Assembly (NCBI RefSeq): GCF_900104535.1
Contig: NZ_LT629710.1
Span: 1,364,001 to 1,428,000 of the forward strand
Length of the DNA stretch: 64,000 bases
Origin: Nakamurella panacisegetis
GTDB taxonomy: Bacteria; Actinomycetota; Actinomycetes; Mycobacteriales; Nakamurellaceae
Direction of reading: 5' to 3'
Below, one piece after another: positions 1 to 64,000 of the stretch; the stretch's first letter is position 1, and the number at the start of each line of letters is the position of its first letter. The translations under genes and the position numbers were made by a program. The notes beneath the pieces are model-generated. The model was given only the letters and a program-made list of their open reading frames with translations. It was not told the origin of the DNA and made no database searches.

Positions 1-426
1 GAAGTGGAACGGCACCTTCTGCATGATGTCGAACCAGTACTGCCACTTCTCGTGCCAGCCGACGCCGTCGAAGCTGACCACGATGAACTGCGGTGCCTTC
101 TCCCCGGCCTTCAACTTGGTCGGGACGAATCCGTCGGGCATGGCCCCGGGGGCGCCACTGGTCGCAGCCGTCGTCGTGCCGGCCGTCTTCGTGGGCTTGG
201 ACGTCGGTGACGTCCGGGTCGTCGTCCCCTTGCCGGTGGCAGCCGACTTCGAGGTCGAGCCGGCGGCCGAGTTACCGGACGAGGTACCGGCCACGGTCTG
301 ATTGCTGGTCACCGTCACCGCCTGGTCGGAACTGGAACTGGTGCACGCCGACACCACCAGGGAGACCGACACCGCCGCCGCCATCCCGGCGAACCGCGCT
401 CGCGTTCTCCATGACCGTCGTGACAT
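1..426 (-). CDS. Polysaccharide-deacetylase-like lipoprotein, 3' part outside window
   Basis: The first 142 codons are visible; the C-terminus lies beyond the window edge. The ATG at 424-426 has a strong GGAGGA ribosome site 7 nt upstream (434-439). The protein opens with an Arg-rich n-region and a lipobox ending at Cys28 (LVVSAC), so it should be a membrane-anchored lipoprotein on the outer face. A Ser/Thr-rich linker of about 65 residues follows, then a domain beginning FIVVSFDGVGWHEKWQYW. That domain start closely matches the neighbour at 517-1875, so the two are tandem paralogues. The catalytic His motif is not in view, so the deacetylase-like call rests on the paralogue. Confidence 0.7.
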   Translation of the reverse strand, partial: MSRRSWRTRARFAGMAAAVSVSLVVSACTSSSSDQAVTVTSNQTVAGTSSGNSAAGSTSKSAATGKGTTTRTSPTSKPTKTAGTTTAATSGAPGAMPDGFVPTKLKAGEKAPQFIVVSFDGVGWHEKWQYWFDIMQKVPFHF

Positions 427-488
427 CAAGAAGTCCTCCAGTGATCCGTCAGGTGAAAATTCGGGGGGCCTGTTTGGGCCCGAAGCTG

Positions 489-523
489 TGAGTACGGCAT
501 GAGTACCCAGTATCACTCAGTAC
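489..523. repeat. Short TGAGTAC-type direct repeats between paralogues
   Basis: The gap between the tandem lipoprotein genes carries TGAGTAC at 489-495 and 500-506, with related CAGTAT and TCAGTAC at 508-513 and 517-523; the last overlaps the stop region of the upstream gene. They lie 63-97 nt upstream of the downstream gene's ATG, so they could be binding sites for its control. This is inference from repetition alone. Confidence 0.3.
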
Positions 524-1875
524 CGGATGAGGCCGTCGCATTTCGGCCACTTCAGGTACGGGCAGCCGCCGAGGTTGGACTGGTGGTTCTGCAGCGCCTT
601 GAGCACGGCCGGATCCTGAGCGTTCATCCAATCGACCAGATCGCGGAACGGGACGCAGTGCACGCCGGTCTTGCCGCACTCGGCCAACGCGAAGTTACCG
701 ACCGCGTTCGAGTATGCATTGTTGTTCCAGTCGTTGAAGTGGTTTCCGATGATCAGCGGCTCGTTGACGCCGTCGGTCTGAGCCGCCTTCAGCATGTCCT
801 CGTAGGTGGCGAGCACCTGCGCGGAGTCGGCTGCGCTCTTGGCCGGGGACGGAGCGGCCCCGCCGGCCACGGTGTCCGGCTCCTGCTGGGCGTAGAAGTT
901 GTAGTCCATGGTGATCTGCGGGTGTCCCGTGCCATGCATGGGGAACTCGCTCATCCCCATTTCCCAGATCTTGCCGTCCGCGCTCTTCACCGGCCAGGAC
1001 AGTCCGGTGCGGGTGAACGAGCTGTCGTAGTCCATCCCGTGCGCCTCGAGCGCCGGGTACAGGTCCGCCTTGTGGCCGGTCAGACACGGGGTCCGCTCGC
1101 CCTTGATCTCCGCCGCCGCGATATTCAACTTGGCGGTGATTCCGTTGTTCACGTCGACGTTCCTGACCAGCGAGAAGAACTGATCGAGTTCATTGTTCCA
1201 GTCCGAGGAATCCCATTGATTCCCACCCGGCACGTTGTCGTCACAGAAATGTCCGTTGAAATGTGTGCCGACCTCATTGCCGAGGGAGATCGATTTGTTC
1301 AGATTGTTGATCTCGACCGGGATGTCCGAGGGGGCATCCCACGGAATGGAGGACTTACCGGTGGCGTGCCCGGGCCCGGTGTACTTGTCCTTGGTCGCGT
1401 CGCTGAGCATGTAGGTCCCGGAGAGGAATCCGGTGAAGTGCAGCGGGACCTTCTGCATGATGCCGAACCAGTACTGCCACTTGGCGTCCCAGCCGGTGCC
1501 GTCGAAGCTGAAGACGATGAACTGCGGCGCCTTCTCCCCCCGCTTCAACTTCGTGATCTTGAACCCATCAGGCTCCGTGCCACCGGCCGGAACACCGCCG
1601 TTGTCGTTCGCCGGCACCCCTGACGCGGGAACACCGGGGTTGGCGGACGAGCCGGTCGAGCCGCGGCCGGACGTCTGACCGGCCGTCGGGGCGGCGGCGG
1701 ACCCAGCCCCCGGGGACCCGGAACTCGAGGCGTGACCGGGAGCCGTCACCTGTCGGGTGACCGTTGCGACGGCGCCGCCACTGCCGCCGGTGCACGCGGT
1801 CAGCAGCAACGTGCCCACGGCGACCAGGGACAGCACGACGACCCGACGCCGGGTGACGCGCGAACGATTCCGCAA
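517..1875 (-). CDS. Polysaccharide-deacetylase-like lipoprotein
   Basis: 452 aa. The TTG start is chosen because a GAAGGAG site sits 6 nt before it. The lipobox LLLTAC ends at Cys28, followed by a Ser/Gly/Pro-rich linker to about residue 105. The catalytic region resembles a NodB fold: Asp125 in FSFDGTGW (motif 1, though the usual TFDDG has two Asp) and an HxxxH metal pair, His205-F-N-G-His209 (motif 2). Members remove acetyl groups from cell-wall or surface polysaccharides, but the altered motif 1 makes substrate and activity uncertain. It lies upstream of the paralogue at 1-426 in the same direction and may be co-transcribed with it. Confidence 0.68.
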   Translation of the reverse strand: MRNRSRVTRRRVVVLSLVAVGTLLLTACTGGSGGAVATVTRQVTAPGHASSSGSPGAGSAAAPTAGQTSGRGSTGSSANPGVPASGVPANDNGGVPAGGTEPDGFKITKLKRGEKAPQFIVFSFDGTGWDAKWQYWFGIMQKVPLHFTGFLSGTYMLSDATKDKYTGPGHATGKSSIPWDAPSDIPVEINNLNKSISLGNEVGTHFNGHFCDDNVPGGNQWDSSDWNNELDQFFSLVRNVDVNNGITAKLNIAAAEIKGERTPCLTGHKADLYPALEAHGMDYDSSFTRTGLSWPVKSADGKIWEMGMSEFPMHGTGHPQITMDYNFYAQQEPDTVAGGAAPSPAKSAADSAQVLATYEDMLKAAQTDGVNEPLIIGNHFNDWNNNAYSNAVGNFALAECGKTGVHCVPFRDLVDWMNAQDPAVLKALQNHQSNLGGCPYLKWPKCDGLIRY

Positions 1876-2154
1876 ACCAAGCTCCTTCGACGATCCACGA
1901 TCACTTCACGAACCCACCCGACAGCTCAGGTCTGCCCCGTCGTCCGATCACGCCGGACGAAGGAAGACGTGTGCCGGGCCTGTCGGTTCCCTGTGTCCGA
2001 CCCGTTCACTGTCCAACGATTGCTGTGCACCCGCGGTAAGGCGAGCAAATTCCGGGCCGCCCGGGAAGGATCACTTACCTCGGCGAAAGACCGACCCGGG
2101 CGGTCCGAGCACCCACATCGGCCCCAGTGAGAGCGGCCTACGCTGGTGGGCGCC

Positions 2155-3000
2155 ATGACTACCTCCCCCTCGGCATCGCCGAGCCGCCGCAATTGGTACA
2201 GCGTCGACCCCGTCGACGACTTCCAGCTCACGGACCGCCAGGACACCCGACGGTCCATCGGCACCGAGCTGTCCATCGTCTTCCTGATCACGCTCGGGAT
2301 GAGCGGGCTGACCTCGCTGGTCCAGCTCATCGAGACGCAGATCAAGGCCAACCAGGCGAAGACCGTGATCAGCCACTACGTGGTGGCGGTGGCCGCACCG
2401 AAGTCGACCGTCGGCTACATCGATCTGGTCTACCAACTGCTGAGCATCACCCGGGGCTTCGCCGAGGGCGCGCTGGGGTTGTATCTGCTGTGGCGCGCCG
2501 GGTTCAGCCTGTCGCGTCGGCTGGGGCTGAACCTGCGCCGCCCGGGGTGGGACATCGGGCTCGGCTTCGGGCTGGCCGCGGTGATCGGCATTCCCGGGCT
2601 CGGGCTGTACCTGTTGTCCCAGCACTTCGGGTACAGCCTGACGGTCCAGGCCTCCACCATGACGGACGTCTGGTGGCGAGTTCCGGTCACCGTCCTGATC
2701 GCTCTGGAGAACGGCTTCCTGGAGGAGGTGCTGGTGGTCGGATACCTGACCACCCGGCTGCGCCAGCTCCGTTGGTCGACGGCCGCCGTCATCGCCGGCA
2801 GCGCGTTCCTCCGCGGGACGTATCACCTCTACCAGGGCTACGGCGCGTTCGTCGGCAACGCCATCATGGGCATCGTCTTCAGCTGGTTCTACCTGCGGTT
2901 CCGGCGGCTGTGGCCGCTCGTCATCGCGCACTCGCTCATCGACACCGTCACGCTGGTCGCGTATCCCCTGCTCAAGGGGCACGTCAGCTGGCTGCCGTAG
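2155..3000 (+). CDS. CPBP-family intramembrane metalloprotease
   Basis: 281 aa polytopic membrane protein of the CAAX-protease/bacteriocin-processing (CPBP) family. All family motifs are present: the glutamate pair Glu190-Glu191 in NGFLEEVLVVGYL, His224 in FLRGTYHLYQG, and His259 in VIAHSLID. These ligate the metal in the membrane. Seven or eight hydrophobic segments are visible. The ATG at 2155 is preferred over an in-frame GTG at 2146, because a TACGCT -10-like box at 2139-2144 would place the transcript start between them. The substrate is unknown; bacterial relatives act in protein maturation or bacteriocin self-immunity. It stands alone, convergent with the SEC-C gene. Confidence 0.85.
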   Translation: MTTSPSASPSRRNWYSVDPVDDFQLTDRQDTRRSIGTELSIVFLITLGMSGLTSLVQLIETQIKANQAKTVISHYVVAVAAPKSTVGYIDLVYQLLSITRGFAEGALGLYLLWRAGFSLSRRLGLNLRRPGWDIGLGFGLAAVIGIPGLGLYLLSQHFGYSLTVQASTMTDVWWRVPVTVLIALENGFLEEVLVVGYLTTRLRQLRWSTAAVIAGSAFLRGTYHLYQGYGAFVGNAIMGIVFSWFYLRFRRLWPLVIAHSLIDTVTLVAYPLLKGHVSWLP

Positions 3001-3043
3001 TCCCCTGGGCCGCCGGGGAGCGCACGCCGCTATTGTGCGCAGA

Positions 3044-3232
3044 CAGCAGTGCCTTGCGCAGACAGCAGTGCCCTGCGCATACAGCAGTGCCCTGCGCATA
3101 CAGCAGTGCCCAGCGCATACAGCAGTGCCCAGCGCATACAGCAGTGCCCAGCGCAGACGAAAGTGCCCGTTGGGAGCCGGATCCGGCTCCCAACGGGCAC
3201 TTCTGTCTGCGCTGGGCAGGAATGTATGCGCC
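3044..3232. repeat. 19-nt tandem repeat plus 98-nt near-perfect hairpin
   Basis: Six tandem 19-nt units run from 3044 to 3157, each containing CAGCAGTGCC then GCGCA and differing only at a few positions. They lead into a perfect 42-nt palindrome at 3161-3202. The pairing extends outward to arms of about 49 nt (3133-3181 with 3182-3230; 43 of 49 pair), so the last repeat unit is part of the stem. It fills the gap between two convergent genes, where it could end transcription from both sides. A related element lies at 48280-48450. Confidence 0.9.
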
Positions 3233-3243
3233 GGAGGACAGCC

Positions 3244-4188
3244 TCAGCGCAGGGTGAACTGTCGACCGAGGATGCCGTCACGGGCACGGCGCTGGGCCGA
3301 CGTCATCGGCTCGTCGACGGCGAGGGCCTTCTCCAACCGGGCGGCGAATTCCTTCGCCGGGCCGTCCCACTCGCTCGGGTGCGCGTCGCGGTCGAGGTCC
3401 CACACCGGGACCAGCCGACCGTGGGCGCGGAAGGAACCGACGTACCGCGACCCGTCGCCGAGGTCCAGTTCGTCGTCGACCGACAACCGGGCCAGGGCGG
3501 CCATCAGGGGTGCCTCGTCCTCGGGGCGGACCCAGCGCAGGTGCGCCTTCTCGCCGGCGTCGACCCAGTACACACCGGGGAGGTCGGCGACCCGAGCGGT
3601 GGGCATGATGGCCCCGTTGGCCCGTTCCAGGGACAGCGCGACCTCGCTCCCCGGCTCGGGCTCGGCCTCCAGCCACCAGCCGAACGAATCGTGCACGGTG
3701 ACGTCGAACGGCTCGTTGACCACCAGATCCTGGAAGCGCTTGCCCTCGGTGGCACGGCCGACGACCGGCAGCACACTGGACGGCTCGGCGGCGAGCGCCC
3801 ATTCCAGTGCGGCCGCCAGATCGCGGGAGAGATCACCGGAATGGGTCTGCACCTGCATCCCGAGCAGGATCGAGCGATCGGACCGGGTCAGCGCGGCGGC
3901 CGCGGCCGGAAGGACCGTGGCCAACGTGATCGAGGGCACACCATCGACCGGCTGCTGGAGGGTGAGCGGCACGGTGGCCGACGGCACGAACTCCCGGAGG
4001 GCGATCAACTCGGTCTCAGCCAGCAGACCTTCGAAGGGCCGGGCCACGATCATCTCCGCCGCGTCGGCCGCCCCGTGGCACGCCTTGTAACGGCGGCCGG
4101 AACCACACGGGCACGGGCGACGGGGGTTGTCGCCGGCCGCAACGCCGGACGGGACGGTCGAGACTCGCTCTTTGGTCTTCTTGGACAC
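3244..4188 (-). CDS. SEC-C motif protein, DUF5926-like
   Basis: 314 aa. Near the N-terminus is a complete SEC-C zinc motif: Cys26, Cys28, Cys37 and His38 in PCPCGSGRRYKACHG, as at the end of SecA, where it binds zinc and protein partners. The rest (RPFEGLLAETELIALREFVP onward) looks like the actinobacterial DUF5926 family, function unknown. The GTG at 4186-4188 is chosen because a TACGGT box ends exactly 7 nt upstream, the leaderless pattern seen elsewhere here; an upstream in-frame GTG at 4212 is possible but lacks such support. Confidence 0.8.
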   Translation of the reverse strand: MSKKTKERVSTVPSGVAAGDNPRRPCPCGSGRRYKACHGAADAAEMIVARPFEGLLAETELIALREFVPSATVPLTLQQPVDGVPSITLATVLPAAAAALTRSDRSILLGMQVQTHSGDLSRDLAAALEWALAAEPSSVLPVVGRATEGKRFQDLVVNEPFDVTVHDSFGWWLEAEPEPGSEVALSLERANGAIMPTARVADLPGVYWVDAGEKAHLRWVRPEDEAPLMAALARLSVDDELDLGDGSRYVGSFRAHGRLVPVWDLDRDAHPSEWDGPAKEFAARLEKALAVDEPMTSAQRRARDGILGRQFTLR

Positions 4189-4195
4189 ACCCGTC

Positions 4196-4201
4196 ACCGT
4201 A
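4196..4201 (-). promoter_or_regulatory. -10 box (TACGGT) of leaderless SEC-C gene
   Basis: TACGGT on the minus strand, then 7 nt, then the GTG at 4188. There is no Shine-Dalgarno in the gap. Confidence 0.5.
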
Positions 4202-4458
4202 TCGGACACAACGGGCCGGGACCGACCGCGCGCAGCCCGCGGTACCGGCGCCGATCGCCCTGGCACGACCTGAACCCGACCTTGACGGTGGTGGGATTCG
4301 GCCCCGCGCAAGTAGGGTGCTCAGGTCGGGGGTAACGGGATCCTTGCGTCCAGCGGAGCGGCCGTCACGGCCGTGTCCGCAGGTCGCGGCCGACCCGCAG
4401 CCGCCGACGACCGATCCGCACCGACTAACGGTCGCTACCGCACCGGCGCACCCCGAGG

Positions 4459-5874
4459 ATGATGACTTTGCCGATCGACGATGTGTGGCTGGCCGGCGAG
4501 TCGACGACTGGAGTGCCCGACCAACGCATCCACCACACCGATCCGAACTCGATGGCCGACGGCAGCAACGGTGCCCTCATGAATCCGCAGAACGGCAGCA
4601 ATGGTGCGCACATGAACCCCCAGAACGGCAGCAACGGAGTCGACCGGGACCCGTCGTCCAACCACCCGGCCGACGCCGGCCACGGTCGGCCCCGCACCTT
4701 CGACCCTCGCTCCTTCGACCCCGGTCCCGACCTCCCGCCGCTGCCCACCCTGCGTCCATTGCCGACGATCAAGCCGATGGCCACGTGGCCGCCGAAAGCA
4801 CCGCCGGCGCAGGCTCCGGACGAGCCGCGCACTCCGGACGAGCCGGCCGCTCCGGTGGCGGCGACGGCGACAGCGGCGACGGAAGCGCCAACTGACGCCG
4901 ACGCACCGGCCGGCCCGGACGCGGCAGTGGTCGAACCGGCGGACGTGTCCCCGGAACCGTCCGATCCGACCGACCTTCCGCCCGCGACGGGCGAACCGGC
5001 CGACGATCGGACCATCCGGGTCTCCGGGCTCAGCATCGACGGCGGCGTGGACGACATCGTGGCCGGCCCGGTGGGTTCGGCCCCGGTGGCCCCCGCGACG
5101 GGGCCGGGCACGCCGGCCCCGACGATCCGACGTCGTCGACGAGCGACGGACTTCGAGGATGGCGCTCCGGAGTCGCTCGAGGCGGCCGGCTCCCACGCCG
5201 GGCAGCGCGTGCTGGTGCTCGGCGGCAGCGGGACGGTGGGTCGCGAGATCGCCCGATCGCTGGCGGCGCGCGGAGCCCGCCTGGCCGTCCATCACGCCAC
5301 CCGGGGGCCGCTGGCCGGGCAGCTCGTCCAGGACCTGCCCGGGACCGGGCATCTGGCCGTGGGGGCCGACCTCGCGGACGCCGACGCGGTGGCCGACCTG
5401 ATCGCCTCGGTCGACGCGCAGTTCGACGGGTTGGACGTGGTCATCAACGCGGCGACAGCCGGCGATTCGATCGGCCGGCCGGCTCTGGTCGGCAGTTCGC
5501 TGAGCGACTGGACCGACGCCTGGACCGGCGCTCTCACGGTCGACATGCTCGGCGCGGCCACCGTCGTGCACGCGGCGGCGGCGGCCTTCATCGCTCGCGG
5601 TCGCGGCGGTCGGATCATTCTGGTCGCCGCCAAGGGCCGGGCGGCCGACGATCGGCCGAGTTCGGTCGCGGCCGCCACCGAGCAGGCCGTCGGCGCACTC
5701 GGATCAGCGCTGGCCGCGGAGCTGGCCCCTCACGGCGTCGGGCTCACCGTGGTCGGCTCCGGATCGGCGTCGTCGGCCGGTTGGTCGCCGGAAGCACTCG
5801 CCGAGGCCGTCGTCTGGCTCGCCTCCGGCCCGACCGCCTCGCTGGCGGGAGCCGTGTTCACCATCGCCGGCTGA
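4459..5874 (+). CDS. SDR-fold protein with long disordered N-terminus and no catalytic Tyr
   Basis: 471 aa. Residues 1 to about 240 are low-complexity, rich in Pro, Ala, Asp and Thr, with three imperfect 11-residue repeats (NGSNGALMNPQ type) around residues 34-65. From about residue 248 a Rossmann SDR domain starts with VLVLGGSGTVG, and continues with an NAATAG region and a normal SDR C-terminus. The YxxxK active site is missing (AAATEQAVG lies in its place), so it may bind NAD(P) without being a standard dehydrogenase. The start is uncertain: ATG at 4459 or 4462 with GAGG close by. Its last 145 nt overlap the convergent gene. Confidence 0.65.
   Translation: MMTLPIDDVWLAGESTTGVPDQRIHHTDPNSMADGSNGALMNPQNGSNGAHMNPQNGSNGVDRDPSSNHPADAGHGRPRTFDPRSFDPGPDLPPLPTLRPLPTIKPMATWPPKAPPAQAPDEPRTPDEPAAPVAATATAATEAPTDADAPAGPDAAVVEPADVSPEPSDPTDLPPATGEPADDRTIRVSGLSIDGGVDDIVAGPVGSAPVAPATGPGTPAPTIRRRRRATDFEDGAPESLEAAGSHAGQRVLVLGGSGTVGREIARSLAARGARLAVHHATRGPLAGQLVQDLPGTGHLAVGADLADADAVADLIASVDAQFDGLDVVINAATAGDSIGRPALVGSSLSDWTDAWTGALTVDMLGAATVVHAAAAAFIARGRGGRIILVAAKGRAADDRPSSVAAATEQAVGALGSALAAELAPHGVGLTVVGSGSASSAGWSPEALAEAVVWLASGPTASLAGAVFTIAG
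4558..4640 (+). repeat. 33-nt in-frame tandem repeat in SDR-like gene
   Basis: About two and a half imperfect copies of a 33-nt unit encode NGSNG(A)(L/H)MNPQ. The CGCAGAACGGCAGC core is the same as in the minus-strand reading of the 19-nt repeat at 48280-48355. Confidence 0.7.
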
Positions 5875-6884
5875 CGGGTCGGCGCCGGTGGTGCGACCAC
5901 CCAGCGTCCCGCTCCACGCGGCGACGGGCCTACGAGCAACCGCAGAAAACGTCGGCCGACCAGGGCCGTGAGCACCGCGACGGCGGCGCCCACCAGGTCG
6001 ACGAAGATGTGCAGCTCCACCGTGTCGGCGACTGCCTGGTCGCTGGTTCCGAACGCGCGCAGCAGTGTGGTCAGCACCAGCGCGTTGTCCAGGATCCAGG
6101 CGATCCACCAGCTCAGGACCAGCACCGACATGCGCGGGCGGTGCCCGGCGCGTTCCGGGTCGGCGGCGAGATAGCCGTCAACCTCGGCGGCGATGATCCC
6201 GAGACCCCACACGTTCCAGCCGGGGACGACCAGCCGGGCCAGGACGGACGCCGGCGGCCGGCTCGGCTCCCGTCCGAGCCGACGGGCGCCGCCTCCGTGC
6301 AACCGCACCAAGACCGTGGCCATCACGATCGCCGTGACGAGGGACCCGATGACGGCCGCCGAGCCGGCGATCGTCAGGAACAGATCCGAAGCCCGGACCA
6401 ATGGCCCGGACAGAATCTCGGTGCGACCACGCATCATCAGCGCATAGCGCCAGATCTCGCCGGCGGCCGCGGTGAGGGCAGCGACGCCGGTGATCGCCGC
6501 CGCCCACCGGCCCACCCGAAGAGCGGTCACCGGGGAGTCCCGTGACGTGTCCGCCTCGGCCGGAACGAGGTCGCGCCAGACCACCGGCGGGAAGCCCCAC
6601 CGCGGCGGCCGGGCGCCGTAGGACGGCGGCCCCAGGTAGGGAGTCCGGCCGGGTGACGGCCTCGACTTCGTGGCCGGCCCGAGCCCCCGCGGCCGATCCG
6701 CCCGCCAGCGCTGGACGGGCAGCGGGGCCGAGCAGTACACGCAGGTGCGCACCCCACGTGGCAACGGCGGCTGGGCACGCGAACACCGCAGGCACCGCAG
6801 ACCGACCGCGTCCGGACGCGGCTGGTAGGACGGAACGCGCGGCGGGTGGGCGGGCCCGCCCGGCGACCAGCGCGGTGTGCTCAC
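5730..6884 (-). CDS. DUF4328-like membrane protein with N-terminal zinc ribbon
   Basis: 384 aa. The N-terminus has two CxxC pairs (LRCLRCSRA and TCVYCSAP, about residues 29-55), a likely zinc ribbon. A Pro/Arg-rich stretch follows, then about five membrane segments. The PGWNVWGLGII stretch and WWIAWILDNAL near the later helices are typical of DUF4328 proteins, function unknown. The last 48 or so codons lie antisense to the SDR gene's 3' end. The start is 6 nt after the rhodanese stop, so it is the last gene of a three-gene operon (glycosylase, rhodanese, this gene). Confidence 0.75.
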   Translation of the reverse strand: MSTPRWSPGGPAHPPRVPSYQPRPDAVGLRCLRCSRAQPPLPRGVRTCVYCSAPLPVQRWRADRPRGLGPATKSRPSPGRTPYLGPPSYGARPPRWGFPPVVWRDLVPAEADTSRDSPVTALRVGRWAAAITGVAALTAAAGEIWRYALMMRGRTEILSGPLVRASDLFLTIAGSAAVIGSLVTAIVMATVLVRLHGGGARRLGREPSRPPASVLARLVVPGWNVWGLGIIAAEVDGYLAADPERAGHRPRMSVLVLSWWIAWILDNALVLTTLLRAFGTSDQAVADTVELHIFVDLVGAAVAVLTALVGRRFLRLLVGPSPRGAGRWVVAPPAPTRQPAMVNTAPASEAVGPEASQTTASASASGDQPADDADPEPTTVSPTP

Positions 6885-6890
6885 GAGGGG

Positions 6891-7232
6891 TCAGATCACT
6901 TCCGGGGTGGCGCCGGAGTCGGCGACCAGCGGCAACCCGAGCCGAATCCAACCCGACATCCCGTCGAGCACGTTGACCGCGTCCCACCCGTTGGCGTTCA
7001 GGTATTGCGTCACCCGTTCCGACCGCCCGCCGGACCGGCAGATGACGTAGAGCGGCGAGCCATCCGGGAGGTCGTCGAGCCGTTCGGCCAGCTCGCTCAT
7101 CGGAATGTGGACGGCGTCAGGCGCATGCCCGGCGGCCCACTCGTCGTTCTCGCGGACGTCGAGCAGGACCCGTTCGGTCGGCAGCTCGCTGATGGTGATC
7201 TCGGCACTTCCAAGTTGCGTCACGACGCCCAT
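6891..7232 (-). CDS. Single-domain rhodanese-like sulfurtransferase
   Basis: 113 aa, the usual size for a single rhodanese domain. The active loop is CRSGGRS with Cys65 as the persulfide-forming nucleophile, and LLDVRENDEWAAGH is the typical CH2A-like motif. It probably moves sulfur in the cytoplasm (no signal peptide); the acceptor is unknown. It sits 27 nt downstream of the Fpg/Nei gene and 6 nt upstream of the DUF4328-like gene. Confidence 0.92.
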   Translation of the reverse strand: MGVVTQLGSAEITISELPTERVLLDVRENDEWAAGHAPDAVHIPMSELAERLDDLPDGSPLYVICRSGGRSERVTQYLNANGWDAVNVLDGMSGWIRLGLPLVADSGATPEVI

Positions 7233-7259
7233 CCTCCCACCGACGCCGGACGACCCCGG

Positions 7260-8147
7260 TTACTTGATGATTCGGGACAGCCGACGGTCGGCCAGCAGCT
7301 TGCCGGCGGTCTGACAGGTCGGGCAGTACTGGAACGAGCGATCGGCGAAGGACACCTCGGCCACCGTGTCGCCGCACACCGGGCAGGGCAGGCCGGTCCG
7401 GGCGTGCACCCTGAGCCCGGTCCGCTTCTCCCCTTTCAGCCGGGCGGCCCCCGCTCCCGCTGTCCGGGCGATGGCCCCGGAGAGCACCGAGACGATGGCG
7501 TCGTGGAGTCGCGTCACCGCTGCCTCGTCCAGCTTGCCGGCCGTCGCGAACGGCGAAAGCTTGGCCGTGTGCAGGATCTCGTCGGAATAGGCGTTGCCGA
7601 TGCCGGCCAGGACGGTCTGGTCGGTGATGACGTTCTTGATCCGGCCGGTCTTGCCCCTCAGCGCTGTCCGCAGGGTGTCGAGGGTGAGCCCGGTGCCGTC
7701 CCCGCCCATCGCATCGGGGCCGAGGCGGGCCACGCCGGGCACCTGGAGTGGATCGGTGACGATGGCCGCGGCGACCGACTTCTTGGTCCCGGCCTCGGTG
7801 ATGTCGAACCCGCCGGACTCGAACCGGACCCGCAGCGCGATCGGGCCGCCCATCTTCGGTGGCGTGGCCGAGATGTTGTCCGACCAGCGCAGCCAGCCGG
7901 CCCGGGCCAGGTGGATGACCAGGTGCAGGGGCGGGCGGTCGGTGTCGTCCGGGTCGACGGTGACGAAGTCGAGGAACTTGCCGTACCGGCCCGCTTCCGA
8001 AAGCACCCGGCCGACCAGGGCCGATGCCGGCGGATCGTAGGTCGTCAGGACGTTGAGCGACGCGACGGAGACGCCGACGATCCGTTGGCCGCCGGCGTGC
8101 TCCGCGACGAAACCGGCGAGGGCGCTGACCTCGGGTAGTTCGGGCAT
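7260..8147 (-). CDS. Fpg/Nei-family DNA glycosylase
   Basis: 295 aa base-excision-repair enzyme. It begins MPELPEV, so after Met removal Pro2 is the nucleophile and Glu3 the helper. The helix-two-turn-helix region (VLAGIGNAYSDEILH) binds DNA. The C-terminal zinc finger has two CxxC pairs (CPVCGDTV and CPTCQ). Family enzymes remove oxidised purines or pyrimidines and cut the abasic site. Sequence alone does not separate Fpg from Nei; the MPELPEV start with this zinc finger fits the actinobacterial Nei/Fpg2-like branch as well. It appears to be the first gene of the operon running down to 5730. Confidence 0.9.
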   Translation of the reverse strand: MPELPEVSALAGFVAEHAGGQRIVGVSVASLNVLTTYDPPASALVGRVLSEAGRYGKFLDFVTVDPDDTDRPPLHLVIHLARAGWLRWSDNISATPPKMGGPIALRVRFESGGFDITEAGTKKSVAAAIVTDPLQVPGVARLGPDAMGGDGTGLTLDTLRTALRGKTGRIKNVITDQTVLAGIGNAYSDEILHTAKLSPFATAGKLDEAAVTRLHDAIVSVLSGAIARTAGAGAARLKGEKRTGLRVHARTGLPCPVCGDTVAEVSFADRSFQYCPTCQTAGKLLADRRLSRIIK

Positions 8148-8229
8148 GGCAACGAGTGTGCCAGCCTCGGCTCCGGTCGGCCGGGTCTACTCCGGGCGGC
8201 CCGGCGCCCGACCTGGCATTGTCGGACCC

Positions 8230-8802
8230 ATGCCGGATCTGGAACTGGACGAGACGACGGTGCTGTGCGGCCGTGGACTGGTGCTGCGGACCTGGCTGCC
8301 CGAGGACGGGGACGCCCTGCTCCAGGCCTGCCAGGACCCGGAGATCCAGCGCTGGACCACGCTGCCCAGCCCGTACCTGCCCGAACACGCCGAGATGTTC
8401 CTGACCGTCTGCGCGTTGCGCTGGGTGCAGGGCCTGGCCACCTTCGCTGTCGTCGATCCGGATGACACCGAGCTGCTGGGATCGATCAGTTTCGTCGGGC
8501 TGCCCGAGGAAGGTGTGGTCGAGATCGGCTACTGGATCGCACCGCAGGCCCGAGGGCGCGGTGTGGCTACCGCGGCGGTCCGGCTGATCAGCGACTGGGC
8601 ACTGGACGAGCTCGGCTTCAACCGGGTCGAGTGGCAGGCCTACGTCGGCAACAACACGTCCCGCCGGGTCGCCGAACGATGCGGATTCACGTTCGAGGGG
8701 ATGCTCCGCGGACGTGGCTACCAGCGCGGCAAGTTCCATGACATCTGGATCGCCGGACTACTGCACGACGACCCCCGTCCGGACGTGCCGGACGCGGTCT
8801 GA
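8230..8802 (+). CDS. GNAT acetyltransferase, RimJ/RimL-like
   Basis: 190 aa. The acetyl-CoA site is visible as the IAPQARGRGVATAAVRL loop, and NNTSRRVAERCGF is the typical C-terminal RimJ/RimL motif. It probably acetylates an amino group on a protein N-terminus or small molecule; the target cannot be told. The start is the ATG at 8230, right after a CATTGT box and 7-nt gap, in line with leaderless starts nearby. The long in-frame extension upstream lies antisense to the glycosylase N-terminus and is not credible. Confidence 0.88.
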   Translation: MPDLELDETTVLCGRGLVLRTWLPEDGDALLQACQDPEIQRWTTLPSPYLPEHAEMFLTVCALRWVQGLATFAVVDPDDTELLGSISFVGLPEEGVVEIGYWIAPQARGRGVATAAVRLISDWALDELGFNRVEWQAYVGNNTSRRVAERCGFTFEGMLRGRGYQRGKFHDIWIAGLLHDDPRPDVPDAV

Positions 8803-8819
8803 ACCCGTCCGGCCCGGCC

Positions 8820-10505
8820 TCACCAGTCGGCGCGCCGGTAGTCCTTGAGGAAGCACCCGTAGAGATCGTTGCCGAGTTCGCCCTGGACGATCGGGTCGTA
8901 GACGCGCGCAGCCCCGTCGACCAGATCGAGCGGGGCGTGGAAGCCTTCCTCGGCCAGCCGAACCTTCGTCACGTGCGGACGCTCGTCGGTGATCCAGCCC
9001 GTGTCCACGGCCGTCATGAGGATGCCGTCGGTGAGCATCTCGGTGGCGCTGGTGCGGGTCAGCATGTTGAGCGCGGCCTTGGCCATGTTGGTGTGCGGAT
9101 GGCCGGGCCCCTTGTAGCCGCGGCTGAACACGCCCTCCATGGCCGAGACGTTGACGATGTACGTGCGCCGTGCCGGGCTGGCCGCCATGGCCGCGCGCAA
9201 CCGGCTGATCAGGATGAACGGCGCCGTGATGTTGCACAACTGCACCTCCAGCAGTTCCAGCGCGTCGACCTCGTCGACCCGCTGGGTCCAACTGTTGATG
9301 TGCCCGAGATCCGGCACCAGACCACCGGCGTCGATCGCCCGGCCGGCTTCCACCATGGCGTTCGACGCCGACCCGGCGACCAGGGCCAGGCGGGAGAGCT
9401 CCCGGCCGCGCAGCCCGTCGGGCAGGTGCGGCAACGGGTGCGCGGACAGCGACCCGGCCAGGGCCATGGGGTGGGCGTCGGAGATGTGGTCGAAGGTCAG
9501 CAGATCGGGCAGCGGCCCGTCGGGCAGCGGATCGGATTCCGCCGCGGCCAGCGGGGCGTACGCCCCGGGGCTGCGCCGGACCGTCTGAGCGGCGTTGTTG
9601 ATCAGGATGTCGAGCGGACCGGCCTCGGCCACGGACTCGGCCAGGGCGACCACCTGCGCCGGATCGCGCAGATCGATCCCGACGATGCGGAGCCGGTGCA
9701 GCCAGTCCGCACTGTCCGGCATCTCGGTGAACCGGCGGACGGCGTCGTTCGGGAAGCGGGTCGTGATCGTCGTGTGGGCGCCGTCCCGGAGCAGCCGCAG
9801 TGCGATGTACATCCCGATCTTGGCCCGCCCGCCGGTCAGCAACGCGCGCTTGCCGGTGAGATCGGTGCGGGCATCGCGGTGGGCGTGGTTGATCGCCGCA
9901 CAGGCCGGGCAGAGCTGGTGGTAGAAGGCGTCGACCTGCGTGTAGTCCTGCTTGCAGATGTAGCAGGGCCGCGGCCGGATGAACACCCCGGCCACCGCAC
10001 CAGCGGCGTTGGAGACCAGCGGGATGCCCTCGGTCTCGTCGTCGATCCGCTGCGGCGAGCCGGTCGCGGTCGCGGCCACGACGGCCTTGTCGGCTGCGCT
10101 GATCGCATCCCGCCGCTGGGCCCGACGCGCGTTCTTGACCTGCTTGAAGATCCGCGCCGTAGCCCGCCGCACGGCCACCGCGTCGGGGTGCTCGGGCGGG
10201 AGGTCCTCGGCCTGACCGATCACCTTCAAGGCCAGAGCCAGCTCGGCGGGATCGATCCGAGCGGCGTCGCGGGTCGATCCGTCACCGACCGGGGCGCCTT
10301 CGGGCCGGTCGGATGCAGGCAGATCGGACGCAGACAGGCCGGATGCGGGCAGGTCGGACCAGGACAGGCCGGACGAGGACAGGTCGGACGAGGACAGGCC
10401 GGACGAGGACAGGCCGGACGAGGACAGGCCGGACGAGGACAGGCCGGACGAGGGCAGGTCGGATGCAGTCAGGGCGGGCACCGCCGGGTCGAGCATTTCG
10501 GTCAC
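8820..10505 (-). CDS. Atypical SDR protein with Cys4 motif and pentapeptide-repeat N-terminus
   Basis: 561 aa. Residues about 15-60 are tandem SSSGL-type pentapeptides. Two Cys pairs (CYICKQDY and CPAC, about residues 180-205) look like a zinc site just before the Rossmann domain, which starts with LTGGRAKIGMYIALRLL. The NNAAQT and VNVSAMEG motifs fit an SDR, but the expected YxxxK reads TNMAK: Thr replaces the catalytic Tyr, while Ser and Lys remain. The reaction is therefore unclear. It is convergent with the GNAT gene, 17 nt away. The start is the ATG at 10505; the repeat region could also host a later start. Confidence 0.75.
   Translation of the reverse strand: MTEMLDPAVPALTASDLPSSGLSSSGLSSSGLSSSGLSSSDLSSSGLSWSDLPASGLSASDLPASDRPEGAPVGDGSTRDAARIDPAELALALKVIGQAEDLPPEHPDAVAVRRATARIFKQVKNARRAQRRDAISAADKAVVAATATGSPQRIDDETEGIPLVSNAAGAVAGVFIRPRPCYICKQDYTQVDAFYHQLCPACAAINHAHRDARTDLTGKRALLTGGRAKIGMYIALRLLRDGAHTTITTRFPNDAVRRFTEMPDSADWLHRLRIVGIDLRDPAQVVALAESVAEAGPLDILINNAAQTVRRSPGAYAPLAAAESDPLPDGPLPDLLTFDHISDAHPMALAGSLSAHPLPHLPDGLRGRELSRLALVAGSASNAMVEAGRAIDAGGLVPDLGHINSWTQRVDEVDALELLEVQLCNITAPFILISRLRAAMAASPARRTYIVNVSAMEGVFSRGYKGPGHPHTNMAKAALNMLTRTSATEMLTDGILMTAVDTGWITDERPHVTKVRLAEEGFHAPLDLVDGAARVYDPIVQGELGNDLYGCFLKDYRRADW
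10311..10470 (-). repeat. 15-nt tandem repeat encoding SSSGL pentapeptides
   Basis: About ten copies of a 15-nt unit (plus-strand form AGGCCGGACGAGGAC) vary slightly at the ends and are nearly identical in the middle. The unit is a multiple of three, so copy-number change keeps the frame. It lies at the start of the atypical SDR gene. Confidence 0.9.
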
Positions 10506-10610
10506 CCGTCAACGATAGGCACCTTGCGCGGCCACGCCGACCAAGATCCGCGCTACCCCGGCTCAGTTCCTGACCGTGACCCCTCGGCCGGCTCGACGAA
10601 CTGGGGCGAT

Positions 10611-10763
10611 GGACCACTCGTCATACCGGGTGCGCACTCGTCATACCGCGGGGGCGATGACGAGTGCCAGCGAGTATTACGAGTGGTCCCGGGCCGCACA
10701 CACCCGCGCCGCACACACCCCGCGCCGCACACACGCCCGCGCCGCACACACACCCGGGTCCCG
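10611..10763. repeat. Nested hairpin plus GC-rich tandem repeat
   Basis: The 342-nt gap between the NmrA-like gene and the atypical SDR gene holds four copies of an ACTCGTCAT-type motif, two direct and two inverted. The outer arms (10611-10626 with 10674-10689) pair at 15 of 16 positions; the inner arms (10634-10644 with 10657-10667) pair perfectly over 11. Four units of CCGCACACA plus a short C/G stretch follow at 10694-10763. The rest of the gap shows nothing clear. It may act as terminator or processing site between two minus-strand genes. Confidence 0.85.
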
Positions 10764-10847
10764 GATTCCACCACCGCGAAAGCCACCGCAGCCAATGGCA
10801 GATCCGAGTTCCCACCCACGGCCACCCCGAAATGACGAACGCGCAAT

Positions 10848-11510
10848 TCACGCGCGCCGGAGTAGATCCGCGCTCTCCAAAATCCGTTGGCGCGCACCGT
10901 TGGCCGCGATGCTCAGCATGGCTCGGGCCAGCTCGTCACTGCCGATGACGTACTTGGCGGCGACGCGCCGGAGCACCGGATACAGGCTTCCCGTCACGCG
11001 ATACATATTGCGGTACAAGCGATTCTTGCTCTGCACGCCATAGCGAGGCTGGATGTAGCCGGGCCGCAGCGCGTATCCGTCGAACGGCAGCGACAGCACC
11101 GCATTCTCGGTCTCGCCCTTGACCCGCGCCCACATCAGGCGGCCGTGCTCGGTCGAATCCGTACCGGCCCCGGAGATGTACAGGAAGCGCATGGTCGGGT
11201 TGCGGTCGGCGAGTTCGCGGGCGGCCGCCATCGTCGTGAAGTAGGTGACCCGGCGATACGCCGGCTCGCTCATCCCCGCCGCCGACACCCCCAGACAGAA
11301 GAAGCACGCGTCGTAGCCGGCGAGTTCCGGGCCGATCGAAGTGAAATCCAGGAAGTCGTCGTGCACGATTTGGATGACCTTGTCGTACGCGGCCGGCACC
11401 GGTGACCGGCCGATCACCAGGATGGCGGTGACCTGGGGGTCGATCAGGCATTCGCGCAGCACCGACTGCCCGACCATGCCGGTGGCCCCGAAGATGATCA
11501 CCCTCATCAT
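10848..11510 (-). CDS. NAD(P)-binding epimerase/NmrA-like protein
   Basis: 220 aa. It starts MMRVIIFGATGMVG, the GxxGxxG nucleotide loop of atypical SDRs. It has the compact form of the YbjT/HTATIP2-like group (LVIGRSP, CFFCLGVSAAGMSE, LYISGAGTDSTEHGR, WARVKGETENAV), where the Lys of VKGETE is part of the active site. The substrate is unknown. The ATG at 11508-11510 is used because upstream in-frame sequence has no family resemblance. Confidence 0.82.
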   Translation of the reverse strand: MMRVIIFGATGMVGQSVLRECLIDPQVTAILVIGRSPVPAAYDKVIQIVHDDFLDFTSIGPELAGYDACFFCLGVSAAGMSEPAYRRVTYFTTMAAARELADRNPTMRFLYISGAGTDSTEHGRLMWARVKGETENAVLSLPFDGYALRPGYIQPRYGVQSKNRLYRNMYRVTGSLYPVLRRVAAKYVIGSDELARAMLSIAANGARQRILESADLLRRA

Positions 11511-11629
11511 GTGTGGTTCCCGTCCCGCTCGATCCGACCCGCCGCCCCGGCATCCTGAGGGTAGGACACCGGCTCCCCGACCGGCCGTCGATGTCGGGAG
11601 GGCCGTCCGACCTGGCATCATCGACGATC

Positions 11630-12097
11630 ATGTTCCGCATCGCGTTCTACCAGCCCTGCATTCCCGGCAACACCGGCAACGCGATCCGCACCTCCGCCGC
11701 CACCGGCACCGAACTGCACCTGATCGAACCACTCGGCTTCGACCTGTCCGACAGCAAGCTGCGGCGGGCCGGACTCGACTATCACGACCTCGCCTCGGTG
11801 ACGGTGTTCCCGAACCTCGATGCGGCCTTCGACGCCTGGTCCGGCGCCCGAGTGTTCGCCTTCACCACCCACGCCGAACAGAATTACGCGGACGTCGCGT
11901 ACCAGCCCGGGGACGTCCTGCTCTTCGGCCCGGAGCCCACCGGCCTGCCGGCCGAGGTTCTGCAGGACGCGCGGATCACGGCGCAACTCCGGATCCCGAT
12001 GATCGCCGGCCGACGGTCGCTGAACCTGTCCAACGCGGCATCGATCGCGGCCTACGAAGCCTGGCGCCAGCACGGTTTCGCCAGCCCGTCTCCCTGA
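11630..12097 (+). CDS. trmL: tRNA (cytidine(34)-2'-O)-methyltransferase
   Basis: 155 aa, the exact size of TrmL, the minimal SPOUT methyltransferase. It methylates the ribose at wobble position 34 of tRNA-Leu isoacceptors using SAM. The knot motifs are clear: YQPCIPGNTGNAIRT at the start, LLFGPEPTGLP in the middle and the C-terminal IPMIAGRRSLNLSNAASI. The ATG at 11630 begins exactly where the family starts; it has no ribosome site, so the transcript may be leaderless. It is divergent from the NmrA-like gene. Confidence 0.95.
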   Translation: MFRIAFYQPCIPGNTGNAIRTSAATGTELHLIEPLGFDLSDSKLRRAGLDYHDLASVTVFPNLDAAFDAWSGARVFAFTTHAEQNYADVAYQPGDVLLFGPEPTGLPAEVLQDARITAQLRIPMIAGRRSLNLSNAASIAAYEAWRQHGFASPSP

Positions 12098-12215
12098 GTG
12101 ACCAGGTCCCCTCAGCCACCCCGCCACCCCGAGGGGACCAGGTCCCCTCAGCCACCCCGTCCCCGTGAACGACCATGTCCCCGCAGCCACCCCGTCCCGC
12201 TGAGCTACTCCACGT
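12098..12215. repeat. Degenerate ~34-nt repeats with palindromic cores
   Basis: Right after the trmL stop, about four diverging copies of a unit built on GACCAGGTCCCCTCAGCC and CACCCCGTCC occur. The second contains the near-palindrome GAGGGGACCAGGTCCCCTC. The position suggests a terminator for trmL; the repetition suggests spread of a small element. Confidence 0.75.
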
Positions 12216-12270
12216 CCCGCACAGGCACCCCGTCCAGGTCCGGCCCGCCGGGGCCGAGGACAATGCGGAG

Positions 12271-13209
12271 ATGACCTCCCTGCGCATCCTCGTGGTCGGA
12301 GCGGGCGCCACCGGCGGCTACTTCGGCGGCCGATTGGCCCAGGCCGGCCGCAACGTCACCTTCCTCGTGCGTCCTGGTCGTGCGGAACAGCTGCGACGAG
12401 AGGGCCTGCAGATCGTCAGCGAGCACGGCAACGCCACCCTGAACCCCCAGATCGTCTCGGCCCCGGAACTCTCGACCACGTACGACCTCGTCCTGCTGTC
12501 CGTGAAGGCCTACGGGCTCGAAGCAGCAATGAGCGACTTTGCTCCGGCGGTCAGCCCGACGACGCTGATCGTTCCGATGCTGAACGGGATTCGCCACATC
12601 GATCTGCTCACCGGGCGGTTCGGCTGGGCGGCCGTGCTCGGCGGGGTCTGCGTGGTGTCGGCGACCCTCGATCCGGCCGGCCGCGTGATGCAGCTGGCCG
12701 GCATGCAGGAATTGACCTACGGCCCATTGGACCCGACCGCCCCGCCGACCGGACTGCCCCTGGTCGACGCGGCCTTGTCCGGGGCCGGATTCGAGGCGAA
12801 GCGGACCGACGCCATCCTGCCCGCCATGTGGCAGAAGTGGATCATGCTGTCCTCCGTCGGCGCCATGAACAGTCTGATGCGCGGCACCGTCGGTGAGATC
12901 GTCGCCGCTCCGGGCGGTGTCGAGTTCGCCGATGCGCTCCTGGCCGAGACGTCGGCCGTCGCCTCCGCCGCCGGATATCCCCTGCGGGACGCCGGGCGCG
13001 AATACATCCGCCACCTCATGACGACCCCGGGCTCGACGTTCACGACGTCGATGTACCGCGACCTGCTGGACGGCCGGCCCGTTGAGGTCGACGCCATCGT
13101 CGGAGATCTGGTCGAGCGCGGCCGTCAACTCGGTGTCCCGACCCCGCTGATGGGCCTGGCGCTGACCAACCTGTCCGTCCATCAGGCGCGCGCCTCGGCC
13201 GCCGGGTAA
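12271..13209 (+). CDS. 2-dehydropantoate 2-reductase-family protein
   Basis: 312 aa, typical length for the ApbA/PanE family, which reduces ketopantoate to pantoate with NADPH in CoA synthesis. The N-terminus has ILVVGAGATGGYFGGRLA. LLSVKAYGLE carries the conserved Lys, and AMWQKWIMLSSVGAMNSL carries the C-terminal domain motif. Many genomes have several paralogues, so a true panE role is not certain. The ATG at 12271 follows GACAAT and a 6-nt gap, hinting at a leaderless transcript. Confidence 0.85.
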   Translation: MTSLRILVVGAGATGGYFGGRLAQAGRNVTFLVRPGRAEQLRREGLQIVSEHGNATLNPQIVSAPELSTTYDLVLLSVKAYGLEAAMSDFAPAVSPTTLIVPMLNGIRHIDLLTGRFGWAAVLGGVCVVSATLDPAGRVMQLAGMQELTYGPLDPTAPPTGLPLVDAALSGAGFEAKRTDAILPAMWQKWIMLSSVGAMNSLMRGTVGEIVAAPGGVEFADALLAETSAVASAAGYPLRDAGREYIRHLMTTPGSTFTTSMYRDLLDGRPVEVDAIVGDLVERGRQLGVPTPLMGLALTNLSVHQARASAAG

Positions 13210-13218
13210 CACCCGGCG
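13200..13218 (+). terminator. Hairpin around the reductase stop codon
   Basis: CGCCGGGT-AAC-ACCCGGCG is an 8-bp perfect stem. The TAA stop (13207-13209) sits at its apex. No T-run follows. Confidence 0.5.
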
Positions 13219-13355
13219 ACGACATCACACCGGGCCCGGACAAACTGCACCAATCCGCGGCCCGATGCTCCGCGAATGACCGGTAAGACTGGTTCGTTGC
13301 ATTCACAGCGGACGTGCTCACACGCAGCCGGTCGGCCGATGAAGGAGTCCTTTCC

Positions 13356-14690
13356 ATGTCTTTGCTCGCCCCGACGAGAACCCGTACCCAGGTCAGCCCG
13401 CAGCCCTCGGCGGGCGTCTGGCCGGGACTGCACGATGTCTCGAAATCCCCGATCCACGCCGCCATCGCGAAGCGGCTGACCCGCGCTGCGGTGAAGCATC
13501 TGCCGATCACCATGCAGTTCCCGGACGGCACGCGATGGGGCGCCGGCGGCCCGGTTCTGCAGATCGTCAAGCCGACCTCGTTCTTCCGGCGCCTGGGCAC
13601 GGAGGGCCTGATCGGTTTCGGCGAAGCCTGGATGACCGGCGAGATCACCACCGGCGGGTTCGACGTCTCCCGGCCGGCCGCCGGCTACACCGCGCGCGAG
13701 GTCAACTCGGCGACCGACGAATTGGCGGCGGTGCTCACCGTGATGGCCAAGCGGATGTCCGTGCTGATTCCGGGACCGCTGCAGAAGCTACGCCGGGCCT
13801 GGCAGAGCCGGACGCCCGAGGAAGAGGAGAACACCCTCACCGGTTCCAAGGAGAACATCCACCGCCACTACGACCTGTCGAACGACCTGTTCGCCCACTT
13901 CCTGGACGAGACGATGATGTACTCCTCAGCCTGGTACGAGTTCGGCGAGGATCCGGCCGCTGATCTCACCAAGGCCCAGATCCGCAAGATCGACGGCATC
14001 CTCGACCTGGCCCGCGTGAAGCCGGACACCCACCTCCTGGAGATCGGATCCGGCTGGGGGGCGCTGGCCATCCGGGCCGCGGCCCAGCGGGGCGTGCGCG
14101 TCACGACATTGACCCTGTCGGAGGAGCAGAAGGCCTTGGCCGACCGGCGGATAGAGGCGGCCGGCCTGTCCCATCTGATCGAAGTGCGCCTGGAGGACTA
14201 CCGCGCGCACGCCGCGACCCACGTCGGCCAGTACGACGCCGTGGTCAGCGTGGAGATGATCGAGGCGGTCGGCGAGAAGTACTGGCCGGACTACTTCGCC
14301 TCCATCGACCGGCTGTTGGTGCCCGGCGGTCGTCTCGGTCTGCAGGCCATCACGATGGGACACGATCGCCTGCTGGAGACCCGCAACGGCTACACCTGGG
14401 TGCACAAGTACGTGTTCCCCGGAGGCATCCTGCCGTCCCTGAAGGCCATCGACGACGTGCTGGCCGCCTCCACCTCCATGCGGGTGCAGGAGAGCCGCCG
14501 CCTCGGCCTGTCGTACGTCCCCACCCTGGAGCAGTGGCGTCATCGTTTCAACTCCGACCTGACGAAGGTGGCTGAACTCGGTTTCGACGACACCTTCGTC
14601 CGGATGTGGAACTTCTATCTGGCCTACTCCCAGGCCGGGTTCGACGCCGAGTATCTGGACGACTGGCAGCTGGGGATCGGGCGTCCGTAA
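13356..14690 (+). CDS. Cyclopropane-fatty-acyl-phospholipid synthase family methyltransferase
   Basis: 444 aa. It transfers a methylene group from SAM to the double bond of phospholipid acyl chains at the membrane. The C-terminal methyltransferase has the SAM loop THLLEIGSGWGALAIRAA. The family motifs HYDLSNDLFAHFLDETMMYS and YVFPGGILPSL are complete. The N-terminal 130 residues form the lipid-binding part (FGEAWMTGEI). The ATG is set by GAAGGAG at 13341-13347, 8 nt upstream. It could equally be a UfaA1-type methyltransferase making tuberculostearic-like branched lipids. Confidence 0.92.
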   Translation: MSLLAPTRTRTQVSPQPSAGVWPGLHDVSKSPIHAAIAKRLTRAAVKHLPITMQFPDGTRWGAGGPVLQIVKPTSFFRRLGTEGLIGFGEAWMTGEITTGGFDVSRPAAGYTAREVNSATDELAAVLTVMAKRMSVLIPGPLQKLRRAWQSRTPEEEENTLTGSKENIHRHYDLSNDLFAHFLDETMMYSSAWYEFGEDPAADLTKAQIRKIDGILDLARVKPDTHLLEIGSGWGALAIRAAAQRGVRVTTLTLSEEQKALADRRIEAAGLSHLIEVRLEDYRAHAATHVGQYDAVVSVEMIEAVGEKYWPDYFASIDRLLVPGGRLGLQAITMGHDRLLETRNGYTWVHKYVFPGGILPSLKAIDDVLAASTSMRVQESRRLGLSYVPTLEQWRHRFNSDLTKVAELGFDDTFVRMWNFYLAYSQAGFDAEYLDDWQLGIGRP

Positions 14691-14842
14691 CGATAGGTCC
14701 GGGCCGCCGAACGAGTGAAATCGGCTGAACTTCGGCCTCTGCTCCGTCACGGTCGGTTCAAGTTCGCGAGCCCCGGGCGCCACTATCGGGAATGATCGTG
14801 GTGCACGGGTGAGTGTTCCGATCCGGAGAGGGGTGCTGCGGC

Positions 14843-15907
14843 ATGTCAGACCGGGCCCATCCCCATCGTTCACCGGAGTTGCAGGCCCTCCTCGACGAGG
14901 TCGAACAGGCCATGGCCCGGGAAGCCGCGGCCCCGGGTGCAGCCGACCGACCAGCCGACCCGCCATCGACCACGGAACCGCCATCGGCCGAACCCACCTC
15001 GACCGGCGGCTCACCCGACGCCGGTGCGGGCCTCGCTCCGACCGGCACCACCGAGCCGGTCGCGTTGCCGACCCGATCCGCCCGTCGTTCCCGTCGGGCC
15101 CTGCTGCTGGCCGGCAGCGCGGCCGCCGCCGTGGTGGCCATCGTGGCGGTCAGCGATCGCGGGACACCGGGGGACAACCACCCCGCCACCGTGCCGAAGC
15201 CCGGGGTCGGGGTCGCGGTGATCGGCTCAACCGGCCCCGACGGACGTACCACCAGGGTCACCACGACGGCGCCGACGACGACCAGCGGCAACCGATTGAT
15301 CGTCTTGGTGACCGGGGCCGACGGAAGCACCAGCACTGTCCCGGCCCTGACCTCGGCACCGTCGACGCATTCCCCCACCCCGGGTGGGCACGTCTCCTCG
15401 ACTCCCGGGACGCCGGTCAGCCGCAACGGTCATCGCCCATCGATCACCGTGCAGCACCGTTCCGTCCCGCCCACACCGGACGGGACAACCGCCGGCACCG
15501 GCAGGTCCGGGCCCGCGGGCGCGGTCACGGGGACGATCATGAGCAGGACGGCGGGGTCGACCGGGAGTCTGCGCCCGGGGTCACCACCAGCGGGCACGAG
15601 AACGGTGCCCGGCGGACCGACCCGCTCAGCGACGACCACCCCGACCACCCCGACCGTCAGCGGGCCGACGCTCACCACCGAGCCGACGCTCACCACCGGG
15701 TCCGAAACCGCACCGAGCAGCGATCCGAGCGTGTCGAGCGACACGACCACCGCTCCGACGTCCGACCCCGGCGCCGTGACCGATGAGCCGGCCACGACCA
15801 CCACTGACGCGACCCGCGCGCAGCCGACGTGCGTCGGTCTCAGTCTGCCGGTGGTCGGCGACCTACCCCAGCCGCTGGGGTGTCGCGGACACCGTCACCG
15901 GCACTGA
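14843..15907 (+). CDS. Membrane-anchored Ser/Thr/Pro-rich protein of unknown function
   Basis: 354 aa, no recognised domain. It has a charged cytoplasmic N-terminus of about 85 residues (RSPELQALLDEVEQAM may form a helix), one membrane helix (LLLAGSAAAAVVAIVAV, about residues 91-107), then a 250-residue outer part almost wholly of Thr, Ser, Pro and Gly. It ends CVGLSLPVVGDLPQPLGCRG, with two Cys that could form a disulfide. The composition suggests a wall-spanning stalk, perhaps glycosylated. GGAGAGGGG about 10 nt upstream supports the ATG. The repetitive composition allows frame artefacts, but coding bias fits. Confidence 0.65.
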   Translation: MSDRAHPHRSPELQALLDEVEQAMAREAAAPGAADRPADPPSTTEPPSAEPTSTGGSPDAGAGLAPTGTTEPVALPTRSARRSRRALLLAGSAAAAVVAIVAVSDRGTPGDNHPATVPKPGVGVAVIGSTGPDGRTTRVTTTAPTTTSGNRLIVLVTGADGSTSTVPALTSAPSTHSPTPGGHVSSTPGTPVSRNGHRPSITVQHRSVPPTPDGTTAGTGRSGPAGAVTGTIMSRTAGSTGSLRPGSPPAGTRTVPGGPTRSATTTPTTPTVSGPTLTTEPTLTTGSETAPSSDPSVSSDTTTAPTSDPGAVTDEPATTTTDATRAQPTCVGLSLPVVGDLPQPLGCRGHRHRH

Positions 15908-15964
15908 CCCACTGGCCTGCAGCGGCGGACCGACGACCCGACGACCGACCAGGCGTGGAAGGGA

Positions 15965-17290
15965 TCAGACGGTGGCGGCCTCGCCGACCCAGTGGGCCGG
16001 ACGCCCCAGCGGCACCAGGCTGAATCCGGCGACGGCCGCCGTCGCGGTGTCGATCACGTTGCGGCCGTCGACGATGATGCGACCGGCCATGACGCCCGCC
16101 GTCTTCACCAGATCGAGCTGGGCGAAGATGGGCCACTCGGTGAGAACCACGAGAACTGCGGCGTCGACGGCCGCGGTGTAGGCATCGGGGGCCACCACGA
16201 CGTCCGGACGGTCCTTGCCGGCCACCAGATCCTTGGTGATCGCCGGGTCGTATCCGTGCAGGACCGCACCTTCGGCGGCCAGACGCCGCGCGACGGCCAG
16301 GGCCGGCGAGTCCCGCAGATCATCGGTGCCGGCCTTGAACGTCAGGCCCCACAAGGCGATCTTGACGCCGGCCAGCGAGCCGCCGGCCGCGGCCCGGATC
16401 TTGTCGGCCACCCGGTCCTGGGCATCGTCGTTGGACGTGTAGGTCGCCTCCAGCAGGGGGAACGACACATGGTGGTCGGCCGCGATGGTGGCCAGCGCCC
16501 TGGTGTCCTTCGGGAAGCAGGATCCGCCCCAGCCCGGTCCGGTCTTGAGGAACTTCGGCCCGATCCGCTCGTCGTACCCCATCCCGTTGGCGATCTCGGC
16601 CACGTCGGCGCCGACCGTCTCGGCCAATGCGCCGATGGAGTTGATGAACGACAGCTTCATGGCCAGGAAGGCGTTCGCGGCGTATTTGATCAGCTCGGAG
16701 GACTCCGGCGACGTGACGACGGCCGGAGCGCGGAGCGGCGCGTACAGCTCGGCCACGGCTACGGCGGCCGAGCGATCGGTCGACCCGACCACGATCCGGT
16801 CGGGATTCATGAAATTGCGGACCGCCGTCCCTTCCTGCAGGAACTCCGGGTTGGACACCACGGCGACGTCGGGCCGGTTGACCGTCGTCGTGATGTCCTG
16901 GGCCGTCCCCACCGGCACCGTCGACTTGGTGACGAGGATGGCGCCGGCATCGAGGATGGGGCCGATCTCGGCCACCACGTCATGCACGATCCGCAGATCG
17001 GCGCGGCCGTCGCCGCCGTCCGGGGTGGGCAGGCACAGGAAGATGTACTTGGCGCCGGCCGCGGCGGCCGCCGCGCCGTGGATGAAGGTCAGATTGCCCG
17101 ACGCCAGGCCCTCCTGCACCAGTTCGTCCAGGCCGGGTTCGAGGATCGGCACCTCGCCGCGCGACATGGCGGCGACCTTGGTCGCATCGACGTCGCCGCA
17201 GACCACCTGGTGGCCGAGGCTGGCCAGGCAGGCGCCCGACGTCAAGCCGACGTAGCCGGTCCCGATCACTGCGATGCGGCCGTCAGCCAT
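15965..17290 (-). CDS. UDP-glucose 6-dehydrogenase
   Basis: 441 aa. It oxidises UDP-glucose to UDP-glucuronate with two NAD+, giving precursors for surface polysaccharides. The N-terminal loop is IAVIGTGYVGLTSGACLA. The catalytic Cys258 lies in GWGGSCFPKD, and the conserved Lys lies in ELIKYAANAFLAMK. All three family domains are full length. The ATG at 17288-17290 has AGGAG 5 nt upstream. No polysaccharide cluster adjoins it. It is divergent from the aldo/keto reductase. Confidence 0.95.
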   Translation of the reverse strand: MADGRIAVIGTGYVGLTSGACLASLGHQVVCGDVDATKVAAMSRGEVPILEPGLDELVQEGLASGNLTFIHGAAAAAAGAKYIFLCLPTPDGGDGRADLRIVHDVVAEIGPILDAGAILVTKSTVPVGTAQDITTTVNRPDVAVVSNPEFLQEGTAVRNFMNPDRIVVGSTDRSAAVAVAELYAPLRAPAVVTSPESSELIKYAANAFLAMKLSFINSIGALAETVGADVAEIANGMGYDERIGPKFLKTGPGWGGSCFPKDTRALATIAADHHVSFPLLEATYTSNDDAQDRVADKIRAAAGGSLAGVKIALWGLTFKAGTDDLRDSPALAVARRLAAEGAVLHGYDPAITKDLVAGKDRPDVVVAPDAYTAAVDAAVLVVLTEWPIFAQLDLVKTAGVMAGRIIVDGRNVIDTATAAVAGFSLVPLGRPAHWVGEAATV

Positions 17291-17358
17291 AGATGCTCCT
17301 CGGTGCTCAAGATTGTGGTGCGAGGTACCGCCCCGCAATCACCACGACCGTGGAATCG

Positions 17359-17364
17359 TACGCT
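17359..17364 (+). promoter_or_regulatory. -10 box (TACGCT) of leaderless aldo/keto reductase gene
   Basis: TACGCT lies 7 nt before the ATG at 17372, with no ribosome site between. Confidence 0.55.
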
Positions 17365-17371
17365 AATCGCT

Positions 17372-18361
17372 ATGCCCAACCCTGATCTGCGAAGACTCGG
17401 CAACTCCGGCCTTGCGGTGTCGGCCACCGGCCTCGGCTGCAACAATCTGGGTCGAACCGGCACGGTGACGGCCGACCTCGGCCCGTCCCGGGCGGTGGTC
17501 GACGCCGCGATCGACGCCGGCATCACGCTGTTCGACGTGGCCGACATCTACGGCGCCGAACCGGGCGTGAGCGAAGCGATCCTCGGCATCGCGCTGGGCA
17601 AACGCCGGGACCGGGTCGTGCTGGCCACCAAGTTCGGGATGGACGCCAAGGGCGCCAACGGCCCCGACGACGGCGCGCGCGGCTCCCGGCGGTACATCAA
17701 GCAAGCCGTCGAGGCATCGCTGCGCCGGTTGAAGACCGATTGGATCGACCTGTACCAGTTGCACCAGCCGGACCCGCTGACCCCGCTGGAGGAAACCCTG
17801 TCTGCGCTCGACGATCTCGTTCGTTCGGGCCAGGTGAGATACATCGGGCACTCCAACTTCGCCGCCTGGCAGCTGGCCGACGCCGCCGCTCTGGCCCGGG
17901 CGGCCCATTCCACACCCTTTATCAGTGCGCAGAACGAATATTCACTCCTTCGGCGAGAAATCGAGCCGGAATTGATTCCGGCCGCGGCGCATTTCGGTGT
18001 CGGGATTCTCCCTTTCTTTCCGTTGGCCAACGGGTTGCTCACCGGGAAGTTCCGGAAGGCGGAACAAGCACCCCCCGGAACTCGGCTCACGGATCTGAAG
18101 CCGCACCTGCTGGACGAGGCACCGTGGGCCGCCGTGGAGCAACTGGCCGACTTCGCCGCTCACCGTGACCTCAGCATGGTGGAGGTGGCCTTCGGGTGGC
18201 TGCTCGCGCAGCCGATGGTGTCGTCGGTCATCGCCGGAGCGACCAGACCGGAGCAGGTGGTGGCCAACGCCGCCGCCGCGAACCGATGGACCCCCACCCC
18301 GTCGGACCTGGCCGAGATCGACACGATCTTCCCGCCGGGCGGCACGCCCGGCCGGCCGTAG
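17372..18361 (+). CDS. Aldo/keto reductase
   Basis: 329 aa TIM-barrel NADPH-dependent oxidoreductase. The catalytic residues are visible: Asp and Tyr in LFDVADIYGAEPGVSE, Lys in VLATKFGM, and His in LYQLHQPDP. The C-terminal cofactor motif is SSVIAGATRPEQV. The substrate (aldehyde, ketone or sugar) is unknown. The ATG at 17372 is set by the TACGCT box 7 nt before it. It is divergent from the UDP-glucose dehydrogenase; the 81-nt gap holds both promoters. Confidence 0.92.
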   Translation: MPNPDLRRLGNSGLAVSATGLGCNNLGRTGTVTADLGPSRAVVDAAIDAGITLFDVADIYGAEPGVSEAILGIALGKRRDRVVLATKFGMDAKGANGPDDGARGSRRYIKQAVEASLRRLKTDWIDLYQLHQPDPLTPLEETLSALDDLVRSGQVRYIGHSNFAAWQLADAAALARAAHSTPFISAQNEYSLLRREIEPELIPAAAHFGVGILPFFPLANGLLTGKFRKAEQAPPGTRLTDLKPHLLDEAPWAAVEQLADFAAHRDLSMVEVAFGWLLAQPMVSSVIAGATRPEQVVANAAAANRWTPTPSDLAEIDTIFPPGGTPGRP

Positions 18362-18487
18362 TCGCCCTGGACCCGGGGGCCCGGCGCGGGGTTGCCACTT
18401 TCGTCCGGTTCGACATCGTGACGTACTCTCAGGGCTCCAGTCGGCGTGGCATCACGTCGTTCATGGCTGCGCATGGTAGGGGGAACG

Positions 18488-19843
18488 ATGTCGGTGCCGG
18501 TGGCTGCAAAGAGGCGACGGGTGGTGACCGGACGCACTGTCCCCGGCTCCGGCCGCGGCCTGCTCACCCTGTTGATGGTGGTTGCACTGACTCTGGCCGC
18601 CGCCGTGTCGGCCCCCGCATCATCGGCCGCCACCACGACCGTCAGCCCGATCGGCGGGGCCGCCCCCTTCGGGGCGACCTCCCTACGGTACGGCCATCAC
18701 CTGGCCGCCGGCGGCCAGCTGGCATCGCCCAATCGGTTCGTCACTATGCGGATGCAGACCAATGGACAACTCACCGTCTGGGCCGGTGGCCGGCAGTACT
18801 GGACGTCCGGCACCAGCGGCCAGGGCAACTACGCCCAGGTCGAGAGGAACGGCTACCTGCAGATCCACAACCGGGTCGGCCGGGTGTTGTGGAGTTCGCA
18901 CACGGCCGGCACCGGGAACGTGCTCTACGTCCTGAACAGCGGAAACGTCGTCATCCAGACGTCGGCCCGGAGGGTCGCCTGGCAGACGTCGACACGGGCC
19001 TCGGAACTGGACGCCGCCCAGACCCTCAGTTCCGGCCAAGCCCTGTTCGGACCAGGCGGTGAGCAACTGATCATGGGATCGGACGGCAACCTCGTCCTGC
19101 ACCGGGGCAGCCCGATTGTCTGGAGCACCGGCACCGCTGGTCATCGAGGAGCCCGCCTGGTACTGACGAAGACCGGCAACCTCGTGCTCTACAGCACCAC
19201 CAACCGTGTGCTGTGGACCAGCGGAACGGGCAACATCGGGGCCAGGGCCCGGCTGGTGCTCCGATCCGACGGTCATCTGGTCTTCCAGTCGGCGGCCGGT
19301 GTCGTGCGGTGGGATCCGTTCGCCAAGCCGGCCCCGCTGACCGCGGCCGACTACGCGAGCCGGCTATTGGCCATGTGGGGCGGCAAGGTCACCGGACTGC
19401 CCGGAGCCAAGAGCGATCTACTGGCGACCAGCCGCGGCCAGACCATCCGCAACAGTGACTCGTGCGGCAACACCGTCCGGGTGGACATCCGGGTGGTGCG
19501 GTTCCTGTACACCGCGACGTCGAAGTACAAGATCAAGATCAACAACATCATCACCGGTCACGGCTGCGACTCGGCCCAGCACCCCAAGGGTCGATCCACC
19601 GATCTCGGGGGCGCCTGGAACCTGACCACGGGAGCCTTCACCAGCTTCGGCGGCTACTGGGGTGCGAACAACTACGCGGTCGACCGCGAGTTCGCCGTCT
19701 ACGCCTCCAGCATCCTGCCGAACGGGTCCGGTCTCGGGCAGAGCACCTGCCGGGGTACCTCATCGGCTCGGCTGCGGGCCGGCGTGCAGTTCTTCGCCGA
19801 CGCGTGCAACCACCAGCACGTCCAGGTGCAGCCCAGCCGCTGA
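18488..19843 (+). CDS. Secreted B-lectin protein with C-terminal M15-like peptidase domain
   Basis: 451 aa. A signal peptide (hydrophobic core LLTLLMVVALTLAAAV, cleavage near SAPASSAA) points to export. Two bulb-type mannose-lectin regions follow; repeated QxDxNxV-like strands are seen as MGSDGNLVLHRG, LTKTGNLVLYS and LRSDGHLVFQ, usually sugar-binding. From about residue 300 comes a different domain with His365, Asp372 (HPKGRSTDLGG) and an HxH at 442-444, matching the zinc pattern of M15 (VanY/D,D-carboxypeptidase-type) enzymes. It may bind and trim cell wall. AGGGGG just upstream supports the ATG at 18488; 18446 is an alternative. Confidence 0.75.
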   Translation: MSVPVAAKRRRVVTGRTVPGSGRGLLTLLMVVALTLAAAVSAPASSAATTTVSPIGGAAPFGATSLRYGHHLAAGGQLASPNRFVTMRMQTNGQLTVWAGGRQYWTSGTSGQGNYAQVERNGYLQIHNRVGRVLWSSHTAGTGNVLYVLNSGNVVIQTSARRVAWQTSTRASELDAAQTLSSGQALFGPGGEQLIMGSDGNLVLHRGSPIVWSTGTAGHRGARLVLTKTGNLVLYSTTNRVLWTSGTGNIGARARLVLRSDGHLVFQSAAGVVRWDPFAKPAPLTAADYASRLLAMWGGKVTGLPGAKSDLLATSRGQTIRNSDSCGNTVRVDIRVVRFLYTATSKYKIKINNIITGHGCDSAQHPKGRSTDLGGAWNLTTGAFTSFGGYWGANNYAVDREFAVYASSILPNGSGLGQSTCRGTSSARLRAGVQFFADACNHQHVQVQPSR

Positions 19844-19920
19844 GGTACCCGTTCGATCGCCGACGACGGCACGGAGAGCTGACGGCCATCCGCCCGCAGC
19901 GGAGTTCTGGACGGCGCACG

Positions 19921-19966
19921 ACCCGACGGTCGGTGCGGTGACCCAACGGTCGGTGCGGTGACCCGA
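19921..19966. repeat. 20-nt duplication in convergent gap
   Basis: Two adjacent copies of ACCCGACGGTCGGTGCGGTG (one mismatch), plus the start of a third, lie between the lectin gene and the convergent membrane glycosyltransferase-like gene. Confidence 0.8.
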
Positions 19967-20001
19967 CCCACGTGGTCCGTGGTCGGATCACCGCTCGCGC
20001 G

Positions 20002-22131
20002 TCACGAGCCGGGCAGCAACTGCGGGAACGGCGCAGTGTTCAGCGGGGTGACCTGACCGTTGCTCTGCAGGGTGCCGAGCCAGAACGAGACCTGCTGCAG
20101 GTTCAGGTTGCTCGGCTTGCGGGAGATGACGCTCTCCCACCGCGAGAAGATCACCTTGCCCAGCGGCTGGTGACCATCGACCGGTCGCGTCCAGGTGACG
20201 GACTCGGGGAAGAACACGACGACCGTGATCGGCCCCTTGCCCTTCCAGTTGGCGGCGATCTGCGCCATGGTGGCCGGCGTGGCCTGGCTGACCGACACCA
20301 CCTTGTCCGAGCACAGCTCCTGGAGGGCCGGGAGCGCGGAGCCCATGATCGGGTACGCCCCGGCCTGGACGATCAGCCCGTCGCCGGACAGCTGACAGAT
20401 CTGATTGACCAGGTCGTACTCACCGACCCCCTCGCGGGAGTCGAACATCGCGCTGCCCCAGTTGGTGGCCGGCTGGATCATGAGAAAGGCGACCACGGCC
20501 ACGCCGACGGCCCGGAACGATGTCCGCGGCAGCCGCATCACCACCGCTCGCAGGGCGAACGCGGCCGCGATCGCCGTCATCGGGATGACAACCGGCAGCA
20601 ACCGGCGGAGGGCCCAGATCTGGTCCGGGGTGATGGCGATCTTGTTCAGGTAGACCAGCCCGACCAGGACCGGCACGGTCCACATGGCCAGCAGTTCCGG
20701 GCGTCGCTTCCGGCAGAACTCCACGGCGACGAGCACGGCGCCGACCAGAGCCGCCCCGACCACGATCCAGCCCAGGTACCAGGCCATCCAGCTGATCGAC
20801 ATCTCGTCATAGCTGCGGGTGCCGTCGATGGCCAGGCCCTCGGACTTCTGCCGCGCGGCCACGGCGCCGACGTAGTCGCCGCCGTCCCGGTTCTTGACGA
20901 AGTGGTCGACCAGCCAGAGCGGACGACTGACCATCACGACGCACCCGATCGCGACAACGACGCCGGCGCCGATGGTCAGGCCCTTCCGGTGATCGGACAT
21001 CCAGACGGCCAGGCGCCCGGTGACCGGCCGCAGCAGGCTCAGTCCGAGACCGAGGGCCAGAACGACCGGTACGGCGGCCAGCACCGGGTAGAGCTCGCCG
21101 GACAGACCGCTGAGGTACTTCGGGCTGTGCACGGCCAGATCGAGCCAACCCAGCGCCCCCGCCGGCACGGCGCCCCAGAGGAAGACGAGCATGGCCAGCC
21201 GGCCCTCGCGTCGGCGGATCGCCGTCACCGGCGCAAGGGCCAGTAGGGCCAACGCCGACAGGACGGCCACCACGGTGAGGCCGCCGTCGATCCGGGCGAT
21301 CATGGTGGCGCCGGCGAATGCCCCGGAGAGCGCGTACAGGCGCAAGCTGCGCTCTCTGATGGCCACCCAGAGGGCGACCGACATGCCGCAGACGAAGATC
21401 AACGCGGTCGGTTCGGTGTAGGGCATCCGGGAGAACGCGGCCAGCGGCATCGTCACGGCGAGCAGCGCCATGGGGGCCAGCGCCCACAGCGGCCCGAGGA
21501 TCCGTCGGGCCAGCGCGTAGACCGAGAGGAGGGCGAGGGCCCCGATCGCCACGTTGCCGGTGAAGACCCCGGCCGCGCCGTGCAGCCAACCGAACACGGC
21601 CAGCCACCCGGGCAGCAGGTCGTTGCCCTGGATGTGGTTGACGGCGCCGGAGTTGCCCTGCAGGAAGTCGGTCATGACGCCGGGAACCTTGGCCGCGAGG
21701 GCCGGCAGGGCAGGGTCGAGGACGACGTCGGGGCTGGCATGATGCATCAGGTACAGGGCCGAGAGGGTGTACTGCGCCGGGTCACGGTCCAGGCCGATCA
21801 TCTGGGCCGTGTGGCCCCGCTGCACCAGGTACCAGGCGATGGCGGTCAGCACCGCGACGCCCGTCCCGACCACGGCCAGACGGTTGACCTCCGGCGATAG
21901 GGGGACGAAGCGACTGGTCAGGATGACCGCGACGACAGCCACCGGGAACACCAGCCAGGGTCGGAACTGACCGGCGAGCAGGGCCACGGACACGACGACC
22001 GACACCGTCAGGAACCACGTCATCAACCGGTCGGGCAAGGTGACGAGGAAGGCGGCCGGTCGCCGGCCGATCACCGGCCGGGGAGCAGGGACCACCGGAT
22101 CCAGCTCGAGGGTGGCCACGGGGCTCGCCAT
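20002..22131 (-). CDS. Polytopic membrane glycosyltransferase-like protein (GT39/GT-C type)
   Basis: 709 aa with roughly 12-13 membrane helices and a soluble C-terminal part from about residue 580. The first outer loop carries Asp residues (GLDRDPAQYTLSALYL), as in GT-C enzymes that take sugar from a polyprenyl-phosphate carrier, and a MPYTEPTALIFVCG motif follows. It probably transfers a sugar to a wall glycan or protein on the outer face, but donor and acceptor are unknown. The ATG at 22131 lacks a good ribosome site; GAGAGC lies nearby. It is convergent with the lectin-peptidase gene, a possible functional partner in the envelope. Confidence 0.72.
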   Translation of the reverse strand: MASPVATLELDPVVPAPRPVIGRRPAAFLVTLPDRLMTWFLTVSVVVSVALLAGQFRPWLVFPVAVVAVILTSRFVPLSPEVNRLAVVGTGVAVLTAIAWYLVQRGHTAQMIGLDRDPAQYTLSALYLMHHASPDVVLDPALPALAAKVPGVMTDFLQGNSGAVNHIQGNDLLPGWLAVFGWLHGAAGVFTGNVAIGALALLSVYALARRILGPLWALAPMALLAVTMPLAAFSRMPYTEPTALIFVCGMSVALWVAIRERSLRLYALSGAFAGATMIARIDGGLTVVAVLSALALLALAPVTAIRRREGRLAMLVFLWGAVPAGALGWLDLAVHSPKYLSGLSGELYPVLAAVPVVLALGLGLSLLRPVTGRLAVWMSDHRKGLTIGAGVVVAIGCVVMVSRPLWLVDHFVKNRDGGDYVGAVAARQKSEGLAIDGTRSYDEMSISWMAWYLGWIVVGAALVGAVLVAVEFCRKRRPELLAMWTVPVLVGLVYLNKIAITPDQIWALRRLLPVVIPMTAIAAAFALRAVVMRLPRTSFRAVGVAVVAFLMIQPATNWGSAMFDSREGVGEYDLVNQICQLSGDGLIVQAGAYPIMGSALPALQELCSDKVVSVSQATPATMAQIAANWKGKGPITVVVFFPESVTWTRPVDGHQPLGKVIFSRWESVISRKPSNLNLQQVSFWLGTLQSNGQVTPLNTAPFPQLLPGS

Positions 22132-22446
22132 ATGGTCAGCTCTCAGATAGGGGACGTCGACCTTGCCAAAATGCCTCCCCAGGCTGTGAATGCCCGGTGG
22201 GAGCCGAAGCCACGCCGAAGCCGCAGCAACTCGGTTCGACGGAATCGCTGCAGGTCAGTGTGGATTCGATGCTGATTCTAGGGGCGGGCGCGCCCGAGTC
22301 GGAAATCCGCGTCCGGCCCTGGCCGCCGCACGGTCACCGGTCGGGGGCCGGACCCGGGCGGATCCCGCACCGCCCGTGGAGCGGATCTTCCGCCGCCCCA
22401 CGGACGATTCTTCGCGGAGATTGCGACCTCGGCCGGCCATGGAGAT
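22132..22446. other. Gene-free gap upstream of the membrane glycosyltransferase-like gene
   Basis: No open frame with a start, ribosome site or family similarity was found on either strand. It should hold the promoter of the minus-strand gene at 22131 (TATCTG lies about 15 nt before its ATG on that strand) and the 3' end of the proline operon. No strong hairpin or repeat was seen. Confidence 0.5.
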
Positions 22447-24072
<1,626 letters not shown>

Positions 24073-24173
24073 GGTGGTCCTCCGGGTGAGACGGGTGGCA
24101 CTGCAGGAGTGAGGCGTGGGGTGAGCGCGTCCGGCCGGTCAGTCGTTGCGGCGGCCACCGGCGGACGCTCGGC

Positions 24174-25112
24174 TCAGGAGCGGGTCAGCATGGCCCGCAG
24201 GAAGAACAGCAGGTTGGCCGGGCGTTCGGCGAGCCGACGGGTGAAGTACCCGTACCAGTCGGATCCGTACGGGACGTAGACCCGGAAGGTCTTGCCCTCG
24301 GCGCGGAGCTTGAGTTGCTCGTCGGCACGGATGCCGAACAGCATCTGGTGTTCGTAGGTGTCGGTACCACGGCCGTTCTCCTCGGCCAGGGCAGCGGCGA
24401 TCTTGATCATGCGCGGGTCGTGACTGCCGACCATCACGTATCCGTCACCGGCCATCAGCGTCTTCAAACCGCGGACGTAGGCCAGGTCGACCTCGGCCGG
24501 GGTCTGGAATGCGACCTCGGCCGGTTCGTTGTAGGCACCCTTGACCAGCCGGACCCGCGACCCGGGGCCGGTCAGTTGGACGAGATCCTGCTCGCTGCGA
24601 CGCAGCATGGCCTGGATCGCGACCCCGACGTCCGGGTGGTCGGTACGGAGTTCCTTGAGGATCTGCAGGGTGGAGTCGATGGTGGTGTGGTCCTCGATGT
24701 CGAGGTTCATCCGGGCCCCGGCCGCGTACGCCGCATCGGCGATCTTCCGGGCACTGGCCAACGCGTAGGCGTGGCCGTCGGTGCCGGTCAACGCCTGTCC
24801 GACGGCCGAGAGCTTGACCGACATCTCGGCCCCGTCGGCCAGGCCGGCCTCGCCGAGCGCCGCGATCAGTTCCAGGTAGGCGGCGACCGTGGCGTCGGCC
24901 TGCGCGGTGTCCGTGGTGTCCTCGCCGAGGTGGTCCATGGTCACCTGCAGCCCCTTGGCCCGCAGGTCACGGACGGCCCGGACGGCATCCGCGGTGGTCT
25001 CGCCGGCCACGAACCGGTTGACCACGTCGCGGGTGAGCGGCAGGCGGGTGATCAACTTGCGGACGGATGAACTGGCCGACAGGGCAAGAATCGGCTTGCG
25101 GAGCAGGTACAC
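24174..25112 (-). CDS. pruB: Proline dehydrogenase
   Basis: 312 aa monofunctional FAD enzyme that oxidises L-proline to pyrroline-5-carboxylate and passes electrons to the respiratory chain. The C-terminal motif YVPYGSDWYGYFTRRLAERP is the proline-binding signature; LVKGAYNEP and NLDIEDHTTID carry flavin-site residues. The start is GTG at 25110-25112 with AGGAGTC 6 nt upstream. It is the first gene of the proline operon, with a TetR gene divergent from it. Confidence 0.95.
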   Translation of the reverse strand: MYLLRKPILALSASSSVRKLITRLPLTRDVVNRFVAGETTADAVRAVRDLRAKGLQVTMDHLGEDTTDTAQADATVAAYLELIAALGEAGLADGAEMSVKLSAVGQALTGTDGHAYALASARKIADAAYAAGARMNLDIEDHTTIDSTLQILKELRTDHPDVGVAIQAMLRRSEQDLVQLTGPGSRVRLVKGAYNEPAEVAFQTPAEVDLAYVRGLKTLMAGDGYVMVGSHDPRMIKIAAALAEENGRGTDTYEHQMLFGIRADEQLKLRAEGKTFRVYVPYGSDWYGYFTRRLAERPANLLFFLRAMLTRS

Positions 25113-25125
25113 GGCTTGACTCCTG

Positions 25126-25149
25126 TTAATCGGGCAGCTGTACGATTAG
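25126..25149. promoter_or_regulatory. Candidate TetR operator in proline operon promoter
   Basis: TTAATCG (25126-25132) and CGATTAG (25143-25149) form an inverted repeat, 6 of 7 matching, with a 10-nt spacer. It lies just upstream of the proline dehydrogenase ribosome site and in the shared gap with the TetR gene, a usual place for such an operator. Confidence 0.45.
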
Positions 25150-25233
25150 TCTCAGGGTATCAGCGAGTGGCGGATTCGTCACCAGCGCTGTCCGTCACAC
25201 CATCACGGCGTCACACGCTCATCAGGAGGCGAC

Positions 25234-25848
25234 ATGGGGTCGGACGCCCCGCGCAAGCGGCTGCCGCCCGAGGTCCGGCGCGGCATGCTGCTGGCCGCGG
25301 CCCGGGGCGTGATCGCCGAGCGGGGATTGCACGCCACCACCGTCCGTGACGTGGCGGCGGCCGGCGAGGTCGCCGTGGGCACCGTGACCTATCACTTCTC
25401 GTCCATGGAGGAGGTGCTGGCCGGCGTCCTGGAGAACGAGATGGAGCAGTACTCGGCCGAGATCTGGTCCCGCGCGGCGTCGGCGCCGACCGGGCTGGCC
25501 GGTCTCGGAGTGTTGGTGGACGGCCTGCTCGCCTCCGATGTCCGCACCCACGAGCACTGGAAGCTGTGGCTCGACTTCTGGGCGCTGGCCGCGCACTACC
25601 CCCAGTACGCCTCGTGGCAGTCGCGGGTCTACCGCGACCTGCACCAGCTCACCGCCGACATCCTCCGTCGCGGCCGGGCCGACGGCTCACTGGTGGTCAA
25701 GGACCCGGCCGGCGAGGCGGTCGAGTTCATCGCCCTGCTCGACGGCCTGGTCGTCCAGGCCTACCTGCCCGGTTCACGCCTGTCCCCGGCCCGCGCCCGG
25801 TCTGTCCTGCACAGCTACGTGCGGACCGCGATGACGCGGCACGACTGA
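25234..25848 (+). CDS. TetR-family transcriptional regulator
   Basis: 204 aa, normal TetR length. The N-terminal helix-turn-helix is ATTVRDVAAAGEVAVGTVTY followed by HF. The C-terminal ligand part is helical with LWLDFWALAAHYPQYASW. A CAGGAGG site 4 nt before the ATG sets the start. Being divergent from the proline operon, and with an inverted repeat between them, it probably represses proline breakdown or responds to a related metabolite; the ligand is inferred, not shown. Confidence 0.92.
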   Translation: MGSDAPRKRLPPEVRRGMLLAAARGVIAERGLHATTVRDVAAAGEVAVGTVTYHFSSMEEVLAGVLENEMEQYSAEIWSRAASAPTGLAGLGVLVDGLLASDVRTHEHWKLWLDFWALAAHYPQYASWQSRVYRDLHQLTADILRRGRADGSLVVKDPAGEAVEFIALLDGLVVQAYLPGSRLSPARARSVLHSYVRTAMTRHD

Positions 25849-25879
25849 GCCGTCAGGAGCCCGCGCGGGTCCGGGGCGC

Positions 25880-25885
25880 TAGCCT
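25880..25885 (+). promoter_or_regulatory. -10 box (TAGCCT) of leaderless SDR gene
   Basis: TAGCCT lies 7 nt before the ATG at 25893; no ribosome site is present. Confidence 0.5.
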
Positions 25886-25892
25886 GCGGACC

Positions 25893-26654
25893 ATGCAGAT
25901 CAACGGGATTTCGGCCATCGTGACCGGGGCGGCATCCGGCTTGGGCGCGGCCACCGCGCAGGCTCTTCTCGACGGTGGGGCGCGCGTCGTCGGGATCGAC
26001 CTGGCCGCCGGGTGGGAACGGGCCGGGCAACCGCCGGCGGGCCTCACCCCGATCAGCGGTGACGTCCGGGAACCCGATGACGTGGCGGCGGCGGTGGCGG
26101 CGGCCACCGAGGCCGGTCCGTTGCGGATGGCGGTCAACTGCGCCGGCATCGTCGCCGGCGCGCGGATCCTCTCCCGCAAGGGGGTGCACGACCTGGAGGC
26201 CTTCAGCCGAGTGATCACGATCAACCTGATCGGCACGTTCAACGTGCTGCGACTGGCCGCCGAGGGCATCGCGGCAACCGAACCGTACGACGATGCCGGC
26301 AGCCGCGGGCTGATCGTGAACACCGCGTCGGTGGCCGCCTTCGACGGCCAGATCGGGCAGATCGCCTACGCAGCCTCGAAAGGTGGGGTCGCGGCGATGA
26401 CGCTGCCCGCGGCCCGGGACCTCGCCCAGTACGGCATCCGCGTCATGACCATCGCGCCCGGTGTGCTCGACACCCCGATGATGGCCGCCGTGACCGACGA
26501 GTTCCGCGAGGCCCTGGTGGCCAACGTCCCGTTCCCGGCCCGGTTCGGCCGGCCGGACGAGTACGCCGCGCTGGTCGCGTCGATCGCCGCCCAGGACTAC
26601 TTGAACGGCGAGGTCATCCGGCTCGACGGGGCCCTGCGGATGCCGCCTCGCTGA
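25893..26654 (+). CDS. SDR dehydrogenase, 3-hydroxyacyl-CoA dehydrogenase type II-like
   Basis: 253 aa classical SDR. The cofactor loop is VTGAASGLG; the active site has Ser in NTASVAAFDGQ and YAASK. The FDGQIGQIAYAASKGGVAAMT stretch, broken here only by normal spacing, and ARFGRPDEYA resemble the HSD17B10-type enzymes that oxidise short branched 3-hydroxyacyl-CoAs in isoleucine and fatty-acid breakdown. The substrate is inferred from these motifs. The start is the ATG at 25893 with the TAGCCT box; the longer upstream frame lies in the TetR gene and is spurious. Confidence 0.88.
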   Translation: MQINGISAIVTGAASGLGAATAQALLDGGARVVGIDLAAGWERAGQPPAGLTPISGDVREPDDVAAAVAAATEAGPLRMAVNCAGIVAGARILSRKGVHDLEAFSRVITINLIGTFNVLRLAAEGIAATEPYDDAGSRGLIVNTASVAAFDGQIGQIAYAASKGGVAAMTLPAARDLAQYGIRVMTIAPGVLDTPMMAAVTDEFREALVANVPFPARFGRPDEYAALVASIAAQDYLNGEVIRLDGALRMPPR

Positions 26655-26658
26655 GCCG

Positions 26659-26706
26659 CCCGGCCGAACCAACCGAAGAGGATCGGACGGCTCAGGTTCG
26701 GCCGGG
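26659..26706. terminator. Bidirectional terminator-like hairpin
   Basis: CCCGGCCGAACC (26659-26670) and its exact complement (26695-26706) flank 24 nt that contain a smaller CCGA/TCGG stem. It sits between two convergent genes. No T-run is present on either side. Confidence 0.6.
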
Positions 26707-26720
26707 ACCGGCGCCAAAGG

Positions 26721-27695
26721 TCAGAAGCCGGCCACGGCATGCGGGACGTACGGCTCCTCGAGGCGGGCGATCTCGTCGTCGGACAATGAGACATCCACCG
26801 CGGCAACCGCATCGGTGAGGTGCTGGATCTTCGTCGCCCCGACGATGGGCGCCGAGACGGCCGGCTTGGCCAGCATCCAGGCCAGGGCGACCTGGGCCCG
26901 CGACAACCCGCGCTCGGCCGCGATCTCGGCCACGCGCTCCACGATGACCCGGTCGGAAGAGGCCGTGTCGTAGAGGGTCCGGCCGAAGAGGTCGGTCTCC
27001 GAGCGCGACGTCGACGTCTCCCACGGACGGGTCAGCTTGCCGCGCGCGAGCGGGCTCCACGGGATCACGCCGATCCCCTGGTCCAGACACAGCGCGTGCA
27101 TCTCCCGTTCCTCCTCACGGTTGAGCAGGTTGTAGTGGTCCTGCATGGAGACGAACCGCGTCCAGCCGTTCGCATCGGCCGTGTACAGGGCCTGGCTGAA
27201 CTGCCAGGCGAACATCGAGGAGGCGCCGAGATACCTGGCCTTGCCGGCCTTCACCACATCGTGCAGCGCCTCCAGCGTCTCCTCGATCGGCACCGACGGA
27301 TCCCAGCGGTGGATCTGGTACAGGTCGACGTAGTCGGTGCCGAGGCGGGTCAGGCTGGCGTCGATGGCCGACATGATCGCCTTGCGGGACAGTCCGGCAC
27401 CGTTCGGCCCGGGCGCCATCCGGCCGTGCACCTTGGTGGCGATGACGAGTTCGTCGCGGTTCCCGAACTCGGCCAGGCCGCGGCCGACGATCTCCTCGCT
27501 GGATCCGTCGGAGTACACGTTCGCCGTGTCGAAGAAGTTGATCCCGGCGTCCAGCGCCGCTTTCAGGAACGGCCGGCTCTCCGGCTCCGACAGGGTCCAG
27601 GCGTGATTGCCCCGGCCCGGCTCGCCGTAGCTCATGCAGCCCAAGCAGATTCGCGAGACATCCAGCCCGGTCGAACCGAGTTTGGTGTATTCCAC
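26721..27695 (-). CDS. Aldo/keto reductase, YajO/general stress type
   Basis: 324 aa. Catalytic Asp and Tyr lie in FFDTANVYSDGSSEEIVG, Lys in VIATKVHG and His in LYQIHRWDP. The family start MEYTKLGSTGLDVSRICLG and the C-terminal SAPIVGATKIQHLTD cofactor site are complete. It reduces an unknown carbonyl with NADPH. The GTG start at 27693-27695 is supported by AGAGGA 7 nt upstream. It is not closely related to the reductase at 17372 beyond the family. Confidence 0.92.
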   Translation of the reverse strand: MEYTKLGSTGLDVSRICLGCMSYGEPGRGNHAWTLSEPESRPFLKAALDAGINFFDTANVYSDGSSEEIVGRGLAEFGNRDELVIATKVHGRMAPGPNGAGLSRKAIMSAIDASLTRLGTDYVDLYQIHRWDPSVPIEETLEALHDVVKAGKARYLGASSMFAWQFSQALYTADANGWTRFVSMQDHYNLLNREEEREMHALCLDQGIGVIPWSPLARGKLTRPWETSTSRSETDLFGRTLYDTASSDRVIVERVAEIAAERGLSRAQVALAWMLAKPAVSAPIVGATKIQHLTDAVAAVDVSLSDDEIARLEEPYVPHAVAGF

Positions 27696-27728
27696 AGCGG
27701 TTTCCTCTCGAGTCGCCGACCGGCTGAG

Positions 27729-29423
27729 CTATTCGTCGGCGTCCAGTTCGGCGGCGGTCGGGACGTCCGTCGACCGGTCCGTCATCCATCGACGCAGCGC
27801 GAGCGTAGCCAGCACGTCGTCCTCGTTGTACTGCAGGATCCGGGTCGCCATCGCCCGGTCGACCGGATCGACCGGCCCGTCGGACGGAACCGAGCGCGTC
27901 CCGACCGCCTCGCGGTACCAGGCCATCGAGTTCTCCCCACCCGGCTCGGGGTCACGCCAGTGGAATCCGGCGAGCGGCGCGAGCGCCTTCAGCTTCATCG
28001 ACCCGGGGACGATGAACTGGTCCCGGATCTCCTGGTAGATGTCGATCCACTGGTCCGAGGCACAGAACGCCGAGATCTCGGCCACCCTCGGCATACCCGG
28101 AACATCGGGATACCGGATCGGCGTCGAGCGCAACCACCGTTCCTCGGCCGACCGCGAGTAGCAGTACGCGGCGAAGGTCAGGCCGTTCGCCGCGGCGAGG
28201 GATCGCAACCGGGTCAGGTAGCTCCAGAACTCGGCGAAGGCCCGGCCCTCGTCGCGGTCCGGCAACGGGTTCCAGCTGACGAACCCGCGGTAGCCGGGCT
28301 CCAGCCCGAGGGTCTCGACGCCCGGCCCGGTCAGGTACGTACCCCACAGATACGCACCGTCCTCCAGGAAGGACTCCATGTCGACATCCAACTCGAGGTC
28401 GGCCCGGCGCACGCTGACCTCGCGCACCTTGCGCACCAACGGCAGTCCGGCCAGCCAGGCCCGGGCCCGGACACGGGCGGTGCCGGGAGCGGCACCGGTC
28501 AGCGGCAGGCCCGCGGCGATGGCCGGATCCAGGCGTGCCAGGTCGTCGACCGTGCGGACGCCGGCCTGGTGCAGCACGTCGACGTCACCGCCGGCGGCGA
28601 CGAGCGAGATGTCGCGAGCGGCCAACAGATCGGCCGAGCACACCGGCCACCACGAACACCGCCGGCACTCACCGATCCGGGACGCCAGCGCCAGCGCCGG
28701 GCGACCGGCGGCGGCCGCGCCGGCGACGGCCAACCGGTCGGCGAACCGGCGGTCGTAGTCGGCCAGCACGGAACCGCCCGGCAGATCCAGCTGATGCCAG
28801 AGCAGGACACCGGCGTCACCCGCACCGGGACCACCCGACCCGACGACGGCCCCCCGGGCCGTGGCACTGGCCAACCCGAGGTCGACCAGCAGCCGGTAGT
28901 GGTGCGCGAGGGCCAGGGCATCTGCGGCATGCGCCCGCGCCTTGCGGGTGGGGTCGACCGCGGGTTCCAGCGGTCGGTGGATCGGCGAGGTCAGGGCACC
29001 GGCTCCCGGATCACAGGTCCGGTGCGACCGGATGATCAAGGGCTGGTAGCCGTCGCCGGCCCAGAGCAGCAGATCGGGCGTCCCGAACCGGGTCGAACTC
29101 CGCAGCGACGGCTCGAAGACGACCAGCGGCCGCTCGGCACCGGCCGGGTCCCACGGTGCCGGCTGCCCGTCGACGACGAACTGCGCGGCGAACCGGGACA
29201 GCACGGCCGACCGATGGTTGGCCCCGTCGGTCAGTCGCAACTTGAGTCCGTCGTCGACGGCCGACCGTTCGGCCCGTGGCGCGTCCGGATCGGCGTCCAG
29301 ATGGACTCGCCGGCGGCATCTCCCGGCGGCCGCCGGACCGAGCCGGACGGAGGTGGAAGGCGTCGCGGGCGGACCGGGCCGCAGGTCTGCCGGCCCGGTG
29401 GCACTCGAACCGGCGAGAGTCAT
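27729..29423 (-). CDS. TM0106-like RecB-family putative nuclease
   Basis: 564 aa. The first half resembles a Cas4/RecB-like nuclease: FGTPDLLLWAG fits the metal-binding strand, and a cysteine cluster (ECRRCSWWPVC) could hold an iron-sulfur site. The second half looks like an RNase H-fold (YprB/DEDD) domain, with LDVDMESF as its first acidic motif and YNEDDVLATLALRRWM as its last. Such fusions are widespread in actinobacteria and uncharacterised; a role in nucleic-acid processing is inferred. The ATG at 29421-29423 is chosen because TACCCT lies 7 nt upstream; a GTG at 29447 is the alternative. Confidence 0.8.
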   Translation of the reverse strand: MTLAGSSATGPADLRPGPPATPSTSVRLGPAAAGRCRRRVHLDADPDAPRAERSAVDDGLKLRLTDGANHRSAVLSRFAAQFVVDGQPAPWDPAGAERPLVVFEPSLRSSTRFGTPDLLLWAGDGYQPLIIRSHRTCDPGAGALTSPIHRPLEPAVDPTRKARAHAADALALAHHYRLLVDLGLASATARGAVVGSGGPGAGDAGVLLWHQLDLPGGSVLADYDRRFADRLAVAGAAAAGRPALALASRIGECRRCSWWPVCSADLLAARDISLVAAGGDVDVLHQAGVRTVDDLARLDPAIAAGLPLTGAAPGTARVRARAWLAGLPLVRKVREVSVRRADLELDVDMESFLEDGAYLWGTYLTGPGVETLGLEPGYRGFVSWNPLPDRDEGRAFAEFWSYLTRLRSLAAANGLTFAAYCYSRSAEERWLRSTPIRYPDVPGMPRVAEISAFCASDQWIDIYQEIRDQFIVPGSMKLKALAPLAGFHWRDPEPGGENSMAWYREAVGTRSVPSDGPVDPVDRAMATRILQYNEDDVLATLALRRWMTDRSTDVPTAAELDADE

Positions 29424-29430
29424 CCGTTCC

Positions 29431-29436
29431 AGGGTA
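29431..29436 (-). promoter_or_regulatory. -10 box (TACCCT) of leaderless nuclease gene
   Basis: TACCCT on the minus strand ends 7 nt before the ATG at 29423. Confidence 0.5.
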
Positions 29437-29606
29437 GGGCGTTGCACCGTCAGCCCCGGACAGCCGGTCCGCGGCGGCCGGCCGGGGCCCGGTCACACAG
29501 GTACCGTCGGGCCGGATTCGCGGTAGGACCTACGCTGATCACACACCGACCTGGGCACGACCGCCCGGTGCACTCGTTGATGACCGGGACGAAGAGGAGC
29601 CACGTG

Positions 29607-30170
29607 ATGTTCGGAAAGAAGAGCTCCACCGGCGGCAAGGATCTCGCCAAGGCAGAGAAGAAGGTTGCCCGCAAGGCGGAGAAGGCCGAGCGCAAGGCAG
29701 CGAAATCGGCCGAGAAGGTGGCACCGAAGAGCATCATCGGCACCCTGACCGACCCGAAGACCGCGCGGCGGGCCCTGGCCGTGGCCAAGATCGCCGGCCC
29801 GATCGTCGCTCCGTTCGCCTTGAAGGCGGCGACCAGCACCCGCGGTTTCATCGACGAGCGTCGCGCCATTCGGTTGGGCGTGACGGCCGACGAGGTGGCG
29901 GCCTACCGTGGCCCGACCGGCCCGGCCGGAGCCCGCATCGCCGGCCTGCGCACCTCGATCGACGAACTGCGCCGCCGACGGACCACCGACCTGCAGATCG
30001 TCCGGTTCGCCGACGTCGCCAAGGCACGGCTGGCCGATCTGAACACGGCTGTCCAGACGGCGGCGTCCATGCCCCCCGCCCGCCGTCGCGGCACGCTGGC
30101 CGCGGTCAGCAAGGAACTCAACCAGATCGAGGCCGACCTGATGACGTACCTGGTCGGCCACCGGGGCTGA
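29607..30170 (+). CDS. Lys/Ala-rich coiled-coil protein, DUF6474-like
   Basis: 187 aa, no known function. Residues 10-40 are a highly charged KAEKKVARKAEKAERK-type helix, probably a coiled coil. A hydrophobic stretch (AVAKIAGPIVAPFALKAAT) follows that might touch the membrane, then a helical Arg-rich C-terminal half. It resembles actinobacterial DUF6474 proteins, a tentative match. GAGGAG 7 nt before the ATG fixes the start, and TACGCT at 29531-29536 may be its -10 box. Confidence 0.7.
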   Translation: MFGKKSSTGGKDLAKAEKKVARKAEKAERKAAKSAEKVAPKSIIGTLTDPKTARRALAVAKIAGPIVAPFALKAATSTRGFIDERRAIRLGVTADEVAAYRGPTGPAGARIAGLRTSIDELRRRRTTDLQIVRFADVAKARLADLNTAVQTAASMPPARRRGTLAAVSKELNQIEADLMTYLVGHRG

Positions 30171-30227
30171 GCCCGCACGCCACCGACACCTGGCCCGCGC
30201 GCACCGAGTGAGCCGACGCGGTGACGT

Positions 30228-30233
30228 TATCCT
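30228..30233 (+). promoter_or_regulatory. -10 box (TATCCT) of the copper-module gene cluster
   Basis: TATCCT lies 6 nt before the GTG at 30240, a leaderless arrangement. It may drive the three-gene module to 32222. Confidence 0.5.
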
Positions 30234-30239
30234 CGGGTG

Positions 30240-30773
30240 GTGACCGTCCCGACCTCGCTGCGCTGGAGGCTGCTCCGCTCGGCGGCGTTCGCCCTGGTCG
30301 CGACGCAGATCGCGGCCTTCGGACACATGGTCGGCGGAGGCGGAGCGCCCGATCCGGCCATCCTGGTCATCGGTGCCGGCTCGATCGGCGCCCTGGTCAC
30401 CGGCCTGACCCAGCGGCAGCGGTCGTTCTCCTCGATCTTGGGCGTCATGGTGGCGGCCCAGCTGGCGTTCCATCTGCTGTTCACCCTCGACGTCCACTCG
30501 ATGGCGGGCCACTCCTTCCTCCCGGACGATCCGGCCCGCATGCTGGTGTTCCACGCCGTCGCCGCCGCCTTGTCCGCCGTCGTCCTGGCCACCGGCGATG
30601 CAGCGCTCTTCGGACTGTTCCGGGCTCTCCGCCGGGCCGTCACCCTGAGGGCACCGGCCCTGGCCGCCGGCCGCCCGCTGTGGACGGCCCGCTCGGCCGA
30701 CGTTCCGGCCCGCCGCCCGGCGGGCGCTCTGCTGTCGGTGAGCCCACGGCGGGGGCCACCGACCGTTCGGTAG
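30240..30773 (+). CDS. Small four-helix membrane protein next to ycnI-copC
   Basis: 177 aa with about four membrane helices and a basic, Arg-rich cytoplasmic tail from about residue 135. His residues occur at helix ends (AFGHMVGGG, FHLLFTLDVHSMAGHSF), which could bind metal. I do not know a family name for it with certainty, though similar proteins accompany YcnI and CopC in actinobacteria. It lies 64 nt upstream of the ycnI-like gene on the same strand, so a role in copper handling is inferred from context. The start (GTG at 30240, or 30237) is set by the TATCCT box. Confidence 0.65.
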   Translation: MTVPTSLRWRLLRSAAFALVATQIAAFGHMVGGGGAPDPAILVIGAGSIGALVTGLTQRQRSFSSILGVMVAAQLAFHLLFTLDVHSMAGHSFLPDDPARMLVFHAVAAALSAVVLATGDAALFGLFRALRRAVTLRAPALAAGRPLWTARSADVPARRPAGALLSVSPRRGPPTVR

Positions 30774-30837
30774 CTGCGACTTCACGACGTCCGCGCCCGC
30801 GAGCGTCGTCTACCGAACAACCCGCAAGGACACCCAC

Positions 30838-31557
30838 ATGTCGTTCTCACGACCCAGCCGGATGCTGGTCGTCTCCACCCTGACCGCTCTCGGCCTCACG
30901 CTCGGCGCCGGGATCGCATCGGCCCACGTCTCGGTGAATCCCAACACCGCCGTGGCCGGCAGCTACACCAAGCTCACGTTCCGCGTGCCCAACGAGTCGG
31001 CCAAGGCCCAGACGGTGAAGTTCACCATCAACTTCCCGATGGACCATCCCTTCGCCTCCGTGTCGGTGAAGAAGGAGCCGGGGTGGACCGCGGTGGCCAC
31101 CACCACGAAACTGACCACCCCGGTCTCCGACGACGACAACGCCGACATCACCCAGGCGGTCAGCAGCATCACCTGGACCGCTGATGCCTCCGGACGGATC
31201 GCCCTCGGGCAGTTCGCCGAGTTCGACGTATCGGTCGGCCCGGTTCCGAAGGTCGCCTCGATGGCCTTCGCCGCCACCCAGACCTACAGCGACGGCAGCG
31301 TCGTCACATGGGACCAACCCACCCCGGCGTCTGGGGTGGAACCGGAGAAGCCGGCGCCGGTATTGATCGTCTCGGCCGCCACGACCGCGGCTGCGGCTGC
31401 GGTGACAAGCGCTGCCGTTCCCACCGTGACGGCCGCGGCCATCCCCGGCACCGACGACACGTCGGCCCGGGTGCTCGGCGTCGCCGGGATCATTGTGGGC
31501 GCCTTCGGCCTGCTGGTCGCAGCGGTCGCCCTGCGTCGGGCACGGTTGACGTCGTGA
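30838..31557 (+). CDS. ycnI: YcnI-like copper-binding protein (DUF1775)
   Basis: 239 aa. The signal peptide ends ASA before His30, so the mature protein begins HVSVNPNTAVAGSYTKLTFRVP. In YcnI this N-terminal His, with a conserved Trp, binds Cu(II). The DUF1775 domain runs to about residue 165 (FTINFPMDHPFASVSVKKEPGW). An Ala/Thr linker and a C-terminal membrane helix (VLGVAGIIVGAFGLLVAAVAL) anchor it outside the cell. AAGGA upstream supports the ATG. The last 4 nt overlap copC (GTGA), which indicates coupled translation. Confidence 0.93.
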   Translation: MSFSRPSRMLVVSTLTALGLTLGAGIASAHVSVNPNTAVAGSYTKLTFRVPNESAKAQTVKFTINFPMDHPFASVSVKKEPGWTAVATTTKLTTPVSDDDNADITQAVSSITWTADASGRIALGQFAEFDVSVGPVPKVASMAFAATQTYSDGSVVTWDQPTPASGVEPEKPAPVLIVSAATTAAAAAVTSAAVPTVTAAAIPGTDDTSARVLGVAGIIVGAFGLLVAAVALRRARLTS

Positions 31558-32222
31558 CGATCGCCCGGCGGGCCCTGATCCGTCTGCTGGCCGGCCTGGT
31601 GCTGGCGGTGGGACTCTCCGTCGCCGTCGCCGGTTCGGCCTCGGCCCACGACGTGCTGATCTCGAGCACACCGGCCGACGGTTCCACGCTGAAGGCGGCG
31701 CCGTCGACGGTCACCTTCGTATTCGACCAACCGGTGCAGAACTTCGATCCGGTGATCGCCTTGATCGGGCCGGATGGCAAGCACTACGAGTCCGGGACAG
31801 CCCGGGTCGACGGCAGCACGGTGTCCGGATCGGTGACCAGCGGACCCGCCGGGGCGTACATCGCGTCCTACCGGATCGTCTCGGCCGACGGGCATCCCGT
31901 CACCGGTGAGGTGCACTTCACCCTGGCCGCCGGGGCCACCCCGGTGACCGGTTCGGGTGCGACGTCGGGAAGTGCGACGTCGGGAAGTGCGGCGTCGGGA
32001 AGTGCGGCGGCGTCACGTGCGACGGCCGCGGTGACCAGTGGGGCGCCGACGTCGTCGGCGGTGGTCACTCCCGAGACGACGAAATCACGGCTGTCGGCCT
32101 GGGTCTGGATCGGACTGATCGTGGCGGCCGTGGTCATCGCCATCGCGGCCGTGATCATCCTCCGCCGGCCACCCGGCAAGAACGCGCCCGACCGCGTGAA
32201 ATCGGCTGACCGGGACTACTGA
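31554..32222 (+). CDS. copC: CopC-domain copper resistance protein
   Basis: 222 aa. The signal peptide ends SASA before His32, giving a mature N-terminal His as in Cu(II)-binding CopC. The domain continues HDVLISSTPADGSTLKAAPS and ends at SADGHPVTGEVHFTL, which supplies the other His ligands. A GSATSGSAA repeat linker follows, then a C-terminal membrane helix and a basic tail. It probably binds copper outside the membrane, handing it to or from the adjacent YcnI. No CopD is fused or adjacent. The GTG start overlaps the ycnI stop by 4 nt. Confidence 0.93.
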   Translation: MTIARRALIRLLAGLVLAVGLSVAVAGSASAHDVLISSTPADGSTLKAAPSTVTFVFDQPVQNFDPVIALIGPDGKHYESGTARVDGSTVSGSVTSGPAGAYIASYRIVSADGHPVTGEVHFTLAAGATPVTGSGATSGSATSGSAASGSAAASRATAAVTSGAPTSSAVVTPETTKSRLSAWVWIGLIVAAVVIAIAAVIILRRPPGKNAPDRVKSADRDY

Positions 32223-32255
32223 TCGACCAGCGCTGATCAAGACGGCCGACGTCAG

Positions 32256-32291
32256 GGTCATCCGGCCACCAACAGCGGTGGCCGGATGACC
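32256..32291. terminator. Strong hairpin between copC and the convergent SDR gene
   Basis: A perfect 15-bp stem (GGTCATCCGGCCACC and its complement) closes a 6-nt AACAGC loop. It lies 34 nt after the copC stop and 64 nt after the SDR stop, so it can serve both. There is no T-run. Confidence 0.7.
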
Positions 32292-32354
32292 ACGACGTAT
32301 CGCCTCGACCCGCCGACCGACCACGGGTGATCCACCGCAGCGGGTGGCCGACCG

Positions 32355-33278
32355 TCAGCGGGCGGCCGGCAAGCCGAAATCCGCGCCGGTCAACTCGTTC
32401 GACACGTCCCACAACCAGGCCGCCGAGATCGGGTCGGAAGCGGCTGAGTTCATCGACGACCGGTGCGGCCGTCCGCGCAGCCCGAGCGCCGGGCCGATGA
32501 ACGACCCGCCCGGGATCGACCGGTCGACGGCCGCGGCGATCTGGGATCGAGCCCCCTCGGTGGCACTGGAGCCCATGATCGCCGTCGCCTTACGGGAGAA
32601 CGCCGTCATCAGACCCGGGTGGTCGTCCCGGGCCATCAGTTCGGTGGCCGACCAGCCGGGATGGGCGATCACCGAGGTGACCGTGGATCCGGCCGCCCGG
32701 AGCCGCCGGTCCAGTTCGAGCCCGAACAACAGGGTCGCCAGCTTGGACTGCCCGTAGGCCCGCATGGGCGCGTACTGGCCGGTCCGGTTGAGGCCGGGGT
32801 CGAGCCGGTGCGCCACCCGGTGCGCGGTGGACGACAGCGAGACGACCCGGCCGGCCGGCGCGGCGACGAGGGCCGGCAGCAGCAGCGCGGTCAACGCCAC
32901 GTGTCCGAGATGGTTGACGCCCATGTGCATCTCGAACCCGTCCACGGTGAACTCCCGACGCGGGACGAGCATCACCCCGGCGTTGTTCATCAGCACGTCG
33001 ATCGGTCCCCGACCGGCCTCCGCCTCGCCGAACTTCCGCACCGAGGCCAGGTCGGCCAGGTCCAGGAGGCCCACCCGCACCGACGCCCCCGGACTGTCGA
33101 TGCGGATCTTCTCCGCCGCCGCCCGGCCCTTGTCGGCGTTCCGGACGGCCAGCACCACCTCCGCCCCGGCTCGGGCGAAGGTCGATGCGCTGGCGAACCC
33201 GAGACCGGTGTTGGCTCCCGTCACCACCATGCGACGGCCAGTCAGATTCGCTATACCCTCGGTCTTCCAAGCGGACAC
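32355..33278 (-). CDS. SDR oxidoreductase, retinol-dehydrogenase/POR-like
   Basis: 307 aa. The cofactor motif is VVTGANTGLGFASASTFARA; NNAGVM, Ser in SLSSTAHRV and YGQSK give a complete active site. The long C-terminal tail and the HRVAHRLDPGLN region place it with retinol dehydrogenase and protochlorophyllide-reductase-like SDRs, whose bacterial members reduce diverse carbonyls. The GTG at 33276-33278 has GGGAG 8 nt upstream. It is divergent from the APH kinase with only 25 nt between starts. Confidence 0.88.
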   Translation of the reverse strand: MSAWKTEGIANLTGRRMVVTGANTGLGFASASTFARAGAEVVLAVRNADKGRAAAEKIRIDSPGASVRVGLLDLADLASVRKFGEAEAGRGPIDVLMNNAGVMLVPRREFTVDGFEMHMGVNHLGHVALTALLLPALVAAPAGRVVSLSSTAHRVAHRLDPGLNRTGQYAPMRAYGQSKLATLLFGLELDRRLRAAGSTVTSVIAHPGWSATELMARDDHPGLMTAFSRKATAIMGSSATEGARSQIAAAVDRSIPGGSFIGPALGLRGRPHRSSMNSAASDPISAAWLWDVSNELTGADFGLPAAR

Positions 33279-33303
33279 ATGCGCTCCCGGTCTACGACGG
33301 TGA

Positions 33304-34263
33304 ATGATCAAGGTCCGTTCTACTCCCCAGGACGCAGCCTTCATGACCCCAACCGTCCGGCCCTGGACCGACCTGGCTCGCCGGGCCGCTCCGCAGTTGC
33401 GGCTGCGCGGTGTCGAGGTGATCGAAACCGGTTGGGATTCCCGGATTCTGCGGGCCGTGGCGGCCTCCGGAGAGCGATGGATCTTCCGGTTCCCGCGGCG
33501 CGCCGAGGTGCTGCCCGATCTGGCCCGCGAGCGGACACTGCTCGACCTGCTCGGTGGTGCCCTCCCGGTGGCCGTACCGGATTGGCAGGTACACGCCAGG
33601 GTCGGCCCGCAGCTGGTCATCGGCTACCCCGAGTTGCCCGGGTTCCCGGCCGCCGAGGAACCCCTGGGGGACGGCGACTTCGACTTCCGCATCGCGCTGC
33701 CCCCGCCCGCGGTCTACGCCGGCAGCCTGGGCCGCACCCTGGCCGTGCTGCACCGGCTGACCCCGCCCGGCCTGCCGGCCGCGACGGCCGGGGACCTCCG
33801 CACGGTCACCGACCGGCTGCTGCGCAGGTCGGCCGACCTGCCGGTCCCGGCTGTCCTGTCGGCCTACTGGCAGTCCTGGATCGATGACGACACCCTCTGG
33901 GCCTTCGAACCGAGATTGACCCACGGCGATGTCCACCCAGGGCACACGATGATCGACGACGCCGGCGCCCTGGTCGGACTGATCGATTGGACCGACTCCG
34001 GTTGGGATGATCCGGCCTCCGACTTCGTCGATCCACGGCACGCGTTCGGTCCGGCGTTCGGCGCCGACCTGCTGGCCGCCTACGCACGGGCCGGCGGTGT
34101 CACGGCGGGGGTGTCCGACCGCGTCATCCGGCGGCAGTCGTTCGGGGCGCTGCACGCGGCTCGGTTCGGAGTCGATCACGCACGGCCCGAGCTGACGCGC
34201 CGCGCGCTGGAACGGATGACCGGACAGGCCGCACACCTGGAGTGCGGACGGTCGCCGGTGTGA
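33304..34263 (+). CDS. Aminoglycoside-phosphotransferase-fold kinase, Mph-like
   Basis: 319 aa. The kinase core has the catalytic loop LTHGDVHPGHTMID, in which the Asp is the base, and the metal-binding IDWTDSGWDDPASDF. The N-terminal lobe has FRFPRRAEV and the phosphate/ATP region. This resembles macrolide 2'-phosphotransferases and homoserine kinase-like relatives, but environmental actinobacteria carry many such genes with unknown small-molecule substrates, so resistance is not implied. The start is uncertain: ATG at 33304, or at 33343 before the conserved part begins. Confidence 0.8.
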   Translation: MIKVRSTPQDAAFMTPTVRPWTDLARRAAPQLRLRGVEVIETGWDSRILRAVAASGERWIFRFPRRAEVLPDLARERTLLDLLGGALPVAVPDWQVHARVGPQLVIGYPELPGFPAAEEPLGDGDFDFRIALPPPAVYAGSLGRTLAVLHRLTPPGLPAATAGDLRTVTDRLLRRSADLPVPAVLSAYWQSWIDDDTLWAFEPRLTHGDVHPGHTMIDDAGALVGLIDWTDSGWDDPASDFVDPRHAFGPAFGADLLAAYARAGGVTAGVSDRVIRRQSFGALHAARFGVDHARPELTRRALERMTGQAAHLECGRSPV

Positions 34264-34436
34264 GGTGTTCCGGGCGGAATCGCGCCTCCGCTTCGCGGGC
34301 CGACCCCCGTCGATCATCGACACCCCCGACGCACCGACTCACCCGTTCGGCCGTTATCAACCACCGGCAGGTCACTCTCTCCAGTGGGTAGAGCACCGGC
34401 AGTTCCCCGATCCGCGACCAAGAGGAGGACTTCGTC

Positions 34437-36497
34437 ATGGCTGTCATCAGCATCAACGGCATCACCGTGGATCCGGCGCAGCAGGCTCAGGAGCTGCGTA
34501 CCGCCGGACTCGAGGCGGTGGACGCGGCCGAATCCGACCACATCCTGATCCAGACCGACGCCCCGCTGGACCCGAGCCAGAAGGCCGCCCTGGCCGATCT
34601 CGGCGTGCAGATCCGGGAATACGTCTCGGAGAACACCTACCTGGCCGACTATCCAGGCACCGATCTCACCCGGATCCGCGACCTCGACTTCGTCACCTGG
34701 GCCGACGTGTACCTGCGGGTGTTCAAGATCGCGCCGGCACTGCTGCCGGACGGCACCGGTCGTTCCGATGTCCGCGCCCTGGCCGAGCTGGCCCCCGGGG
34801 TGGACGGTCGGGACGAACAGGTCGAACTCCTGCTGCACCCGGGCGTCGATCCCACGCCCGAACTGGTCAGCGACGTGGCCCAGGCGGCCGGGGTGCCGGC
34901 CGACGAGGTGGTCGTCACTCCCCACAAACTCCGCCTCCCGACCACGTCCGGCCGCCTGCCGGATCTGGCTCGGTTCGACGAGATCCGGGAGATCCACCCG
35001 ATACCGAAACGCACGCTGTTCAACAACGTCGCCCGGGGCATCCTGGACGCGACGGTGGTGATCAACGGTACGAACTACGACGGCGACGGTGAACTGGTGG
35101 CGGTGGCCGACACCGGGTTCGACAAGGGCGACACCACCGACGTGCACCCGGCGTTCACCGGACGGGTGGAGAAGCTGTACGCGTTGGGCCGTCCCGGGCT
35201 CACCGACGATCCGAACGGGCACGGCACCCACGTGGCCGGCTCGGTGCTCGGCGACGGCAACTCCCCCACCATGGGCGGCGCCATCCAGGGCACCGCTCCG
35301 GCCGCGCACCTCATCCTGCAGAGCCTGCTCGACTCGTCCGACGGGCTCGGCGGCATCCCGGCCGACCTGCACCAGCTGTTCCAGCCGACCTACGACGACG
35401 GCGCCCGGGTGCACACCAACTCCTGGGGCCCGGTGACGCCGAGCGTCGCCTACGACGCGAGTTGCCGCGAGATCGACGACTTCGTCTGGACCCACCCGGA
35501 CCAGGTGATCCTCTACGCCGCCGGCAACCACGGCGTCGACCGGGACAAGGACGGCGTGATCGACGAGAAGCTGGTCGGCGGGGAAGGCGCGGCGAAGAAC
35601 TGCATCACCGTCGGGGCCAGCGAGAGCCTCCGTCCTGACATCGAGATCACCTACGGCAGCTGGAATTCGAGCGCGTGGCCAGTAGCGCCGATCAACCCTG
35701 ACCTGTGGGCCAACAACAAGGACGGCATGGCCGCGTTCTCCGACCGCGGCCCGACCCAGGAGGGCCGGATCAAACCGGACGTGGTCGCCCCCGGCACCTC
35801 GATCCTGTCCACACTGTCCCGCAACGCTCCGATGTCCTCGGACTTCGGCACGTCCACCGACCCGCTGTACTTCTTCGAGGCCGGTACCTCGATGGCTACC
35901 CCGCTCGTGGCCGGTTGCGCGGCCGTGCTCCGGCAGACCCTGGTCAAGAACGGCAACCCGACCCCGAGCGCCGCCCTGGTCAAGGCCCTCCTGATCAACG
36001 GCGCGGTGGAGCTGCCCGGCCAGTACAGCCCGACCGAGGCCGGCGCATCGCCGAACAACGCTTCCGGCTGGGGCCGCGTCGACCTGGCCGGTTCGGTTAT
36101 CATCCCGGGCCCGAACGCCGACGCCGGGTTCGGCGAGGGCGGCCCGTTGAAGCAGGGCGAGGAGGACAGCTTCCCGATCACCATCGGGGAGGGTCACCAG
36201 CACAAGAAAGCAGCTGACGTCGCCCCGGCCGCCCTCGGCTCGTCGCTGAAGATCACCCTGGTCTGGACGGATCCGCCCGGCCCGCAGTTGCAGAACGATC
36301 TCGACCTGATCGTCATCGCCGCCGACGGCGCCGAACGCCACGGCAACTGCGGCACCAGCAAGAACTTCGATCGGTCCAACAACGTCGAGCAGGTCGTCTG
36401 GGACAACATGCCGGCCGGCGAGGCCCGGATCGTCATCCGGGCGTTCCGCATCACCCAGTTCCCGCAGCCCTACGCCTACGCCTGGCGCACGCACTGA
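34437..36497 (+). CDS. Subtilisin-family (S8) serine peptidase without signal peptide
   Basis: 686 aa. The catalytic triad is complete: Asp225 (AVADTGFD), His262 (NGHGTHVAG) and Ser485 (GTSMATPLVAG); the oxyanion Asn is in YAAGNHG. The 215 residues before the Asp look like a pro-region or an inhibitor-like domain. A C-terminal beta-sandwich (SLKITLVWTDPPG...LQNDLDLIVIA) resembles the P-domain-like tails of related enzymes. No signal peptide or membrane helix is seen, so it may act inside the cell or leave by another route. GAGGAGGA 8 nt before the ATG gives a firm start. Confidence 0.93.
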   Translation: MAVISINGITVDPAQQAQELRTAGLEAVDAAESDHILIQTDAPLDPSQKAALADLGVQIREYVSENTYLADYPGTDLTRIRDLDFVTWADVYLRVFKIAPALLPDGTGRSDVRALAELAPGVDGRDEQVELLLHPGVDPTPELVSDVAQAAGVPADEVVVTPHKLRLPTTSGRLPDLARFDEIREIHPIPKRTLFNNVARGILDATVVINGTNYDGDGELVAVADTGFDKGDTTDVHPAFTGRVEKLYALGRPGLTDDPNGHGTHVAGSVLGDGNSPTMGGAIQGTAPAAHLILQSLLDSSDGLGGIPADLHQLFQPTYDDGARVHTNSWGPVTPSVAYDASCREIDDFVWTHPDQVILYAAGNHGVDRDKDGVIDEKLVGGEGAAKNCITVGASESLRPDIEITYGSWNSSAWPVAPINPDLWANNKDGMAAFSDRGPTQEGRIKPDVVAPGTSILSTLSRNAPMSSDFGTSTDPLYFFEAGTSMATPLVAGCAAVLRQTLVKNGNPTPSAALVKALLINGAVELPGQYSPTEAGASPNNASGWGRVDLAGSVIIPGPNADAGFGEGGPLKQGEEDSFPITIGEGHQHKKAADVAPAALGSSLKITLVWTDPPGPQLQNDLDLIVIAADGAERHGNCGTSKNFDRSNNVEQVVWDNMPAGEARIVIRAFRITQFPQPYAYAWRTH

Positions 36498-36525
36498 CTT
36501 CTCGACCGGGCCCGCGCCGCGATCG

Positions 36526-37395
36526 TCACAGCGTCGGCAGTTTGTCCGGACTGCGCACCAGGTCGAGCCGGACGATCCGGCCGTCCCGGACCGTCAGGGA
36601 GGCGACGGTGTCGACCCGGTCTCCGTCCATGAAGACGAAGCCGGGCAGACCGTTGACCAGGCTCGGCCGGACCCATTGCCCCGGGCCGGCCTTGCGCAGG
36701 ATGCCCAGCACGAAGCGGCCCACATGGTCAGCTCCGTGCACCGGGCGTCGCGCCGAGCTGACCACGCCGCCGCCGTCGCTGGTCAGCACCACGTCCGGGT
36801 CCAGGACCGTGAGCAACGCGGCGAGGTCGCCACCGGCCGCGGCGCCGGCGAAGGCGGCCACGGCGGCGTCGTGCTCGGCCCGGTCCACCTCGACCCGCGG
36901 CGCCCTGGCCGCGACGTGGGCCCTGGCCCGCACGGCCAACTGACGGACCGCCGCCGGGGTACGGCCCACGGTGGAGGCGACCTCGGCGAACGGCATGCCG
37001 AACAGGTCGTGCAGAACCCACGCGATGCGCTCGGCCGGGCTGAGCGTCTCCAGCACGACCAGCAGGGCGTAGCTGATCGACTCGTCCAACGTCACCCGGT
37101 CGGCGGGGTCGGCGTCGGCGGCCACCAGCGGCTCCGGCAGCCACGAGCCGACGTACGTCTCACGGCGCAGCCGGGCCGACCGCAGGGCATCCAACGCCAG
37201 CCGAGCCACGGCCACCGTCGCCCAGGCCTCGACGTCGAGCACCGGGTCCCGCGCGTCGGCCGCGGCCAATCTCGACCAGCAATCGGAGACCACGTCCTGC
37301 GCCTCGGCCCGGCTGCCGAGCACCGCATAGGCGATCCTGATCAGGCGGGGCCGGGCCTCGTCGAAGTCGGCGGCCAGGTCGTCCGACCTCGTCAT
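36526..37395 (-). CDS. sigJ: ECF41-type sigma factor (SigJ-like) with SnoaL-like domain
   Basis: 289 aa. Sigma region 2 (RLIRIAYAVLGSRAEAQDVVSDCW) and region 4 (MPFAEVASTVGRTPAAVRQ) are followed by a SnoaL-like domain from about residue 165. The hallmark ECF41 motifs are present: WLPEP at 85-89, DGGG in the C-terminal domain, and PDKL five residues from the end (281-286 region). In ECF41 factors this tail replaces an anti-sigma factor. The start overlaps the stop of the upstream NmrA-like gene (ATGA), giving translational coupling. Confidence 0.92.
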   Translation of the reverse strand: MTRSDDLAADFDEARPRLIRIAYAVLGSRAEAQDVVSDCWSRLAAADARDPVLDVEAWATVAVARLALDALRSARLRRETYVGSWLPEPLVAADADPADRVTLDESISYALLVVLETLSPAERIAWVLHDLFGMPFAEVASTVGRTPAAVRQLAVRARAHVAARAPRVEVDRAEHDAAVAAFAGAAAGGDLAALLTVLDPDVVLTSDGGGVVSSARRPVHGADHVGRFVLGILRKAGPGQWVRPSLVNGLPGFVFMDGDRVDTVASLTVRDGRIVRLDLVRSPDKLPTL

Positions 37396-38147
37396 CGGCC
37401 CGAGCCGACCGGGAACTGCTCTCCGAGCCACTGCGTGAAGGTCTGTCGTCCACGGGGGCCGTCCTGCAGCGGGAGCAGGCCGTCGCCCGCCATCGCGGTC
37501 CCGGCCCGGCCCGGGAATCGGATCGGCAGTATGAAGCGGGGTCGCCCCCGGTGGGCGTTCACCGCCCTCACCATCGCGATCATGTCCTCTACCCGCGGTC
37601 CGGCCAGGTCCGGTGTGCGGCCCACCGGCTCACCGGCCGCCAGCTCGACCAGGGCTTGCGCCACCTCAGCCGCGGCGATCGGCTGCGACCGCATCCGCGG
37701 GACCAGCGCCGGTCCGCGTCCGCGATCCAGAAACTGCCCGGCGAACTCGTGGAACTGGGTGGCCCGGAGCACGCTCACCGGCGCGCCGGAGCCCAACACC
37801 AATTCCTCCTGGGCCCGTTTGCCCTGGTAGTAACCGAAATCGACCCGGTCGACCCCGACGATCGACAGCGCGACGTGGTGTCGGACCCCGGCTCGGCGGC
37901 CCGAGTCCAACAGGTGCCGCGATGCCGAGGTGAAGAACCGCACCGACTTCGCTCTCCCGATCGTGGTCACGTTGCTGACGTCGATCAGAGTGTCCACACC
38001 GGCCAGGGCCTCGTCCAGACCCTGGCCGGTGGTGATGTCCACCCCCGCCGACCGGGCCAGGACGACGCTGCCGTGACCGGCGTCCTGCAACGCACCCACC
38101 ACTTTCCGACCCAGCAGGCCGGTCCCGCCGGCTACCGCAACTCGCAT
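37392..38147 (-). CDS. NmrA/SDR-like epimerase, ECF41 partner (COE-type)
   Basis: 251 aa. It begins MRVAVAGGTGLLGRKVVGAL, the atypical SDR nucleotide loop. VSNVTTIGRAKSV and HVALSIVGVDRVDFGYYQGK supply the conserved Tyr and Lys region; the C-terminal FPGRAGTAMAGDGLLP is typical of the group. ECF41 sigma genes are usually next to such a carboxymuconolactone decarboxylase, oxidoreductase or epimerase (COE) gene, and this is the epimerase type. It is the first gene of the operon, coupled to sigJ by a 4-nt overlap. The substrate is unknown. Confidence 0.88.
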   Translation of the reverse strand: MRVAVAGGTGLLGRKVVGALQDAGHGSVVLARSAGVDITTGQGLDEALAGVDTLIDVSNVTTIGRAKSVRFFTSASRHLLDSGRRAGVRHHVALSIVGVDRVDFGYYQGKRAQEELVLGSGAPVSVLRATQFHEFAGQFLDRGRGPALVPRMRSQPIAAAEVAQALVELAAGEPVGRTPDLAGPRVEDMIAMVRAVNAHRGRPRFILPIRFPGRAGTAMAGDGLLPLQDGPRGRQTFTQWLGEQFPVGSGR

Positions 38148-38192
38148 GTTCACTGCCCTGCTTTCGTTCGACGACGTGGCCCTGCCCATATC

Positions 38193-38219
38193 GACGACGC
38201 AGCTCCGCGTTCTGTGACA
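38193..38219 (-). promoter_or_regulatory. ECF41-dependent promoter (TGTCACA-N16-CGTC)
   Basis: On the minus strand TGTCACA (38213-38219) is followed after 16 nt by CGTC (38193-38196), the published ECF41 promoter form. A second CGTC overlaps at 38196-38199. It lies about 45 nt before the NmrA-like ATG and so makes the sigma operon autoregulated. Confidence 0.75.
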
Positions 38220-38275
38220 CGGACCGGCAAGTGCGGGCCGGCCCCGACCGAACCGCCGGCGTGAAGGCGCTGCCG

Positions 38276-39706
38276 TCAGTTCCGTTCCTGCATCGGCATG
38301 ACGACCTCGCGCACGATCAGCTGGACGGCCGCGGCGACCGGCACGGCCAGCACCGCTCCGGTGACACCGAGCAGGGCGCCGCCGACGAGCAGGGCGACCA
38401 CCACCGCGCCGGTCGAGATATCGACCTGGCGGCGCATCACCCGCGGGTACAGCCAGTAGGCCTCGAACAGGTGCTGGGTCAGGTAGAACGCCGCGGCCAC
38501 GATGCCCACCGTGATCGACTGGGTGAACCCGAGCAGGGTCATCGACACGCCCACGATGATGGGTCCGACCACCGGCACGAAGTCCAGCACGGCCGCGCCC
38601 AGAGCGATGGCCCACGGGTAGGGCAGACCCACGATCGCGGCGAACACACCGGCGACCAGGCCGGCCTGGATGGCCACCAGTGTGGCCCCAACCAGGTAGC
38701 CGCCCATCTGCTTGAAGATCTTGTCGCCGAGGTCGCTGACCCGGGTGCGGCGGCTGGCCGGGGCCAGGCGGTAGGCGGCCAGCTTGATCTTCGGGAATCC
38801 GGCGAGGAAGAACAGCGACAACACCAGGACCACCAGCAGGTCGGCGGCCACCGAGGCGACGGTGACGCCGGCGGACACGATGCTGCCCGCCGCTCCCCCG
38901 CCGATGGTCGACACGAAGTTGGACTTCTTGATGGCGTCCAGGATGCCGAACTTCTCGTCCAGGCTCTTGACGCTGGCGTTGTTCTGGAGATTGGTGATCA
39001 GGGTCGGGACGCTCTTCACGAATGTCGCCAGCTCGGTGACGATCGGCGGAACGATCGCATAGATGGCCCCGCCCAGCGCCGCGACCAGCCCCAGGAAGAC
39101 GATCGTCACCGCCCACCCGCGCTTGAGGCCGCGTCGTACCAGCGCCGAAACGGCCGGGTCGAGGCCGATGGCGAGCAGGAAGGCCACCGCGATGACGATC
39201 AGCGTGGCGCGGAGGGTGTCGAGCGACAGGTAGGTGACGTAGGCCAACAGCAGACCCAACCCACCGAAGAAGCCGACCCGGAACGGGTGGAACGTGTGCT
39301 GGGCGGCCCGCTCGTCATCCGCCACCTGATCGGCGGCGCGCCGGTTGGCCGCAGCCTCGGCCTCGGCGACCTGCGCGGCCCGGGCCGCGCGCTCCGCCAT
39401 CATCCGAGTGGTCATGGTCGACAGCGCGGTACCCAGCCCGGCCAGCCGACGCCGCTGGATGACGGCCCGCGCGGCGACCGGATCGCCGGCCGCGGCGGCC
39501 GCGTCCTCGGCCGCCTCCTGATCGGACACCACATCGTCCTGATCGGACACCACGTCGCCGTCGACCTGCTGCAGCGCTCGCAGGGCCTGGTGCAGGGCGG
39601 CGTTCTCGGCGACCAACCGGTCGCGTTCGGCCGCCAACCCGCCGGTCTGCTCCGGAGCAGGGTCGGCCTCCTCCGAAGGAGGACGGTGGGCGTCGAGATC
39701 GGTCAT
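38276..39706 (-). CDS. AI-2E-family transporter with cytoplasmic N-terminal extension
   Basis: 476 aa. The C-terminal 330 residues carry about eight membrane helices of the AI-2E/TqsA permease family, with the typical GLPYPWAIALGAAVLDFVPVVGP near the end and GAVVVALLVGGALLGVTGAVLAVPVA. Substrates in the family range from autoinducer-2 to Na+ (antiport), so none is assigned. An acidic 120-residue N-terminal part with a likely coiled coil (LAAERDRLVAENAALHQAL) precedes. The start overlaps the stop of the GNAT gene (ATGA). Confidence 0.88.
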   Translation of the reverse strand: MTDLDAHRPPSEEADPAPEQTGGLAAERDRLVAENAALHQALRALQQVDGDVVSDQDDVVSDQEAAEDAAAAAGDPVAARAVIQRRRLAGLGTALSTMTTRMMAERAARAAQVAEAEAAANRRAADQVADDERAAQHTFHPFRVGFFGGLGLLLAYVTYLSLDTLRATLIVIAVAFLLAIGLDPAVSALVRRGLKRGWAVTIVFLGLVAALGGAIYAIVPPIVTELATFVKSVPTLITNLQNNASVKSLDEKFGILDAIKKSNFVSTIGGGAAGSIVSAGVTVASVAADLLVVLVLSLFFLAGFPKIKLAAYRLAPASRRTRVSDLGDKIFKQMGGYLVGATLVAIQAGLVAGVFAAIVGLPYPWAIALGAAVLDFVPVVGPIIVGVSMTLLGFTQSITVGIVAAAFYLTQHLFEAYWLYPRVMRRQVDISTGAVVVALLVGGALLGVTGAVLAVPVAAAVQLIVREVVMPMQERN

Positions 39707-39999
39707 CGGGCGATCAGATCCTTCTCGTCCGGGTGCCGGGACACCCACACCGGGATGTACGGGCAGCTCGGGACGATCTTCAGACCGCGGGCCCTGGTGT
39801 CGTCGAAGACGCGCTGGACCAGCTCGGATGCTGCCCCGGTACCGCGAAATCGGGGGTCGGCGTACGTGTGGGTGACGTCCCTGACGCCGGGCCGTTCCAG
39901 ATAGTCGAGCACCGCGGCCTCCGCCCCGTCGACGGACAGCCGGAAACGGCGCTGCGCCTCCAAGTGTTCGATCACATGCTCGCCCTTGGATCCCGTCAT
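39703..39999 (-). CDS. Minimal GNAT-type acetyltransferase (YjdJ-like)
   Basis: 98 aa, the short GNAT form (COG2388-like). The acetyl-CoA loop is YADPRFRGTGAASELV and IVPSCPYIPVWVSRHPDE is the typical C-terminus, whose Cys is conserved in the group. The acceptor is unknown. It is 4 nt overlapped with the downstream AI-2E-family gene, so the two are likely one transcript. Confidence 0.9.
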   Translation of the reverse strand: MTGSKGEHVIEHLEAQRRFRLSVDGAEAAVLDYLERPGVRDVTHTYADPRFRGTGAASELVQRVFDDTRARGLKIVPSCPYIPVWVSRHPDEKDLIAR

Positions 40000-40028
40000 A
40001 TCCGGAATCGTGACACAGCCGGGCGACA

Positions 40029-40070
40029 ATGCCGCGCGCAGCGGGTCGCGAATGGTGCGCCGCGCGGCAT
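40029..40070. repeat. 10-bp inverted repeat upstream of the amino-acid ABC operon
   Basis: ATGCCGCGCG (40029-40038) and CGCGCGGCAT (40061-40070) pair perfectly across 22 nt. It lies in the divergent gap between the GNAT gene and the binding-protein gene and may be a regulator site or hairpin. Confidence 0.5.
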
Positions 40071-40136
40071 CGGGGTGGGACTGAGTGGTGGACCACAGCA
40101 CGGGTCGACCATTCCGTCCGGGTCGGCGCAGGTCCG

Positions 40137-40142
40137 TATGCT
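40137..40142 (+). promoter_or_regulatory. -10 box (TATGCT) for amino-acid ABC operon
   Basis: TATGCT lies 67 nt before the ATG at 40210, the best -10 match in the gap; no convincing -35 was seen. Confidence 0.4.
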
Positions 40143-40209
40143 CGGCTGGTCCTGCTGCGCGATCGCTCGTCGTCGCCCGGCTGATCGCCCCGAACCAGTG
40201 GAGCCCTCG

Positions 40210-41235
40210 ATGTCCGTCCGTCGTCCTCTGACCCTTGTGGTCGCCCTGGCTGCGGCCACCGCACTGACCGTTTCGGCCTGCGGGTCGTCGTCCAGTGGTT
40301 CGACCGGGGCGTCCGCGACCTCCGGCTCGGCCGTCGCGTCGGCCCCGGCCGCCGCCGCGGTGAGCAGCTCCGCCGCCTCGTCGGCCGGATCCTCGGCGGC
40401 CGCCCCGTCCGCGGTCGGCGCCACCGGTTCGTCGCAACCGGCGTCCTCGGTTGCTTCGTCCGGCGCGGGTTCGGTCAGCCTGACCGGATGCACCCCGGCC
40501 GACCTGAAGACCGTCGCCGGCGGCACGCTGACCATCGCCACCGACAACCCGGCCTACGACCCGTGGTTCTCGGGCAACGACCCGAGCAATGGCAAGGGCT
40601 TCGAATCCGCGGTCGCCTACGCCGTGGCCACCAAACTCGGGTACACCAAGGCCCAGGTGAAATGGGTCAAGGAGTCATTCAACGCGGCGATCTCGCCGGC
40701 CCCGAAGAACTTCGACTTCGACATCAACGAGTTCACCATCACCGCCGAGCGGGCCAAGGCGGTCGACTTCTCGACCAGCTACTACGACGTGACGCAGGCG
40801 GTGGTCACGGTCAAGGGTTCGAAGATCGCCTCCGCCAAGTCCGTCGCCGACCTCAAGGGCGCGAAACTGGGCGCACAGATCGGCACCACCAGTCTGGACG
40901 CACTCAACGGGGTCATCGCCCCGTCGTCGAAGGCGACCATCTTCCCGACCAACGACGCCGCGGTCGCCCAGCTCAAGAACGGACAGGTCGACGGGATCGT
41001 GGTCGACACCCCGACCGCCTTCTACATGGCCTCGGCGCAGCTCGACAACGGCGTGATCGTCGGACAGCTGCCCTCCGGCAGCGGCAAGCCGGACCAGTTC
41101 GGTCTGCTCCTGGACAAGGGCTCGCCGCTGACCGCGTGCGCGAGCAAGGCGGTCGACGCTCTGCGCGCCGACGGCACCCTGACCAAGCTGCAGACGACCT
41201 GGCTGGCCAACGCCGGCGCACCCGTCCTCAAGTAG
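40210..41235 (+). CDS. Amino-acid ABC transporter substrate-binding lipoprotein
   Basis: 341 aa. The signal peptide and lipobox end at Cys24 (LTVSACGSSS). A Ser/Ala linker leads to the binding fold of family 3 (polar amino acids): LTIATDNPAYDPWFSG, FDFDINEFTITAERAKAVDFS and VDGIVVDTPTAFYM. It should catch an amino acid outside the membrane and deliver it to the permease encoded next. GGAG 6 nt before the ATG supports the start. It is the first gene of a three-gene operon (gap of 5 nt to the permease). Confidence 0.93.
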   Translation: MSVRRPLTLVVALAAATALTVSACGSSSSGSTGASATSGSAVASAPAAAAVSSSAASSAGSSAAAPSAVGATGSSQPASSVASSGAGSVSLTGCTPADLKTVAGGTLTIATDNPAYDPWFSGNDPSNGKGFESAVAYAVATKLGYTKAQVKWVKESFNAAISPAPKNFDFDINEFTITAERAKAVDFSTSYYDVTQAVVTVKGSKIASAKSVADLKGAKLGAQIGTTSLDALNGVIAPSSKATIFPTNDAAVAQLKNGQVDGIVVDTPTAFYMASAQLDNGVIVGQLPSGSGKPDQFGLLLDKGSPLTACASKAVDALRADGTLTKLQTTWLANAGAPVLK

Positions 41236-41240
41236 TCCGC

Positions 41241-42104
41241 GTGACCTCGGCGGACGGCTGGGCGCCGTCCAAGATCCAGCAGGAGCGCCTGGCCTACCGC
41301 CGCTCGCGCAGCCGGCGATCGACCCTGATCGCCGCCACGTCGACGGTCGTGCTGATCGCGGTGGTCGCCGTGGCGGTCGTCAACACGCAGGGGTGGCCGC
41401 GGTTCAAGGCGTCGTTCCTGGACCTGAAGTACGGCTGGCAGGTGTTGCCGGACATCGCCAAGGGTCTCTGGCTGAACGTCCGGCTGATGGTGGTCTGCGA
41501 GGTGATCATCCTGGTCCTGGCCATGGTGCTGGCCGTCGCCCGGTCGCTGCGAGGTCCGGTCTTCTTCCCGGTCCGCGCGGCCGCCACGATCTACACCGAT
41601 ATCTTCCGTGGGCTGCCGCTGCTGCTGGTGCTGTACCTGCTGGGTTTCGGCGTTCCGGCCCTGCGCATCAGCTGGCTGCCGAACAACACGTTGATCTGGG
41701 GCGCTGCCGGGCTGATCCTGACCTACACCGCCTACAACGCGGAGGTACTGCGGGCCGGGATGGAATCGGTTCATCCCTCGCAGCGGGCGGCGGCCCGGTC
41801 GCTCGGCCTCTCGCACGCCAAGACCATGCGTCACGTCGTCATTCCGCAGGCCTTCCGCCGGGTGATGCCGCCGCTCCTCAACGACCTGGTGTCGCTGCAG
41901 AAGGACACGGCGTTGATCGCCGCCCTCGGCACGCCGTACTACGACGCGGTACTGCAGGCCGACATCGACGCCAAGACGACGTACAACTACACGCCGTACG
42001 TGGTCGCCGGTCTGTTGTTCCTGCTGCTCACCATTCCCATGACGAGGTTCACCGACGCCTTCGCCCGCCGACAGGGCTGGACGACCGCGGGAGCGACGGT
42101 ATGA
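41241..42104 (+). CDS. Amino-acid ABC transporter permease
   Basis: 287 aa with one N-terminal helix and about five core helices. The HisM/GlnP-type motif EVLRAGMESVHPSQRAAARSLGLS matches the EAA loop that docks to the ATPase. Only one permease gene is present, so it may form a homodimer. The start is GTG at 41241, 5 nt after the binding-protein stop; its stop overlaps the ATPase start by 4 nt (ATGA). Confidence 0.93.
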   Translation: MTSADGWAPSKIQQERLAYRRSRSRRSTLIAATSTVVLIAVVAVAVVNTQGWPRFKASFLDLKYGWQVLPDIAKGLWLNVRLMVVCEVIILVLAMVLAVARSLRGPVFFPVRAAATIYTDIFRGLPLLLVLYLLGFGVPALRISWLPNNTLIWGAAGLILTYTAYNAEVLRAGMESVHPSQRAAARSLGLSHAKTMRHVVIPQAFRRVMPPLLNDLVSLQKDTALIAALGTPYYDAVLQADIDAKTTYNYTPYVVAGLLFLLLTIPMTRFTDAFARRQGWTTAGATV

Positions 42105-42904
42105 ATCAGCCCTCCGAGCCGTACCGGTCCTCCGAGCCGCCCCGGCCGACCGGACCCGAGCCGGACCTCCTGCAGATCGAGCACCTGCGGAAGTCCTACG
42201 GCGAGCACGTCATCCTGCGTGACCTGTCGCTGTCGGTGGCGCCGCACCAGTGCGTGGTGCTGATCGGAGCGTCCGGTTCCGGGAAGTCGACGCTGTTGCG
42301 CTGCCTCAACCTGCTGGAGACGGTCGACGACGGGATCATCCGGCTGGGCGGGGTCGACATCACCGACCCGCGGGCCCGCGCCGACGACATCCGCACCCGG
42401 GTCGGGATCGTCTTCCAGTCGTTCAACCTGTTCCCGCACATGAGCGTGCTCGACAACGTCACCCTCGCCTCCCGGGTGGTGCACGGCATCGACCGCGGCC
42501 GGGCCGAGGCCGACGCGATGGCCATGCTGGACCGGGTCGGCCTGGCCGAGAAGGCGAAGGCCAGGCCGGACAACCTGTCCGGCGGCCAGCAGCAGCGGGT
42601 GGCGATCGCCCGGGCCCTGGTCAACCGGCCCCTGCTGATGCTGTTCGACGAGGTCACCAGCGCCCTCGACCCGGAGCTGGTCGGCGAGGTGCTCGGCCTG
42701 CTGACCGAGCTGAAGTCGGAGGGCATGACCATGCTGGTGGCCACCCACGAGATGGGCTTCGCCCGTCAGGTAGCCGACGAGGTGGTTTTCCTGGCCGACG
42801 GCGGGGTCGCCGAATCAGGACCGCCCGAGCAGGTGCTGGCCGACCCGGTCGATCCGCGCACCCAACGATTCCTGCGCCGCATCATCGACGCCGGACGCCT
42901 GTGA
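42101..42904 (+). CDS. Amino-acid ABC transporter ATP-binding protein (GlnQ-like)
   Basis: 267 aa ATPase. Walker A is GASGSGKST, the signature is [15 protein letters not shown], Walker B is LLMLFDEVTSALD and the switch His is in VATHEMGF. It powers the importer encoded just upstream, with which its start overlaps by 4 nt. A 22-residue Pro-rich N-terminus precedes the domain. A close paralogue without partners lies at 61074-61856. Confidence 0.95.
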   Translation: MNQPSEPYRSSEPPRPTGPEPDLLQIEHLRKSYGEHVILRDLSLSVAPHQCVVLIGASGSGKSTLLRCLNLLETVDDGIIRLGGVDITDPRARADDIRTRVGIVFQSFNLFPHMSVLDNVTLASRVVHGIDRGRAEADAMAMLDRVGLAEKAKARPDNLSGGQQQRVAIARALVNRPLLMLFDEVTSALDPELVGEVLGLLTELKSEGMTMLVATHEMGFARQVADEVVFLADGGVAESGPPEQVLADPVDPRTQRFLRRIIDAGRL

Positions 42905-42920
42905 CTCCGGCGTCGTCGGG

Positions 42921-44351
42921 TCAGGACGCCTGCGTGGTGCGGCACGATCCCAGCGCCACCTGGTGCAGGCTCATGCCGTTCGCCAGGTCCCGGTAGGGCC
43001 GGAAGAACTGCGGGTCCGACCAGTCCCACACGCGGTGTGGTGACGCCGACAGCGGCGTCGGGGTTGCACTCCAGCAATAGGCGGAGCGCAGCAGCCCGCC
43101 GGTCGCGTTGACGAACAGGCTCCAGGCCAGCACGAGGACGATCAGCACGGGCACGACCCGGCCCCGGTGGGCCGGTTCGGGGGTACCGGGCGTCCGCGGG
43201 CGGAACAACAACCCCAGCACCGGCGCCGACAGCACCATCAGGAACGGCAGGACGTCGATCATCAGACGCGGGCCGTACGTCGATCCTCCGGACGAGCCGT
43301 ACTTGGACACCACCAGCAGCTGCCCGACGAACGAGAGCCCGAGCACCACGTCGAAGCCGGTCAGGGCGCGTCGACGCCACATCCACCACAGGCCGGCACC
43401 GGCGAACAGCAACACCGGGTCGAAGAACACCATGCCCCGCGACGGTGAGATCAGGTTGACCCCGATGCTCTCCCAGAAGCCGTATTCCACGGTCCCGGAG
43501 AGGTTGCTGGCCAGGTAGTACGGCGGCAGCACGGCCCGGTACTGCGTGTAGGAGAAGGCGACGAACACGGCCGCGACGACCAGCAGGGCGGCGGCGGCCG
43601 GGACCACCCGGTTCCGCCGGGTCACCAGCAACCAGCCGCCGATCAACACCACCACGACGACATCGGTCGGCCGCGAGATCGCGGCCAACCCCAGGAACAA
43701 TCCGAGGGCGGCACCGTACTTCCACGACCGGTGCAACCGCTGGACGGCCAGCAGGGCGCAGACCAGGAACAGCATCGACGCGGTCTGCTGCCACAGCGCC
43801 CGGGACGCGATCGACCAGGCACTTGAGGCGAACGCGAACACCAGCGCGACGGTCAGCGCGACCTTCGGCGTAGCCCACGGACGGTCACTGCCCAGGACGA
43901 CCTTGCGGAGCAGGACGGTCGTCACGGCCACGATCAGGCTCGCCGTCGGCACCTCGACCAGCCACACCTGGCTCGGATCGGAGATGGACAACGAGGCCGG
44001 GGACCGCCCGAACAGCGCCGACAGGAAGTCGGCCGGCGCCGCCAACAGCATGGTCGGCCACGGGTAGAAGGGCACCAGGTGCCCGCCCACGCTGACCAGG
44101 TCACGGCGATAGGTCAGCTCGGCCACCACGCGGTAGCCGTCGAGGTGCAGGTTGAAATGGTGGAAGAACTGCCAGGCGGTGATCGTCGACAGCCGCGAAT
44201 CGGCGGACTGCGGCGTCGGGCTGAAGGTGTGGACGAGAAAGACGAAGGCCCCGAGCCCCCAGGTCCGCGCCCACGGCCGTCGATACCACGACGCGGCAGA
44301 GGCATCCGGCGTCACCCGGTCGGAGCCGGCCATCTCCGCAGCAGTCGGCAC
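42921..44351 (-). CDS. Polytopic membrane protein, GT-C/mannosyltransferase-like
   Basis: 476 aa with about ten membrane helices. The long first outer loop contains ELTYRRDLVSVGGHLVPFYPWP, and the region before the third helix and the LISPSRGMVFFDPVLLF stretch recall actinobacterial GT-C-type sugar transferases. No family was identified with certainty. It is convergent with the ABC ATPase gene (16-nt gap). The GTG at 44349-44351 is chosen over the downstream ATG at 44333 because TATGCT lies 6 nt before it. Confidence 0.65.
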   Translation of the reverse strand: MPTAAEMAGSDRVTPDASAASWYRRPWARTWGLGAFVFLVHTFSPTPQSADSRLSTITAWQFFHHFNLHLDGYRVVAELTYRRDLVSVGGHLVPFYPWPTMLLAAPADFLSALFGRSPASLSISDPSQVWLVEVPTASLIVAVTTVLLRKVVLGSDRPWATPKVALTVALVFAFASSAWSIASRALWQQTASMLFLVCALLAVQRLHRSWKYGAALGLFLGLAAISRPTDVVVVVLIGGWLLVTRRNRVVPAAAALLVVAAVFVAFSYTQYRAVLPPYYLASNLSGTVEYGFWESIGVNLISPSRGMVFFDPVLLFAGAGLWWMWRRRALTGFDVVLGLSFVGQLLVVSKYGSSGGSTYGPRLMIDVLPFLMVLSAPVLGLLFRPRTPGTPEPAHRGRVVPVLIVLVLAWSLFVNATGGLLRSAYCWSATPTPLSASPHRVWDWSDPQFFRPYRDLANGMSLHQVALGSCRTTQAS

Positions 44352-44357
44352 CGCCGC

Positions 44358-44363
44358 AGCATA
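44358..44363 (-). promoter_or_regulatory. -10 box (TATGCT) of leaderless membrane-protein gene
   Basis: TATGCT on the minus strand lies 6 nt before the GTG at 44351. Confidence 0.5.
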
Positions 44364-44476
44364 GTGGCCGGGAGTGTGGGCCTGTGGCAGTGTGCTCGTA
44401 TGAAAGAGCAGGGCAGCGAGGGACGCACGCGGTGCCAGGCCGACGGTGCGACGAGCCCGTCCGCGCACAGCCGCCC

Positions 44477-46132
44477 GTGAGGGACACCGAGGTTCTGGTC
44501 ATCGGGGCCGGCCTGTCCGGTCTGGTCGCGGCGGCCGAGGCCGCTGACGCCGGGCGGCGGGTGTACCTGCTGGACCAGGAGCCGGCCGCGTCGATCGGCG
44601 GACAGGCGTGGTGGTCGTTCGGCGGACTGTTCCTGGTCGACAGCCCCGAGCAGCGCCGGCTCGGGATCAAGGATTCGGCCGACCTGGCCCTGGCCGACTG
44701 GATGGGGTCGGCCGGGTTCGACCGGGCGGAGGACCACTGGCCGCGTGAGTGGGCCAAGGCCTACGTGGACTTCGCCGCCGGGGAGAAGCGGTCGTGGCTC
44801 CGCCGGCAGGGCATCTCGTTGTTCCCGGTGGTCCAGTGGGCCGAGCGCGGCGGTTACCAGGCCGGTGGACACGGCAACTCGGTTCCGCGGTTCCACATCA
44901 GCTGGGGCACCGGGCCGGGCGTCCTGACCCCGTTCGTCCGCCGCGTCATGGACCACGTGCACGCCGGGAAGATCACCTTGCTGTTCCGCCATCGGGTCAC
45001 CCGGCTGACGACCTTCGGCCGCCGCGTCACCGGGGTGGCGGGTGAGATCCTCGCCCCGTCCGACGTGGCCCGCGGCGAGAGGTCCTCCCGCCAGGTGGTC
45101 GGCGAGTTCGCCTTCTCGGCCGGGTCGGTGATCGTCACCTCCGGCGGCATCGGCGCCAACCACGATCTGGTCCGGCGGAACTGGCCCACTGGGTTCGGTG
45201 CGCCCCCGTCATCGATGATCTCCGGCGTCCCGGACTCCACCGACGGGCTCATGCTCGGGGTCGCCGCCGCAGCCGGCGGTCGCCTGATCAACGAGGACCG
45301 GATGTGGCACTACCCCGAGGGGATCGTCAACCACACCCCGGTGTGGACGGCCCACGGCATCCGCGTCCTGTCCGGGCCCAGTCCGCTCTGGCTCGACGCC
45401 ACCGGCACCCGGCTGCCCACTCCCCTGTTCCCAGGGTTCGACGCGCTCGGCACGGTTCGTCACATCACCTCCACCGGACATCCCTACTCCTGGTTCGTCA
45501 CCAGCTTGCGCACCGTCGGGCCGGAGTTCGGGCTGTCCGGCTCGGAGCAGAACGGCGACCTCACCGGGAAGTCGGTCAAGAAGCTGCTGACCGAACGGGC
45601 CGGCGGCAAGATCACTCCGTCGGTGCAGGCGTTCCTGGACCGAGGCGTGGACTTCCTGACCGCACCCACGGTCGGTGAACTGGCCGCGAAGATGAACGCG
45701 CTGACCGGTGACGACCTGATCGACGCGGACGCCCTGCACGCGGTGATCGTCGGCCGCGATCAGCAGGTGCGATCCGGGCTCGGCAAGGACCCGCAGGTCA
45801 CGCTGACCGCGGGGGCGCTGCGCTACTTCGGCGACCGGCGGATGCGCGTGGTGACACCGCACGAGATCCTCGACCCGGCGGCCGGTCCGCTGGTCGCGGT
45901 GCGGTTGCACATCCTCACCCGCAAGACCCTGGGCGGGCTGGAGACGGACCTGTCCGCCGCGGTTCTCGGGTCGGACGGTGGCGGCCCGGTTCCCGGACTG
46001 TTCGCCGCGGGCGAGGCGGCCGGGTTCGGGGGCGGCGGCATCCACGGCTACCGGGCCCTGGAAGGAACCTTCCTGGGCGGTTGCCTGTTCAGCGGCCGCG
46101 CCGCCGGGCGGGCCGCCGCCCGGCTGGACTGA
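44477..46132 (+). CDS. FAD-binding dehydrogenase, ketosteroid-dehydrogenase/fumarate-reductase superfamily
   Basis: 551 aa. The N-terminus has the FAD loop VLVIGAGLSGLVAAAEAADA, and the C-terminus has GLFAAGEAAGFGGGGIHGYR ahead of EGTFLGGCLFSGRAAGRAAA, the second flavin motif. It resembles mycobacterial Rv0785-type FAD-binding dehydrogenases, with a substrate-binding cap in the middle. The substrate is unknown; a steroid is possible, not shown. The start is uncertain: GTG at 44477 sits just before the flavin motif, but the frame stays open to 44384. Confidence 0.85.
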   Translation: MRDTEVLVIGAGLSGLVAAAEAADAGRRVYLLDQEPAASIGGQAWWSFGGLFLVDSPEQRRLGIKDSADLALADWMGSAGFDRAEDHWPREWAKAYVDFAAGEKRSWLRRQGISLFPVVQWAERGGYQAGGHGNSVPRFHISWGTGPGVLTPFVRRVMDHVHAGKITLLFRHRVTRLTTFGRRVTGVAGEILAPSDVARGERSSRQVVGEFAFSAGSVIVTSGGIGANHDLVRRNWPTGFGAPPSSMISGVPDSTDGLMLGVAAAAGGRLINEDRMWHYPEGIVNHTPVWTAHGIRVLSGPSPLWLDATGTRLPTPLFPGFDALGTVRHITSTGHPYSWFVTSLRTVGPEFGLSGSEQNGDLTGKSVKKLLTERAGGKITPSVQAFLDRGVDFLTAPTVGELAAKMNALTGDDLIDADALHAVIVGRDQQVRSGLGKDPQVTLTAGALRYFGDRRMRVVTPHEILDPAAGPLVAVRLHILTRKTLGGLETDLSAAVLGSDGGGPVPGLFAAGEAAGFGGGGIHGYRALEGTFLGGCLFSGRAAGRAAARLD

Positions 46133-46208
46133 TCCCCGAACACCTCGTCCCCGAGGCGACACCGGGCCCGGCGACGGCGTTCGGTACCCCGAGGGGAGAA
46201 TGGGGATC

Positions 46209-46994
46209 ATGACTTCACACCCGATCAGAATCGGCGTCCAACTGCAGCCGCAGCACGCCGACTACAGCCAGATCCGCGACGCTGTCATGCGCTCCGAGGA
46301 GAAGGGCGTCGACGTGGTCTTCAACTGGGACCACTTCTACCCGCTGACCGGCGATCCGGACGGTAAGCACTTCGAGTGCTGGACCATGCTGGCAGCCTGG
46401 GCCGAGCAGACCGAACGGGTCGAGCTGGGCGCACTCGTCACCTGCGGTGGTTATCGGAATCCCGACCTGCTGGCCGACATGGCCCGCACCGTCGATCACA
46501 TCGCGGGCGGCCGCCTGATCCTGGGGATCGGCAGCGGCTGGTTCGAGAAGGACTACGACAACTACGGCTATGACTTCACCACCGCCGGCGAGCGTCTGAA
46601 CCTGCTGGGCGAGTACCTGCCACGGATCAAGTCGCGGTTCGGGAAGCTGAACCCGCCACCCACCCGCGACATCCCGATCCTGATCGGTGGAGGCGGCGAG
46701 AAGAAGACCCTCCGCTACGTGGCCGAGTACGCCGATGTCTGGCACGTCTTCGGCGACCACGAGACCCTGGTCCGCAAGGCGCGGATCCTGGACGAGCACT
46801 GCGCCGTCGTCGGGCGCGATCCCGACCAGATCCAGCGGTCGACGGCGGTGTCCGGTGGACCGGAGAAGGGTGGCGCCGCCGACGCGATGGTCGACCTCGG
46901 GTTCAGCCTGTTCACCGTCGGGATCAGCGGTCCCGACTACGACCTCTCCCAGCTCGACGCCTGGCTCGCCTGGCGCGACCAGCACAACGACTGA
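46209..46994 (+). CDS. LLM-class F420-dependent oxidoreductase
   Basis: 261 aa. It shows the luciferase-like TIM-barrel pattern: IRIGVQLQPQHADYSQIRD, GVDVVFNWDHFYPLTGDPDG, and LILGIGSGWFEKDYDNYGYD near the cofactor site. Members use F420 (or FMN) to oxidise or reduce small organics. The WDHFYPL stretch fits the F420 group. The ATG at 46209 has AGGGGAG 10 nt upstream; an in-frame ATG at 46200 is less likely. A strong terminator follows at 47031. Confidence 0.9.
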   Translation: MTSHPIRIGVQLQPQHADYSQIRDAVMRSEEKGVDVVFNWDHFYPLTGDPDGKHFECWTMLAAWAEQTERVELGALVTCGGYRNPDLLADMARTVDHIAGGRLILGIGSGWFEKDYDNYGYDFTTAGERLNLLGEYLPRIKSRFGKLNPPPTRDIPILIGGGGEKKTLRYVAEYADVWHVFGDHETLVRKARILDEHCAVVGRDPDQIQRSTAVSGGPEKGGAADAMVDLGFSLFTVGISGPDYDLSQLDAWLAWRDQHND

Positions 46995-47030
46995 TCGGCC
47001 CATTTGCCGCGAAAATGACGTATCGACCTC

Positions 47031-47066
47031 GGATCGGCGGCCCTGCGGCCGCCGATCCGGGGTTTT
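47031..47066 (+). terminator. Rho-independent terminator
   Basis: GGATCGGCGGCC-CTGC-GGCCGCCGATCC is a 12-bp perfect stem followed by GGGGTTTT. It lies 37 nt after the LLM gene. It is the one classical terminator with a T-run in the window. Confidence 0.88.
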
Positions 47067-47344
47067 ACACCGGAACGCCACCCAATCGACACCAAAGTGT
47101 CACATCACAGTCCGGTGTCGGCGGCAATATCGGCCGCCCCGGCTACGTATAACAGGAGTGAGGACGGAAGGCCGTCGGGGAACGGAACGCCATTGCTCAG
47201 GCACCCGGTGTGACGAAGTACTGGAATGTCTGGTCGCGTATCAGCGTGATGGATGGCCACTCCTGGACTCACATGTACGTGCGTATCCGGAGAGACAGCA
47301 GATTGGGCCCCAGCGTGCTACCCGCGGCCAGCAGTTACCTTGAC
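47067..47344 (+). other. AT-richer leader region upstream of the alpha/beta-hydrolase-like gene
   Basis: This 278-nt stretch has less G/C in third positions than its surroundings in any frame, so it is probably untranslated. TATAAC at 47148-47153 is the best -10 match in the gap. A 61-codon frame (GTG at 47158 to stop at 47343) ends 1 nt before the next gene's ATG, and could be a leader peptide; its codon use is not convincing. A frame open from 47210 would alternatively extend the next gene. Confidence 0.4.
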
Positions 47345-48259
47345 ATGTTCGACGACGAAGTCACCCTGCTGTCGGAGGTCGAACACCCCGCCTACGGAGC
47401 CATCCGCGTGCCCGACGGGCGGGCGCTGGCCTGGGCCGAGTACGGAAGTGCCCGCGGCCTGCCGTGCATCCTGATCCCCGACGTGGGGTCGTCCCGTCTG
47501 GCTCCGGCCTGGCTCCTGCACGACTCGGCTCTACCGTCGGCCGTCCGGTTGCTCGCCCTGGACCGGCCCGGTACCGGTGCATCGGATCCGATCGGTCTCG
47601 GCGGCCAGGAGGACCCGGCGGAGGACCTTCGCCGCTTGGTCGACACCCTCGCCGTCGGGCGGGTCGCCGTCATCGGGATCGGTCAGGGCATCGACGACGT
47701 CTTCGCGTTCGCGTCCCGCTACCCGCGGTTGGTGGCCTCGGTGACCGCCGTGTCGGCCCGCATGACGGATCCGCTACCGGCTCGGCGCAGCCTGCGGCGG
47801 CCGTTCGGTGAGCGCGCCACGCACCCGGCCGGCGGTCTGTTCGGGGCCTGGCTCACGGCCCTGGGTTCGGGCGACCTGACGAAGGAATCCACCTGGGCGA
47901 AGGCGATCCCGCGGATGTCCTCCGAGATCAGGGCGGCGCTCGGTGACCGTTGGCTGGAGGAGGACTTCCGCGCCGCGGTCGCCGTCGACGCCGAGCAGAC
48001 CCAGCAGATCTGGGGCACCGTCTCGCGTCCGCCGGCCACCAACGCCTGGCTCGCCAACCCGAACACCGAGGGCGTGCCGGTGCATCTGTGGCACGGGCAG
48101 AACGAAGGTCTGACCAGCGTGTCCGACGTCCGCAGCGCCGTCGGCGCCCGTCCCGGCTGGGAGGTCACCGCCGCCGCCGGCCCCACCGCCGTCCTGGGAA
48201 TCTGGCCGCAGATCCTGTCCACAGCGGCCAGCTCGTTCCGGGCCGTCTCCGCCGCCTGA
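47345..48259 (+). CDS. Alpha/beta-hydrolase-fold protein lacking the catalytic residues
   Basis: 304 aa. The fold is visible: GRALAWAEYGSARGLPCILI, LLALDRPGTGASDP and VAVIGIGQGIDDVFAFASRYP. But the nucleophile elbow, normally GxSxG, reads G-I-G-Q-G with Gly113 in place of Ser. The acid region reads WHGQNEGLTS. The expected His near the end (about residue 280) is missing in AAAGPTAVLG. It may be a binding or regulatory protein. The ATG at 47345 is used because the family match begins just after it; 47210 is an alternative. Confidence 0.75.
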   Translation: MFDDEVTLLSEVEHPAYGAIRVPDGRALAWAEYGSARGLPCILIPDVGSSRLAPAWLLHDSALPSAVRLLALDRPGTGASDPIGLGGQEDPAEDLRRLVDTLAVGRVAVIGIGQGIDDVFAFASRYPRLVASVTAVSARMTDPLPARRSLRRPFGERATHPAGGLFGAWLTALGSGDLTKESTWAKAIPRMSSEIRAALGDRWLEEDFRAAVAVDAEQTQQIWGTVSRPPATNAWLANPNTEGVPVHLWHGQNEGLTSVSDVRSAVGARPGWEVTAAAGPTAVLGIWPQILSTAASSFRAVSAA

Positions 48260-48279
48260 CCACTGCTGCCCCTGGCCTC

Positions 48280-48450
48280 GGGCTGCCGTTCTGCGCATGG
48301 GCTGCCGTTCTGCCCATGGGCTGCCGTTCTGCGCATGGGCTGCCGTTCTGCGCATACGTTTCTGCCCGGCGCATACCGTTCTTCCGGTTGCCGGCCGTCC
48401 GGCGGCCGATTCGGGACGTCTTCTATGCGCCGGGCAGTTCTGTATGCGCC
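48280..48450. repeat. 19-nt tandem repeat plus hairpin, second locus
   Basis: Four tandem copies of GGGCTGCCGTTCTGCGCAT (48280-48355, one variant copy) are followed by a 25-nt inverted repeat (48351-48375 with 48424-48448, 21 of 25 paired). The right-hand part (TATGCGCCGGGCAG then TGTATGCGCCGG) matches that of the locus at 3044-3232 at 24 of 29 positions. Like that locus it fills the gap between two convergent genes. Confidence 0.88.
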
Positions 48451-48476
48451 GGCCGGTCGGCGATCAGGGTCGGCGA

Positions 48477-49904
48477 TCAGTACGTGACGTCCCGGCCCGG
48501 CAGGCCGTTGGTCGTGGCCAGGGTCCGGTACCAGTAGGCCGAGTCCTTCCAGCTGCGCTCCAGGGTCTGGAAGTCGACCCGGATGATGCCGAATCGGCGG
48601 TCGTAGCCGAAGGACCACTCGAAGTTGTCCAGCAACGACCAGACGAAGTAGCCGCGCAGATCGATCCCGGCGTCCAGGGCCGCCCCGACGGCGTCCAGGT
48701 GCCGGTAGAGGTAGTCGACCCGGTCGGCGTCGTGGACCCGCCCGTCGGCCGACACGGTGTCGTGGAACGCGGCACCGTTCTCCGTGACCATCAGAGGCGT
48801 TCCGGGGTAGCGCGTACCCACGTCGACCAGCAGTGACGTGAACGAGGCGGGGTCGATGTTCCAGCCCATCGACGTGTACGGGCCGGGCTGGGGCAGGAAC
48901 TCGACGTCGTCCGCGCCGACCCACGGGCTGGCGGCGCCGTCGCCGTGGTTGTCCGCTTCGCGCTTCTCGCCGATGCCGGAGAACTTCTGCGCCCGCGAGG
49001 ACGAGTAGTAGTTGACGCCCAGGATGCTCAGCGGGATGTTGATCAGTTCCAGGTCCCCGTCCTGGACGAACGCCCAGTCGGTGATGTGCGCGGTCTGCTC
49101 CAGCAGCTCGGCCGGGTACCGGCCGTCCAGCATCGGCTGCAGGAAGGCCTCGTTGCCCAGGTTGTCGATCTTGCGGACGGCCGCCCGGTCGTCCGCCGAC
49201 GACGGATCGACCGGGTGCGTGACGTGCAGGTTCAGGGTCACCGAGATCTTGGTGTCCGGCCCCAGCACCTTCCGGACGGCCCGGCCGGCCAGGCCGTGGG
49301 CCAGGTTCAGGTGGTGCACCGCGGCCAGGGCCTTCGCGCCGTCGGTCAGGCCGGGGGCGTGCACGCCGGAGGCGTAGCCCAGGTAGGCCGCGCACCACGG
49401 TTCGTTGAGCGTGGTCCAGACCGAGATCCGGTCACCCAGCTCACGGGCCATCCGCTCGGCGTAGGCGGCGAACCGGAACGCGGTCTCGCGGTTGGCCCAG
49501 CCGCCCTCGTCCTCGAGTTCCTGCGGGAGGTCCCAGTGGTACAGCGTGACCACCGGCTGCACGCCCGCCTCGATCAGCGCATCGACCAGGTTCGAGTAGA
49601 ACGCGATGCCCTCGGCGTTGAACTCGCCCGAGCCGCCCGGTTGCACCCGTGGCCAGGAGATGGAGAAGCGGTAGGCGTGCAGGCCGAGGTTCTTGATGTG
49701 CTGAACGTCCTCGGGCCACCGGTGGTAGTGGTCGTCGGCGACGTCGCCGGTGTCCCCGCCGAGCACCTTGCCCGGGGTGTGGCTGAAGGTGTCCCAGATC
49801 GACGGTCCTCGACCACCCTCGGTGGCGGCCCCCTCGATCTGGTACGACGCGGTCGCCGAGCCCCAGAGGAAGCCGTCGGGGAAGGTTCGGTTGCTGCTCG
49901 TCAC
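48477..49904 (-). CDS. GH1 beta-glucosidase
   Basis: 475 aa, full length for glycoside hydrolase family 1. The acid/base Glu168 lies in TLNEPW and the nucleophile Glu375 in VTENGA. The N-terminal signature FPDGFLWGSATASYQIEG is complete, as is WSLLDNFEW for the aglycone site. It cleaves beta-glucosides (or galactosides) in the cytoplasm; no signal peptide is seen. The GTG start has GAGGAAA upstream. No transporter adjoins, so it may serve general glycoside use. Confidence 0.95.
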   Translation of the reverse strand: MTSSNRTFPDGFLWGSATASYQIEGAATEGGRGPSIWDTFSHTPGKVLGGDTGDVADDHYHRWPEDVQHIKNLGLHAYRFSISWPRVQPGGSGEFNAEGIAFYSNLVDALIEAGVQPVVTLYHWDLPQELEDEGGWANRETAFRFAAYAERMARELGDRISVWTTLNEPWCAAYLGYASGVHAPGLTDGAKALAAVHHLNLAHGLAGRAVRKVLGPDTKISVTLNLHVTHPVDPSSADDRAAVRKIDNLGNEAFLQPMLDGRYPAELLEQTAHITDWAFVQDGDLELINIPLSILGVNYYSSSRAQKFSGIGEKREADNHGDGAASPWVGADDVEFLPQPGPYTSMGWNIDPASFTSLLVDVGTRYPGTPLMVTENGAAFHDTVSADGRVHDADRVDYLYRHLDAVGAALDAGIDLRGYFVWSLLDNFEWSFGYDRRFGIIRVDFQTLERSWKDSAYWYRTLATTNGLPGRDVTY

Positions 49905-49996
49905 AGAGGTTTCCTCATCGCCGGGGGTGAACGGGTATCGGGGAGCCTATCCGGGCGCGCGGCGGATCCGTTTCCGGAGGAGCGGAGCGAAGATGA

Positions 49997-51505
<1,509 letters not shown>

Positions 51506-51526
51506 CCCGAGCGGCGCCCGCACCCC

Positions 51527-52063
51527 TCAGCCCATGGTCTTCTGCCCGTCGATGGCCTCGCGGATGATGTCGGCGTGTCCGGCGTGCTGCGCCGTCTCGC
51601 AGGCGATGTGCAGGAACACCTGACGGGCCGACTGACGGGCACCCGGCTTGAACCACGGCGCCGTCGGCAGCGGCTGTGACACCCCGAGATCGGGCAGGCT
51701 CGTCAGCAGGGCCTCGGTCCGGATGGCGACGGCCGCGTACGCGGCCAGCACCCCGTCCAGCGACTCCTCCGGCAGCAGCTTGAACTCATTGGCCCGAGCG
51801 GTGAACTCGGCCTCGCCCCACTCCGAGAACGGTTTGCCGCCGTCCATCGCCGACGGGCCCTGTTCGATGAAGTCCAGCCAGCCGGCCTCGGTCTTGGCGA
51901 CGTGCTTGATCAGCCCGCCGATGCACAGGGCGCTCACCGTCGGAGCGGCCGCGGCCTGCTCGTGGGTAAGGCCGTTGGCCGTGTAGATCAGGAAGCGTCG
52001 ACGTGTCCGCAGGATTTCCAGCAGATCGGCCCGCTCGTCGATGATCGTCTCGGTGCTGCTCAT
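51527..52063 (-). CDS. DinB-family metal-dependent protein
   Basis: 178 aa four-helix DinB fold. The three metal-binding His are visible: IKHVAKTEAGW in the second helix and HIACETAQHAGHADIIREA in the last. Actinobacterial members act with mycothiol or bacillithiol, as S-transferases, so a thiol-transfer role is possible. GAAGGAGTCACC before the ATG fixes the start. It is convergent with argG, 21 nt apart. Confidence 0.9.
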   Translation of the reverse strand: MSSTETIIDERADLLEILRTRRRFLIYTANGLTHEQAAAAPTVSALCIGGLIKHVAKTEAGWLDFIEQGPSAMDGGKPFSEWGEAEFTARANEFKLLPEESLDGVLAAYAAVAIRTEALLTSLPDLGVSQPLPTAPWFKPGARQSARQVFLHIACETAQHAGHADIIREAIDGQKTMG

Positions 52064-52128
52064 GGTGACTCCTTCGTCGTCGGGAGGTGATGGAACCAGC
52101 CTAGGAACGAAGTAGGTCGCGCGCGCTC

Positions 52129-54366
52129 CTAATGCACCCAGACGTCCCCGCCGGCGGGTGTCGCCTCACCGTCGAGCACCACCGACCACGGGCCGGTGCC
52201 CGCAGTCCTGGTCACCACGATGCGCTCACTCGTGCGGCGCACGTGGAAGCGCGCGCTGCCCGCGGCAACCGTCGACTCGAACCCGACGGCCAGTTCGAAC
52301 AGGTGCAGGATCACGCCGTCGGCGGCGACGAACTCGGTGGTTCCGTCATCGGCCGCGACCGGCAGCACGGTCCCGGGTCGCACCAGCAGCGGCACCGAGT
52401 CGTACCCGTGAGTCTCCCGGACCCATCTCGGGCCGGTCACCGTGCCGCCGGTCAACAGGTGCGTCCAGACGCCTTCCGGCACGTAGTACTCGACGTCGCC
52501 GTCGTCGGAGAACACCGGCGCCACCAGGAGGGAATCACCCAGCATGTACTGGGTGTCCAGGTGGGCGGTGGTCCGGTCGTCGGGGAATTCCAGCAGCATC
52601 GGGCGGAGCATCGGATATCCGCGATCGGTTGTCTCCGAGGCGATCCGGGCCAGGTACGGCATCAGCGACAGCTTCAGCCGGGTGAATTTCCGGGCCACGT
52701 CGACGGCTTCCTCGCCGAACGCCCAGGGCGCGCGGACCGAGCCGCTCCCGTGCAGGCGGCTGTGACTGGACAACAGCCCGAACGGCAGCCACCGCTTGAA
52801 CACGGCCGGGTCGGGCGTGCCCTCGAAGCCGCCGATGTCGTGCGACCAATACCCGAACCCGCTGTAGGCCAATGACAATCCGCCCCGCAGCGTCTCGGCC
52901 ATGGACGGATAGTTCGACTCGGAGTCGCCGCCCCAGTGCACCGGGAACTGCTGTCCACCAGCCGTGGCCGACCGAGCGAACAGCACGGCTTCGCCATCGC
53001 CCCGCCGCTGCCGGAGCAGCTCGTACACGGCCCGGTTGTACAGCTGGGTGTAGTAGTTGTGCATGCGCAGCGGGTCGGACCCGTCGTGCCACACCACATC
53101 GATCGGGATCCGCTCGCCAAAGTCGGTCTTGAAGGCATCGACCCCCTGGTCCAGAAGGCGCCCGAGATGCCCGGTGTACCAACGGACCGCGTCCGGATTG
53201 GTGAAGTCCACCAGGGCCATTCCGGCCTGCCACATATCCCATTGCCAGACGCTTCCGTCGGGCCGCTTCACCAGGTACCCGCCGTCCCGACCCTCGGCGA
53301 ACAGGGCCGACTGCTGCGCGATGTACGGGTTGATCCAGACGCAGACCTTCAGCCCATCGGCCTTCAGCCGGGCCAGCATGGCCTCCGGTTCGGGGAAGGT
53401 CACCGGGTCCCACTCCAGGTCGCACAACCGGAACCCGCGCATCCAGTAGCAGTCGAAGTGGAAGACGCTCAACGGGATCTCGCGTTCGGCCATGCCGGCG
53501 ATGAAGCCGGAGACCGTCGCCTCGTCGTAGCTGGTGGTGAACGACGTGGACAGCCACAACCCGAACGACCAGGACGGCACCTGGGGCGGGCGGCCGGTCA
53601 GAGCCGTGTAGCGGGACAGGATCTGTTTCGGGGACGGCCCGTGGATGACGAAGTACTCCAGGTGCTGTCCGGGTACCGAGAACTGGTTCCGACTCACCGC
53701 CTCCGACCCGATCTCGAACGAGACCCGTTCCGGATGGTTGACGAACACGCCGTAGCCGGCGTTGGTCAGATAGAACGGGACGTTCTTGTACGCCTGCTCG
53801 CTGGCCGTCCCGCCGTCCTCGTTCCAGATGTCGACGGTCTGGCCGTTCTTCACCACCGGGCCGAATCGTTCCCCGAGGCCGTAGACCAGATCGCCGACGG
53901 CCATCGACAACTGTTGGAACACATGGGACTGCGCCGCATCGTCGGTGACCAGTCCGATGCCGCGGGGGAGGCTGCTGGTCAGCGTCCGACCACCCGCCCG
54001 GAAGTCGATCCGCAACGGTTCGCCCCGGCGGACGACGGCCGAAAGGTCACCGGACGTCAACTCGGCCACGGTGTCGTCGATCCGGATCCGGACCGGCGTC
54101 GGACCGGCACCGGGGAGGACGAAGTGCGGTCCGGGATCGAGCGCGCCGGAGTGGTGCTCGATCCGCACCTTGATCACGTCGGTCATCGGCGAGGACAGCG
54201 TGAGCGTCGCCGTGGCCAGGTTGAGGTCCCAGCCCCGGCCCGTCGACGGCTTGGCCGGCGCCAGCACCTGGAGGTAGTCAGGCCCGGACGTGACCTCGGC
54301 GATGTCAATCGGGCGCAGCACGGTGAAGCCCGGTCGGGTCTGCCAGTAGCCGTCGCTGAACTTCAT
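52129..54366 (-). CDS. yicI: GH31 alpha-xylosidase (YicI-like)
   Basis: 745 aa. It follows YicI closely along its length, from MKFSDGYWQTRPG to LDTQYMLGDSLLVAP. The nucleophile Asp415 is in FKTDFGERIP and the acid Asp481 in HWGGDSESN. The FHFDCYWMRGF stretch has the Cys that shapes the xyloside site. It should release alpha-linked xylose (as from isoprimeverose), with alpha-glucosides as possible substrates. No signal peptide, so it is cytoplasmic. Its ATG overlaps the stop of the Gfo/Idh gene by 1 nt; it is the last gene of the sugar operon. Confidence 0.95.
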   Translation of the reverse strand: MKFSDGYWQTRPGFTVLRPIDIAEVTSGPDYLQVLAPAKPSTGRGWDLNLATATLTLSSPMTDVIKVRIEHHSGALDPGPHFVLPGAGPTPVRIRIDDTVAELTSGDLSAVVRRGEPLRIDFRAGGRTLTSSLPRGIGLVTDDAAQSHVFQQLSMAVGDLVYGLGERFGPVVKNGQTVDIWNEDGGTASEQAYKNVPFYLTNAGYGVFVNHPERVSFEIGSEAVSRNQFSVPGQHLEYFVIHGPSPKQILSRYTALTGRPPQVPSWSFGLWLSTSFTTSYDEATVSGFIAGMAEREIPLSVFHFDCYWMRGFRLCDLEWDPVTFPEPEAMLARLKADGLKVCVWINPYIAQQSALFAEGRDGGYLVKRPDGSVWQWDMWQAGMALVDFTNPDAVRWYTGHLGRLLDQGVDAFKTDFGERIPIDVVWHDGSDPLRMHNYYTQLYNRAVYELLRQRRGDGEAVLFARSATAGGQQFPVHWGGDSESNYPSMAETLRGGLSLAYSGFGYWSHDIGGFEGTPDPAVFKRWLPFGLLSSHSRLHGSGSVRAPWAFGEEAVDVARKFTRLKLSLMPYLARIASETTDRGYPMLRPMLLEFPDDRTTAHLDTQYMLGDSLLVAPVFSDDGDVEYYVPEGVWTHLLTGGTVTGPRWVRETHGYDSVPLLVRPGTVLPVAADDGTTEFVAADGVILHLFELAVGFESTVAAGSARFHVRRTSERIVVTRTAGTGPWSVVLDGEATPAGGDVWVH

Positions 54367-55475
54367 CAGCCGCGGTACCCTCCGGACGCCTGCCACGACT
54401 TCAGGACCACCGAGACGTCCTCGCGCGCTTCGGTTTCCAGGGCGGTGTCGAGGGCTGCGGTCATCACGTCGGCCAGCACGACCCTGGCCCGGCGGCGGCC
54501 CGACTCGATCGCCGCCTCGACCATGGCCAGGCTGTACACGTTCTCGTGCACCTCGCCCATCGGAGTCTCGCCGGTGCGCAGGGCGTGGACAAACTCCCGC
54601 AACGACCCGTCGATGCCGTCGCCGAGCGGGCGGGCACCGGCGATGGGCTGGGTGGATCCGAGCGCCTCCACCTCCGGGGCCTGGTCGCCGTTCCAGAGCG
54701 CGCTGCCGTGCTCGCCGCTGGCTCGCCATGAGCCGTTCCACGAGGTTTCCAGGCCGGGACTGCACCAGCTGCCGGTGAAGACATACCGGGCGCCGCCGGC
54801 CATCTCGAAGATCGCCGTGCAGCCGGCGTCTCCGCGGTACCAGCTCCAGGACGGGTTGTACTCCTCGCAGTACACCGAGATCGGGTCGCCGCCGAGCAGG
54901 TATCGAGCCGAATCCAGTTGGTGGACTGCCATGTCGAGCAGGAGCGGGTGATCCATCTCGTCACGGAATCCGCCGAAATGCGGGGCCTTGAAGAATTCCG
55001 TGGTCAGCACGCCGGCCGGCCCGATCGCGGCGATCTGCTCCTTGAACTCCCAGAGCTGGTCGTTGTACCGCCGCGACTGGCTGACCATGAACAGCTCACC
55101 GGTGATCTCGGACGCTGCGGCCAGGGAAAGACCCTGGGCCACAGTGGAAGCCACCGGCTTCTCGCCCAGCACCGGCAGGCCGGCGAACAGCGACGCCGTG
55201 GTGACCGGGTGGTGCGCGACGGGGACGGTGACGTCGATGACGGCCTGTCCCCCGCTGATCGCCGCCACCGCCACCGCGTCCGCACCGACCGTCACGCGGC
55301 GGTCCAGCCCGTCGGCGATCGCCTGCGCCGCAGCGACATTCAGGTCGACCAGCCCGACCAGCTCCACCTCGGGGCAGCCCTCGATCGCCCGCAGCCAGGC
55401 CTGGCCCATGCCGCCGACCCCGACCAGGACGACCTTCAGGGGCTGGCCGTCATCGGGAATGGTTCTGAAGTTCAT
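54366..55475 (-). CDS. Gfo/Idh/MocA-family oxidoreductase
   Basis: 369 aa. The NAD(P) loop VVLVGVGGMGQAWLRAI is followed by the family motif GEKPVAST (Lys catalytic) and HQLDSARYLLGGDP. Such enzymes oxidise sugars, often at C3 (as ThuB on trehalose). With ThuA and the GH31 enzyme alongside, it may make a 3-keto-glycoside from the imported sugar; that is inference from context. GAGG 5 nt before the ATG supports the start. A 137-nt gap with a large inverted repeat separates it from thuA upstream. Confidence 0.88.
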   Translation of the reverse strand: MNFRTIPDDGQPLKVVLVGVGGMGQAWLRAIEGCPEVELVGLVDLNVAAAQAIADGLDRRVTVGADAVAVAAISGGQAVIDVTVPVAHHPVTTASLFAGLPVLGEKPVASTVAQGLSLAAASEITGELFMVSQSRRYNDQLWEFKEQIAAIGPAGVLTTEFFKAPHFGGFRDEMDHPLLLDMAVHQLDSARYLLGGDPISVYCEEYNPSWSWYRGDAGCTAIFEMAGGARYVFTGSWCSPGLETSWNGSWRASGEHGSALWNGDQAPEVEALGSTQPIAGARPLGDGIDGSLREFVHALRTGETPMGEVHENVYSLAMVEAAIESGRRRARVVLADVMTAALDTALETEAREDVSVVLKSWQASGGYRG

Positions 55476-55517
55476 GAATTCCTCACTTGGTGGCGTCACA
55501 GCGGCGACGGTGGACGG

Positions 55518-55595
55518 CATAGATCAACTTCGTGGGCTTGGGACTCGAGTGACGGAAGTGGTCACTTTCATCCATGCCTGCGAAGTTGATCCATG
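55518..55595 (-). repeat. Inverted repeat within the sugar operon
   Basis: GATCAACTTCG (55522-55532) and its complement (55581-55591) form a perfect 11-bp pair; the match extends to about 21 nt each (55518-55538 with 55575-55595, 18 matching). Inside is AGTGAC/GTCACT and an ACTCGAGT palindrome. It is located between the ThuA and Gfo/Idh genes and could be an attenuator, RNA-processing site or operator. Confidence 0.65.
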
Positions 55596-55612
55596 CCGGG
55601 GTACGGGTCGGG

Positions 55613-56413
55613 TCAGGCGGGGACCGGGGCGTCCGCGTCGTCGTCGTGGGCCTCGATCGGGCCGCGGTAGTCCTGGCCGTTGTAGAAATCGTCGGTGTCG
55701 TACCGCAGCAGGGTCGGGGCGGACCGCTCGGGACGGACGGTGCGGGCCCACTGCACGCCGTTGGAGATCACCCGACGTACGTCCTTGTGGAAGTAGACCG
55801 GGAAGTCCTGGTCTCCGGGCGAGAAGTAGAAGATCTTGCCGAAGCCACGCTTGAAGGTGCAGCCGCTGCGGAACACCTCACCCCCGGTGAAGCCACTGAT
55901 GAAGATCAGTTCGTCGGGCACCGGGATGTCGAAGAACTCGCCGTACATCTCCTGTTCCTCGATGATGATCGGGTTCGGCACGCCCTGTGCGATCGGGTGG
56001 GTCGGGTCGACCGTCCACACAAGCTCGCGGTCGTGCTCGCTGCGCCAGCGCAGCGTGCAGCTGGTGCCCATCAGCTTGCCGAAGATCTTCGACCAGTGCC
56101 CGGAATGCAGCACCACCAGTCCCATGCCGGCCAGCACGTGACGGTGCACCCGCTCCACCACGGCGTCGTCGACCTCACCGTGGGCGGCGTGTCCCCACCA
56201 GGTCAGGACGTCGGTGTCGGCCAGCACCTCCTCGGTGAGACCGTGCTCCGGGTCGTCGAACACGGCGGTCCGGACGCGAGCGGTGTCACCGAGGTTCTCC
56301 CGGATCCCGTCGGCGATGGCTCCGTGCATGCCGGTCGGGTACCGCTCGGCGACGTGGGGTTCGACCTGCTCGTGGCGGTTCTCGCCCCAGACCAGGACTT
56401 TCAGCTGCTCCAT
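55613..56413 (-). CDS. ThuA-domain protein
   Basis: 266 aa, ThuA/class I glutamine-amidotransferase-like fold. Signatures seen: [11 protein letters not shown] at the start, [12 protein letters not shown] and [12 protein letters not shown] in the core, and GRIFYFSPG-type end ([18 protein letters not shown]). ThuA works with a Gfo/Idh dehydrogenase in rhizobial trehalose and disaccharide use; its chemistry is thought to involve 3-keto sugars. GAGGG before the ATG (56411-56413) sets the start; it is 20 nt after the MalG-type permease stop. Confidence 0.88.
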
Positions 56414-56433
56414 GGTTTTTCCCTCATCACAGA

Positions 56434-57294
56434 CTATTTGACGGCTCCGCCGGTGGCTCCGGCGGCGATGAACTTCTGGGCCAGCACCAGCAGGATGACG
56501 GCCGGGAGCGACGCCAGTACGGCGGTCGCCATCACCGAGCTCCAGTCCTGCACGTGTGCCCCGATGTACTGGAAGATTCCCAAAGTCACCGGTTGCACAC
56601 TGTCGCCGGTGGTCAGGGTCAAAGCGAACAGGAAGTCGCTCCAGGTGAACAGGAAGGTGAACAGGGCACCGGTGATGATCGCGTTGCGGCTGACCGGGAC
56701 AACGACCGAGATGAAGGCCCGGAAGTGCCCGGCTCCGTCCACCCGGGCCGCCTCGATGATCGGCTTGGGGATGGTCGTCATGTAGGCCCGCATGATCAGG
56801 ATCGCGAACGGGATGCCGGCACTGGAATCGGCCAGGATCAGCCCGCCGTAGGTGTTCAGGATGCCCAGGTCGTTGTAGGCGCTGTACAGCGCGTTGGCCA
56901 CGACGATGCCCGGGATCATCTGGCTGATCAGGATGCCGAACAGCACCAGGCTGGTGCCCCGCATCTTGAACTGGGCCAGCGCATAGGCCGCCGGCGTGGC
57001 GATGATCAGCGAGAAGATCACGCTGCCGATGGCGATCAGCAGGCTGGTCATCAGGTGGCGGCCCTGCTCGCTGATGGCCGTCCGGTATCCGGAGAAGTCC
57101 GGATGGGTCGGAAACCAGCTGGTGCTCAACGCGCCGCCGCCGGGCTGCAGCGACGCGTTGAGCATCCAGTACACGGGGAACAACATGATGCACAGGAAGA
57201 TCACTCCGAGGACCGTGTTGATCCACGAGCGACGCTGCCGACGGGAGGTGCCCTTGGTCGCCTTGACGGCCGCGGGGACGGTTGCCGTTGTCAT
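56434..57294 (-). CDS. Sugar ABC transporter permease, MalG type
   Basis: 286 aa with six membrane helices. The EAA loop [22 protein letters not shown] docks to the ATPase. Paired with the MalF-type permease upstream (13-nt gap), it forms the importer's membrane channel. The ATG at 57294 has GGGATTCGGAA upstream. Confidence 0.95.
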
Positions 57295-57307
57295 TTCCGA
57301 ATCCCCT

Positions 57308-58264
57308 CTACTCGTCGACCGCGCGCCGGGTGGCCCGCAGGTAGAACACGGCGAACACCAACGAGATGACGATCAGGATGTTGCCGAGCGCCGCTCCCTG
57401 ACCGAATTCGAACTGCCCGAAGGACAGTGCGTACGACTCGGTGGCGATGGTCTGGGTGGCGTTGGCCGGGCCGCCGTTGGTCAGCCCGAGGATGATGTCC
57501 AGCACCTTGATCGTATAGACCACGCCGAGCACCAGCACGACGCTGACCACCGGCCGCAGCAGCGGCCAGGTGATGTTACGGAAGGCCTTCCAACCCGTTG
57601 CGCCGTCGAGGGAACCGGCTTCGTACAGGTCCTCCGGGATGTCCTGCAGACCTCCGTACAGGATGGTCACGTTGAACGGGATCCCGATCCAGACGTTGAC
57701 CACGATGACGGCCACCAAGGCGACCGAAGTGCTGGTCAACCACGGAACGCCGGTGGTGATGAGGCCGAGCGACTTCAGGAACTGGTTCAGGGCACCGCTG
57801 TCGGTGTCCAGGATCCACTTCCAGATGGCACTGGAGACGATCAACGGAAGCAGCCACGGCAGCAACAGCAGCGACCGCAGGATTCCCGAGAGCCGGAACC
57901 GGTTACGGAAGAAGACGGCCAGCGCCAGACCGATGACGAACTGGCCGGCGATCGAGCCGATGGTGAACAGTGCGGTGTTGCGCAGGGCTTGCGAGAAGAT
58001 GGGCATGCCCACCACCGTCGAATAGTTGCGGAACCCGACCCACGGGGCGAGCCCGGAGAAGAAGGTGCTCGACGTGTAGTCCTGGAAACTCATGGTGATG
58101 TTCTTGACCACGGGATACCCGAAGAACAACAACATGTAGACGATGGCCGGGGCGAGGAACAGCCACTGGAACAGGCGTTCCCGGTTGCCCCGCGGCCTGC
58201 GCCTGGTCCTGGAGCCTGTTGTCGGCACTCCTTTTCCCAACTTCTCTTCGGCGGTGGTGGACAT
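57308..58264 (-). CDS. Sugar ABC transporter permease, MalF type
   Basis: 318 aa with six membrane helices. A basic cytoplasmic N-terminus (RTRRRPRGNRERLFQW) precedes the first helix. The EAA loop is EDLYEAGSLDGATGWKAFRN. It pairs with the MalG-type permease 13 nt downstream, and its start is 6 nt after the binding-protein stop. No ATPase gene is in the operon; a shared MsiK-type ATPase elsewhere is expected. Confidence 0.95.
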   Translation of the reverse strand: MSTTAEEKLGKGVPTTGSRTRRRPRGNRERLFQWLFLAPAIVYMLLFFGYPVVKNITMSFQDYTSSTFFSGLAPWVGFRNYSTVVGMPIFSQALRNTALFTIGSIAGQFVIGLALAVFFRNRFRLSGILRSLLLLPWLLPLIVSSAIWKWILDTDSGALNQFLKSLGLITTGVPWLTSTSVALVAVIVVNVWIGIPFNVTILYGGLQDIPEDLYEAGSLDGATGWKAFRNITWPLLRPVVSVVLVLGVVYTIKVLDIILGLTNGGPANATQTIATESYALSFGQFEFGQGAALGNILIVISLVFAVFYLRATRRAVDE

Positions 58265-58270
58265 GATCGA

Positions 58271-59524
58271 TCAACCCACCGTCGAGGCGGCTGTCTTCAA
58301 CGCATCAGCCGGCGAAGCCTGCCCGGTCAGCGCCGACTGCACGGCCGTGTAAATCGCGGTGGCGGTCTTCGGCCAGGCATCGCCCAGGATGGCGGTACGA
58401 GCGCGCGCCGTGGCCACGGTCTTGGTGAACGCGGCCATGGCCGGCGCCTTCTTGAGGAATTCGGTCGACAGCGTCGTCTTCGACGGGACGGTGCCACGGG
58501 CGACGGCCATCGCGATCTGGTTGGCGTCGCTGTTCATGCAGGCGACGATCTTCGCGCCGTTCTTCTGGTTCTCGGTGTTGCCGGTGTTCGGGACGGTCCA
58601 CACCTCGCCGCCGAGCGGTGCCTGGGCGACCTGTCCGGCCTTGTTGACCGGGATCGACACGACACCGTAGTTGAGACCCTTGACGGCGTTGAGCGCCGGG
58701 AACTGCCACGGGCCGTTGATCATCATCGCGGCCTTGCCGGCGGCGAACTGGTTCTCGGCGTCGGCCTGGGTCCAGTTGAGCGCGCCCTTGGACAGGGAGC
58801 CGTCCTTCATCAGATCGACCCAGAACTGCAGGGCCTCGGCGACCTCCGGCGTGTTGATGTTCTTCTCGGATCCGCCGTTGGACCACATGAACGGCAGGAA
58901 GGTCCAACTGCCTTCGTAGGTGGCGTTGGCGTCCAGGGCGATGCCGTACTGGCTGCCGCTGGTGAGCTTCTTGGCGTCGGCGCGCAGGTCGGCCCAGGTG
59001 GTCGGGGGCGTGATTCCGGCCTTGGTGAAGACGTCCTTGTTGTAGAACAGCGCGATGGAGTTCACCGTCGGCGCCAGGCCGTAGATCTTGCCGTTGTACG
59101 TGCCGGCCTGCAGGATGCCGGGGGCGTAGCCGTCGGTGGAGATGCTGTAGTCCGACAGCGGGGTGAGGGCACCGGATTTCGCGATCTGCTGCATGTCCGG
59201 GTTGTCGAGCATCAGGACGTCGGGCAGGGTCTTGGAGGAGCTCTCCTGCAAGACCTTCTGGATCAAACCGCCGCCGGGAACGGCGTCCCGCACGACGGTG
59301 ATGTTGTTGGCCTTGCCGCAGGCGGTCAGCGTGTTGCCGATGACGACGTTGTCGTTGCCCTCGTTGTAGTAGTCCAGGACGTGGACGGTCGGGGTCCCGC
59401 CGCTGGAGGAGGCCGAACTCTTGCTGCCGCAGGCGGCCAGCGCCAGGGGCATGGCGACGATGAGTGCGGCGCTGAGCGCGGCCGTCCTCATCCCTGATGC
59501 GCGGTGGGCGCGAAGTGTCTTCAT
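58271..59524 (-). CDS. Sugar ABC transporter substrate-binding lipoprotein
   Basis: 417 aa of solute-binding family 1 (maltose/oligosaccharide type). The lipobox ends at Cys32 (LALAACGSK). Typical motifs are YGIALDANATYEGSWTFLPF, FAAGKAAMMINGPWQFPAL and GGEVWTVPNTGNTENQKNG. It binds a sugar, probably an alpha-glucoside or xyloside given the GH31 enzyme. It is the first gene of the operon; AAAAGGGA lies 9 nt upstream of the ATG, and the candidate LacI operator lies 69 nt upstream. Confidence 0.93.
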   Translation of the reverse strand: MKTLRAHRASGMRTAALSAALIVAMPLALAACGSKSSASSSGGTPTVHVLDYYNEGNDNVVIGNTLTACGKANNITVVRDAVPGGGLIQKVLQESSSKTLPDVLMLDNPDMQQIAKSGALTPLSDYSISTDGYAPGILQAGTYNGKIYGLAPTVNSIALFYNKDVFTKAGITPPTTWADLRADAKKLTSGSQYGIALDANATYEGSWTFLPFMWSNGGSEKNINTPEVAEALQFWVDLMKDGSLSKGALNWTQADAENQFAAGKAAMMINGPWQFPALNAVKGLNYGVVSIPVNKAGQVAQAPLGGEVWTVPNTGNTENQKNGAKIVACMNSDANQIAMAVARGTVPSKTTLSTEFLKKAPAMAAFTKTVATARARTAILGDAWPKTATAIYTAVQSALTGQASPADALKTAASTVG

Positions 59525-59592
59525 TACGGGGGTCCCTTTTCTCCTTTGATGGGGCCGTGACGGTCACGGACACCGCGTACTCGCAACGTGCG

Positions 59593-59606
59593 TCGATGCG
59601 CATCGA
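59593..59606. promoter_or_regulatory. Candidate LacI-family operator upstream of the binding-protein gene
   Basis: TCGATGCGCATCGA is a perfect 14-nt palindrome with the central CG typical of LacI sites. Further ATCGAT-bearing repeats follow to 59625. A near-identical copy lies ahead of lacI at 60799-60812. Confidence 0.7.
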
Positions 59607-59662
59607 TATTGCGCATCGATCGATATTGCCGGATGGCGCGGGCCGCGCCATCCGACCGGCAG

Positions 59663-60697
59663 TTAGTGAATTGCGCGACGCCCGTGGGACGGAGGGCGGT
59701 TGGTGCTGGCCCGTCGGGCCAGTGACACCGGAACGAGATCGACCTGTCCGGTGATGGCGCCGTCTTTGTTCAGCATGCGGAAGAGCGCGTCCATGGCGCG
59801 GCGCGTCACCTCGGTGACCTGTTGCTGCACAGTGGTCATCGGCACCCGTAGTCGCTCGGCGAGCGCGTCCGGGCACAGGCCGATCACGGCCACGTCGGAG
59901 CCAGGGACCAGCCCGTGCTCGAGCAGCACGGCCGTCACCGGGTCGGGCGAATCCGAATGCTGCAGGATCAACCCGGTGACCGGCGGTGACATCTTCATCA
60001 TGGTGTTGATGGCCCGCGACACATCGGAGTGATTCGCCTCCATGTTGACCGTCCGGATGTTCAGACCCCGGCGCGCCGCCGCGGCCGCGATCCCGCGACG
60101 GAACCGAACGGAAAAATTGGCCCGTCCCTTCGTGCTGTCGGGATCGATACCCAGCAAACCGATCTCGGTGTGTCCGAGATCGGCCAACTCGTCGACGCAA
60201 ACCTGGCCGGCGCCCTCGAAATCGAAGTCGACGCAGTACAGACCGTCACTGTCGTCGGGGACCCCGATCAACACGACCGGAGCTCCGAGGGATCGGGCGA
60301 CGGCGAGGCGATCGTCCTGCGACCCGACTTCCATCAGGATCAGGGCATCGCACAAGGCCCGCCCGACCAGCCGACGCAGGCCAGCCGGACCTTCGTCCGC
60401 CGTCACCAGCAGGATGTCGTAGTCGTGGGCCCTGGCCCCCGCCGCGATTCCGGCCATGAACTCGGAGATGACCGACATGTCCATGTTCGCCCGGAACGGC
60501 AGCACCAGCCCGATGACGTTCGTCTTGCTGCTGGCCAGCGCCTGGGCGCCCGAATTGGGATGGTAACCCAATTCCTCGATGACCTGCTCGACCCGTCGGC
60601 GCGTTTCCGGCGAAATGGACCGCTTCCCGCTCATCACATAGGAGACAGTGCTCTGCGAGACGCCGGCCGCGCGCGCCACATCTTCACTGGTCGGCAC
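59663..60697 (-). CDS. LacI-family transcriptional regulator of the sugar operon
   Basis: 344 aa. The N-terminal helix-turn-helix TSEDVARAAGVSQSTVSYVM is followed by the hinge (NSGAQALASSKTNVIGLVLP) and a periplasmic-binding-like sensor domain that would bind a sugar. It lies directly upstream of the sugar operon on the same strand, 138 nt from the binding-protein gene. The GTG start (60695-60697) has GAGGAGG upstream. Copies of one palindrome ahead of both genes suggest it represses the operon and itself. Confidence 0.93.
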   Translation of the reverse strand: MPTSEDVARAAGVSQSTVSYVMSGKRSISPETRRRVEQVIEELGYHPNSGAQALASSKTNVIGLVLPFRANMDMSVISEFMAGIAAGARAHDYDILLVTADEGPAGLRRLVGRALCDALILMEVGSQDDRLAVARSLGAPVVLIGVPDDSDGLYCVDFDFEGAGQVCVDELADLGHTEIGLLGIDPDSTKGRANFSVRFRRGIAAAAARRGLNIRTVNMEANHSDVSRAINTMMKMSPPVTGLILQHSDSPDPVTAVLLEHGLVPGSDVAVIGLCPDALAERLRVPMTTVQQQVTEVTRRAMDALFRMLNKDGAITGQVDLVPVSLARRASTNRPPSHGRRAIH

Positions 60698-60798
60698 AGC
60701 CGGTCACCTCCTCGTGTCCGTTCGTCCATCTTCACCTGCAAGCCGATCACGCAACCCGACCGATTTGACCCGATGTCCGCTGGACCCGGGGCAAGTTA

Positions 60799-60812
60799 TC
60801 GATGCGCTTCGA
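60799..60812. promoter_or_regulatory. Second LacI-family operator, upstream of lacI
   Basis: TCGATGCGCTTCGA differs by one base from the palindrome at 59593-59606. It lies about 100 nt before the lacI start. Confidence 0.65.
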
Positions 60813-61061
60813 CGGGTTTGAGTATTGAGTGAACTAAAGCTTCGAGTCAAGGCCAACAGATAACGAACAGGTCACGATCTGCGACGCGGGTCACAGGGAC
60901 GTCACGTCGAGACCGGCGTCCTCGTCCGACGCCGATCGTTCCCGCAGGCCGGGCGGCCGATGGGTCGGCCACCGGAGCGGCGCGGAGCCCGATGCCCTCG
61001 GTCGGCCGGGAGCCGGTCCGTCGGTCGCGACCTCCCACTGGCCTTGTCCGGCGCACATCCC
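60813..61061. other. Gap between divergent lacI and amino-acid ABC ATPase genes
   Basis: Together with 60698-60798 this is a 376-nt gene-free gap. Besides the operator above and the -10 box at 61062 I see nothing in it. 60815-60870 is less G/C-rich than the rest, consistent with a promoter. Confidence 0.5.
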
Positions 61062-61067
61062 TAGTCT
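61062..61067 (+). promoter_or_regulatory. -10 box (TAGTCT) of leaderless ABC ATPase gene
   Basis: TAGTCT lies 6 nt before the ATG at 61074; no ribosome site is present. Confidence 0.5.
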
Positions 61068-61073
61068 CAGCCC

Positions 61074-61856
61074 ATGACCGCTGCCCCTCTCCCCGATCGG
61101 GCCGGATCATCGGACGACACTGGCGCCCTCCTGCAGATCCGCCACCTCCGGAAGCTGTTCGATTCGTTCGTCGCCCTGGATGACGTCAGCCTCGACGTCA
61201 GCCGGGGCGAGGTGGTCGTCGTACTCGGCCCCTCTGGTTCGGGCAAGTCGACGCTGTGCCGCTGCATCAACCGGATGGAGAAGCCGACCTCCGGCTCGAT
61301 CCGGATCGACGGCGTCGAAGTCCCCCAGGAGGGCAGGGCCCTCGCCCAGTTGCGGACCGACGTCGGCATGGTCTTCCAGTCGTTCAACCTGTTCCGGCAT
61401 CTGTCGGTGCTGGACAACGTGATGCTCGGCCCCGTCCGCGTCCGAGGATTGACCACGACGGACGCGCGCCGGGAAGCGATGGACCTGCTCGATCGGGTCG
61501 GCATCGGCTCCAAGGCGGACGGCATGCCGGCCGAGCTCTCCGGTGGCCAGCAGCAAAGAGTCGCCATCGCAAGGTCTTTGGCCATGCACCCGAAGATCAT
61601 GCTGTTCGACGAGCCGACCAGCGCCCTCGATCCGGAGATGGTCTCGGGCGTGCTGGACGTCATGGTGGAGCTGGCCGCCGACGGCATGACGATGCTGGTC
61701 GTCACCCACGAGATGGGGTTCGCCCGCAAGGCAGCCGACCGTGTCGTCTTCATGGACGCGGGCAACATCGCCGAGATCGCCACCCCCGACGATTTCTTCG
61801 ACCACCCGAGCACCGAGAGGGCTCGGGACTTCCTCTCGAAGATCCTGGCCCACTGA
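61074..61856 (+). CDS. Orphan amino-acid ABC transporter ATP-binding protein
   Basis: 260 aa GlnQ-type ATPase. Walker A is GPSGSGKST, signature [15 protein letters not shown], Walker [13 protein letters not shown] and the switch His in VVTHEMGF. No permease or binding-protein gene is adjacent, so it either serves a transporter encoded elsewhere or is a paralogous spare of the ATPase at 42101. The ATG is set by a TAGTCT box 6 nt before it. Confidence 0.93.
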
Positions 61857-61929
61857 GGCGCGGGGCCCCGGTCGACCCGTCGGCCGATCCATGCCACCGG
61901 ACCTGACATCCGGGACGCGCCCGTTGCGC

Positions 61930-61935
61930 GATAAT
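61930..61935 (+). promoter_or_regulatory. -10 box (GATAAT) of leaderless MFS gene
   Basis: GATAAT lies 7 nt before the GTG at 61943; the CCTCCT in between runs in the wrong sense for a ribosome site. Confidence 0.5.
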
Positions 61936-61942
61936 CCTCCTG

Positions 61943-63142
61943 GTGCATGCCTCTCGCGGAACCTCCAAGGCCCTGCTGCTCTCCGCGGTCGTCGTACTAG
62001 CCCTGAACCTGCGGCTGTCGGTCAACGCGCTGGGCACGCTGCTTCCGGAGATCCGGGTCGATCTGCACGTGTCGGCCGGCGCTGCCGGTCTGTTGCTGGC
62101 CCTGCCCCCGCTGGTCTTCGCGTTCGCCGGGATCGTGACGCCGATGGTGGCGGCCCGGGTGGGCAATCACCGGTTGGTGGTCATGGCCCTGTTGATCTCC
62201 GGCGCCGGTCAGATCCTCCGGGCCCTCGGCCCGGGGGTGATCTCCCTCTTCCTGGGCACCCTGATCGCGCTGGTCGGCCTGGCCATCGGCAACGTCCTGA
62301 TGCCCGGCCTGATCCGGCAGCACTTCCCACAGCAGATCACCACCATCACATCGGTCTACGTGACCATGCTGTCGCTGGGCGCCACCGTGTCCTCCGGTCT
62401 GAGCATTCCGGTCGAACACGCACTGCACGGCACCTGGCGGGCGCCGCTGCTGGTGTGGGCGGCGATCGCCGTCATCGCGCTGTTGCCCTGGCTGGCCGTC
62501 GCTTTCGGATCGCGCCGCACCGCCCGGTCCCGCCGCCACTCCTCGGTTCCGTTACGCGCGTTGATCCGGTCGCCGCTGGCCTGGGCCATGGCCATCATGT
62601 TCGGTGTGCAGTCGGCCCACATTTACGTAGTCATCGGCTGGTTGGGGCAGGTGCTGTTGGACGCGGGGGTCGGCGAAGTCAAGATGGGGGCGCTGCTGTC
62701 CATGGCGCCGGCCATCGGCATCGCCATGTCGCTGGCCGTCCCGGTGCTCCTTCGGCGGCAACGGCTGGCGCTGCCGCTGATCCTGCTGCTCTCCGCGTGC
62801 TATCTGGTCGGATATCTCGGTCTGATGCTGGCCCCGGTCAGCGGGGCCTGGGTGTGGATGTTCTTCATGGGCGTCGGCGGCGGCACCTTCCCGGTGGTGC
62901 TCACCCTGGTCGCATTGCGCGCCTTCACCGCGGACGGCGTCATCGCCTTGTCCGCCTTCACCCAGTGCGTCGGCTACCTGATCGGAGCGTTGGCGCCGGT
63001 GGCCTTCGGGTTGGTCCACGACGTCGGCCACAGCTGGACGCCATCGCTGATCCTGATGATGGTCCTGCTGCTGCCGATGGCCGCGGTCGGGTCCCGACTT
63101 GCACGGCCACGGTACCTGGAGGACGAGATCCCCACCGTTTGA
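61943..63142 (+). CDS. MFS transporter, CynX/NimT type
   Basis: 399 aa with 12 membrane helices. The first loop is LNLRLSVNALGTLLPEIRVDL and the second half has VGGGTFPVVLTLVALRAFTADGVIALSAFTQCVG cut by helix ends; these match CynX-type carriers (cyanate, 2-nitroimidazole and related exporters). The substrate is unknown. The GTG start is set by GATAAT 7 nt before it. It ends 3 nt before the convergent ankyrin gene. Confidence 0.88.
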   Translation: MHASRGTSKALLLSAVVVLALNLRLSVNALGTLLPEIRVDLHVSAGAAGLLLALPPLVFAFAGIVTPMVAARVGNHRLVVMALLISGAGQILRALGPGVISLFLGTLIALVGLAIGNVLMPGLIRQHFPQQITTITSVYVTMLSLGATVSSGLSIPVEHALHGTWRAPLLVWAAIAVIALLPWLAVAFGSRRTARSRRHSSVPLRALIRSPLAWAMAIMFGVQSAHIYVVIGWLGQVLLDAGVGEVKMGALLSMAPAIGIAMSLAVPVLLRRQRLALPLILLLSACYLVGYLGLMLAPVSGAWVWMFFMGVGGGTFPVVLTLVALRAFTADGVIALSAFTQCVGYLIGALAPVAFGLVHDVGHSWTPSLILMMVLLLPMAAVGSRLARPRYLEDEIPTV

Positions 63143-63145
63143 GCC

Positions 63146-64000
63146 CTATCGGGCGGTGAGCAGATTGACGACATCCTGATGGCCGAAATGCTGCGCCCAC
63201 TGCAACGGGGTGACCTGGAACCGGCGATCGAGGGCCGACGGGTCCGCGCCGGCCGCGAGGAGGACGCGGACCAGGTCAACGTCGCCCTCGCCGGCCGCGA
63301 CATGCAGTGCGGTCTCCCGCTCCTGCTCCACCGGCAGTTCCTGACGGCCCTTTGCGTTGACGTCGAACCCGTTGGCCAGCAACAACTTGATTCCGTCCTG
63401 GGAGCCGGCCACCGTCGCCCGCAGGATCGACGACGGGTGACGGCGACGAACCGACACGACCTGCCGGCCCGACGCCGACGCAACCGTTGCCTCGTCGCCC
63501 GACAGGAGCGCCCCGATCAGAACCGCGTCCGGATCGAGACTGTCGGCCGCACCGAGATCCCCAGCAAGCAGGCGATCTCGGCGCGCCGTCTCCGGTGCCG
63601 AGCCCGTAGTCGAACAGGTTCTCCAGATGACTGTCGTCGGGTTCGAACATCCGGTTGTAGAGGGTCTGGCCGTCGTTCGGCTCGGCGCCGGCCTCCAGCA
63701 GCAGTCGGGCCAACCTTGTCGCGTGCGGGTAATGGGGCTGGTTCGACACGCCTTGCTCACCGGATCCGAATATTCCGGTCAGTACGGTGAACGGACAGGT
63801 GAGCCCGTGCCAGAGATAGCCGGCATCGGGGTCGGCGCCGGCCTGCAGCAGCAACCCGGCACTGGTCAGGACGTCGCCCACCAGGACTTCGGGGTCGTGG
63901 CGCGCGTAGGCCAGGTACATCAGCGGTGGCCACCGCAGCGGACCGCCGGCCACGACCGCCAGGCGCGGATCGGCCGCGAGAAACCGTTGCACCGCAGCAT
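63146..64000 (-). pseudogene. Ankyrin-repeat gene, frameshifted and cut by window edge
   Basis: Two frames carry one protein. The upstream frame (63992 down to about 63600) encodes FLAADPRLAVVAGGPLRWPP, LLLEAGAEPNDGQTLYN and NLFDYGLGTGDGA. The other frame (down to 63146) continues RDRLLAGDLGAADS, then two ankyrin units (TALHVAAGEGDVDLVRVLLA; TPLQWAQHFGHQDVVNLL). One extra base, or two lost, near 63580-63605 explains the break. The upstream frame is open to the window edge, so the true start is outside. This could be a decayed gene or a sequencing error; ankyrin proteins bind other proteins. Confidence 0.7.

Follow-up and report, generated by a model that had tools for sequence, protein, structure and literature searches.

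Mobile 19-nt-phased hairpin elements of Nakamurella panacisegetis and their association with genes for a predicted AbiEi-type PD-(D/E)XK nuclease

Two hairpin elements between convergent genes

The window, that is, the whole 64,000-nt stretch of DNA analysed, comes from the complete 5.01-Mb genome of Nakamurella panacisegetis (G000). It holds two copies of one repeat element, referred to here as the 48-kb and the 3-kb elements. Both lie between convergent genes, as the preliminary description had it, and their features are the following.

47345..48259, + strand: alpha/beta hydrolase gene (PF00561), left convergent neighbour of the 48-kb element
48293..48368, + strand: array of four in-register 19-nt units to the left of the core, 48-kb element
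48369..48430, no strand: inverted (hairpin) core of the 48-kb element, 62 nt
48431..48449, - strand: right inverted 19-nt unit of the 48-kb element, CGGGCAGTTCTGTATGCGC, then CGG
48477..49904, - strand: glycosyl hydrolase family 1 (GH1) glucosidase gene (PF00232, E 9e-158), right convergent neighbour of the 48-kb element
2146..3000, + strand: Rce1-like CAAX protease gene (PF02517), left convergent neighbour of the 3-kb element
3037..3150, + strand: array of six 19-nt units, GCGCAKACAGCAGTGCCY-N, to the left of the core, 3-kb element
3151..3212, no strand: inverted core of the 3-kb element, 62 nt
3213..3231, - strand: right inverted 19-nt unit of the 3-kb element, TGGGCAGGAATGTATGCGC, then CGG to 3234
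3244..4209, - strand: DUF5926 gene with SEC-C motif, right convergent neighbour of the 3-kb element

The 48-kb element fills a gap of 217 nt between the hydrolase and GH1 genes, and the whole 3-kb locus spans 3037-3234. Four copies of a 19-nt unit had been described at 48.3 kb. TRF agrees on the number and the period (4.0 copies of GGGCTGCCGTTCTGCGCAT at 48280-48355, 96% match), but the copies are not all alike, the unit at 48312 being point-changed to GCCCA in place of GCGCA. The GCGCA register starts at 48293, 48312, 48331, 48350 and 48369, so the exact 19-nt spacing runs on into the core, and the fourth unit, which adjoins the core, is the family consensus GCGCATACGTTTCTGCCCG. The core folds at -34.9 kcal/mol (64-nt stretch). 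A recount on the sequence gave the same 24 of 29 matching positions between the right arm of the 48-kb hairpin and the 3-kb locus as reported before. Searching the window against Rfam 15 returned zero matches above the gathering score. Tandem arrays with 15-nt and 35-nt periods, unrelated to the elements, occur elsewhere in the window at 10325-10463 and 12080-12235.

Copies, placement and turnover of the family

The 48-kb locus had been presented as the second copy of a repeat. It is a real copy, yet the two loci belong to a larger family spread over the whole genome: a covariance model built on 15 loci found 30 copies at 26 sites, most with E-values from 4e-18 to about 1e-8. All 30 share one layout, in which 19-nt units (GCGCATAC-N6-GCCCG) lead into an inverted core, behind which inverted 19-nt units stand in most cases. 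The core is exactly 62 nt long in 30 of 30 copies, with spans of 48 to 75 nt permitted, and its arms begin GCGCAT/KAC (consensus GCGCATACGGAACTGCCCGTTTC...GAAACGGGCAGTTCTGTATGCGC, the 19-nt units extending on both sides). The 19-nt units alone start GCGCAK and have no hairpin of their own; they are palindromic only as the 62-nt doublet. Genome-wide, TATGCGCCGG occurs 28 times against 8 for a control, and GCGCAT pairs at 19-nt spacing 33 times against 1. The proposal of a dispersed family with a fixed architecture, not chance, thus survived the genome-wide motif search for random placement without the paired tandem-hairpin layout, as the core was present throughout and the flanking units in nearly all copies. 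Pairing of the core is also reflected in covariation, with two-sided changes at 18 of 28 pairs and a score of 0.313 (0.162 when shuffled and at most 0.124 when slid). The most stable hairpins of the family reach -58 kcal/mol (64 nt).

Within the genus, the model matched in 3 of 17 genomes, namely the source genome, its sister species G005 (about 19 sites) and G014 (a few); in 24 further genomes of the order it had no match. The G014 version (GCGCATGC...) has 19-nt arrays with 62-nt cores at 8 of 9 array loci, and its cores pair at 0.60 in register as against 0.35-0.41 off register. In some G005 copies the end motif is altered on both sides (GCGCGTC...GACGCGC) while the core length stays the same. 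At the site after gltA in G005 (L099, about 1240-1500), the palindrome is preceded by a five-copy 19-nt array of TCCGGCGCGTCGGAAAGTC; G000 carries the GCGCATAC form at this place, so that even the end motif differs between the species. A wide scan for GCGCAT at 19-nt spacing returned mostly unrelated tandem repeats and no further locus with a convincing 62-nt core. Inspection of six viral contigs that contain 19-nt GCGCAT arrays showed all of them to be unrelated, and a phage origin was rejected. A likeness of TGCGCATA to a XerC/dif half-site was dropped as a short chance match.

Whether the copies prefer convergent gaps had also been raised in the preliminary description. On gene calls from our own codon-usage script, not a published annotator, the 26 sites comprise 15 convergent, 11 co-directional and no divergent gaps, against 53, 222 and 50 among 325 background gaps in 400 kb (p = 7e-6 for convergent, 0.016 for divergent). 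The preference is therefore real, but with 11 co-directional sites the better rule is that elements lie just downstream of stop codons; copies often start no more than about 50 nt past one. The corresponding figures in G005 are 10, 8 and 1. Two of the co-directional G000 copies lie inside operons, between nuoL and nuoM and between rplK and rplA. In G008, the nuoL-nuoM and rplK-rplA gaps (L296, L283) hold palindromes other than the G000 element, as if they were recurrent landing sites. Upstream of rplA, a motif like CACCAGTGGGAGGGCC is kept in nearly all genus members (rplK-rplA gap, L277-L293) and possibly belongs to a ribosomal-protein leader.

Comparison of orthologous gaps with G005, whose genes are about 72-89% identical at the DNA level, gave the presence/absence picture that had been called for: gaps were filled, empty or occupied by an unrelated hairpin. 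Several are filled in both species with strongly diverged copies, and others are empty or differently occupied; the 3-kb element is absent at its orthologous position. The clearest case is nuoL-nuoM. In G005, G003 and G015 the two genes meet in an intact ATGA overlap (junction GTTCGCATGA), while in G000 a 104-nt element stands between two copies of ATGAAC, and the GGAGG upstream of the nuoM start is now provided by the right end of the element. An overlapping junction split by one copy means that the elements move, and family 1, as we call this family, has been mobile in at least this one insertion, the only one with clean borders. The direct repeat there could be 4-6 nt; at rplK-rplA, CCAGT is found on both sides. 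At three gaps, the element in one species is replaced in the other by an unrelated perfect or near-perfect hairpin, and the canonical hairpins that alternate in this way include a U-tailed one in G000. Such exchange suggests interchangeable, terminator-like roles.

Genes for the predicted nuclease and their palindromes

The link to a nuclease gene and a second palindrome family go beyond what the preliminary description foresaw. Elements at 385080 and 386399-386832 in G000 bracket one gene, the clade-1 member at 385284-386336, as they do at the orthologous locus of G005, and in G014 two array loci bracket a homologue. The downstream locus in G000 (C1:386399-386832; L063 4400-4833) is a head-to-tail run of four near-identical degenerate copies of about 104-107 nt, directly after the nuclease gene, and a similar tandem two-copy element lies at 845663-845891.

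The product, of about 350 aa, combines an AbiEi-type winged helix at its N-terminus with a predicted PD-(D/E)XK nuclease domain at its C-terminus. Pfam finds the AbiEi_4 domain in 8 of 11 family members, and its matches to the nuclease domain are weak (DUF559 in 4 of 11, MTES_1575 in 3 of 11, best E 3e-4). D244, E255, D257, G258 and K261 are invariant in the 11 members, in a D...E-x-D-G-x-x-K pattern, and the fold is predicted from such sequence motifs. AlphaFold, run on two sequences, gave no usable model of the protein (pLDDT 33), and a PDB sequence search gave marginal matches only, to an AbiEi-like N-terminus (E 0.011) and an endonuclease-like protein (E 0.09). No AbiEii (DUF1814) toxin gene adjoins the nuclease gene at any of the three loci examined; the neighbours are 2-oxoglutarate dehydrogenase E1, amidohydrolase, HD-domain, SDR and adenosine deaminase genes and one unassigned gene. 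Genomes of the genus have 0-6 homologues. No relatives were found in viral contigs or plasmids, and an origin from phages or plasmids was rejected on that ground.

Because the profile for the nuclease gene was made from three members picked for being bracketed by elements, the agreement of family 1 with the nuclease by E-value (3 of 3 genomes) is circular and was withdrawn; on the tree, moreover, the G014 gene falls with the family-2 clade, not with those of G000 and G005.

Family 2 is a palindrome, GCGTGGATCAACTTC...AAGTTGATCCACGC, that flanks other paralogues; it is unrelated to family 1 in sequence and has the same 19-nt period. Counts of its half-site AAGTTGATCCNCGC are 67 for G000, 68 for G005, 36 for G008, 22 for G001, 17 for G013 and 5 for G016, with 0-2 elsewhere and 0 for the control. 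In G000 the inverted motifs stand at a distance of exactly 66 nt, or of 66+19 or 66+38 nt, with tandem half-sites at 19 nt and a fixed core of 80 nt, and sampled sites are 10 convergent, 7 co-directional and 1 divergent. The paralogue clade tied to family 2 (support 99/98) is present in 7 of 17 genomes, i.e., the six with family 2 plus G014 (Fisher p = 6e-4). The G014 member is bracketed by the G014 elements, not by family 2.

Beyond the genus, two loci reached via 19-nt GCGCAT arrays, and not via the gene, hold a nuclease gene beside the array; the gene adjoins the array in a Streptosporangiaceae MAG (L160), and in Sanguibacter keddieii (L201) array copies lie on both sides of it. Close homologues turned up in 53 of the 395 genomes searched across the class. 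When the 260 nt before and after each gene were compared (score above 16), the flanks matched at 30 of 59 homologue loci and at 0 of 243 G000 genes (p = 3e-25). These control genes come from one genome, which is offset by swapped flanks, where 3 of 1500 pairs match and two of the three join the same family in sister species. With 800-nt flanks and a stricter threshold, the counts are 29 of 59 and 0 of 228. At about half of the homologue loci, flanks of 260-800 nt do not match.

The matching segments are mostly palindromes of 60-80 nt, distinct for each gene, and a detector of 3-copy tandem arrays found little around the homologues, so the class-wide signal beside them is one of palindromes, not arrays. 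The palindrome of the G220 gene, for example, is scattered over its genome as about 17 inverted pairs at 42-43 nt, some of them within longer repeated contexts; in four genus mates it has 2 single half-site matches in one and none in the other three.

Arrays with 19-nt spacing were also seen elsewhere. Intergenic arrays of 19-nt units of the TGCGCATAACCG type are numerous in Olsenella/Atopobiaceae genomes, often beside terminator hairpins (L134, L141-L143, L164, L171, L173, L174, L183, L184 and others), and the 8-kb loci around them contained no nuclease gene. Proteobacterial arrays of GCGCATCCTACGGGCCTTT (L144, L220), also at 19-nt spacing, read on the opposite strand as a REP-like GTAGGATGCGC unit.

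Explanations, relation to known systems and significance

The reading that we regard as probable is that these are REP/REPIN-like, non-autonomous mobile hairpins that are served by the PD-(D/E)XK nuclease and locally take on a bidirectional terminator-like role. Beyond the observed association and mobility, we infer a causal role for the enzyme and termination of transcription by the hairpin. The unit of the element would be the 62-nt inverted core, with the flanking 19-nt direct units acting as extra half-sites. The winged helix would bind inverted 19-nt half-sites, much as AbiEi-family proteins bind paired 23-bp inverted repeats (PMC7319586), and the nuclease would cut or nick the palindrome in an extruded or paired form; through repair or integration, a further extragenic site would then receive a copy of the hairpin. 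The core length may be set by how far apart two bound subunits lie, and slippage may shift the array length in 19-nt steps. Copies would be inherited vertically for long times and turned over between species, surviving mainly just 3' of genes. There the hairpin may serve as, or replace, a bidirectional terminator or 3'-end hairpin, and at convergent ends it has probably been co-opted as such. Obligatory strong termination is hard to reconcile with the copies inside the nuoL-nuoM and rplK-rplA operons, so two-way termination would not be the only state of the element. The wider proposal has, in our judgement, an even chance of being right: the AbiEi-domain nuclease would mobilise a class of palindromes widespread in actinobacteria ('nuclease REPtrons'), and every paralogue would maintain a hairpin family of its own, fixed in length and, in some lineages, with 19-nt phased half-sites.

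Several other explanations were weighed. Placement at 3' ends, the presence of a highly stable hairpin between convergent genes and its alternation with canonical hairpins at orthologous gaps would all be expected of ordinary bidirectional intrinsic terminators under selection, with tandem units arising by slippage, likeness reflecting a shared terminator design and the nuclease link being incidental. We hold this to be quite unlikely, since it does not account for a sequence-specific dispersed family with exact 62-nt cores and a 19-nt period, for insertions within two operons and so many co-directional sites, or for flanks of nuclease genes that match at rates unseen for other genes; moreover, convergent gaps in G000 are mostly short, with a median of 34 nt, and the element is absent from all 53 that were sampled. 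Alternatively, another transposase might move the palindromes in trans, the nuclease being a passenger or a parasite that lands in the elements. The action of the nuclease is itself inferred, and a landing-site model would also predict nuclease genes repeatedly beside palindromes. That the matching of nuclease and palindrome is clade-specific in the genus, that different paralogues have different palindromes and that the Y1/RAYT transposase is absent from G000, G005 and G014 makes this explanation unlikely.

If the mover were specifically a RAYT (Y1 tyrosine transposase) serving REP/REPIN elements, the inverted doublets of short repeats and the bias to 3' ends and convergent gaps would be as in REPs (PMC3733652) and REPINs (PMC3116915). 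A search for PF01797, which was positive in 5 of 14 control genomes and in 1 of 17 genus genomes, found none in the three genomes that carry family 1, and the 19-nt units have neither a hairpin of their own nor a GTAG or CGTC tag; we consider this scarcely credible and have rejected membership. Highly improbable, too, is that the palindromes are operators of a winged-helix, AbiEi-like autoregulator that have spread as a regulon. AbiEi-type domains do bind paired inverted repeats (PMC7319586) and copies adjoin the nuclease gene itself, but the dispersed copies lie downstream of genes and avoid divergent (promoter) gaps, and the neighbours are housekeeping genes without the AbiEii toxin.

The nuclease-served mobile hairpins favoured here would resemble REP/REPIN-RAYT systems (REPtrons) in being short palindromes in inverted pairs, dispersed, extragenic and non-autonomous, near the 3' ends of ORFs with few divergent sites, and in having a cognate gene flanked by copies. 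As both the RAYT and the tag sequence were looked for and not found, they are not members of that system, though they would work alike: the cognate gene encodes a predicted AbiEi-winged-helix and PD-(D/E)XK nuclease rather than a Y1 tyrosine transposase, the REP tag at one end of a 20-40 nt palindrome is lacking, and the 19-nt units are phased around a core fixed at 62 nt (family 1) or 80 nt (family 2). With MITEs (NEMIS/Correia, ERIC, RUP) they share small non-autonomous palindromic insertions, terminal inverted repeats, dispersed copies, perhaps a short target duplication and possible folding as RNA hairpins; they differ in their variable 19-nt arrays and nuclease-family association, and among the sequences examined no DDE transposase with matching ends was identified. 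BOX elements of Streptococcus are likewise modular repeats, with variable copies of a tandem module inside a hairpin-forming element, whereas the elements described here have their tandem modules outside the palindromic core, are unrelated in sequence and come with a candidate cognate nuclease. The protein shares the AbiEi_4 domain with AbiEi antitoxins and its weak DUF559/MTES_1575 matches with REase proteins; unlike AbiE toxin-antitoxin systems, its genes are bracketed by palindromes and had no AbiEii partner where this was examined.

Dispersed bacterial palindromes for which no mover is known, such as CGTC REPs and the 'untagged' repeats of actinobacteria and Deinococcus, pose a long-standing problem (PMC3733652). 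The palindromes described here come with a recognisable, clade-matched candidate gene of predicted non-transposase fold in many actinobacterial families, and with a candidate gene and a cognate half-site the question of what moves them becomes directly testable. No paper on nuclease-linked palindromes was found in the open-access literature, where the class is apparently unreported, and the results suggest that hairpins can spread through bacterial genomes by a mechanism that would be new. If this is true, the dissemination of repeats would need no transposase or recombinase from the known classes of mobile element. This would account for a large group of genes with an AbiEi antitoxin domain that, where examined, lack a toxin partner, and it illustrates how mobile hairpins may turn into terminators of convergent genes.
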